Part shown: one piece after another, positions 1-36,396 of the stretch
Layout: each line of letters begins with the position of its first letter
Position numbering within the stretch: position 1 is the stretch's first letter
Origin: an uncultured Bacteroidales bacterium
GTDB taxonomy: Bacteria > Bacteroidota > Bacteroidia > Bacteroidales > UBA4417
DNA length: 36,396 bases
NCBI GenBank assembly: GCA_903946925.1
Contig: CAJAXK010000090.1
Span: 1-36,396 of the forward strand
Reading direction: 5' to 3'
Notes under the pieces: model-generated
Databases searched by the model: none
What the model was told of the DNA's origin: nothing
The model's input: the letters and a program-made list of their open reading frames with translations, nothing else
Program-made: the position numbers and the translations under genes

Positions 1-64
1 AAAAGTTACCGTTTCTACTTTTTTTGTTTGGTAGCACTAAAGTAGGTGATCTTTTTCAACCCTC

Positions 65-99
65 AAAACATTGTGTATATTATTTATACACAATGTTTT
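65..99. terminator. Perfect inverted repeat, probable bidirectional terminator
   Basis: Two 15-base arms (65-79 and 85-99) are exact reverse complements around a 5-base loop. The left arm begins with four A and the right arm ends with four T, so either strand would give a hairpin followed by a short U run. It lies about 50 bases past the stop of the minus-strand TonB receptor gene. The stem is AT-rich, so its strength is uncertain. Confidence 0.5.
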
Positions 100-149
100 A
101 GGTGGGTTTGTTAATAACTTCCTTGCGGATTTAAGGTTACAGTAAAAAT

Positions 150-2549
150 TTAAAGTTCTACTATTATCCCAACAGTTGGCAGTACTGTTCCTGATTCGCT
201 TTTCAAATATTTAAGGTCGTAACGGGCAGGGGTTCCTGGCAATACAATTGGCTGTCCATTGCTATCGCGCACCTGAAGAAGTTCATCTGGCTGTTCGGCT
301 TTAAAATTATACAGGTTTTGAATATCCAGATATACGTTTAACGACCATCTTTTAAAATAATACTCTTTATCAACCCTTAAATCAAGTTGATGGAAAACGC
401 TGAGCCGTTCGGTATTATAAAGATCATAATTGAGGTAACCTTGTCCTTTTGCATCCCAGGCTTCAACAAGCGATGAGCGGTCAAAGTCGTAAGGTGTGTA
501 AGGTGCTCCCCCAACAAACCTCCATTTCATCCCAATTTCCCAATTCCTTTTTAACGATACCAAACCTGTTAGGTTAAGTATGTGCCTATTATCCCAAGCA
601 GAAGGAATATATTCACCTTTCTTATCAATAAAAGAAGAGCGCACCCAAGTGTACGAAAGCGTTGCTTCGATTATTTTGGTGAGTTTTTCGCGAAAATACA
701 CTTCAGCTCCCCAAGCCCGTCCTTTAGAGGTTGGTATTACTGCTTCATCTCCAGCTACCCCGAAACTGGCACCTTTGCTGGCCAAAGAAACAGAATCGGT
801 AAGCGAGAAAGGATAATAGTTGTAAAACTTATAAAAACCTTCGATTGTAAATTTAGATTTTTCATTACGCCTGAAATCAATTCCGGCAACAAGGTGATCA
901 GCCTGTATGTACCGCAAACCGTTGCTTTTGTTTATAAGTTCACCGCTCGAAAGGCGATAACCCATTGTGGTATAGGCTGGCAGTTGATAGTACCTGCCAG
1001 TGTTAAAATTCAGTGTCAATTTTTGGGTAAGGGAATAGGATGCCGAAACCCGGGGCGAGAGTTGTTTAATGAGGTTCGACATATCGGATGAATAATTGTT
1101 GGCATCACTCCGAATCCCGAACGAAAGCATAAGTTTCTCAGCAAACAAGCCTTTACTTACTTGACCAAAGAAGTTCCACTTGATCAAATCTAAATCAGAA
1201 GTGTAATCTATTTGTGTTATTGTATCCTCACCAATAGGGATAAAAACCTGTTGCGAAGTTTCATTTTTATATTTAGCGTATTCAGCTCCAGCGCCATACG
1301 AAATTTTATACCCTTTGGTGCGCAGAACCTCTTCGTATCGTATTTTATTCTCGATTTCAAAAGAGGAATAATCCACTATCTTGTTTTCGGGTTTGCTTTC
1401 ATCATTATTCTTGTATTTATAAGCTTCGTTATAAAGCATATTACGACTTACTACCAAAGTACTGTATGAATTGTCGCGGTAATGGCGGTAATTTGCACCA
1501 ATTGCATAGTTCCATTGGTTGTTAACAGGCAAATAATCTAAAATATATTGTTGTTCTTCGGTTGGGTTTTCGAGACCTGTGTTGAGCACAAATTTGTCTA
1601 AAGCACCTATGCTGATAATACTCAGTTCGTTGTGAACATTAAATTTTGTTTTCACCTTTAAAGTATAATCCGTAAAAGTGGGCAGGAAAGGCAAACCAAT
1701 TGCGCTGAACAAGAATTGAAGGTAGGACCTGCGTACCGAAAAAAGCACATTTGTTTTGTCACTAATAGGCCCATTGAGGCTAAAAGCAGTTTCGCTGGCA
1801 CCAAGCGAAGCACGGTAAACCATACGGTCGGGATTTCCATCGATCAATTTCATATCAATAACCGAGCTTAAGGTGTTGCCACGGCTTGCAGGAAAAGAGC
1901 CTGAATAAAAATCTACATCCCGCAAAAAGTCGGTGTTTATAATCCCTGCAGGGCCACCTGATGCACCTTGCGTAGCGAAATGGTTAAGGTTTGGTATTTC
2001 TATGCCATCGAGCAAAAACCTGTTTTCGGAAGGGCCACCACCTCTAACAATTATATCGTTACGAAACGAAACTGATGAAGCCACTCCCGGCAACGATTGA
2101 ATTACTTTAGAAATATCGCGGTTGGAACCAGGGCTTTTTTCTATTTGGGCTATGCCAAGCGACTTTAACGAAACAGGGCTTTCTTCAACACGTTTGAATA
2201 CAGAAGCCGTAATTTCGACACCGCTTATTTGGACAGCTATCTCTTTCATTGCAATGTCTATAGAAGCGGTTTTGGCGTTGGTAATTAGGAATTCTTCCGT
2301 CATTACACGATCAAAACCCACAGATGAAGCTTCCAGTTTTACATAACCAGGTTTTAAGCCTGTAAAAGTAAATTGGCCATCCAAATCACTAACAGCACCA
2401 ATGGTTGAGCCGCTTATGATGATATTGGTAAAAGGTAGTGGATCGTTGTTTTTTATGTTAAAAACCCTTCCCTTTATGGATCCTGTTTGAGCCGATAAGC
2501 CCAAGGTTAAACAAACGAAAAAAGTTAAAAAGGATACTTTCAAGTTCAT
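150..2549 (-). CDS. TonB-dependent outer-membrane receptor
   Basis: Outer-membrane beta-barrel that imports a ligand using TonB energy. The protein has about 799 residues from the chosen start. A Sec signal peptide ends near LGLSAQ; a carboxypeptidase-regulatory-like domain follows (about residues 23-100, starting GSIKGRVF), then a plug domain (about 120-230, with VIQSLPGV, RGGGPSENRFLLDGIEIP and a segment ending ASRGNTLSSVIDMK) and a barrel to the C-terminus. The frame opens 30 bases further upstream at 2579, but the later ATG at 2547-2549 gives a normal signal peptide (MNLKVSFLTF) and is preferred. There is no SusD gene beside it, so it is not a typical SusC glycan transporter; the substrate cannot be told. 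It has its own promoter candidate and a hairpin downstream, suggesting a single-gene transcript. Confidence 0.93.
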   Translation of the reverse strand: MNLKVSFLTFFVCLTLGLSAQTGSIKGRVFNIKNNDPLPFTNIIISGSTIGAVSDLDGQFTFTGLKPGYVKLEASSVGFDRVMTEEFLITNAKTASIDIAMKEIAVQISGVEITASVFKRVEESPVSLKSLGIAQIEKSPGSNRDISKVIQSLPGVASSVSFRNDIIVRGGGPSENRFLLDGIEIPNLNHFATQGASGGPAGIINTDFLRDVDFYSGSFPASRGNTLSSVIDMKLIDGNPDRMVYRASLGASETAFSLNGPISDKTNVLFSVRRSYLQFLFSAIGLPFLPTFTDYTLKVKTKFNVHNELSIISIGALDKFVLNTGLENPTEEQQYILDYLPVNNQWNYAIGANYRHYRDNSYSTLVVSRNMLYNEAYKYKNNDESKPENKIVDYSSFEIENKIRYEEVLRTKGYKISYGAGAEYAKYKNETSQQVFIPIGEDTITQIDYTSDLDLIKWNFFGQVSKGLFAEKLMLSFGIRSDANNYSSDMSNLIKQLSPRVSASYSLTQKLTLNFNTGRYYQLPAYTTMGYRLSSGELINKSNGLRYIQADHLVAGIDFRRNEKSKFTIEGFYKFYNYYPFSLTDSVSLASKGASFGVAGDEAVIPTSKGRAWGAEVYFREKLTKIIEATLSYTWVRSSFIDKKGEYIPSAWDNRHILNLTGLVSLKRNWEIGMKWRFVGGAPYTPYDFDRSSLVEAWDAKGQGYLNYDLYNTERLSVFHQLDLRVDKEYYFKRWSLNVYLDIQNLYNFKAEQPDELLQVRDSNGQPIVLPGTPARYDLKYLKSESGTVLPTVGIIVEL

Positions 2550-2590
2550 GATGTATTGATTATGTTTAATAAAAACCATTAAAGTTTAGA

Positions 2591-2598
2591 CAAATATA
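2591..2598 (-). promoter_or_regulatory. Candidate -7 box of the TonB receptor gene
   Basis: On the minus strand this reads TATATTTG, an exact match to the Bacteroidota -7 consensus TAnnTTTG, 42 bases before the chosen ATG. A similar CATATTTG lies a little further upstream. No clear -33 TTG at ideal spacing was found. Confidence 0.4.
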
Positions 2599-2780
2599 AA
2601 CGCAGTTAAAACAAATATGTTTAAGCCAAAGCAGAAAAAAACGGAAAAAACATGTTTAAGGATTTAACCAGATTGTTGAAATTAACCATTTAGGGCTTGG
2701 CCTTACAGTCAGTATCAATGTTAATTTTGTACGCTGTGCAGAATCAAATCTTCAAACCTGATTTATTCACAAACTTTATA

Positions 2781-2870
2781 GAACACTGATAACGTTGATG
2801 TTACAGATTAACACTGATAAAGCCAAAAATCTGTTCAAATCCGTTGGATCTGTGTCATCCGTGTTCAATT
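2781..2870. repeat. Dispersed intergenic repeat of the ATCCGTGTT/ATCTGT type
   Basis: The stretch is made of variations on 'ATCTGT...ATCCGT...GTGTTC' (for example GGATCTGTGTCATCCGTG at 2845-2862), with 'ACACTGATAA' occurring twice at its left side. This wording recurs in intergenic DNA of many Bacteroidota genomes, from my recollection of the family. The rest of the 449-base gap (2550-2998) holds only the receptor promoter and no recognisable gene. Confidence 0.5.
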
Positions 2871-2998
2871 ACCACCAAGAGATGAAATATTCAGGCTAAA
2901 TAAAGTCGCAATATGATGTCCATTTTCAATATTCTGATTTGGTGGTACCTCTTTGCCTACAGAATTTTGAATTGATTTATGCTAAAAGAAACAATTTT

Positions 2999-3718
2999 TT
3001 ATTTTGCTGGTACAGCCCACATTTGAATATTCAGTTCTTTTGGAACACCTGGCTCAATTGTAAACGATGTAGGATTGGGGTTATAAATAGTTCCGTTGCC
3101 ATACCAGCCAAAATAATCGCCAACATTAACCGTGTTCCCAAAATCAATATCTTTCCACACATCAAGGTAATAAGTGCCCGAAGGAACATAATTGAACTTA
3201 AAACTAACAATAGAGCCAAAACCAGTGGTTTTAACAGTAGCAAAAGGGGTATGGCTTGCCCAGTTTTCTTTTGAAGTATAAATCCTCACTTTTGATTCGG
3301 ATAGGTCAAAACTGGAAGGTGCTGCAAAAACGGCTTTCCCCGATATTTGTGTTGCGGTATCATTAGCCAAAACCACCAAATTTACACTATCAACTGCCTG
3401 ATTTCCATCTTTATCAGTAACCAATATGTTGGTAGTATAAAAACCAGTTGTGTTTGGTGCAAGCCAGGTAACAGTGTCGCCAACACCAGAAATGGTACCA
3501 CCGTTGGTAGTGTAATAAATCACTAAATTTTCATCATCGGTATCGCTAATGTCCATTTGTATTGTGGCCGAGCCACCAACCACCACAGTATCGGGCAATA
3601 TCACTACAGAATCAATTACCGGAACGTAAGTAATTTTATCGTTACAGCCTGAAAGCAACGAAAGTATAACGGCTAAAACACTCGAAATTAAAATGGGTTT
3701 GTAAAGAAACGACTTCAT
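2999..3718 (-). CDS. Ig-like domain lipoprotein, function unknown
   Basis: Predicted cell-envelope lipoprotein of 239 residues. The N-terminus is a lipoprotein signal peptide with lipobox L22-S23-G24-C25, so Cys25 would be lipidated. Residues about 32-112 look like a PKD/Ig-like beta domain: evenly spaced beta-type stretches with DSVVILPDTVVVGGSATI, DTVTWLAPNTTG and ILVTDKDGNQAVDS. The second half (about 120-239) is another beta-rich region with YYLDVWKDIDFG near its end, resembling small carbohydrate-surface-binding or prealbumin-like folds, but I do not recognise the family. It is a lone minus-strand gene between miaA and the TonB receptor; a partnership with the receptor is possible but not shown. 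Confidence 0.8.
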   Translation of the reverse strand: MKSFLYKPILISSVLAVILSLLSGCNDKITYVPVIDSVVILPDTVVVGGSATIQMDISDTDDENLVIYYTTNGGTISGVGDTVTWLAPNTTGFYTTNILVTDKDGNQAVDSVNLVVLANDTATQISGKAVFAAPSSFDLSESKVRIYTSKENWASHTPFATVKTTGFGSIVSFKFNYVPSGTYYLDVWKDIDFGNTVNVGDYFGWYGNGTIYNPNPTSFTIEPGVPKELNIQMWAVPAK

Positions 3719-4004
3719 GATACTATGTTTTGACAGAAATCAATTGAAAAAATAAATTTCCGCTAAATTAACGCAAAAAGAAAGATGCCCGAACTTTTTG
3801 ATGAAAAATGGTGATTGCGAAACTGTTTTGTACAAAATATTTGATTTTGGCAGATGTTGAGGGAGTTAATGAATGTAATTGGGGTTTGGAAAAGCAGTAA
3901 CAAAATTGGAATAAACACAGTAGCAAATCCGGGTTTGGGGTTATTCAAATCATTTTTCAGGTTCGGTTTCTTCAGTTACTTATTTACGAATTGGAATCCA
4001 GAAA

Positions 4005-4029
4005 CAATTCACCTGAACTTCAGGAATTG
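4005..4029 (-). terminator. Hairpin immediately after the miaA stop
   Basis: CAATT and CCTGAA pair with TTCAGG and AATTG, giving 11 pairs with a 2-base bulge and a very tight loop, beginning 3 bases past the miaA stop codon. No strong U run follows, so terminator function is weakly supported. The rest of the 313-base gap 3719-4031 shows no gene that I would call; a 61-codon minus-strand frame there has no recognisable features. Confidence 0.3.
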
Positions 4030-4031
4030 AA

Positions 4032-4970
4032 TTATTGCCCAGCCCGACTTTCATGTTCAATTTGCTGCAATGCCTTTTGCAAATTGGTTTCCAGGCCATC
4101 TTCCCCTTCGAGCCAATTGATCATTATTCCGTTTTTTTCCATCCGCCTGAACCAGGTCATTTGCCTTTTTGCAAACTGATGGATGGCAGTGTTCAACAAA
4201 TCAAACATTTCGCCCTTGTTTAATTCGCCCAAAATCAGCATGGCAACATACTTATATTCAAGTCCGTACCATTTTATTTTTTCAGCACTGATTCCGCTAT
4301 CCAACAGATATTGAACCTCCTCAATCATCCCTTCGTCCAAACGTTGAACTAACCTTTCGGTAATTCGGCTGCGCACTGTTTTGCGATCGAAACGGATACC
4401 AAAAACAGGCGATTTTTGAACATCAATACCTATTTTTTTTCTATCATTTTCTTTTTTGTAAAGCTCAATTTCTATTGCCCTGATCAGGCGTTCCCGATCC
4501 AATGTATCGGTTGAATTATGTAGCTGCCGATGGGATGAAAGTTTCACAATTAGCTCATCATTTGATAATTGGGAAAGATCCTTTCGCAGCGAATCATTAT
4601 TTGGAACTTCCACCATCTGATAACCAGATAATACTGATTCGAGATACAATCCGGTGCCTCCGCACAATATGGGTATTTTACCTTTATTAGTTATGGCCGA
4701 ATAGGCACGGCAAAAATCAGTTTGGAACTGAAAAACACTATATTCAGTTCCAGGTTGAGCGATATCAATCAAATGCGTTGGTATTTGCTTACCATTTACC
4801 CAATATTCCTTCAGATCCTTTCCTGTTCCTATGTCCATACCCTTAAATACTTGACGGGAATCGGCACTTATAATTTCTGCATCCAAAATTGAAGCAAGAC
4901 GGGCTGAAAAAGTTGTTTTACCCACAGCAGTGGTGCCAAGCACTGTAATTAAAGGAATAGATAAATCCAT
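4032..4970 (-). CDS. miaA: tRNA dimethylallyltransferase (MiaA)
   Basis: Transfers a dimethylallyl group from DMAPP to N6 of adenosine-37 in tRNAs that read UNN codons, the first step of ms2i6A formation. The protein has 312 residues, normal for the family. The P-loop GTTAVGKT is at residues 12-19, and the family signature SADSRQVFKGMDIGTGK follows at 35-51 with catalytic Asp37. Other conserved MiaA pieces are PILCGGTGLYLESVLSG, ERLIRAIEIELYKK and GMIEEVQYLLDSG. The start ATG (4968-4970) places the P-loop at the usual distance. It faces away from dnaX across a 419-base gap that contains a heptamer repeat. Confidence 0.97.
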   Translation of the reverse strand: MDLSIPLITVLGTTAVGKTTFSARLASILDAEIISADSRQVFKGMDIGTGKDLKEYWVNGKQIPTHLIDIAQPGTEYSVFQFQTDFCRAYSAITNKGKIPILCGGTGLYLESVLSGYQMVEVPNNDSLRKDLSQLSNDELIVKLSSHRQLHNSTDTLDRERLIRAIEIELYKKENDRKKIGIDVQKSPVFGIRFDRKTVRSRITERLVQRLDEGMIEEVQYLLDSGISAEKIKWYGLEYKYVAMLILGELNKGEMFDLLNTAIHQFAKRQMTWFRRMEKNGIMINWLEGEDGLETNLQKALQQIEHESRAGQ

Positions 4971-5036
4971 TTTCAGGAGATTGATTGTATTGGTTTGTAT
5001 GCAAAGGTGCGAATATTTGGGAAACTTTTCTTTGTT

Positions 5037-5092
5037 GATTGCGGGTTGGGGATTGCGGATTGCGGATTGCGGATTTCAGATTTCAGATTGCG
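5037..5092. repeat. Heptamer tandem array, consensus GATTGCG (8 units)
   Basis: Eight consecutive 7-base units read GATTGCG, GGTTGGG, GATTGCG three times, GATTTCA twice, GATTGCG. The array lies between the divergent miaA and dnaX genes. A looser stretch with CCATTAAC, TCAATAAC and TAATAACC follows at 5101-5124. The remaining part of the gap 4971-5389 contains the dnaX promoter candidate; the 80-codon frame across it has no recognisable features. Confidence 0.85.
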
Positions 5093-5302
5093 GACAATAA
5101 CCATTAACTCAATAACTAATAACCATTTGCGGGTTGTGGATTTTTCTTAACCACCAAAACCTACCCAAAAGAAATCAGGTATTTTTTAAAGGCGGTTCTA
5201 TTTTTCCAGTTGTGGTTTCCCTGCATATTCTAAAAAGACATCGATCAAATTTTGCCCGAATCCTTTTTATTAACAAAACTATCCGGTTTAACCGAATTGT
5301 TA

Positions 5303-5310
5303 TACTTTTG
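5303..5310 (+). promoter_or_regulatory. Candidate -7 box upstream of dnaX
   Basis: TACTTTTG matches the TAnnTTTG consensus, 80 bases before the dnaX ATG. The -33 region is not clear. Confidence 0.3.
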
Positions 5311-5389
5311 ATTTTGGCTGATTTACCCTTAAAAAACAAGTTCCTTGCAAATCCAAAAAAAATTATAAAAAACTAACATACTGACAATT

Positions 5390-7204
5390 ATGGATAATTT
5401 TATTGTTTCGGCACGTAAATATCGTCCTGTAACTTTCGATACGGTTGTTGGGCAGATTTCGATAACCGGCACCTTAAAGAATGCAATCCGCAACAACCAA
5501 CTGGCTCAGGCATTCCTATTCTGTGGGCCTCGTGGCGTTGGCAAAACAACTTGCGCGCGTATTTTGGCCAAAACCATAAACTGCCTGAACCCAACGCCTG
5601 AAACTGAACCTTGCAACGAATGTTCGTCGTGCAAAGCCTTTACCGATTCGGCTTCTTTTAACATCCATGAGCTAGATGCCGCTTCAAACAACAGTGTGGA
5701 CGACATACGTAGCCTTGTGGAACAGGTTAGGATTCCGCCTCAAATGGGAAAGTATAAAGTGTATATAATTGATGAGGTTCACATGCTGTCGTCGCAGGCT
5801 TTTAATGCTTTTCTCAAGACCTTAGAGGAGCCGCCAGCCTACGCCAAGTTTATACTTGCCACAACCGAAAAACACAAAATAATCCCAACCATACTTTCGC
5901 GTTGCCAAATTTTTGATTTTAAGCGGATTACGGTTGATGATATTGCCCGACACCTTTCTTTTGTTGCCACAAGTGAAGGCGTAACGGCCGATTCGGATGC
6001 TTTGCACATTATTGCCCATAAGGCTGATGGCGCTTTGCGCGATGCCCTTTCGGTTTTCGATCAAATGGTGAACCTTGGCGACAGAAAAATCAGTCGGGAA
6101 TTGGTGCTCGAAAACTTAAACGTTTTAGATTATGAGTATTATTTCCGGATAATGGATCACATTAAAGATGGAAATTACCGGGAAACGCTTCTAATTGTTA
6201 ACGAAATTATCGAAAAAGGCTTTGACGGACAGCATTTTATAACAGGAATGGGTGAACATTTGCGTAACCTTTTGATGAGTTTTGATGCGTCAACTGTAAA
6301 ATTGATTGAAACAAGTGATGTTGTGCGTGCCAAATATGCCAATCAAGCCCGCACTGTTTCGTTGCAACTAATGATTGATGCACTCGATATTATAAATAAA
6401 TGCGACGTTACGTACCGAACATCGAATAACAAAAGACTCGCGCTTGAAGTTCCTTTAATTCAAATTTGCAGGTATAGCGGGCAAATGAATATGCCCACAG
6501 TAACCCAACCACCTGTTATTCAAACCACTGTTGCCGTTGAACCAAAACCAGTTCCTCCGCAACAAGTAGCAATTTCTACTCATGTTATAGCTGTTTCACA
6601 AAATACTTTGGCTGCACCACCTCCCGAAGTACCAAGCGTAGTAGCCGAAAATGCACCGGCACAAATTGCTGCGCCCCAATCGCCGCCAATAAAAGTTGCC
6701 GAAGCCGAACCTAAGCCCGAACATGAAGCACCAGTTCAATCGCATCATACTTCCAGCATATCTATTAAATCGATAACCCGGGCTGACCAATTGGCAAACT
6801 CGGTGAAAGCTGATGTGGTAAAAGATCGTAATAATAGTTTTTCGTTTGAGCAGATTGAAGCCTCGCTACTACGATTTGCCGAATTACGAAAAGCAGATTC
6901 TGCTTTGTTTTATTCAGCCCTTACCTCGTACAAAGCTGTTTTACAGCCCAATAACGTATTACAGCTTACAGTAGGAAATACTGTTTTGGAAAAGGAATTG
7001 CACGATAGGCGGAATATGCTGCTCGAATTCGTGCGGGAGGAAATGAAAAACGATTTCATAACCTTGCAAATACTTGTTTCAGATCAACCTTTGGAAACAA
7101 AAAAATACTTGAACGACCGCGATAAATTGGAAATAATGATAACCCAGAACCCAAATGTTGGCAAATTAAAAGATCAACTTAACCTGGAATTGGATTTGCA
7201 ATAG
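5390..7204 (+). CDS. dnaX: DNA polymerase III gamma/tau subunit
   Basis: Clamp-loader ATPase that loads the sliding clamp and ties together the replisome. 604 residues. N-terminus MDNFIVSARKYRP is typical for the phylum. Walker A GPRGVGKTT is at residues 46-54; the zinc-binding cysteines are C65, C75, C78 and C81, inserted after the P-loop as in the family. Walker B DEVHML and sensor-like ATTEKHKIIPTILSRC with the arginine finger follow. After about residue 365 there is a Pro/Ala/Val-rich linker (to about 470) and then a C-terminal domain (about 490-604), as in tau-type proteins. No obvious internal frameshift slip site for a short gamma form was noticed. A heptamer array begins 10 bases after the stop. 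Confidence 0.97.
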   Translation: MDNFIVSARKYRPVTFDTVVGQISITGTLKNAIRNNQLAQAFLFCGPRGVGKTTCARILAKTINCLNPTPETEPCNECSSCKAFTDSASFNIHELDAASNNSVDDIRSLVEQVRIPPQMGKYKVYIIDEVHMLSSQAFNAFLKTLEEPPAYAKFILATTEKHKIIPTILSRCQIFDFKRITVDDIARHLSFVATSEGVTADSDALHIIAHKADGALRDALSVFDQMVNLGDRKISRELVLENLNVLDYEYYFRIMDHIKDGNYRETLLIVNEIIEKGFDGQHFITGMGEHLRNLLMSFDASTVKLIETSDVVRAKYANQARTVSLQLMIDALDIINKCDVTYRTSNNKRLALEVPLIQICRYSGQMNMPTVTQPPVIQTTVAVEPKPVPPQQVAISTHVIAVSQNTLAAPPPEVPSVVAENAPAQIAAPQSPPIKVAEAEPKPEHEAPVQSHHTSSISIKSITRADQLANSVKADVVKDRNNSFSFEQIEASLLRFAELRKADSALFYSALTSYKAVLQPNNVLQLTVGNTVLEKELHDRRNMLLEFVREEMKNDFITLQILVSDQPLETKKYLNDRDKLEIMITQNPNVGKLKDQLNLELDLQ

Positions 7205-7213
7205 GTGGGGTGG

Positions 7214-7322
7214 TTGATTGTTAATGGTTAATGGAAAATGGTTAATAGTTGATGGTAAATGGAAAATGGTTGATAGAAAATGGCTCATAGGGGGGGAATA
7301 GTTGTTGGAAGATGGTTGTCGG
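7214..7322 (+). repeat. Heptamer tandem array, consensus TTAATGG/AAAATGG, after dnaX
   Basis: From 7214 to 7290 eleven units fit a strict period of 7: TTGATTG, TTAATGG twice, AAAATGG, TTAATAG, TTGATGG, TAAATGG, AAAATGG, TTGATAG, AAAATGG, CTCATAG. After a short G run the pattern resumes at 7302-7322 as TTGTTGG, AAGATGG, TTGTCGG. It fills nearly the whole gap between dnaX and the next gene. It is read in the dnaX sense strand as TTAATGG. Confidence 0.9.
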
Positions 7323-7385
7323 CCTATTAATACTGGGAAATGGTAGTTGGGAAATTGGGTAAAACAAATTTGTATCAATAGAGAA

Positions 7386-8336
7386 ATGACGATCAAACAT
7401 ACAAAAAAAAGAAAAGTGTATGCAATAGGTGAAACAGTGCTTGATTTGGTTTCGCCTGATGGGGTTATGTTTCGAGCAGTTCCCGGTGGTTCAATGTTGA
7501 ATGCCTCGGTTTCACTTGGCAGGATGGGGATTGATATTGAGTTTATCAGCGAATTTGGTGCTGATAAGGTTGGCGAGCAGGTTAGGGATTTCCTTTTAAA
7601 AAATTCAGTAAAAACCACTTACAGTGCCATACATTTAGCCCATAAAACATCCCTGGCATTAGCTTTTTTAGACAAGGATAAAAATGCATCCTACTCTTTT
7701 TATCTCGATGTACCGGAAGAAATGAAAACTACTGAAATTCCTGAATTTCAGAACGATGACATATTTTTGTTTGGTTCATTTTATGCGGTAAAGCCAAATA
7801 GAAGGGAATATTTGCTTAAAATCCTCAAAAAAGCCGTCGAAGCAAAATCAACAATTTATTACGACCTGAACATCCGAAAGGCACACTCCAACGAAATGGA
7901 TATTTTGATGCCTTCATTTTTAAACAATGTTGCGGTTTCCTCCATTGTTAAAGGTTCAGATGAGGATTTTTCTCATTTGTTTGGACTTAGCGACCCAAAA
8001 GAAATTTATGAAAAAGTAAGCCCTTATTGCAAAACAATGATCATCACCTGTGGGGCTAAACCCATGCATATTTTTACACCTGATTTTTGTAAATCATATA
8101 ATATCAAAACGATAGAACCAATATCCACAATTGGCGCTGGCGATAATTTTAATGCCGGTTTTATTTATGGTTTGGCAACCATGGCTTCCACCACAAAAAA
8201 CAACATTGATTTTTCAGCAGTTGAACTCGATAGGATTGTGGGTTGCGCACTGGCATTTGCAAGCGAAACCTGCCTATCGCCAGAGAACTACATAACAGGG
8301 GATTTTGAAACCGATTTTTGGAAGAAGTTTATTTAA
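7386..8336 (+). CDS. PfkB-family carbohydrate kinase (ribokinase/fructokinase-like)
   Basis: Phosphorylates a sugar or nucleoside with ATP; the substrate is not certain, fructose or a related sugar being a fair guess. About 316 residues from ATG 7386. N-terminal strand VYAIGETVLDLV, the substrate-side glycine pair in PGGSMLNASVSLGRMG, and the C-terminal PfkB signature STIGAGDNFNAGFIYG with the catalytic Asp of GAGD are all present. A longer frame begins at a TTG (7347) inside or just after the repeat array; the ATG of MTIKHTKKRK is far more likely. The acyltransferase gene begins 38 bases downstream, so the two may be co-transcribed. Confidence 0.9.
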   Translation: MTIKHTKKRKVYAIGETVLDLVSPDGVMFRAVPGGSMLNASVSLGRMGIDIEFISEFGADKVGEQVRDFLLKNSVKTTYSAIHLAHKTSLALAFLDKDKNASYSFYLDVPEEMKTTEIPEFQNDDIFLFGSFYAVKPNRREYLLKILKKAVEAKSTIYYDLNIRKAHSNEMDILMPSFLNNVAVSSIVKGSDEDFSHLFGLSDPKEIYEKVSPYCKTMIITCGAKPMHIFTPDFCKSYNIKTIEPISTIGAGDNFNAGFIYGLATMASTTKNNIDFSAVELDRIVGCALAFASETCLSPENYITGDFETDFWKKFI

Positions 8337-8374
8337 CCTTTCTTTGTAACCTTAATGACTCAAATCAATATACA

Positions 8375-8935
8375 ATGAAAAGAAATTTAGCTCAGTTTAT
8401 ACTGAAGTTTTTTGGTTGGAAAGTAATAATAAATATGCCCCCTGGTACCAAAAAATGTGTGGTTATGATGGCCCCACACACCAGCAACTGGGATTTTATA
8501 ATTGGCTGGTTTGGATATATGTCATTGGGCATAGACTCGAAGTATTTGGTAAAAAAAGAAGCATTTGTTTTTCCCTTTGCCGGATTTTTAAAGGCAGTTG
8601 GAGCTATACCGGTTGACCGTAAAGCAAGTACTAATATTGTGCTTCAAGTAGGCGAAATGTTTAACAACAGCGAAACGCTCTTTATTACAATAACCCCCGA
8701 AGGAACACGAAGCCTAAGCCAAAACTGGAAACGTGGTTTTTATTATATTGCCGAAAATGCAAAAGTCCCCATCGCTTTCGGGTTCCTCGATTATAAATTG
8801 AAAATAGGTGGTATCGGGGATACCCTCATGCCAACCGGTAATTATGATGAGGATTTAAAAAAGATTGAAGCCTTCTATTCGGACAAAACAGCGAAGTATC
8901 CTGAGAAATTTAACCTAAGCAGGGGGAAGGGTTGA
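8375..8935 (+). CDS. PlsC-like lysophospholipid acyltransferase
   Basis: Membrane-associated acyltransferase of the 1-acyl-glycerol-3-phosphate acyltransferase superfamily, 186 residues from ATG 8375. Block I is the HX4D motif in APHTSNWDF (His35), and block III is TPEGTRS. The size is short compared with PlsC (about 240) but normal for the compact Bacteroidota homologues. A longer frame from a TTG at 8318 would overlap the kinase stop region and is less likely. The exact acceptor (glycerolipid, ornithine lipid or other) is not shown. The stop codon TGA is inside the first unit of a heptamer array. Confidence 0.88.
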   Translation: MKRNLAQFILKFFGWKVIINMPPGTKKCVVMMAPHTSNWDFIIGWFGYMSLGIDSKYLVKKEAFVFPFAGFLKAVGAIPVDRKASTNIVLQVGEMFNNSETLFITITPEGTRSLSQNWKRGFYYIAENAKVPIAFGFLDYKLKIGGIGDTLMPTGNYDEDLKKIEAFYSDKTAKYPEKFNLSRGKG

Positions 8936-9066
8936 TGGTTATTTGTTATTGGTTATTGGTTGATGGAAAACAGAAAATGGTTAATGGGAAATCCGTTCCC
9001 TTTGACAAGCTCAGGGTAAAAATGGAAAATAGTTATTGAAAATAGTTGGTGGAAAATGGTTAATGA
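8932..9066 (+). repeat. Heptamer tandem array, consensus TTATTGG/TTAATGG/AAAATGG
   Basis: Units run from 8932: TTGATGG, TTATTTG, TTATTGG twice, TTGATGG, AAAACAG, AAAATGG, TTAATGG, then a 31-base interruption holding a different repeat, then AAAATGG (9019), AAAATAG, TTATTGA, a 6-base AAATAG, TTGGTGG, AAAATGG, TTAATGA. The TGA stop of the acyltransferase gene is bases 2-4 of the first unit. In the gap 8936-9255 nothing recognisable follows the array. Confidence 0.88.
8998..9016. repeat. CCCTTTGACAAGCTCAGGG dispersed repeat inside the array
   Basis: This 19-base word has partly palindromic ends (CCCT...AGGG) and differs by one base from a sequence (CCCTTCGACAAGCTCAGGG) that I recall as a very widespread intergenic repeat in bacteria. 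It interrupts the heptamer array near its middle. No target duplication could be defined. Confidence 0.55.
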
Positions 9067-9255
9067 GTTACTGGATAATTAGAAGCAGAAAATGTTCAGA
9101 TTGTAAACAGAATAGAATATAGTAAACTGAACTACAGCGCATTTTAAGTCAAAGATTGAACAAAACACAAAATAAATTGGAATTGGATTTCAGATTTCGC
9201 GAATAATTTAAACTCCAAAAAAAACAAAATCAACAATATCAATACCGCTTACAAC

Positions 9256-10134
9256 ATGCAATTGCTTACGCCAACCCATTTTGCTGATTACGAACTTATT
9301 GATTCGGGCAGTTTCCAGAAGCTTGAACGCTTTGGTAAATATGTGCTTATCCGTCCTGAGCCGCAAGCAATTTGGAACCCTTCTTTGGGTGAAAACGAGT
9401 GGGATAAAATGGCATCGGCAACTTTCAAATTAGAGAAAAACGATACCGAAAAAGGGCGCTGGATACTAAAAAAAGGCATGCCCGAACAGTGGCGCATCAA
9501 CTATTCGCACAAACAAATGAATTTTAACGTGCGGCTTGGTTTAACCTCTTTCAGGCATATAGGCGTTTTCCCGGAACAAGCACCAAACTGGGATTTTATT
9601 TTCGACACCATAACAAGCTCAAAAACATCTTCTTCCAAAATCCTTAACCTTTTCGCATATACTGGGGCTGCTTCCCTTGCTGCTCGTGCTGCGGGTGCAG
9701 AAGTTGTTCACGTTGATTCTGTTAAACCAGTAATTAGTTGGGCGAGGGAAAACATGGAAAGCAGCCAACTCACCGATATACGTTGGGTAGTGGAAGATGC
9801 CTTGAAATTTGTGCAACGCGAAGTCCGGCGCGGGAACACTTATTCCGGAATTATCCTCGATCCCCCTGCTTATGGGAGAGGCGCCGATGGCGAAAAATGG
9901 ATATTAGACGATAACCTGAACGAAATGATTATGCTGTGCAGCAAGTTGCTGTTACCAAAAGATAGCTTCCTGATATTAAATATGTATTCAATAGGATTCT
10001 CGGCCATGGTAGCCAACAACCTGATAAACAGTTATTTCAAGAGAGGTGATAAAAACGATTTTGGCGAGCTTTACCTTGCCGACAAATTTGGTAAAAATCT
10101 TCCACTTGGAACCTATCTGCGTTTCAGCCGTTGA
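9256..10134 (+). CDS. Class I SAM-dependent methyltransferase, RlmI/RlmK-like
   Basis: Predicted cytosolic nucleic-acid methyltransferase of 292 residues. The SAM-binding motif I is LNLFAYTGAASLAARAAGA (about residues 132-150), followed by VVHVDSVKPVISWARENM (motif II), a VVEDALKFV segment (motif III) and ILDPPAYGRG (motif IV, the DPP(A/S)(F/Y) form typical of rRNA m5C or related enzymes). The C-terminal part carries LILNMYSIGFS. It lacks the PUA domain of RlmI, so a tRNA or rRNA target is only an inference. The ATG at 9256 gives a complete N-terminal domain. It converges on the T9SS plug gene, and repeats begin 12 bases after the stop. Confidence 0.88.
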   Translation: MQLLTPTHFADYELIDSGSFQKLERFGKYVLIRPEPQAIWNPSLGENEWDKMASATFKLEKNDTEKGRWILKKGMPEQWRINYSHKQMNFNVRLGLTSFRHIGVFPEQAPNWDFIFDTITSSKTSSSKILNLFAYTGAASLAARAAGAEVVHVDSVKPVISWARENMESSQLTDIRWVVEDALKFVQREVRRGNTYSGIILDPPAYGRGADGEKWILDDNLNEMIMLCSKLLLPKDSFLILNMYSIGFSAMVANNLINSYFKRGDKNDFGELYLADKFGKNLPLGTYLRFSR

Positions 10135-10146
10135 GAGGAAGTGTTT

Positions 10147-10174
10147 GGGTGCCGGATGCCGGGTGCCAAGTGCC
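10147..10174. repeat. Four heptamers, consensus GGGTGCC
   Basis: Units are GGGTGCC, GGATGCC, GGGTGCC, AAGTGCC, starting 12 bases after the methyltransferase stop. They are followed after one base by the octamer array, so two periodicities lie back to back. Confidence 0.75.
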
Positions 10175-10175
10175 C

Positions 10176-10573
10176 TCATTACCACATTATCACATCCCCA
10201 AATTTTGAGTCCACTCCGAAAACTCTAAAAAAAGAAAACCACGGAGACACGGAGGGCACAGAGGCACACAGAGTGTTGTTAATCAGAACTATAAACTTTG
10301 TGAACTTAGCGAAGCGATATCACGAATTCCTTTAAAATAAGCAATTATGAGTAAACTTAGAGATTTAGTGCCTTAGTGGCAAAAAAAGGCCTTTCGGAGT
10401 GGACTCAATTTTCAACTTTTCAAATTAACACATTTTCAAATTATCGCATTAACACATTAGCACATTAACACATTAACACATTATCTCATTCCCACATTTT
10501 CAAATTTTCAAATTATCAAATTAACACATTATCGCATTAACACATAAACACATTAGCACATTAGCACATTAAT
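10176..10573 (-). repeat. Octamer tandem array, consensus ACATTAAC (TTAATGTG on minus strand), split by a MITE
   Basis: The left part is TCATTACC, ACATTATC, ACATCCCC and most of AAATTTTC (10176-10206). The right part continues from 10406 with 21 units of exactly 8 bases, for example AAATTAAC, ACATTTTC, AAATTATC, GCATTAAC, ACATTAGC, to ACATTAAT at 10566-10573. The stop codon of the minus-strand plug gene (10569-10571) is inside the last unit. The 200-base element between the two parts is described separately. Together these fill the 434-base gap 10135-10568. Confidence 0.9.
10207..10406. mobile_element. MITE-like element copy 1 (GAGTCC...GGACTC ends)
   Basis: Ends are 17-base perfect inverted repeats when two flanking bases per side are counted (10205-10221 and 10392-10408, TTGAGTCCACTCCGAAA). 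The six bases AATTTT occur directly on both sides (10201-10206 and 10407-10412), as expected for a target duplication. Removing 10207-10412 restores the octamer AAATTTTC and the phase of the surrounding array. The inside has CCACGGAGACACGGAGG in the left half and, on the opposite strand, GCCACTAAGGCACTAAATC in the right half, so the element is a loose long palindrome. It encodes no transposase; it would need one supplied in trans. Confidence 0.72.
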
Positions 10574-11894
10574 TCTCAAAATTTCCTGTCGCTATCAGTT
10601 CGTCGTACATTTCGCCCCTTGAGCGGTGATAAACCAAAATGGTATAGCTATTCCGGGTTTGCGAATGGTTACCTTCAACCCAAGTTGCATCACCTGTTTT
10701 GGAGTTATTTGGAAGCATCACATACAAATAATTGTAATAACCTTGCTTGAAAAGGATACTTGCTTCATATCCTTTTCGGGGATAATTGTATTGCATTTTA
10801 TTTTCGGGAGTATATTGCCAGCAATTGAAACCACCAGCCACATAGAGGTTTCCTTCAACGATCGGTGCATCGTAGGCAAGAAAAAACTTCACCATGGCAT
10901 ATTCGCCATAGTTCGAAACGGTAGGCTCATCATCGGTTTTGAGCAGGAATTTCCCGTTAATGTCGCCTTCAAAGGAATATTCCTTATAAGTACGCTTTTC
11001 TGTTTCCCAAAGCTTTACATAAAACATGGTGTCATCGAAAGTGATTTCGCGCACTTTTTCCGAAATAAATTTTAGGCTTTTGATATCAAACCGCCTGAAT
11101 TCGTTTACCCCATCAAACTGGTTTGTTCCATTGTCGAACGAATAATCGAATACCCCATTATGGACCATATAAGGTTTAAGGTTAGTAAGAGCATTATCGG
11201 TACGCCAGTTTTGCATTATTACCACTTTTATGTCCTGATAAGGCGAGTCGATTCGGTAACCCGTGGTATTGATGGTAAAATCAACCTCCTGACGGGTTTC
11301 ATAATCTTCAGAAGTCCCAGCCCTGGCAACACTCGCGATTACCGAAACTTTTGGGTCAACAACATAAAATCGGCGGGTAAACGCATTGATTTCATCGCCT
11401 TTTGCATTTATGCTATAAACCCTAACAACATAATTGCCTGATTTTTTAATAGTAAAAAACCTATTTGGAAACTGAAATGAGTAATGTGTGTAGGGCGTTC
11501 GTGTATTAAACGAAGATTCAAATGTTTCGACCTGTCCAACTTCCTGTCCATCAATATATTCATTGGCCCAAATATCGGATTTACCCCAATTTGCAGTGCA
11601 ATGCTGTATTTGATAATAGTATTGGACAAAGCTTCCGCGAAGGTCGTCGAAAGCAGCATAAAAAAGTTCGTCAGAATTTAAAGTTATGATTGGGTCGGCC
11701 AATTCGAAACCCACCCTCGAAAGCTCAACCGACTGGATATAATGCTGATAAACATGGTTATCATTGCGTAGATAGTTGTTAGAATAGAAATCGGAGGAGT
11801 CGGGATTGCTGCTAAATGAAATTCCGTAAGAAAATTTAATAAAAGCAAGAAGCAGCAGGATCATTAATCCTGTCGTATTGATTTTAAGTCTCAT
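10569..11894 (-). CDS. Type IX secretion system plug protein (DUF5103)
   Basis: 441 residues with a Sec signal peptide (hydrophobic run LMILLLLAFIKFSYG). Conserved DUF5103 features include LNSDELFYAAFDDLRG, YYYQIQHCTANW, SYQF-type SFQFPN, and a C-terminal VAGGFNCWQY segment resembling a carbohydrate-binding/AMPK-like beta fold. In Flavobacterium johnsoniae the homologue, called Plug, closes the periplasmic side of the SprA translocon, so this protein should act at the outer membrane with SprA. No other core T9SS gene is adjacent, which is normal because the system is scattered in the genome. A promoter candidate lies just upstream. The stop codon overlaps the last unit of the octamer array. 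Confidence 0.88.
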   Translation of the reverse strand: MRLKINTTGLMILLLLAFIKFSYGISFSSNPDSSDFYSNNYLRNDNHVYQHYIQSVELSRVGFELADPIITLNSDELFYAAFDDLRGSFVQYYYQIQHCTANWGKSDIWANEYIDGQEVGQVETFESSFNTRTPYTHYSFQFPNRFFTIKKSGNYVVRVYSINAKGDEINAFTRRFYVVDPKVSVIASVARAGTSEDYETRQEVDFTINTTGYRIDSPYQDIKVVIMQNWRTDNALTNLKPYMVHNGVFDYSFDNGTNQFDGVNEFRRFDIKSLKFISEKVREITFDDTMFYVKLWETEKRTYKEYSFEGDINGKFLLKTDDEPTVSNYGEYAMVKFFLAYDAPIVEGNLYVAGGFNCWQYTPENKMQYNYPRKGYEASILFKQGYYNYLYVMLPNNSKTGDATWVEGNHSQTRNSYTILVYHRSRGEMYDELIATGNFEN

Positions 11895-11924
11895 CTTGTA
11901 TCAGGCTATAGGATTTTATTTCTG

Positions 11925-11932
11925 CAAATATA
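11925..11932 (-). promoter_or_regulatory. Candidate -7 box of the plug gene
   Basis: The minus strand reads TATATTTG followed by C, an exact TAnnTTTG match 30 bases before the ATG. No good -33 element was seen. Confidence 0.42.
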
Positions 11933-11950
11933 GATTATCCTACTGGCACT

Positions 11951-12149
11951 TTATTTATTTTGGCACATTACGTTCAATAAATGGTGGCTCTTCGGCATAC
12001 CTTTCTTAATTCCAACAAATTCATTTCCGAAAGCCTGAATTCTTTTATCCCCCTTCTTTCATCAAAACACACCGCCTATTTGCACCCGATACTTTGGTTA
12101 GGTAGTGCGGGTTGATAATAATACAACGGCTCATTCGCACAAATTTCTC
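11951..12149 (-). pseudogene. Remnant of a LytTR DNA-binding domain, truncated and frameshifted
   Basis: On the minus strand from 12149 the frame reads EKFVRMSRCIIINPHYLTKV, then SGANRRCVLMKEG, the pattern of the C-terminal half of a LytTR domain (FxRxxRxxIINxxxL). A run of five G then puts the frame into a stop; with four G it continues as DKRIQAFGNEFVGIKKGMPK and ends at TAA 11951-11953. No start codon and no N-terminal half are present: a stop lies a few codons upstream and the next gene ends at 12171. It is probably the 3' remnant of a response regulator, lost by a deletion or by arrival of the neighbouring ATPase gene. The family call rests on a short stretch. Confidence 0.55.
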
Positions 12150-12170
12150 TATAAAAATGACTTAAAACTA

Positions 12171-13379
12171 TTAAAACTCTTTCAACAGGAAATCCCTTAT
12201 ATTCAAATGCATGATCCCTTGATGGTTGCCGGCGGCATACTCATCGAGTGAAACAACATATTTCGGGTGGTTGTCCTCAATCATCAATAAATTGCCAAAC
12301 TCTCGTTCGAATGTTTTAGGTTCCGAAACCGTAAGCGCAACCTGAACATAAATTACCTCAGCACCCTTTGTACCGATAAAATCTATTTCCCGATCCCCGA
12401 TTTTACCCACATAAACAACGAAACCATTGATCGAAAGGTGTTTATAGACCAGGTTTTCTATATATTTGTTCACTTCTGCCGGGTCGTAGGGTTTAAGGGT
12501 ATGCCGCAATCCAAGGTCTTCAAAATAAAATTTGTCGTTTATCTCGAATATCCTGCGCCCAACAATATCGTACCTTTTTACCCTGTGTACAAGGAACGAG
12601 GATTCCAGAAAATAAAGGTAATCGAGGATAGTAGCTGTTGAAACCGTAAGTTGTTGCGATTTAAGGTATTCGCTTATTCGGTTAGCCGACACGAGGCTTC
12701 CCATATTATCGGCTAAAAACACCATAAGGTTTTGCAAAAAGCTATAGTTGCGCACATTAAACCTCTGTACAATATCCTTGTAAAGAATTGTATTTAAAAC
12801 ATTTCGCAAATACTCCTGACGGACAGCATCGCTGTCGTCGAGGTGAATCATAAATGGCATTCCTCCTTGCATCATGTACCGCGTAAACGATACTGAAGTG
12901 TTTTCGAGCTTATAAAAGTTCATAAACTCGGTATAGGATAATGTATGTACTTTAATTTCAACATATCTGCCTGCAAGCAAGGTGGCAAGCTCGCCGGATA
13001 AAAGTTGCGCGTTGCTGCCTGTGCAATAAATATCGTATTCCCCGTCTGCAAGCATTCCCCTCAACGCTTTTTCGAAACCTGTAATTTCCTGTATCTCATC
13101 AATAAAAATATATGATTTTACACCTTCCTTCTTCTTAGACTTTGCATATTCCCAAAGGTCGGTGTGTGTTTTAATCGCATCGTAATCAGGAAGTTCCTTG
13201 TTTACGAAAATTATATTGCCATTTGGGAAATTTTGAATTACATAATCCTGGGTTTGGAGAAGCATATAGCTTTTACCCGAGCGACGTTGCCCTGTGAATA
13301 CTTTAATCAAAGGTTTATCCACAAAAGGTATTACTTTATCAAGGTAAGAAGGTCTTGGAATGTGTCCGGAGGATTTCAT
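12171..13379 (-). CDS. AAA-type ATPase with DUF4143 domain
   Basis: 402 residues. Walker A GQRRSGKS at 30-37 and Walker B YIFIDEIQEI with Asp94-Glu95; arginine-containing sensor region around residues 120-160 (DIYCTGSNAQLLSGELATLLAGRYV). The C-terminal third is DUF4143, a PD-(D/E)XK-like fold, with GDREIDFIG and VIYVQVALTV carrying the expected D and Q/K positions. Members are common, often in multiple divergent copies, in Bacteroidota; their role is unknown, with links to defence or mobile elements suggested. It lies beside a damaged LytTR gene, which is consistent with arrival by transfer. A promoter box and a palindrome are upstream. Confidence 0.9.
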   Translation of the reverse strand: MKSSGHIPRPSYLDKVIPFVDKPLIKVFTGQRRSGKSYMLLQTQDYVIQNFPNGNIIFVNKELPDYDAIKTHTDLWEYAKSKKKEGVKSYIFIDEIQEITGFEKALRGMLADGEYDIYCTGSNAQLLSGELATLLAGRYVEIKVHTLSYTEFMNFYKLENTSVSFTRYMMQGGMPFMIHLDDSDAVRQEYLRNVLNTILYKDIVQRFNVRNYSFLQNLMVFLADNMGSLVSANRISEYLKSQQLTVSTATILDYLYFLESSFLVHRVKRYDIVGRRIFEINDKFYFEDLGLRHTLKPYDPAEVNKYIENLVYKHLSINGFVVYVGKIGDREIDFIGTKGAEVIYVQVALTVSEPKTFEREFGNLLMIEDNHPKYVVSLDEYAAGNHQGIMHLNIRDFLLKEF

Positions 13380-13404
13380 ATTTTTGTCGTGTTAAACAGT
13401 AATG

Positions 13405-13412
13405 CAAAAATA
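13405..13412 (-). promoter_or_regulatory. Candidate -7 box of the AAA/DUF4143 gene
   Basis: The minus strand reads TATTTTTG, matching TAnnTTTG, 25 bases before the ATG. Confidence 0.38.
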
Positions 13413-13459
13413 AGTATATTTATTCATCATACTGGTAATAAAACATCAGAATAACATTT

Positions 13460-13479
13460 ATTTTCATCATAATGAAAAT
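13460..13479. promoter_or_regulatory. 20-base palindrome upstream of the AAA/DUF4143 promoter
   Basis: ATTTTCAT and ATGAAAAT are exact inverted repeats around CATA. The word TTCATCATA occurs here and again at 13422-13430, closer to the promoter. Location just upstream of the -7 box fits a dimeric regulator site, but no regulator is identified and AT-rich DNA gives such palindromes by chance. Confidence 0.25.
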
Positions 13480-13656
13480 AGTAAATTTCCAAATCGAATT
13501 TCAGTGTATAAATACCATAATCAGTTATTGAGCTATTGCCCTTTCAGAAAAAAGAAATCGGATTTACCACACTATAATCCCTGAACCCCTATCTCGGTTG
13601 CAGTTTTTTACTATTTTCGCTTTCCCAAACCCGAAATCCATTTCATTTGCTTTACA

Positions 13657-14676
13657 ATGCTTCCTTCCAAACATAATATTTTTTCTTCCCTGCTAATTTG
13701 TTTTATAATTGCGGCATCGTGCAAACCGCAAAAAGAGCCTTTGCTTATAAAAATCGGTGGTGAAACACAAGGCACTTATTATGCCATAACATATTATAGC
13801 CTTGATAGTTCCAACATTCAACCTGCCATTGATTCTTTGTTGAAAAGGTTCGATTCCACGGCTTCGACCTACAAACCCAATTCGATTATTACACGCTTAA
13901 ATGCCAATGATTCAATGGTAAGGGCCGATGCTATGTTCGAAACCATTTTCAATAAAGCGATGGATGTTTCAGAAAAAACCAATGGTGCTTTTGATGTAAC
14001 GGTTGGCCCGCTTGTGTATGCATGGGGCTTCGGTCTCACAAACCGGTTAAAAATGAACCAGCATATTGTTGACAGCCTTTTACCTTTAGTTGGGTATAAG
14101 AAAGTTAAACTTGAAAACCGGAAATTGCGAAAAACCGATCCACGTATCCGCATTGATTTTAACGCTATTGCACAAGGATATGCTGTTGATGTGGTTGGCG
14201 AATATTTGGAATCTAAAGGAATCAAATCTTACATAATCGATATTGGTGGCGAAGTGTTGGCCAGAGGCGCAAAACCTAATCACGAAAATTGGAGTGTGGC
14301 CATAGAAAAACCTACCCAAAATGCTGATGATGAACGCACTATTCAAGCTGTGGTTATGCTGGAGGAAATGGCAATTTCCACTTCTGGAAGTTATCGGAAA
14401 TTTTATGAAGAAAACGGCATCCGGTATTCCCACACCATCGATCCTGCAAATGGTTATCCTGTAAAACACACATTGTTAAGCGTTTCGGTGCTTGCCAAGG
14501 ATTGCATGACTGCCGATGCATATGCAACCGCATTTATGGTGATGGGAGTAGAAAAAGGCAAAGAGTTTCTGGAAAACCATTCAGATTTGGAAGCATATTT
14601 CATCTACACTTCGCCTAGCGATTCCCTGAAAACTTTTTACACCAAAGGCTTTGAGAAATTGTTGAAGAAGAAATAG
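13657..14676 (+). CDS. apbE: FAD:protein FMN transferase (ApbE), lipoprotein
   Basis: Transfers FMN from FAD onto a Thr/Ser of membrane flavoproteins such as RnfG/D or NqrB/C, on the outer face of the inner membrane. 339 residues. The N-terminus is a lipoprotein signal with Cys22 (IIAASC; Ala at -3 is a less usual choice), so it is probably lipid-anchored. ApbE signatures are GETQGTYYAITY, the FAD-binding region DFNAIAQGYAVDVVGEYL followed by IDIGGEVLARG, HTIDPANGYPV, and DCMTADAYATAFMVMG containing the metal-binding Asp. No Rnf or Nqr gene is nearby. A MITE copy starts about 8 bases after the stop. Confidence 0.95.
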   Translation: MLPSKHNIFSSLLICFIIAASCKPQKEPLLIKIGGETQGTYYAITYYSLDSSNIQPAIDSLLKRFDSTASTYKPNSIITRLNANDSMVRADAMFETIFNKAMDVSEKTNGAFDVTVGPLVYAWGFGLTNRLKMNQHIVDSLLPLVGYKKVKLENRKLRKTDPRIRIDFNAIAQGYAVDVVGEYLESKGIKSYIIDIGGEVLARGAKPNHENWSVAIEKPTQNADDERTIQAVVMLEEMAISTSGSYRKFYEENGIRYSHTIDPANGYPVKHTLLSVSVLAKDCMTADAYATAFMVMGVEKGKEFLENHSDLEAYFIYTSPSDSLKTFYTKGFEKLLKKK

Positions 14677-14684
14677 CTGATATT

Positions 14685-14835
14685 GAGTCCGCTCTGATAA
14701 CCCTAAAAAAGAAAAAGCCACGGAGGCATGGAGGACACAGAGGTACACAGAGTATTGTTAATCAGCACTATAAACTTTGTGAAACTTAGAGATTTAGTGC
14801 CTTTGTGGCGAAAAAAAACTTGTCGGAGTGGACTC
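14685..14835. mobile_element. MITE-like element copy 2
   Basis: Ends GAGTCC and GGACTC match copy 1; the left end reads TTGAGTCCGCTCTGA and the right TCGGAGTGGACTCAA. The inside has the same order as copy 1: CCACGGAGGCATGGAGG, TTGTTAATCAG, ACTATAAACTTTGTG, CTTAGAGATTTAGTGCC. It is about 49 bases shorter because the segment between GTG and AAACTTAGAG is absent. Flanking hexamers GATATT and AATATT agree at five of six bases. It sits directly after the apbE stop and before the hexosaminidase gene. Confidence 0.7.
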
Positions 14836-14970
14836 AATATTAGGGATTATGTATTAATGCGTCTTATGTGAATAAAGTTAGAATTACCTTTACAAACGGC
14901 AGCATTACAATAATAAAAACCGAACCATTCAAAACAACAAAATAATTCATGCCAAATCAATAAAATAACG

Positions 14971-16860
14971 ATGAAAAAACTACTCCTCCCCTTCTTCATT
15001 TTACTGTCAATTGGCTTAAGCCATGCACAGAACACAACCTTAAACCTAATCCCTCAACCTGTTGAAATCCAGCAAACGAGTGGGGTTTTTACCTTAAACA
15101 AATCAGCAACAGTTAGTTTCAACAAACCCGAAAGCCGCGAAACAGCAGAATTGCTGGTTCAAAAACTAAATATAGCTACAGGTTTTGGGACTAAAGCCAT
15201 CCAAGGAAACAAAGGTTCAATACAATTAAACCTTAACCAAAACGCTGATCCAAAATTGGGGAATGAAGGTTACACATTGGTTTCAACTTCAAAAGCCGTT
15301 GTAATAAGCGCAAACCATCCTGCCGGGCTTTTTTACGGCATGCAAACCTTGCTTCAACTTTTTCCGAAAGAAATTGAAAGCAAAGTGGTTGTAAAAACAA
15401 AATGGACTGTCCCTGTGATGAAAATCACTGATTATCCGCGTTTTGCATGGCGTGGGCTGATGCTCGATGTTAGCCGGCATTTTTTCACCAAGCAAGATGT
15501 TATGAAATACATTGACGAAATGGCAAGGCTGAAATTCAATACTTTTCACTGGCATTTAACCGATGACGAAGGTTGGCGCATACAAATCAAATCGTTGCCA
15601 AAATTAACCGATGTTGGTGCATGGCGTGTGCAACGCTTTGGCCATTTTGGCGACCGCGATTTTCCTAAACCCGGTGAGCCAGCAACCGTTGGAGGCTTTT
15701 ATACACAAGACGATATTAAGGAAGTGGTTCGCTATGCCAATGAACGCAATATTACCATAGTGCCCGAAATTGATGTGCCCGGCCATAGCATGGCAGCCAT
15801 TGCTGCTTATCCCGAATTGAGTTGCAAAAAAGATACTAACACACGTGTAAGCCCTGGAATGAATTTTATTGATTGGTATGGCAATAACACTTTTAGAGCC
15901 AATATCGAAAATGCGTTAAATCCCTCGGATGAAAATGTGTATGTGTTTCTGGATAAGGTTTTTACCGAAGTGGCAGCACTATTTCCCGGTCAATATATTC
16001 ATGTAGGTGGCGATGAGTGCTACAAAGGTTATTGGGCCGAAGATGAAGGATGCAAAGCCTTGATGAAAAAATTAGGCATCAGGCATGTTGAAGATTTGCA
16101 AGGCTATTTTATGAACCGTGTTGAAGGCATACTGAAAAAAAACGGCAAAAAACTTATTGGCTGGGACGAAATTTTGGATGGCGGTATTTCACCTGAAGCA
16201 ACGGTAATGAGCTGGCGCGGGATTAAAGGCGGGATTGAAGCTGCAAAAATGGGCCATGATGTTGTTATGTCGCCAACAACCTTTGCATACCTTGATTATG
16301 TGCAAGGCGAGCGCACCGTAGATCCACCTATATATGCAAGTTTGAGGTTGAAAAAATGTTATAGTTTTGAACCAGTCCCTGATGGCGTTGAGGCAAAATA
16401 CATACTTGGCGGACAAGGCAACCTCTGGACCGAGCAAGTCCCTACATTGCGCCATGCCCAATACATGGTTTTTCCACGTGCATGGGCTTTGACCGAAGTA
16501 TATTGGTCGCCAAAAGAAAATAAAAACTGGGACAATTTCATTTTGCGGGTCGAAAGGCAATTTGAACGATCGGATATTGCTGAAATCAATTATTCAAAAG
16601 CCATTTATGATCCTATAATCAAAACAAAGCGTGTTAACGGGAAACTTGAGTTGAGCATGGAAACAGAAGCATCAAACCTGGAAATTTTCTACACCATTGA
16701 CGATGCCATGCCTGATAATCTTACGTCAAAATATTCAATGCCAATAGTGTTACCTGATGGACCAATAACCTTGCGCACAATTACTTATCGTGATGGAAAA
16801 CCTATTGGGCACCTAATTACCCTGAAAAGGGAAGAACTTGAGAAACGTGCCGGAAACTAA
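14971..16860 (+). CDS. Beta-N-acetylhexosaminidase, GH20
   Basis: Removes terminal N-acetylglucosamine or N-acetylgalactosamine from glycans (EC 3.2.1.52) by substrate-assisted catalysis. 629 residues with a signal peptide cleaved near SHAQ, so exported to periplasm or surface. The N-terminal GH20b domain spans about 23-150. The catalytic barrel begins around WRGLMLDVSRHF and contains FHWHLTDDEGWRI and HVGGDEC, whose Asp348-Glu349 pair is the catalytic dyad; WDEIL and MSWRG follow. The last 90 residues form a small beta domain (IFYTIDDAMPDN), common as a C-terminal add-on in hexosaminidases. The ATP-grasp gene starts 47 bases later, so they may be co-transcribed. Confidence 0.96.
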   Translation: MKKLLLPFFILLSIGLSHAQNTTLNLIPQPVEIQQTSGVFTLNKSATVSFNKPESRETAELLVQKLNIATGFGTKAIQGNKGSIQLNLNQNADPKLGNEGYTLVSTSKAVVISANHPAGLFYGMQTLLQLFPKEIESKVVVKTKWTVPVMKITDYPRFAWRGLMLDVSRHFFTKQDVMKYIDEMARLKFNTFHWHLTDDEGWRIQIKSLPKLTDVGAWRVQRFGHFGDRDFPKPGEPATVGGFYTQDDIKEVVRYANERNITIVPEIDVPGHSMAAIAAYPELSCKKDTNTRVSPGMNFIDWYGNNTFRANIENALNPSDENVYVFLDKVFTEVAALFPGQYIHVGGDECYKGYWAEDEGCKALMKKLGIRHVEDLQGYFMNRVEGILKKNGKKLIGWDEILDGGISPEATVMSWRGIKGGIEAAKMGHDVVMSPTTFAYLDYVQGERTVDPPIYASLRLKKCYSFEPVPDGVEAKYILGGQGNLWTEQVPTLRHAQYMVFPRAWALTEVYWSPKENKNWDNFILRVERQFERSDIAEINYSKAIYDPIIKTKRVNGKLELSMETEASNLEIFYTIDDAMPDNLTSKYSMPIVLPDGPITLRTITYRDGKPIGHLITLKREELEKRAGN

Positions 16861-16907
16861 AACCATTTCTATTTTTCGGATCGTCAAAACAAATCAAACC
16901 CTCGAAA

Positions 16908-18080
16908 ATGATTATCTTAGACAAACCATACATTTCTGATTTCCTGCTTCGCACGCTCGAAAAAAACAAAACACAGGTAATATTAAACAGGGATGTTGCC
17001 GAACTGACCAAAGGCTGGGATTTGAACGTTATTTCCAAGGATGCTGCCATTCAACAATTTACGGGTATGAGCACTCCCCTACTCTACACCAATTCCGAAA
17101 ATTCGATAAGCTGGATCGAGAATAACCTGCAACAAACGGACTTACCGGTTAAATTAAAACTTTTCAAAAATAAAGTCTTGTTCCGCGATTTATTGAAGGA
17201 TCTCTATCCGGGATACTTTTATAAAGGTGTATCGCTCGATAGTCTTGAAAATATAGATATTACAAGTTTTCCTTTACCATTTATCATTAAACCGGCGGTT
17301 GGCTTTTTCAGCTTGGGTGTTTTTAAAGTGGAAACTTTTAGCGAGTGGGAAGAAACCGTGGATGCCATAAAAAAGGAAATCGGACTGATAAAAAACCTGT
17401 ATCCACCCGAAGTGCTTCATACCGGGGAATTTATAATTGAGGAATGTATAATTGGAGAAGAATTCGCCATTGATTGTTACTTCAATGCTGCTGGAAAACC
17501 AGTAGTTTTGAATATCATGAAACATATTTTTTCGTCGGGAAAGGATGTAAACGATAGGGTTTACATCACTTCGAAGGAGATTATCGAAAACCATATTTCC
17601 CCGATTACCACATTCCTTTCAGAAATAGGAAAACGGGCAGAACTGAAAAACTTTCCGGCCCATGTCGAAGTCCGAATTGATGAAAAAGGAACGGTTGCCC
17701 CAATCGAAGTTAACCCATTACGTTTTGGAGGCTGGTGTTCCACTCCAGATTTGGCTTTCCATGCATTCGGGATTAACCTGTACGAATATCTTTTTGGACA
17801 AAAAACACCCGATTGGGCAAGCATTTTGCAGGGCAAAGAAGAACTAATATACAGCAACATAGTTTTAAACAACAGCACTGGCACCGAAGGCAAACATATT
17901 GTTTCCTTTGATTACGAAAAACTTTTGGCTGGCTTTGAAAATCCACTCGAACTCAGGAAAACCGACTTTAGGAAATTCCCGCTCTTTGGTTTTCTGTTTT
18001 GTGAAACCAGAAAACAAAACATGAAAGAATTGGATCACATACTAATTTCGGACTTAACTGATTACATATCTGTAGGTTAA
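16908..18080 (+). CDS. ATP-grasp domain enzyme, substrate unknown
   Basis: 390 residues, soluble. The ATP-grasp fold is visible as FIIKPAVGFFSLGVF (nucleotide-binding strand), FIIEECIIGEEFAIDCYF (adenine pocket Glu-Glu and Ile), and HVEVRID followed by APIEVNPLRFGGWCS (metal-binding Glu and Asn). Family members ligate an acid, via an acylphosphate, to an amine or thiol. The first 120 residues form a pre-ATP-grasp Rossmann-like domain. The family resembles ligases that build dipeptides or siderophore-type amides, but the substrate cannot be read from the sequence. It lies 47 bases behind the hexosaminidase gene. The ATG at 16908 is the only sensible start. Confidence 0.85.
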   Translation: MIILDKPYISDFLLRTLEKNKTQVILNRDVAELTKGWDLNVISKDAAIQQFTGMSTPLLYTNSENSISWIENNLQQTDLPVKLKLFKNKVLFRDLLKDLYPGYFYKGVSLDSLENIDITSFPLPFIIKPAVGFFSLGVFKVETFSEWEETVDAIKKEIGLIKNLYPPEVLHTGEFIIEECIIGEEFAIDCYFNAAGKPVVLNIMKHIFSSGKDVNDRVYITSKEIIENHISPITTFLSEIGKRAELKNFPAHVEVRIDEKGTVAPIEVNPLRFGGWCSTPDLAFHAFGINLYEYLFGQKTPDWASILQGKEELIYSNIVLNNSTGTEGKHIVSFDYEKLLAGFENPLELRKTDFRKFPLFGFLFCETRKQNMKELDHILISDLTDYISVG

Positions 18081-18194
18081 ATTCAGAACAACAACTTCAA
18101 CAACAAAAACTATAGAAGTCAATTTTGATTTTGAGCTTGCTTTCAAAAAAAAATCGAAATTGCACAAAAATCACAATGGGCTTAATATCTGAGT

Positions 18195-20276
18195 ATGAAT
18201 AAAACTTTAAACAACAAATTTGATAGTTTTTACAACTCTTTGATAAATCTCTTCAAGATTTATCTTGTTGGGGTACTCATGTTTATGGCATTTAGGGTAA
18301 TATTGGTTATCTCGTTTGGCGATTTTGCCGAATTGGCCAGCATAAAAGTGGATAGGCTAAAGGCAGTATGGTTTGGGTTTAGGTTCGATACGATGATACT
18401 CTGTTATGCCATGATGCCGGCTGTTTTTATAATGTTGGCCGGTTTTTTAATCCCAACAAAGTTCAGTTATTCGCGCTTTTCGGGCAATTTCTTTAAATGG
18501 TATTTTACAGTCGCTTACTTCGTCCTATTCATCCTGCAAGTTATTGACTATTTCTTCTTCAAATTTTTTCAATCACATTTTAACTTATTGGTTTTCGGCA
18601 TTATAGACGACGATACCAAAGCTGTGATGGAATCGGTTTGGACTGATTATCCAATTATTTGGATCAGCCTAATGCTCATTGCTTTTCTATTTTTGCTTTA
18701 TTGGACACTTAAAAGGATTACGAAAAAGGAACATTCTTTTTCTCCTGGTCACTTTTGGGCTAAAGCGCTGGGGTTGATTTTATTCCTGGGTATTTATTTT
18801 CTTGGCGCTCGCAGTTCGCTCGGCACCTTTCCACTCGAAAAAGATGATGCCACCATTACGTCTAATAATTTCATCAACAGTATTGTTATGAACGGGGTTT
18901 TTGCCCTTACCGATGCAATTTCGGAACATAACCGTTTTGCAATTGACACCAATATGGGGAGGACACGCGACACATATAATTTTCCATCAAATGCCTCAGC
19001 AATTGAATCCTATCTTGGACGAAAATTGGGTGCAACAACCAACCCAATTGACAGCCTTTTTGCAAGTACACCCAAGGATAATTTCTTAAAGGAAAACCCT
19101 CCCAATGTTATTTTTATATTGATGGAGAGCATGAGCAATTATTATCTTGATTTTCATTCCGAAAGTTTCAACCTATTGGGTAATCTGGAAAAATCGCTGG
19201 CACATTGCCTGCTTTACCGGAATTTCCTTTCGGGTCACAACGGCACAATCCATACACTCGAATGCATTTTGATAAACACTCCACTTACCCCAATGTCTCA
19301 ATCACAATATTTTAACGAATCCTTTTCCACTTCCTGTGCATTGCCCTTTTATGAGCAAGGATACCATACAGCTTTTATAACCGGAGCAAAATTAGGTTGG
19401 CGGAACCTTGGTTTATTTGTGGGTAATCAATATTTTAAACAAGTGGAGGGAAATTCGGTTATCCTCAACAAAGTAAAAGGTGCCATTGAATGTGAATGGG
19501 GCGTGTATGACGAATTTATGTTCGATAGGATGTATGATTGCTTAGCAGAATCGGCAAACAAGGATAAGCCAGTCTTTATTTTTGGCATGTCAACCACCAA
19601 CCATACGCCTTTCGAACATCCGGATACATATAAACCACATAGCTTGGTCATTCCTAAAAATGTAATTGGAATGTTGCGGACCAATAAGGATATTGCTGCC
19701 AAAAATTTCACTAACTATCAATATGCCAACGATTGCCTTGGTAATTTTATCGAAAAAATAAGAAATTCGCCTTTAGGCGAAAATACCATTATTGCTGCTT
19801 CCGGCGACCATAACACGCTTCAACTTTTTGATTACGCTGATGGACAACTTCTGCAAAAGCGAAGCGTACCATTGGTATTATATGTACCTGAAAAATACCT
19901 GAAAAACAAAAAGCCAGATATTAAAGTGTTTGCATCGCAAAAGGATATATTCCCAACAATTTTTAACCTCGCGCTATCGGATGCTAAATATCCAAACTTA
20001 GGATACAATTTGTTTGATGAAAATATAAGCAGGGAAGATTTTTTTGCTGTAAATGCTTACAATACAGCTATGAATGATTACGGGGCAGTACTCTTGGGCG
20101 ATACTCCTTTATTTTACAAATGGACTACCTCCGATAAAAAAACATTGGTTGCAACTACACTTGCCGAAACACCACAACTTAGGAATCTACTTGAAAAAAC
20201 AAAAGCCTATTCAGCTTCGGCTACATTATTGATTCAAAAGGATATTGAGAAACAGCAGAAAAGTGACAAAAAATAA
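18195..20276 (+). CDS. LtaS-like sulfatase-fold membrane phosphotransferase
   Basis: 693 residues. Five transmembrane segments at about 17-40, 62-85, 98-125, 150-172 and 187-204, then an extracytoplasmic alkaline-phosphatase/sulfatase-fold domain from about 300. Catalytic features are NVIFILMESMSNYY (metal-binding Glu), GHNGTIHTLE (the Thr nucleophile after NG), TTNHTPFEHP and AASGDHNT (metal-binding Asp and His). This is the LTA synthase/phosphoglycerol or phosphoethanolamine transferase architecture. Bacteroidota have no lipoteichoic acid, so a role in modifying lipopolysaccharide, capsule or periplasmic glucan is more likely. It converges on the TPR gene. Confidence 0.88.
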   Translation: MNKTLNNKFDSFYNSLINLFKIYLVGVLMFMAFRVILVISFGDFAELASIKVDRLKAVWFGFRFDTMILCYAMMPAVFIMLAGFLIPTKFSYSRFSGNFFKWYFTVAYFVLFILQVIDYFFFKFFQSHFNLLVFGIIDDDTKAVMESVWTDYPIIWISLMLIAFLFLLYWTLKRITKKEHSFSPGHFWAKALGLILFLGIYFLGARSSLGTFPLEKDDATITSNNFINSIVMNGVFALTDAISEHNRFAIDTNMGRTRDTYNFPSNASAIESYLGRKLGATTNPIDSLFASTPKDNFLKENPPNVIFILMESMSNYYLDFHSESFNLLGNLEKSLAHCLLYRNFLSGHNGTIHTLECILINTPLTPMSQSQYFNESFSTSCALPFYEQGYHTAFITGAKLGWRNLGLFVGNQYFKQVEGNSVILNKVKGAIECEWGVYDEFMFDRMYDCLAESANKDKPVFIFGMSTTNHTPFEHPDTYKPHSLVIPKNVIGMLRTNKDIAAKNFTNYQYANDCLGNFIEKIRNSPLGENTIIAASGDHNTLQLFDYADGQLLQKRSVPLVLYVPEKYLKNKKPDIKVFASQKDIFPTIFNLALSDAKYPNLGYNLFDENISREDFFAVNAYNTAMNDYGAVLLGDTPLFYKWTTSDKKTLVATTLAETPQLRNLLEKTKAYSASATLLIQKDIEKQQKSDKK

Positions 20277-20453
20277 GAGGATGCATTATCTATAACCTAC
20301 AGTAATCCATATTATTAAGCCCGTTTACAATAAATAAAAGCCCATTCCAAAAAACAGTTTGGCCATACTGTAAGAATTAAACCTCGCTAACCACCATCTT
20401 TGTCGTGAGCATGGCCGAAAACGAAACCGATGGTTAAAAACGTTGCATAAACT

Positions 20454-20575
20454 CAACCCTGAAGGTATAGAATACTTAGTAGGTTGAAATTCAACCCTTT
20501 CAGGGCTGATCTTTCTCATTTCATTTTACCGTTCACCCACGGTTATTGAAATAGAGCCCTTTCAGGGCTTTTTTT
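20454..20575. repeat. Hairpin-rich dispersed repeat (CCCTTTCAGGGCT type)
   Basis: CAACCCTGAAGG (20454-20465) can pair with CCTTTCAGGGCTG (20496-20508), and AGCCCTTTCAGGGCT (20555-20569) is a perfect 6-pair hairpin. Between them is CACCCACGGTTATTGAAATA. This word set is common in Bacteroidota intergenic DNA, from memory. It lies in the 424-base gap 20277-20700 between convergent genes; the remaining bases show no gene. Confidence 0.5.
20555..20575 (+). terminator. Rho-independent terminator candidate
   Basis: Stem AGCCCT/AGGGCT with loop TTC, followed by a run of seven T (20569-20575). It would stop plus-strand transcripts from the LtaS-like gene, 280 bases past its stop. It is also part of the dispersed repeat described above. 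Confidence 0.5.
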
Positions 20576-20589
20576 AATAAAAAAGTCTA

Positions 20590-20604
20590 TTGGAGCGGAT
20601 TCAA
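20590..20604. mobile_element. Degenerate right end of the MITE family
   Basis: TTGGAGCGGATTCAA matches the right terminus TCGGAGTGGACTCAA of the two MITE copies at 12 of 15 bases, and like them is preceded by an A-rich stretch. No matching left end was found, so this is a decayed fragment at best. Confidence 0.35.
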
Positions 20605-20700
20605 ATAACTTGAATCAATATTTATAAAATCAACACCTCAGAACCCACCCCAAGAATAAACTGGATCAGTTCGTATTTTTGGACAAGAAATTATGCTATT

Positions 20701-23244
20701 TTATTGGCAGTATTCCAGGATTGCTTCATACGCTATGGCCAAACCTAATTCACCGGCTTTGCTGAAATCCATGCATCCGCTATCAATTTGCTTGATTTTC
20801 ATTTTTGCTAAACCGCTATTGTAATACGCATCAGCGTGTTTTGGGGCATTTTCGATAGTTTTGGCAAAATCAGAAATGGCGCCAGCATAATCTTGAAGAT
20901 TATTCTTGGCTTTTCCCCTGTTGAAATAGGCTTCTACATATTTTGCATCTATTTCTGTTGCTTTAGTAAAATCATTAATAGCACCCATGTAATCCTGCAG
21001 GTTGTACTTCGCAATGCCACGATTGTAAAATGCTTGGGCATAACCTGAATTGTTATCAATAGCTTTGGTAAAATCAGCGATAGCTCCTTTGTAATCCTTC
21101 AGGAAAAAATAGGCCATTCCCCTGTTGTAATAGGCTTCCGAAAAGGCCGCATTATTCTCGATAGCTTTTGTGTAATCTGTAATTGCGGCATTGTAATCCT
21201 GTAGGTTAAAATTCGCTTTCCCCCGGTTGTTGTAAATACTAACATCGCCAGGGGTTATTTCAAGGGCTTTTGTATAATCTGCAATTTCGCCCTTAAAATC
21301 TTGAATATTGCCCTTTGCTTGTCCGCGTTTGAAATAAGCATTGGCATAAACCGGGTTATTTTCAATGGCTTTGGTAAAATCGGTTATGGCACTTTTGTAT
21401 TCCTGCAAATCGCATTTGGTGTTCCCCCTGCTAAAATAAGCTTCCGCGTATTCAGGGTTGTTTTCAATTGCTTTTGTAAAATCTTCGTTTGCGCCAACAT
21501 AATCGAGCAGATTATTTTTTGCGGTGCCACGGTTAAAATAAGCCTCAGCATGATTTGGGCTTAAATCAATTGCCTTTGTGTAATCGGCAATGGCTCCCAT
21601 ATAATCCTGAAGCGAATTTTTTGCTGTTGCCCTATTATAATATGCTTCGGTATATTCTGGGTTATTTGTAATTGCTTGAGTAAAATCGGCAATTGCTGTT
21701 TTATAATCCTGCAGACCCAAATTAGCTTTTCCCCTATTATAGTAGGCTTCGGCAAATTTGGGATCAAGTTCTATTGCTTTTGAATAGTCGGCAATTTCAC
21801 CCTTTATATCCATAATACTTCCTTTTGCAATACCCCTATTGTTGTATGCAATTGCAAATGATTGATTATTTTCTATTGCCTTTGTATAATCGGCAATAGC
21901 GCCACGGTAATCCTGAAGGTTAAACTTGGCTTTACCCCGGCTGTTGTAAATATTGGCATCAGTTGGAACTATTTCAATGGCCTTGGTATAATCGGCAATT
22001 TCCCCTTTATAGTCTTTAAGGTTTCCTTTGGCCAATCCCCGGTTAAAATAAATACTGGCATCACTTGGGGTTAATTCTATTGCTTTGGAATAGTCAGCAA
22101 TAGCCCCGCTGTAGTCCTTGATACTTGCTTTTGCTTTCCCCCTGTTGTCGAAAGCTTCGGCACTTTCAGGGTTAATTTCAATTGCTTTTGAAAAATCGGC
22201 AATTGCTCCCTGAAAATCCTGCAAACTATATTTTGATTTTCCCCTGTTAAAATTGGCATCGGCATGTTGTGGGTTGAGTTCAAGGGTTTTTGTAAAATCA
22301 GAAATCGCACCTCGGTAATCCTGAACCATGTTTTTAGCTTTTCCCCTTTGAAAATAAGCATCTATAAAAACATTATTTATTTCAATAGCCTTGGTAAAAT
22401 CGGAAATAGCGCCTTTATAGTCGTGTAATTGAATCCTCGATTTGCCTTTTCTGTAGTAAGCTTCCGAAAATTTTGGATCATGCTCTATTGCTTTTGAAAA
22501 ATCCTCAATTGCGGCATTATGGTCCTGAAGGTTGCATTTTGCTTTTCCCCTGTAAAAATAGGCATCGGCGAATTCAGGGTTGTTCTCAATTGATTTGGTC
22601 AAATCAGATACAGCTCCACGATTATCCTGCAAAGCAAATTTCGCCTTCGCGCGGTAGTAATACGCGTCGGCATATTCGGCATTATTTTCGAGTGCAGAGT
22701 TGAAATCAGCTATTGCATTTCTATAATCTTGAAGATTGTATTTTGCAATACCCCTCGAGCAGAACACCCGTGAGTCCTTGGGCGAAATCTCCAAAGCCTT
22801 TGTGCAATCAGCAATTTCGCCCTTATAGTCGTGCAACATTCCTTTGGCATAAGCACGATTAACGTAAATACCAGCATCATTTCCATCTAATTCAATTGCC
22901 TTTGTGAAATCAATAATGGCATCTGCATAATCATGCAAATTCGATTTCGCAACACCGCGATTGTTGTAAGCATCTACAAACTTGGGATTGATTTCAATTG
23001 CCTTTGAATAATCGGCAATCTCCCCTTTACTATCCTTATTGCTTCCTTTTGCGATTCCCCGGTAGTTATAAGCTTTTGCAAAATCGGGTTTTAGGGCAAT
23101 AGCTTTAGAAAAATCGGCTATTGCACCTTCGTATTGCTGAAGGTTATATTTTTCAATCCCTCTATTGTAATAATCCTCTGCCGTTTGACTGTTGCCAGCC
23201 AAAAACATAACTAGTGCAGCAACCAAAAAAACTATCTTTCTCAT
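20701..23244 (-). CDS. Exported protein of 23 tandem TPRs plus a terminal partial unit
   Basis: 847 residues. A signal peptide (VFLVAALVMFLAGNSQ) is followed by 23 tetratricopeptide units of exactly 34 residues from residue 25 to 806, consensus YNRGKAKxNLQDYxGAIADF then TKAIENNPxxAEA, and a divergent 41-residue end with GCMDFSKAGELG and a terminal YC pair. It would form a long right-handed superhelix in the periplasm, binding protein partners. Units 4-6, 12-14 and 19-21 resemble each other more than their neighbours (each starts with a KGEIADY unit), so blocks have been duplicated. The 102-base DNA repeats could recombine and change the unit number. The function is not known. It stands alone on the minus strand. 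Confidence 0.93.
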   Translation of the reverse strand: MRKIVFLVAALVMFLAGNSQTAEDYYNRGIEKYNLQQYEGAIADFSKAIALKPDFAKAYNYRGIAKGSNKDSKGEIADYSKAIEINPKFVDAYNNRGVAKSNLHDYADAIIDFTKAIELDGNDAGIYVNRAYAKGMLHDYKGEIADCTKALEISPKDSRVFCSRGIAKYNLQDYRNAIADFNSALENNAEYADAYYYRAKAKFALQDNRGAVSDLTKSIENNPEFADAYFYRGKAKCNLQDHNAAIEDFSKAIEHDPKFSEAYYRKGKSRIQLHDYKGAISDFTKAIEINNVFIDAYFQRGKAKNMVQDYRGAISDFTKTLELNPQHADANFNRGKSKYSLQDFQGAIADFSKAIEINPESAEAFDNRGKAKASIKDYSGAIADYSKAIELTPSDASIYFNRGLAKGNLKDYKGEIADYTKAIEIVPTDANIYNSRGKAKFNLQDYRGAIADYTKAIENNQSFAIAYNNRGIAKGSIMDIKGEIADYSKAIELDPKFAEAYYNRGKANLGLQDYKTAIADFTQAITNNPEYTEAYYNRATAKNSLQDYMGAIADYTKAIDLSPNHAEAYFNRGTAKNNLLDYVGANEDFTKAIENNPEYAEAYFSRGNTKCDLQEYKSAITDFTKAIENNPVYANAYFKRGQAKGNIQDFKGEIADYTKALEITPGDVSIYNNRGKANFNLQDYNAAITDYTKAIENNAAFSEAYYNRGMAYFFLKDYKGAIADFTKAIDNNSGYAQAFYNRGIAKYNLQDYMGAINDFTKATEIDAKYVEAYFNRGKAKNNLQDYAGAISDFAKTIENAPKHADAYYNSGLAKMKIKQIDSGCMDFSKAGELGLAIAYEAILEYCQ

Positions 23245-24348
23245 TGTAATTAATTATTTTTATCAATCAGATGGTAATATGCCATGGCAAATAAAAACGT
23301 AATCGCATTTTATTGCCTGATGCAAACAGGATTAGTCAAGTTTCTCCAAACATTTGCATTACATATGTACTTTGTTCCTCAAAAGTTTATGGGTGAAGCA
23401 AATTATCAGAAAAACAACGTTCAATCTTCCTTGAAAGGAATGAAAAACAACTTTATTTCAGCAATGAACGCACAAAAAATAGACGTGAAAAACTTGCATT
23501 TCAAACCTATTTTATTAAATAACTCCTCGGGGTCAAACCCATTTCACCATTGAACAAAGGTATATATTTTCTGTAATTAAAAAAGCAGTGCTAAAAACAA
23601 AAATTAAATAATGGAATTTTAGCCAATTAAGTATCCGCCCGTACGAAGTTGCTGAAACAAATAAAGGGAATGTACTATAAATATCAATAAACGGATATGC
23701 GTTTAAGCCGCAACCATTGCATCAGGCTTAACCAATGGCGAAATGCAATTCCACAAATTCGTAACTTCTGATTTAAAATGTAGATTTTTTATCCGATTAA
23801 GCTGAACGAAACCCTTAGGTCAGGTTATCAAGCTGAATTACACTTTGTAACTAAAATTTGTTTTGTTTAGGTTTAATCAATATTAAAAGAATTTTTTACT
23901 CTTTTTATATGACCAATCTTCAATATATCTACAATTTAAACCAAACTAAAGGTCGAAAGCTAATTATAAAAAAATATTATGTTTTCTACCTCCATATAAC
24001 ACTTTATCCTTATATTTGTGTTTTTAACAACGAATAGTATAATTCGTATTTATAATTTCCCTGATTGCCGAATTATGTACTTAGAAAAACTTGGATATCT
24101 AAAGAAACCGCCTTGAGTGCATTCGAAGAATAAACAAACGATAGCGATCCATAATCCACATATCCAATATGGCTTTATGGAATTTAACCCAATAATGATT
24201 CGATACATTTTCTATCCGTTCAATTAAAAAACTCGAAACCACAGCATTTCTCTTTTTACGAAAATTATAAAATGTATCGAAACTAAAAATCTGTTTTTCA
24301 ACACAATACAAAATATAGGATTGAGTCTGTTATTTTAAAACCGAAACA
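23245..24348. other. 1.1-kb gene-poor region
   Basis: Very AT-rich DNA between the divergent TPR gene and OmpA/PorE-like gene 1. An 89-codon plus-strand frame (23284-23553) and a 70-codon minus-strand frame (24099-24311) are open, but neither has a recognisable motif or convincing start context, so they are not called. A minus-strand piece near 23509-23545 translates to EMGLTPRSYLIK and a stop, reminiscent of an AraC-family C-terminus, but a stop lies a few codons upstream. A promoter box is at 24011. No tRNA or other structured RNA was recognised. Confidence 0.5.
24011..24018 (+). promoter_or_regulatory. Candidate -7 box upstream of OmpA/PorE-like gene 1
   Basis: TATATTTG matches TAnnTTTG exactly, but lies 331 bases before the ATG. 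If used, the transcript has a long leader; no closer box was seen. Confidence 0.3.
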
Positions 24349-26775
24349 ATGAATAAATTTATAAAAATATTAACAATCTGTATTTTAATTCCAATTTTAG
24401 CTGAAGCGCAATCAGTTGCCAAAGCGCGCAAACTCATGGACGAATATAACTATAGCGAGGCAATTGAAATATTGAGAAAAGCTATTACCGAAGACAAGAA
24501 GAAAAATGAAGCTGTTCCTCTGTTGGCCGAATGTTATAGAATTAGAAATGAAGTTGCAAAAGCAAAAGAAATGTACGCGATTGCAATTGCTCTGCCCAAT
24601 GCAAAGCCCGAATATTTTTTCTTTTATGCAAAATCGTTGGAACTTTCGGGTGATTATCTTGGAGCTAAGAACATGTTCCAGAAATATGCTGAAAAAAGAC
24701 CTTCCGATCCACGGAAGAAACAATATATAGCCAATTGCGATAGTGTATTGACCAAATGGAGGCAGTTTTCCCCTGATTTCGAAGTGAAAATTGATAGCAA
24801 TATCAACACCATAGCCAGTGAGTTTGGCGCATCCTTTTATGAAGGCAAATTAACATTTGCATCCGACTTTGCCAACCCTGATGCAAAGAAAATATATAGC
24901 TGGACCGGCCATGGCTTTTTGGATATTATGCAATCGAGTCCCAAAGAACCTGGAGATTTTTGGGGCGGCATGGATACCCCTTCCAAATTTGAAGGTAAAT
25001 TTAACCGGCAATACCACGATGGGCCAGCAACCTTTAGTACCGATGGTAAAAGCATTTATTTTACCCGCTCATCCTATTCCAATGCCAAACTCGAAGGCGT
25101 TTACAAAACCAGTTTGTTGCAAATTTTCTATGCCCATAAGCAAGACACAACTTGGGGTGAAATAAAACCGTTTTATTTGAATAAACCAGAATATTCGATT
25201 GGACACCCAACTTTATCTTTTAACGGACAAACTCTTTACTTTGTAAGCGATATGCCGGGTGGCGAAGGCGGCACCGATATTTATATGTGCAAACGTGAAG
25301 GCGATGGTTGGGGCGGGCCTATTAAATTAGGGCCAACTGTAAATACCAAAGGGAACGAAATGTTCCCGTATGCCTGCGAAGATGGTTTTCTATATTTTGC
25401 TAGTGATGGCCATCCGGGTTTTGGTGGCCTCGATATTTTTAAAACAAAAAGTATAAACGGACGATGGATAACCCCAATAAACCTAAAAGGGCCTATAAAC
25501 GGGTCGTACGATGATTTCGCCATTGCTTTTGCCCCAGGACTGAAAAACGGCTTCTTTTCCAGCAATCGCCGAAATGGAATTGGAGATGATGATATTTATG
25601 CTTTCCGAAAGGTTGATACTGTTATACTGCCTGTTCTGCCAACATTTATTAGTGGTATTGTTAAAGATAAAACTACCATGCTGCCTATTGAAGATGCAAC
25701 CATTTTTCTTTATAATGGCAACACCAGGTACGTTTCGATTTTAAAAACGAATAAGGACGGCATGTTTTTCGCTAAAGTAAGCAAACCCACGGATTATATC
25801 GTAAAAGCAATGAAAACAAATTACATTGCCGATTGCACACCTTTCCCAGTCAATAAGTTAATACCTGCCGATACGATAAATGCCCCTCGCGAACTTTTAC
25901 TCGACAAACTAATTGTTAACAAATCTTTCAGGATCGACAATATTTATTACGATTTCGATAAATATGATATCCGTGAAGATGCCAAACCAGAGCTTGACAA
26001 ATTGGTGAGGATAATGAAAGAAAATACAATTGTGGTTGAACTGGGTTCACATACTGATTGCCGCGGAACGAATAAATATAACGACAACCTTTCCCAAAAA
26101 CGTGCCGAATCGGCTGTAAATTATATAGTTGACGAAGGAATAAGCTTAAACAGGATTTCGGCAAAAGGCTACGGCGAAAGCCAATTGCTTAATAAATGTG
26201 CTGATGGGGTGGAATGTACGCCGGAAGAGCATCAGTTAAACCGTAGAACAGAATTTAAAGTTATCAGCTTGACCCCTAAAGAAACCATTCCTGAGTATGA
26301 CCTTAGCCATTTTACCGGTGGGGAAGAACTGCCCGACTATTCATTTGAGGATGATTTTTTCGACAACTGTTTGCTTGTAAAACCAATCGAAAACCCTACC
26401 CCAAAAATAGATTTACCCGTATTTGAAGATGACAGTACAATTGTGCGACAAGCGGGCATTGAACCAACCCAACCTAAGGAAACGCCTAACAGTATAAAAA
26501 CACCAATAGAAGAACATGTTGCTACTTATACCTATAGCGTTCAACTCCTTTCGCTTACAAAACAGAAATCGCTTTTCGACCCAGTTTTCCATGGATTGAA
26601 AGACGTAAGACAATTCATTGATAAGGATTGTTACAAATACTCCTCAGGCCGTTTCGAAACAAAAACCGAAGCCATGGAATACCGAAACAAGATGATGAAG
26701 CTAGGATTTACCGATGCTTTTGTTATTAAAGTTGCCCATGAGAACACTTCCGACATCAAACCTGAAATAAAATAA
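24349..26775 (+). CDS. OmpA/PorE-like envelope scaffold 1 (TPR-PD40-CRD-OmpA-SPOR)
   Basis: 808 residues, exported (signal peptide ends LAEAQS). Domains in order: TPR-like helices (about 20-140, ARKLMDEYNYSEAIEILRKA), a PD40/WD40-like propeller (about 150-430, with repeated GPATFSTDGKSIYFTRS and YFVSDMPGGEGGTDIY), a carboxypeptidase-regulatory-like beta domain (about 432-520), an OmpA peptidoglycan-binding domain (about 528-645, YYDFDKYDIREDAKPELDKL, SHTDCRG, LSQKRAESAVNYI) and a C-terminal SPOR-like domain (about 725-800, YSVQLLSL and YSSGRFETKTEAMEYRNK). The first four match PorE of the type IX secretion system; the SPOR-like end is extra. Expected to link an outer-membrane complex to peptidoglycan. 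It has a paralogue at 29565. Confidence 0.9.
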   Translation: MNKFIKILTICILIPILAEAQSVAKARKLMDEYNYSEAIEILRKAITEDKKKNEAVPLLAECYRIRNEVAKAKEMYAIAIALPNAKPEYFFFYAKSLELSGDYLGAKNMFQKYAEKRPSDPRKKQYIANCDSVLTKWRQFSPDFEVKIDSNINTIASEFGASFYEGKLTFASDFANPDAKKIYSWTGHGFLDIMQSSPKEPGDFWGGMDTPSKFEGKFNRQYHDGPATFSTDGKSIYFTRSSYSNAKLEGVYKTSLLQIFYAHKQDTTWGEIKPFYLNKPEYSIGHPTLSFNGQTLYFVSDMPGGEGGTDIYMCKREGDGWGGPIKLGPTVNTKGNEMFPYACEDGFLYFASDGHPGFGGLDIFKTKSINGRWITPINLKGPINGSYDDFAIAFAPGLKNGFFSSNRRNGIGDDDIYAFRKVDTVILPVLPTFISGIVKDKTTMLPIEDATIFLYNGNTRYVSILKTNKDGMFFAKVSKPTDYIVKAMKTNYIADCTPFPVNKLIPADTINAPRELLLDKLIVNKSFRIDNIYYDFDKYDIREDAKPELDKLVRIMKENTIVVELGSHTDCRGTNKYNDNLSQKRAESAVNYIVDEGISLNRISAKGYGESQLLNKCADGVECTPEEHQLNRRTEFKVISLTPKETIPEYDLSHFTGGEELPDYSFEDDFFDNCLLVKPIENPTPKIDLPVFEDDSTIVRQAGIEPTQPKETPNSIKTPIEEHVATYTYSVQLLSLTKQKSLFDPVFHGLKDVRQFIDKDCYKYSSGRFETKTEAMEYRNKMMKLGFTDAFVIKVAHENTSDIKPEIK

Positions 26776-27145
26776 ATGGTAACACGTTTTTGGGTGGGAC
26801 CCAATGCTCAGATATGTTTTAATGTGGGCACTTTTACAAAAAACACCTCGCAATAGAACAATTGTTTTTAGTAATTATTGTTAGTGTTTACCTCTAACAA
26901 TGCATTGATAGCCTAATGTTTGCCACATACTTTACAGCTTTCTCTGATTGAAATCATAATAATTTGGTTCTTCATGCTTCAGACCTAAAAATTTAAATTA
27001 ATTTTAATCTGCGGTAAGCAAGAGAAGATGATGTTGGATGGAGCGAGCCAAAAGTTAGAAAGGTTTTGATTGGCAAAAAGATAAATACTGCATATCCAGA
27101 AACGAGACAAAAATAATTAGTTCATTTACTAACAGTTACAATAAA
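26776..27145. other. 370-base gap without a recognised feature
   Basis: AT-rich DNA between the OmpA/PorE-like gene and the DUF5362 gene. No repeat family from elsewhere in the window, clear terminator or exact TAnnTTTG box was found here. Confidence 0.5.
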
Positions 27146-27610
27146 GTGGAAGATAGCAACGACAAAACAATTTTAAGCCCAGATGGAGTATTACAACTTA
27201 CTTCCGAATCTGTTGGCTTTCTGGTTACAACTGCAAAATGGGGAAAATTTTTGGCCATATTGGGGTTTATCGTAACCGGATTACTATTTGTATCGGGAAT
27301 ACTGATGAGCTTTGTCCTCGGCAAATTACAAGACGAAATGGTGCCTTTAAACATGCCAATCCCGCCAATAGTCCTTTCAATCATATATATTCTGATAGCC
27401 GCAATATATGTGATACCTGTAATTTTCCTTAATACGTTCTGCAACAGTGCTTTAAAAGCGATAAATTCCTACAGCAACGAATATTTGACAAAATCCCTCA
27501 AAAACCTCAAGAATCTTTTTGTTTTTATTGGTGTTTCTACAGTAATTATTCTTGCTTTGTACCTCATTGTGCTTGTTATAGTTGGTTCAGCCGCCATCAT
27601 GAATTTGTGA
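27146..27610 (+). CDS. DUF5362-like small membrane protein
   Basis: 154 residues, function unknown. About 30 polar residues (TILSPDGVLQLTSES) lead into three or four membrane segments at about 31-57, 70-97 and 122-152. The conserved look includes TAKWGKFLAILGFI, NTFCNSALKAI and a loop with LTKSLKNLKNLFVFIG, which fits the DUF5362 family of Bacteroidota. The start is a GTG at 27146; no in-frame ATG exists before the first membrane segment, so this alternative start is needed. It stands 123 bases before the phosphohexomutase gene, with a separate promoter candidate between, so co-transcription is uncertain. Confidence 0.78.
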   Translation: MEDSNDKTILSPDGVLQLTSESVGFLVTTAKWGKFLAILGFIVTGLLFVSGILMSFVLGKLQDEMVPLNMPIPPIVLSIIYILIAAIYVIPVIFLNTFCNSALKAINSYSNEYLTKSLKNLKNLFVFIGVSTVIILALYLIVLVIVGSAAIMNL

Positions 27611-27677
27611 GCAACTATCAAAAAAAACAATCAAAATAATTTTTACTTACAGGCATCCTTCTTTTAAAAAAAAGGCT

Positions 27678-27685
27678 TAGGTTTG
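27678..27685 (+). promoter_or_regulatory. Candidate -7 box of the phosphohexomutase gene
   Basis: TAGGTTTG matches TAnnTTTG, 49 bases before the ATG at 27734. Confidence 0.4.
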
Positions 27686-27733
27686 TATGAATAAAATCAA
27701 TTAATAAAATTAACCTAATAACTCCTTAATAGT

Positions 27734-29482
27734 ATGGCAATTACAACTATTGACCCTGCAATTTTAAAACGGGCACAGGCCTGGTTGAACGACAGTAATA
27801 TCGATGGCGATACAAAAGCAAGAATCAGTGCAATGATTGAAAATGATCCTGCCGAGGTAGCCGAAAGTTTTTACTGCGATTTAGAATTTGGCACTGGTGG
27901 TTTGCGGGGCATTATGGGCGATGGAACCAACCGCATGAACAAATATACGGTTGGCATGGCAACTCAAGGGCTTGCAAATTACTTAAAAGCCGAATTCACT
28001 GGCAAAGGCGAAATTAAGATTGCCATTGCACATGATTCGCGCAACAACAGCAGTTACTTCGCAAAAACATCGGCAGAAGTATTGTCAGCCAATGGCATAA
28101 CGGTCTATTTGTTCGAGAACCTACGGCCAACCCCCGAACTTTCATTTGCTGTGCGTTACCTTAACTGTAAAAGTGGAATTGTAATCACGGCTTCGCATAA
28201 TCCAAAAGAATATAATGGCTACAAAGTATATTGGGACGACGGTGCCCAATTGGTACCGCCCCACGACAAGAACGTAATTCTGGAAGTGAAAAAGATTGCC
28301 TCCGTTGGTGAAGTGCAATTTAATGGCGATGCATCTAAAATTATAATGATTGGCGAAGAAATAGATAAGGAATTCCTTAGGGTTTCAAAAACCTACTCGT
28401 TGGCCCCTGAAGTAATTACGCCACAAAAGGATATGAAAATTGTATTTACGCCTTTACACGGAACCGGAATTACACTTGTACCCCAGGCACTTAAAAATTA
28501 CGGTTTCGAAAACATACATATTGTAGAAGAACAGGCCGTTTCGGACGGTAATTTCCCAACAATTGTATCGCCAAACCCGGAAGAAAAAGCTGCAATGCAA
28601 ATGGCTTTGGATAAAGCCAGGGCAATACATGCCGATTTGGTACTGGCCACTGATCCAGATGCTGACCGCATAGGGGTTGGAGTAAAGGATATTGAAGGGA
28701 ACTACGTTTTGCTCAATGGCAATCAAACTGCAGCCCTGTTAACCTATTATTTAATAAAGCAGTGGCAGTTGAAAGGGAAATTGAAAGGCAATGAATACAT
28801 AGTAAAAACAATTGTTACTTCCGAACTGCTCAGTGATATTGCAAAAAGTGCAGGCGTTGAGTATTTCGATTGCCTTACTGGCTTTAAATGGATTGCAGAA
28901 GTTATCCGAAATTTGGAAGGCAAGAAAACTTTTATAGGTGGCGGCGAAGAAAGCTATGGGTTCATGATAGGTGATTTTGTGCGCGATAAAGATGCTGTTA
29001 CAGCTTGCTGCATTTTTGCCGAATGTGCAGCCTGGGCAGCAAGCAAAGGAAAAAGCCTTTATGAATTATTGCTCGACATTTACCTCGAATATGGATTATA
29101 CAAGGAAAACCTTGTAAACGTGGTAAAAAAAGGCATGAGTGGCCAAGCTGAAATCAAAGCAATGATGGAGGGTTTCCGCGCAAATCCACCTAAAGTAATA
29201 GCTGGATCAAAGGTTTCACTGATGAATGATTACGAACTTAGGCAATCTACTGATATTGAAACGGGTAAAGTGAATCCTATTGAATTACCTAAAAGTGATG
29301 TGTTGCAATTTTTCCTTGCCGATGGCACCAAAATTTCAATGCGGCCATCAGGTACCGAGCCTAAGATAAAATTTTATTTCAGTGTGAGGTCAAATCTTGA
29401 TGCGGTTGCAAATTTTAAACAAACTGAAGCAATACTCGACAACAGAATTGAAGAAATAATTGTTTCAATGGGGTTGAGATAG
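27734..29482 (+). CDS. Phosphoglucomutase/phosphomannomutase family enzyme
   Basis: Interconverts hexose 1- and 6-phosphates through a phosphoserine intermediate; feeds nucleotide-sugar and glycogen pathways. 582 residues, typical for the long phospho-sugar mutase branch of Bacteroidota. The catalytic loop is TASHNPKEYNG with Ser154; the Mg-binding loop is ATDPDADRIG (Asp307, Asp309, Asp311); the sugar-binding loop is GGGEESYG; and the phosphate-binding loop is RPSGTEPKIKFY near the end. LEFGTGGLRGIMGDGTNRMN near the N-terminus is the usual phylum signature. Substrate (glucose or mannose) cannot be fixed by eye. A strong terminator follows. Confidence 0.95.
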   Translation: MAITTIDPAILKRAQAWLNDSNIDGDTKARISAMIENDPAEVAESFYCDLEFGTGGLRGIMGDGTNRMNKYTVGMATQGLANYLKAEFTGKGEIKIAIAHDSRNNSSYFAKTSAEVLSANGITVYLFENLRPTPELSFAVRYLNCKSGIVITASHNPKEYNGYKVYWDDGAQLVPPHDKNVILEVKKIASVGEVQFNGDASKIIMIGEEIDKEFLRVSKTYSLAPEVITPQKDMKIVFTPLHGTGITLVPQALKNYGFENIHIVEEQAVSDGNFPTIVSPNPEEKAAMQMALDKARAIHADLVLATDPDADRIGVGVKDIEGNYVLLNGNQTAALLTYYLIKQWQLKGKLKGNEYIVKTIVTSELLSDIAKSAGVEYFDCLTGFKWIAEVIRNLEGKKTFIGGGEESYGFMIGDFVRDKDAVTACCIFAECAAWAASKGKSLYELLLDIYLEYGLYKENLVNVVKKGMSGQAEIKAMMEGFRANPPKVIAGSKVSLMNDYELRQSTDIETGKVNPIELPKSDVLQFFLADGTKISMRPSGTEPKIKFYFSVRSNLDAVANFKQTEAILDNRIEEIIVSMGLR

Positions 29483-29501
29483 CAATGGGATGATCAAAAT
29501 G

Positions 29502-29535
29502 AAAAAAGGTGTAACTTCTGCTACACCTTTTTTTT
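29502..29535. terminator. Strong bidirectional terminator between convergent genes
   Basis: A perfect 12-base stem (29502-29513 with 29522-29533) around an 8-base loop, core GGTGTA/TACACC, with A6 on one side and T8 on the other. It lies between the phosphohexomutase stop and the stop of the minus-strand OmpA/PorE-like gene 2, so it can serve both. Confidence 0.88.
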
Positions 29536-29564
29536 ATTTCGAAAGCATTTCAACCCCAAGAAGA

Positions 29565-32108
29565 CTATTTCCCTGATTTGGGAATTTCAATTAATTTGCC
29601 GTTTTTAAACAAAACTATGATTGATTCGGAAAAACCCAATTGAATCATTTTACTGTTGTACTCGGCACATTGGTTATAATTGGCAAAATTACCAGATGTG
29701 TATTTATACTTTCCATTATCAATATACAACTGTATACCTGCAACAGACTTAAATGCAGCGTCATTCAACGATTTTTTGCTGTTAAAGGCAAATAATTGAA
29801 CCTTATATACTTCCAACAACCCAGCACTTGGCTGATAGTTCGTTTTGTTTGCACTATCCTTTACCACGATTGAAGCAGCAATAGTTGACTGCTTCAAGGC
29901 TTTAATAGCTATTGAACAATTATTGAAAAATTCAGCGCCAAGCGAATCGGCAAATATTTGATCGCCTTCCACATACTCCTCCAATTTGTATTCAGCCATT
30001 GAATCATCAATTGCAATGCTTGTGCTTTTAAATTCGGTGCGCCTATTGGCCTGATGTTCGGCTTTGGTGCAGGCAATGCCATCAGAGCACTTGTTCACAA
30101 GCTGGTATTCGCCATATCCCTTAGCTGTTATCCTGCTTTTATCAATATTGTTGGCCACTATGTAATTCACTGCCGATTCGGCCCGTTTTTGGGAAAGCCT
30201 GTCGTTGTATGCAAAAGAACCCCTGCTATCTGTATGTGATCCCAATTCAATACTGATAGCATTTTCTTTCATAATCCTAACCAGCTTGTCCAATTCGGGC
30301 TTTGCATCTTCGCGGATATTATATTTATCAAAATCGTAGTAAATATTATCCAAAATAAATGTCTTGTTGATTACCAATTTATCAAGCAACAAATCGCGAG
30401 GCGCTAATATTGTGTTACCTGGTTGTAACGAAGCAATTGTAAAAGGAGTGCAATCGGCAATATAATTCGTTTTCATTGCCTTTACCAAATACTCTGATGT
30501 TTCCTCAACAGGGGCAGTATAAACACCACCTTCTCCCGATTTCAACACGCGGACAAAGCCTGTTGATGGATTATAAAGAAATACTGTTGCACCGGCCAAA
30601 GGCTGCATTGTAGTTTTATCTTTAACCAGTCCCGAAATATAGGTTGGCAACATTTTTGGAGCTTCAACCAAACGGAATGCGTAAATATCGTCGCTCCCAA
30701 CACCATTTGGCCGGTCACTTGAAAAGAAACCGCTTTTAGCCCCAGGTGCAAATGCAAAAGCAAAATCATCGAAAGGGCTGTTGATTGGTGGCTGCAAATT
30801 CACTGGATTGGTCCACTTCCCATTTTGCTTTTTCGACTCAAAAATATCGAGTCCTCCATAACCAGGATGTCCGGAACTTGCAAAATACAATATAGAATCG
30901 GCATATATGGTTGGAAACATTTCATTTTCCTTTGTATTAATTACTGACCCCAATTTTGAAGGTGGCCCCCAATTATCGCCGATGCGGTTACACGTATAAA
31001 TATCAGTGCCACCTTCGCCACCCGCCATATCGCTGACAAAATACATTGTGTTTCCATCCGAAGACAATGAAGGATGCCCGACCGAATGATCAGTACTATT
31101 TAGGAAAAAAGGTTCCGCATTTCCCCATGTACTATCAATTTTAGTAGCATAAAATATTTTGAGCATATTAGTCTTGGTGCCATCAACCTTTGAGGCCTTC
31201 CCATAAAAGGATCGCGTAAAATAAATACTGCTTCCATCGAAGCTAAAAGTAGCCGGCCCGTCGTGATATTTTTGGTTTATTTTCTTGTTAAATTTCACAG
31301 GTTTGGAAAAGTCTCCCCAAAAATCAGATCTTACTTTCGGGAATGCCTGCATAATATCTAAATATCCGCGCCCAGTCCAGCCATAAAGGTTTCTCTCGTT
31401 AGGTTCGGCAAAGTCAGAGGTAAATACAAATCCGCCTGAATTGAATGCAGCCCCAAAATCGCTAGCATTCGTATTAATATTCCCAACAATTTTTACCTCG
31501 AATTGTGGAGAAGGGGTTTGTTGCCCGGCTGTTTTGTTAACCGGAATATTTCGAGCAAAACTTCTTTTAGCCATTAAATTTGGGTTTAGGCTGTCGTAAT
31601 CTTCAGTGCTCCTATTTACCGGCACTTCTGCTGCAATCCCATAAGTGTTAACGGGTACATTGGAACTATTTGTATCGCTTTGCACCCTGTTTCGGCTCCA
31701 TGGACCAAGCACGCTATCGCAATATGCCATATATTGCTGGCCCCTACTATCAGAAGGAACTTTCCCGGAATATATCCTGAACATTTCCCTTGCTTTTATA
31801 TAGTCGCCTGTGGATTGCAACGCCTGGGCATAATAAAAAAACCATTCGGGTTGAGCCTCGGGCAAGGTAACGGCAATTGCGTATGCATCCCTGGCCTTAA
31901 AAATATCGCGTTGCAACCGATAACACTCAGCTAACATTGGAATAGCTTCGTTTCTGGTATCTTCTGCAGCAACCGCTTTTTTAAGAATCTCTACAGCAAG
32001 TGTATAGTTGAATTTCTCCATTTGTTTCCTTGCATCCTGGGTTGATTGGGCAATCAAGGTTACAGGCAACAAAAGGATGATGGCAAGAATAGGTATATAT
32101 GTTTTCAT
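29565..32108 (-). CDS. OmpA/PorE-like envelope scaffold 2 (TPR-PD40-CRD-OmpA-SPOR)
   Basis: 847 residues, clear paralogue of the protein at 24349 along its whole length. Signal peptide ends near TLIAQS; TPR-like region (about 22-140), then an insert of roughly 60 residues rich in Asn, Ser and Val (about 140-200) that gene 1 lacks, the PD40 propeller (about 205-490), a carboxypeptidase-regulatory-like domain, the OmpA domain (about 586-700, YYDFDKYNIREDAKPELDKL, SHTDSRG, LSQKRAESAV), and a SPOR-like end (about 766-835, YKVQLFAF and KYTSGNFANYNQ). It is the third gene of the likely cargo-PorP-OmpA operon, 44 bases after the PorP gene, so it probably serves export or anchoring of that cargo. Confidence 0.9.
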   Translation of the reverse strand: MKTYIPILAIILLLPVTLIAQSTQDARKQMEKFNYTLAVEILKKAVAAEDTRNEAIPMLAECYRLQRDIFKARDAYAIAVTLPEAQPEWFFYYAQALQSTGDYIKAREMFRIYSGKVPSDSRGQQYMAYCDSVLGPWSRNRVQSDTNSSNVPVNTYGIAAEVPVNRSTEDYDSLNPNLMAKRSFARNIPVNKTAGQQTPSPQFEVKIVGNINTNASDFGAAFNSGGFVFTSDFAEPNERNLYGWTGRGYLDIMQAFPKVRSDFWGDFSKPVKFNKKINQKYHDGPATFSFDGSSIYFTRSFYGKASKVDGTKTNMLKIFYATKIDSTWGNAEPFFLNSTDHSVGHPSLSSDGNTMYFVSDMAGGEGGTDIYTCNRIGDNWGPPSKLGSVINTKENEMFPTIYADSILYFASSGHPGYGGLDIFESKKQNGKWTNPVNLQPPINSPFDDFAFAFAPGAKSGFFSSDRPNGVGSDDIYAFRLVEAPKMLPTYISGLVKDKTTMQPLAGATVFLYNPSTGFVRVLKSGEGGVYTAPVEETSEYLVKAMKTNYIADCTPFTIASLQPGNTILAPRDLLLDKLVINKTFILDNIYYDFDKYNIREDAKPELDKLVRIMKENAISIELGSHTDSRGSFAYNDRLSQKRAESAVNYIVANNIDKSRITAKGYGEYQLVNKCSDGIACTKAEHQANRRTEFKSTSIAIDDSMAEYKLEEYVEGDQIFADSLGAEFFNNCSIAIKALKQSTIAASIVVKDSANKTNYQPSAGLLEVYKVQLFAFNSKKSLNDAAFKSVAGIQLYIDNGKYKYTSGNFANYNQCAEYNSKMIQLGFSESIIVLFKNGKLIEIPKSGK

Positions 32109-32152
32109 AGTTATAGTAAGTTTGACTTACAATGTTTTTTACGGTACCCGAA

Positions 32153-33070
32153 TTAAAAATACCTAGGGGTTTTCATTCTTTTGTTATTATTAATTTCGAA
32201 GCTCAGACGAAATTCATGCGAACCATTCCTTTCTATTTTCAATTCGTTGAGCCACATATCATACGAATAACCAATGCGCATATTTTGCGTAACATTAAAC
32301 TCGGTAATCAATGAAATAGCACTGTGTGTTCGGTAGGCAGCTCCTAACCAAAGCACCTTGGATATAAGAAAACTTATATTGAAGTCGAACTGCACAGGGG
32401 CATTTTTTACATATTTTGCTATCATTGAAGGCTTGAACACTAAATTGTCACCAATTTCAACTGCCCCCCCTGACATAAAATAGAAATGCCTGAACAGTTT
32501 ACTGAATCCAGAATTACCAAGCGTATCATATACTACAAGCCATTGGTTCTGTAACAGTTGATGTGACGAAAACCCAGCATAGAATTTTGCGGGCACATAG
32601 TAATAAACACCAAAATTTGCATCAAAAACTGTTTTCTTGTCTATAGGGTTATCTTTAAACGGATCAGGTTGATAAGGATCCAATTTGGAAGAAATAATAT
32701 TATTGTTCTTTACGCCACCCTGTAAGCCAAATGACAGTTTACTTTTATTAAAATTAATCCTATAAGCGTATGTAAGCATACCGGTTGTGTAAGATACTGG
32801 CCCTATCTGGTCGTTTGTCAGTTCAAATCCGTACGCACTATGAACCGAATTAAACGGTGAATGAACTGAAGCAGATATTGTTTTTGGTGCCCCTTCTATA
32901 CTAACCCACTGGTATCGGTAAAGCATGTCCACTGAAATATTTTCGTGGCTACCTGCATATCCCGGATTAATTGCCAATTGGTTGAACATATATTGGCTGT
33001 ACAAGGAAACCTGTTGGGCAAACAGGGAACCTGTTGAAAATATTAGGAGGGTTAAAAGTATCTTTTTCAT
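32153..33070 (-). CDS. PorP/SprF family type IX secretion membrane protein
   Basis: 305 residues, signal peptide ending SLFAQQ, then an outer-membrane beta-barrel. The family opening QVSLYSQYMFNQLAINPGYA is exact in style, followed by YRYQWVSIEGAPKTI and alternating barrel strands to the C-terminus. SprF-type proteins are needed for secretion of partner proteins that carry type B C-terminal domains, normally encoded next to them, as here: the cargo gene ends 104 bases upstream. PorP/SprF proteins may also cap or hold the cargo at the surface. Same strand and close spacing support an operon with the OmpA/PorE-like gene. Confidence 0.93.
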   Translation of the reverse strand: MKKILLTLLIFSTGSLFAQQVSLYSQYMFNQLAINPGYAGSHENISVDMLYRYQWVSIEGAPKTISASVHSPFNSVHSAYGFELTNDQIGPVSYTTGMLTYAYRINFNKSKLSFGLQGGVKNNNIISSKLDPYQPDPFKDNPIDKKTVFDANFGVYYYVPAKFYAGFSSHQLLQNQWLVVYDTLGNSGFSKLFRHFYFMSGGAVEIGDNLVFKPSMIAKYVKNAPVQFDFNISFLISKVLWLGAAYRTHSAISLITEFNVTQNMRIGYSYDMWLNELKIERNGSHEFRLSFEINNNKRMKTPRYF

Positions 33071-33132
33071 AAATCTATTATATTTTTTGAGTTATGGTCT
33101 CTTTTGAATTAATCTGGAGTTTGATCCGGAAA

Positions 33133-33167
33133 AGATAACCATGCAAACCAATTTTACATGGTTATCT
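33133..33167 (-). terminator. Intercistronic hairpin between cargo and PorP genes
   Basis: An 11-base perfect stem, AGATAACCATG with CATGGTTATCT, around a 13-base loop, starting 7 bases after the cargo stop. On the minus strand it ends with only four T before CC, so it would be at most a leaky terminator or an mRNA-end stabiliser. Confidence 0.5.
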
Positions 33168-33174
33168 AATTCTA

Positions 33175-36100
33175 TTATTCACCTTTAGTCCGGCAATAAA
33201 CCCATCCTGGTGGTATTGTTTTGTAATCCTTTATTTTGATTAAATAATAATAAACCCCATCAGGAACCAACTTGTTTTTGTCATTTGTCCCATTCCATCT
33301 GTGATCAATGTCCGAATTATTGTAGTTATTAATTTCAATAATCCTATCACCCCACCTATTGAAGATAATAACATTGTTATCAGGGTATTCTTCAATGTTA
33401 TTAATGTGCCAGTAGTCATTTGCACCATCTCCATCAGGGGATATGAGGTTAAAGAATTCTAATTCTGGCCGTTCATCAAAAACATTAATATACACTGTTG
33501 CTGTATCGCATTTGGATGGTGTGCCTCTATCACAAATTACATAAACAAGTGTATCGCGACCAATAAAATTAGCGTTTGGCGTATAGTATATTGAATCATC
33601 TACCGTTATATCGACATTTCCATAACGCGGGAATTCTATTAAAGTAACATCCAGACCTAAACCGATAGGATCCGAATCATTTCCAAGGATATTTACTGTT
33701 ATAGGAATATTTTTTATGGTGTTAGCAGAATCATCCAAAGCAATAGGCCTTTGAACCCCTCCCATTTTTATTATAACCGAATCGGTTTTAGAACAACCCG
33801 AAACCAGATCAAGGACAGTAAGAGTAAATTCCGTTTCTGTATTTAATGGAACTGTAAACGGGTTAAGCACTGTGTTATCCTTGAGGAGATTTTCAGGAGA
33901 CCAGTTATAGGCAAATACGCCCGAACCACCAGTAGCAGAACCAAATAAGGTTGTGGATGTTCCTGCTGCTATGGCTTCATCATTCCCTGCTTCAGCAGTC
34001 ATTTCACGATTTATTGTTAGGACAACAATATCTGAAAATGCCATGTTCCCACAAGAGGAAATACCATAAGCAGTTAGTTTGAAGATAATCTCCCCTGTTT
34101 CGCCAACACCTGGAATATAAGTCGGATTTAATAGGGTTGAATCTGATAAATGCCCATATCCATTATGCGTCCAAATTATATTACTAAAATTAGTCGCTGT
34201 TGATGTTTGGAAAGTGTAAGGTGATATTGAACATATTGCATCATCCAATCCTGCGTTTGCCAAAGGCGGTTTTACAAATTGAACCTTTACGGTATCTTCG
34301 GAATTGCCGCAGAGATATGATCCATAAGCGTTTAAAACCAAGTAAACAAAACCATTGTCAAAATCTGTCTGACTTGGTGTATATACAGGATTTAAAATCG
34401 AAACATTATCAAAATTCCCTGTACCTGATGTAGTCCAAATAATAGATGTGCTGTTAGTAACCTGTACATCCGTTAATTTAATTGTAGATAGTAAGCATGA
34501 TGTTATGTCATTGCCCGCATTCACAATTAATGGTGGAATCAAATTCAATTGCAGGGTATCATAAGCTGTTCCGCATGGCTCGATACCACTTACCATTAAG
34601 AAAAGTTGAACAGTTGCAGTGTCTAAAGGCGAAGATGTATAAATTGGTTCTATTGAATTCGGATTTTCAATTGTCCCTTTTCCATTTGTAGTCCAGAAAA
34701 GAGTTGTGTAATGCTTTGCAAAAGCATCAATTACATGATACGGTTGACCTTTACAAATACTATCGTCAGCACCAGCACTTACTATTGCTGCAGTAATAAT
34801 TTCAATAGTTTGCAAACAGGTGGATGTGTTTCCATGAATATCGGTTGCCGTCCAAATAATGTTGGTAATCCCGGGCACAAAAAACGATGGTGCATTATTG
34901 CTGATTACTGGATTTCCATCGCAGTTATCAGTGGCAGTGGCGGTCCCCAATATAACTTGTTCGCCTGAGCAGATAGTAAAGCCCACTGGACATGTGATTG
35001 AAGGCGGTTCATTATCATTTACAGTAACGATCATGGAGCATGTACTTATATTCCCACATTCATCAGTAGCAGTCCAAATAATATTGGTTGTTCCAGATGG
35101 ATATAAACCGGATGCATTCGCAGTCTGGTTAAAACTGTTTGTAAGAATATATGAGCTACAATTTTCAATCACACTCGGAATAGGCACTATAACATTGGCC
35201 GTACAAGTACCTACATCATTGCCAACAGAAATATTTGATGGACAAGTCAAAACCGGAGCTGTTACATCTTGAACATTAATGGTCTGTGATGCAGTTGAAG
35301 TATTGCCACAGGCATCCGTGGCTGTCCAGGTGCGGGTTGTGCTATATGATCCGGCACAGGTTCCTGTTGTGGTTGCATCGGTAAAAGTCAATGTGAACGC
35401 GCTTCCACAGGCATCCATGGCGGTGGCAACTTCAAATACAGGAACATCTGGACAATTTATGGTTGACGGGGCTGGAAGGGCAGCAATTACTGGAGCCGTT
35501 AAATCTTGAACATTTATGGTCTGTGATGCAGTTGAGGTATTGCCACAGGCATCCGTGGCAGTCCAGGTGCGGGTTGTGCTATATGCTCCAGCACAAAGCC
35601 CGTAGGTTGTAGCATCGGCAAATGTTAATGTAAATGCACTTCCACATGCATCGGTGGCTGTGGCAACAGCAAAGTTTGGCGTGGCTGGACAATTTATCGT
35701 GGTCGGGGCTGGCAAAGCTGCAATAACCGGAGCGGTAATATCTTGTACGGTAATGGTTTGGCTGGCAGTCGAGGTATTGTTGCAGGCATCCGTGGCGGTC
35801 CACGTGCGAGTTATGCTGTACGACCCGGCACAGGTTCCTGATGTGGTTGCATCGGCAAAAGTCAGGGTGAACGCACTTCCACAGGCATCCATGGCGGTGG
35901 CAACTTCAAATACAGGAACATCAGGACAATTTATTGTTGATGGGGCTGGAAGGGCGGCAATTACCGGAGCCGTTACATCTTGAACAGTAATGGTCTGTGT
36001 TGCGGTTGAGGTATTGTTGCAGGCATCGGTGGCGGTCCAGGTTCGCGTTGTGCTGTAAGAGCCAGCGCAAGGCCCATTGGTGATAACATCGGCAAAAGTC

Positions 36101-36396
36101 AGGGTGAACGCACTTCCACAGGCATCCATGGCGGTGGCAACTTCAAATACAGGAACATCAGGGCAATTTATTGTTGATGGGGCTGGAAGGGCAGCAATTA
36201 CCGGAGCCGTTACATCTTGAACAGTAATGGTCTGTGATGCAGTGGAGGTATTGTTGCAGGCATCTGTGGCTGTCCAAGTGCGGGTTACGCTGTATGACCC
36301 GGCACAAAGTCCATTGGTTGTAACATCGGCAAAAGTAAGGGTGAACGCACTTCCGCAGGCATCAATGGCGGTAGCAACCTCAAACACAGGAACTTC
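33175..36396 (-). CDS. Giant repeat-rich T9SS cargo protein with type B C-terminal domain (5' end missing)
   Basis: At least 1074 residues; the frame is open to the window edge, so the start and signal peptide are outside. From the edge: four complete 79-residue repeats and most of a fifth (core DACGSAFTLTFADATT, RTWTATDACNNTSTASQTI, APVIAALPAPSTINCP), then HYR-like domains (about residues 375-525, TNIIWTATDECGN), three more Ig-like units containing IIWTTSGTGNF-type motifs, a PKD-like unit (GGSGVFAYNWSPENLL), a cadherin-like unit (VNILGNDSDP ... YYTPNANFIGRDTLVY), and a final gliding-motility-type domain (FFNLISPDGDGANDYW, VIIFNRWGDRI, WNGTNDKNKLVPDGVYYY). It should be secreted by T9SS and displayed as an adhesin-like surface fibre. 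Paired Cys per repeat suggest disulfides or metal. Confidence 0.93.
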   Translation of the reverse strand, partial: EVPVFEVATAIDACGSAFTLTFADVTTNGLCAGSYSVTRTWTATDACNNTSTASQTITVQDVTAPVIAALPAPSTINCPDVPVFEVATAMDACGSAFTLTFADVITNGPCAGSYSTTRTWTATDACNNTSTATQTITVQDVTAPVIAALPAPSTINCPDVPVFEVATAMDACGSAFTLTFADATTSGTCAGSYSITRTWTATDACNNTSTASQTITVQDITAPVIAALPAPTTINCPATPNFAVATATDACGSAFTLTFADATTYGLCAGAYSTTRTWTATDACGNTSTASQTINVQDLTAPVIAALPAPSTINCPDVPVFEVATAMDACGSAFTLTFTDATTTGTCAGSYSTTRTWTATDACGNTSTASQTINVQDVTAPVLTCPSNISVGNDVGTCTANVIVPIPSVIENCSSYILTNSFNQTANASGLYPSGTTNIIWTATDECGNISTCSMIVTVNDNEPPSITCPVGFTICSGEQVILGTATATDNCDGNPVISNNAPSFFVPGITNIIWTATDIHGNTSTCLQTIEIITAAIVSAGADDSICKGQPYHVIDAFAKHYTTLFWTTNGKGTIENPNSIEPIYTSSPLDTATVQLFLMVSGIEPCGTAYDTLQLNLIPPLIVNAGNDITSCLLSTIKLTDVQVTNSTSIIWTTSGTGNFDNVSILNPVYTPSQTDFDNGFVYLVLNAYGSYLCGNSEDTVKVQFVKPPLANAGLDDAICSISPYTFQTSTATNFSNIIWTHNGYGHLSDSTLLNPTYIPGVGETGEIIFKLTAYGISSCGNMAFSDIVVLTINREMTAEAGNDEAIAAGTSTTLFGSATGGSGVFAYNWSPENLLKDNTVLNPFTVPLNTETEFTLTVLDLVSGCSKTDSVIIKMGGVQRPIALDDSANTIKNIPITVNILGNDSDPIGLGLDVTLIEFPRYGNVDITVDDSIYYTPNANFIGRDTLVYVICDRGTPSKCDTATVYINVFDERPELEFFNLISPDGDGANDYWHINNIEEYPDNNVIIFNRWGDRIIEINNYNNSDIDHRWNGTNDKNKLVPDGVYYYLIKIKDYKTIPPGWVYCRTKGE
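35250..36396 (-). repeat. Tandem 237-base coding repeats in the cargo gene
   Basis: Long near-identical stretches recur exactly 237 bases apart, for example the word GTTACATCTTGAACAGTAAT at 35972 and 36209. Units are 36387-36151, 36150-35914, 35913-35677, 35676-35440, and a fifth that diverges near 35250. The array runs out of the window, so the total unit number is unknown. Such an array may change length by recombination and may be collapsed in short-read assemblies. Confidence 0.93.

Follow-up and report, generated by a model that had tools for sequence, protein, structure and literature searches.

BrickBuilt, MITE464 and the ISPg elements of Porphyromonas gingivalis, which are related to IS5-type insertion sequences and likewise belong to the Bacteroidales, are the closest described counterparts of the element reported here (PMC4596501, cited from excerpts of its text). 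As characterized in those excerpts, the P. gingivalis MITEs resemble it in being short and non-autonomous, in having ends that begin with GAG and that they share with IS5-type insertion sequences, and in their association with tandem repeats. They differ in the end sequence itself, which is GAGACTGTTGCA-like in P. gingivalis and GAGTCCACTCCGAAA here; in that BrickBuilt contains its minisatellite whereas the present MITE sits inside an array; in their target duplications, described as irregular and found in few copies, compared with 6–7 bp and the consensus AANNTT here; and in copy number, with 10–20 per MITE type against 431 end matches in the present genome. The consulted part of PMC5678879 describes some members of the IS1182 family as targeting palindromes, which may be compared with the palindromic AANNTT target; however, the IS1182 member IS1272 is reported there to replace an inverted repeat without a duplication, whereas duplications are present here.

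Short tandem arrays with a fixed orientation to genes have also been described. For the quadruplex-forming heptamers GGGAATC of Xanthomonas and GGGGA(C/T)T of Nostoc, the available portion of PMC4692102 places the G-rich strand in sense orientation at most 50 bp from a stop codon and in antisense orientation within 50 bp upstream of an ORF, and the TAACTGA arrays of Beggiatoaceae mostly end just upstream of start codons (PMC4679880, likewise in excerpt). The octamer arrays described below are intergenic, short and tandem like those of Xanthomonas, Nostoc and Beggiatoaceae, and they follow the same orientation rule as the G-rich heptamers of the first two. They differ, however, in their period of 8, in their degenerate set of words, in a unit consensus, AATGTGNN, that holds no GGG tract, and in a contact with stop codons within 12 nt, unlike the heptamer arrays compared; because AATGTGNN lacks a GGG tract, the quadruplex explanation of the heptamers is not transferable to them. 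Among open-licence PMC papers none was found that deals with this MITE or with these octamer arrays, and the literature searched yielded no explanation of array polarity.

Here we analyze a 36,396-nucleotide stretch of DNA from an uncultured Bacteroidales bacterium, referred to in its entirety as the window. The reading that we favor, with a probability of roughly 0.9, is that a non-autonomous MITE was moved in trans by an IS1182/IS5-related transposase into a unit of an octamer array.

Results

A MITE inside an octamer array

The features of the locus are as follows.

9256–10134, plus strand: left neighbour, SAM-dependent methyltransferase gene (PF10672)
10149–10174, plus strand: heptamer-like run GTGCCGG ATGCCGG GTGCCAA GTGCC, lying between the left gene and the octamer array and recognized by eye
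10175–10206, plus strand: left part of the octamer array, 4 units, CTCATTAC CACATTAT CACATCCC CAAATTTT
10201–10206, no strand: left copy of the target duplication AATTTT
10207–10406, plus strand: MITE, 200 bp, from direct reading, blastn and comparison of copies
10207–10221, plus strand: left terminal inverted repeat GAGTCCACTCCGAAA, exact, 15 bp
10392–10406, minus strand: right terminal inverted repeat, exact, 15 bp
10407–10412, no strand: right copy of the target duplication AATTTT
10413–10572, plus strand: right part of the octamer array, 20 units, the last of which holds TTA, the stop codon of the minus-strand gene
10569–11894, minus strand: right neighbour, type 9 secretion (T9SS) plug protein gene (PF17116), its stop codon abutted by the array

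An earlier note on this DNA had proposed a 200-base element with GAGTCC and GGACTC ends and a 6-bp duplication, AATTTT. Both hold: GAGTCC begins at 10207 and GGACTC finishes at 10406, other copies share these borders with the window copy, and the two AATTTT copies lie directly outside them, a duplication that is backed by family-wide duplications and by matching insertion sequences (see below). The left end is of the IRR type (AAAACTCT in the window copy, AAAACCCT in the family consensus) and the right end of the IRL type (consensus AAAAGTCTTTT, read inwards). No ORF of at least 80 aa in the ORF list of the window overlaps the element, and Rfam gave no match at E 0.1 within 9500–11200. Folded as DNA, the ends of the element pair (z −2.3; 4 of 200 shuffles equally good), which is weak evidence for structure beyond the paired ends.

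The MITE and one AATTTT copy together amount to 206 bp. When these are taken out, 21 of 21 units that follow the strict pattern share one phase, whereas removal of 200 or 207 bp leaves the phases of the two sides unjoined; the chance of such a restoration at one site alone is 1/8. The array comprises 24 units in total, 4 on the left and 20 on the right, including three degenerate ones counted by eye, and just three units besides the duplicated one stand to the left of the MITE. The units are degenerate CAMATTNN words and not the strict octamers of the earlier note, which had restored the register correctly. Its further claim that the insertion came after the array had formed stands in part: all that the register establishes is the presence of some array where the MITE went in, and it cannot date the full array, because whole-unit gain or loss preserves it, and the 20-unit right side may have grown after the insertion. 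An in-register tandem array can verify a target duplication. With two mismatches allowed, four-unit octamer windows occur 862 times in this genome, compared with 4 for a reversed control pattern.

A family with a defined target

The genome that holds the window (G000; 6.17 Mb in 498 contigs) contains many copies. The element, used as a blastn query, returned 43 matches, of which 40 are long, and the 431 matches to the 15-base end (at most 2 mismatches) compare with 6 for a control. Forty contigs taken as an unselected sample (373,517 bases, with every contig cut at 20 kb) contain 17 elements of 109–246 bp bounded by terminal inverted repeats (TIRs), corresponding to roughly 280 per genome. The 39 other long copies are on average 87.5% identical to the window copy, and their range of 81–93% indicates that the family did not arise in one recent burst.

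Duplications were analyzed in the 40 long copies, i.e., the window copy and 39 fetched ones. Exact duplications of 6 bp (n = 15) or 7 bp (n = 4) flank 19 of them, compared with a mean of 1.1 and a maximum of 6 when the flanks are randomly re-paired, and one copy has a 10-bp direct repeat; an exact 6–7 bp duplication is absent in 21 of the 40. The target consensus over the 40 copies is AANNTT. The duplication is therefore less elusive than the earlier note, which considered it hard to define, had supposed. These numbers also bear on the possibility that AATTTT is mere array sequence and that the element entered by recombination, with no duplication of its target. Many array units do contain AATTTT; however, copies outside arrays carry other duplications of 6–7 bp, e.g., AGCATT, AACCAT and AATCATT, insertion sequences with the same ends are also flanked by such duplications, and the re-pairing result speaks against this explanation, which we consider very improbable.

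The element is thus short and free of a transposase, has dispersed copies with common TIRs and a target duplication of constant length, and has autonomous relatives with the same ends in other genomes, one of them a congener. The MITE family is new but its kind is ordinary; what is unusual is how completely it is anchored: its ends, target and duplication length, and a probable donor with the same asymmetric subterminal bases, are all available within an uncultured Bacteroidales genus.

Pairs of CCACnnAG/CACnnAG nonamers occur 16 times within TIR-bounded elements of the sample and never outside them. In one 150-bp MITE type the two runs of nonamers together form an inverted repeat, scoring 28 of 36 in L122 and 26 in L124, compared with a shuffled maximum of 22 in both cases. 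A corresponding inner inverted repeat was sought in the window copy and set aside, the score of 18 being equal to the shuffled maximum of 18 and that of the 200-bp consensus (19) lying below its maximum of 20; in the window copy the repeat is eroded to the shuffled level. Very short elements with the same kind of ends were seen in two other genomes, one of 62 bp (L050, 2026–2087, G003) and one of 94 bp (L064, 1986–2079, G001).

Other arrays and MITE-free orthologous sites

In the same genome, locus L047 has a MITE with an AATTTT duplication inside a second octamer array, and removal of the element plus 6 bp again restores the register, with two left-hand units beyond the duplicated one. At three further loci, L043, L046 and L263, the MITE is located at the left edge of an octamer array and the opposite side is without array. 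L263 has a 7-bp duplication, ACATTTT, and is uninformative on the register because the duplicated unit is the sole one on its left.

Orthologues of the left-hand gene are present in 14 of the 16 genomes of the genus, and the spacer was examined in nine besides the window genome. Two of these, G002 (protein 94% identical) and G011, lack the MITE but have about six octamer units at the right-hand gene's stop codon; neither array nor MITE was found at the orthologous spacer in the remaining seven. The search for empty sites suggested by the earlier note thus returned uninterrupted, shorter arrays, and the target unit itself was not seen among the units of G002 and G011. Because two congeners have a MITE-free array at the same gene end, the array there is older than the MITE or independent of it.

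The converse order, in which the MITE came first, or entered a single AAATTTTC-like site, and the array grew alongside it later by slippage, would account for the one-sided arrays of L043, L046 and L263 and for the 24 units in G000 compared with about six in the two congeners, and phase cannot rule out growth after insertion, since growth by whole units preserves the register. However, the window and L047 have units in a single register on both sides of the MITE, the two congeners already possess the array in the absence of the MITE, and copies outside arrays show the same 6–7 bp duplications, which makes this order improbable. Irrespective of the phase argument, the MITE, its borders, the 6-bp duplication and an insertion into an octamer array already present are supported by the family-wide duplications, the MITE-free arrays of congeners and the matching insertion-sequence family.

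Four of the 40 long copies (window, L043, L046 and L047) lie in or beside an octamer array, although arrays make up 0.2% of the 373,517-base sample, and one array of the congener G002 (L067) holds three MITEs, which raises the question of whether octamer arrays are preferred landing sites. In the unselected sample, however, 0 of the 17 TIR-bounded elements lies within 20 bp of an array; moreover, the window copy was pre-selected, the AAATTTTC units merely fit the AANNTT target, and the second and third copies in L067 look tandem-duplicated, with a common mutated end. We regard such a preference as unlikely. The three MITEs of L067 (745–1313) follow each other within the array, AATTTT flanking each, and because of the mutated end shared by the second and third, the simplest reading is that these two reflect a tandem duplication of the MITE plus 14 bp.

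Probable donor insertion sequences

An unpaired end in another genome, G037, led to a 554-aa transposase with a DUF772 domain above the Pfam cut-off; its best NCBIfam match is IS1182, under the cut-off of that model. The congener G011 encodes a relative with 48% identity, the readable end of which is GATTCTCCTCTGATAACCCT while the other end is off the contig. Relatives at E 1e-50 are found in 12 of 393 genomes of the order. A scan of named genomes, based on the transposase alignment, gave 78 loci, including that of G011 itself (CAIXAQ010000892.1, uncultured Bacteroidales bacterium). Of these, 67 were examined, 11 partial matches being left out, and 48 could be scored with both ends and flanks, the other 19 having an end that is missing, poor or at a contig edge; 47 of the 48 qualified. 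They are 1739–2005 bp long (~1.8 kb) with the consensus end GAGTCCACTCCGAAAA. Exact duplications of 6–7 bp flank 21 of the 47, compared with a mean of 1.0 and a maximum of 5 after re-pairing, and 26 have none; the target consensus is A-A/T-N-N-T/A-T. The transposase with the same ends and 6-bp duplications that the earlier note proposed to look for thus exists in this ~1.8-kb family.

The subterminal bases of these elements are asymmetric. On the side of the transposase start, GT follows the 16-base end in 44 of 47, and on the opposite side CCC follows the end in 11 of 47, in the elements nearest to the G011 protein. In the MITE consensus one end bears CCC and the other GTC, one of each subterminal kind, which indicates that the MITE retains the polarity of the insertion sequence. 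The donor is probably among these ~1.8-kb insertion sequences with an IS1182/IS5-related transposase.

The assignment of the transposase is bounded by profile scores. All nine transposases tested match NF033551 (IS1182) at E 1e-5 or better as their best NCBIfam match, and all nine contain DUF772; however, the two proteins with recorded scores reach 104.4 and 114 bits against a curated cut-off of 270. D161, D355 and E461 (L077 numbering) are invariant in the nine sequences and may be the DDE catalytic triad.

Relatives of the transposase were not found in G000, G002, G003 or G013, including searches of G000 at E 1e-10 and with a profile at 1e-3, whereas the G011 relative, serving as positive control for the former search, was found in the same run. 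Repeated elements of 1.8 kb often drop out of short-read assemblies, so the absence of the donor is weak evidence. G000 itself has a single DUF772 match, a broken and unrelated gene that lacks such ends. Across the genus, DUF772 gave 9 matches in 6 of 16 genomes; with the exception of the related G011 protein, their ends differ (CAGACTGTC, AGGGTCTGCTG, AGTCGATCC and others), and they were rejected as donors. We infer that a transposase of the IS1182/IS5-related family moved the window MITE and that its donor was lost from, or is missing in, the assembly.

In the proposed insertion history, the DDE transposase of an IS1182/IS5-related insertion sequence would recognize the GAGTCCACTCCGAAA ends in trans and insert the MITE at an AANNTT target, in this case AATTTT within one AAATTTTC unit of the octamer array between the convergent genes, and staggered cutting would duplicate the 6 bp AATTTT.

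Among the close transposase relatives, as judged by record titles, are L154 (Spirochaetales, 71% identity), L157 (Melioribacter, 69%), L171 (Tepidanaerobacteraceae, 47%) and L208 (Deltaproteobacteria, 37%); these may reflect either transfer or contaminated bins.

Polarity of octamer arrays at gene ends

The observation of the MITE is correct and has good support; what deserves more work is the direction in which the arrays run. Arrays of the same octamer words occur in 23 of 60 relatives and in 10 of 45 genera. For the window genome, 40 fetched array places and the window gave 49 arrays, all read with the CAMATTNN strand from left to right, and gene ends in the counts are those of simple ORFs of at least 100 aa rather than curated calls. 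In 24 cases the right neighbour turns its stop codon towards the array, which ends at most 12 nt from that stop in 19 and overlaps it by 15–23 nt in 3. Where the start faces the array (25 cases), the array abuts the gene in 4, ends 13–100 nt away in 13 and further away in 7, and overlaps it in 1. At the left end, contact with a gene was seen in 0 of 46.

The 48 arrays from seven other genomes behave similarly: right ends that face a stop codon abut it in 16 of 22 cases and overlap in 1, those facing a start abut it in 3 of 23, and left ends abut a gene in 3 of 42. In the pooled set, 35 of 46 stop codons that face the forward end of the CAMATT strand are abutted by the array, and at the opposite end a gene is abutted in 3 of 88 cases. 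Stop-facing cases were contributed by six of the eight genomes, with none in G054 and G052. The polarity with respect to stop codons is shared by several families within a single order.

That the fixed positions of the unit are conserved is partly built in, the arrays having been found with that pattern; this is less so for the variable dinucleotide, which is correlated with the next three bases (TT then CAA, 123; AT then CGC, 49; AG then CAC, 27).

In the window, the last octamer unit provides the stop codon of the T9SS plug gene (10569–10571). The encoded protein ends in TGNFEN in G000, and seven of the eight orthologues found end two or three residues later, with GK, GKK or RK. Either the array crept inwards or 6 bp were deleted.

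A directional process at the ends of coding sequences that lays down the octamer arrays and other degenerate arrays of 7–8 bp, by a general and quadruplex-independent mechanism, is conceivable, and we put it forward tentatively as an idea that may well prove wrong. The C-rich strand would run 5′ to 3′ into a gene in every case, meeting either the stop codon, if that gene faces the array, or the start region, if it is co-directional, and the array would halt where coding constraint starts; strand-biased 3′-directed slippage and template re-copying are candidate mechanisms. The polarity would be independent of quadruplexes because the unit consensus has no GGG or G-quadruplex tract. The Xanthomonas, Nostoc and Beggiatoaceae reports then join the present data in one question, namely what builds one-direction arrays at gene ends, and, if arrays do grow in one direction, MITEs like the window copy would be time stamps within them.

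Other degenerate arrays of 7–8 bp, and also of 14, 16 and 21 bp, were seen in the sample (L110–L149; e.g., GATTGCG, TTGGTTA, CAATCCG and GTTCAATT), and those of 7–8 bp often, though not always, start at a stop codon, which is an uncounted impression. Further degenerate arrays lie in the window at 5037–5094, 7217–7288 and 8927–9079.
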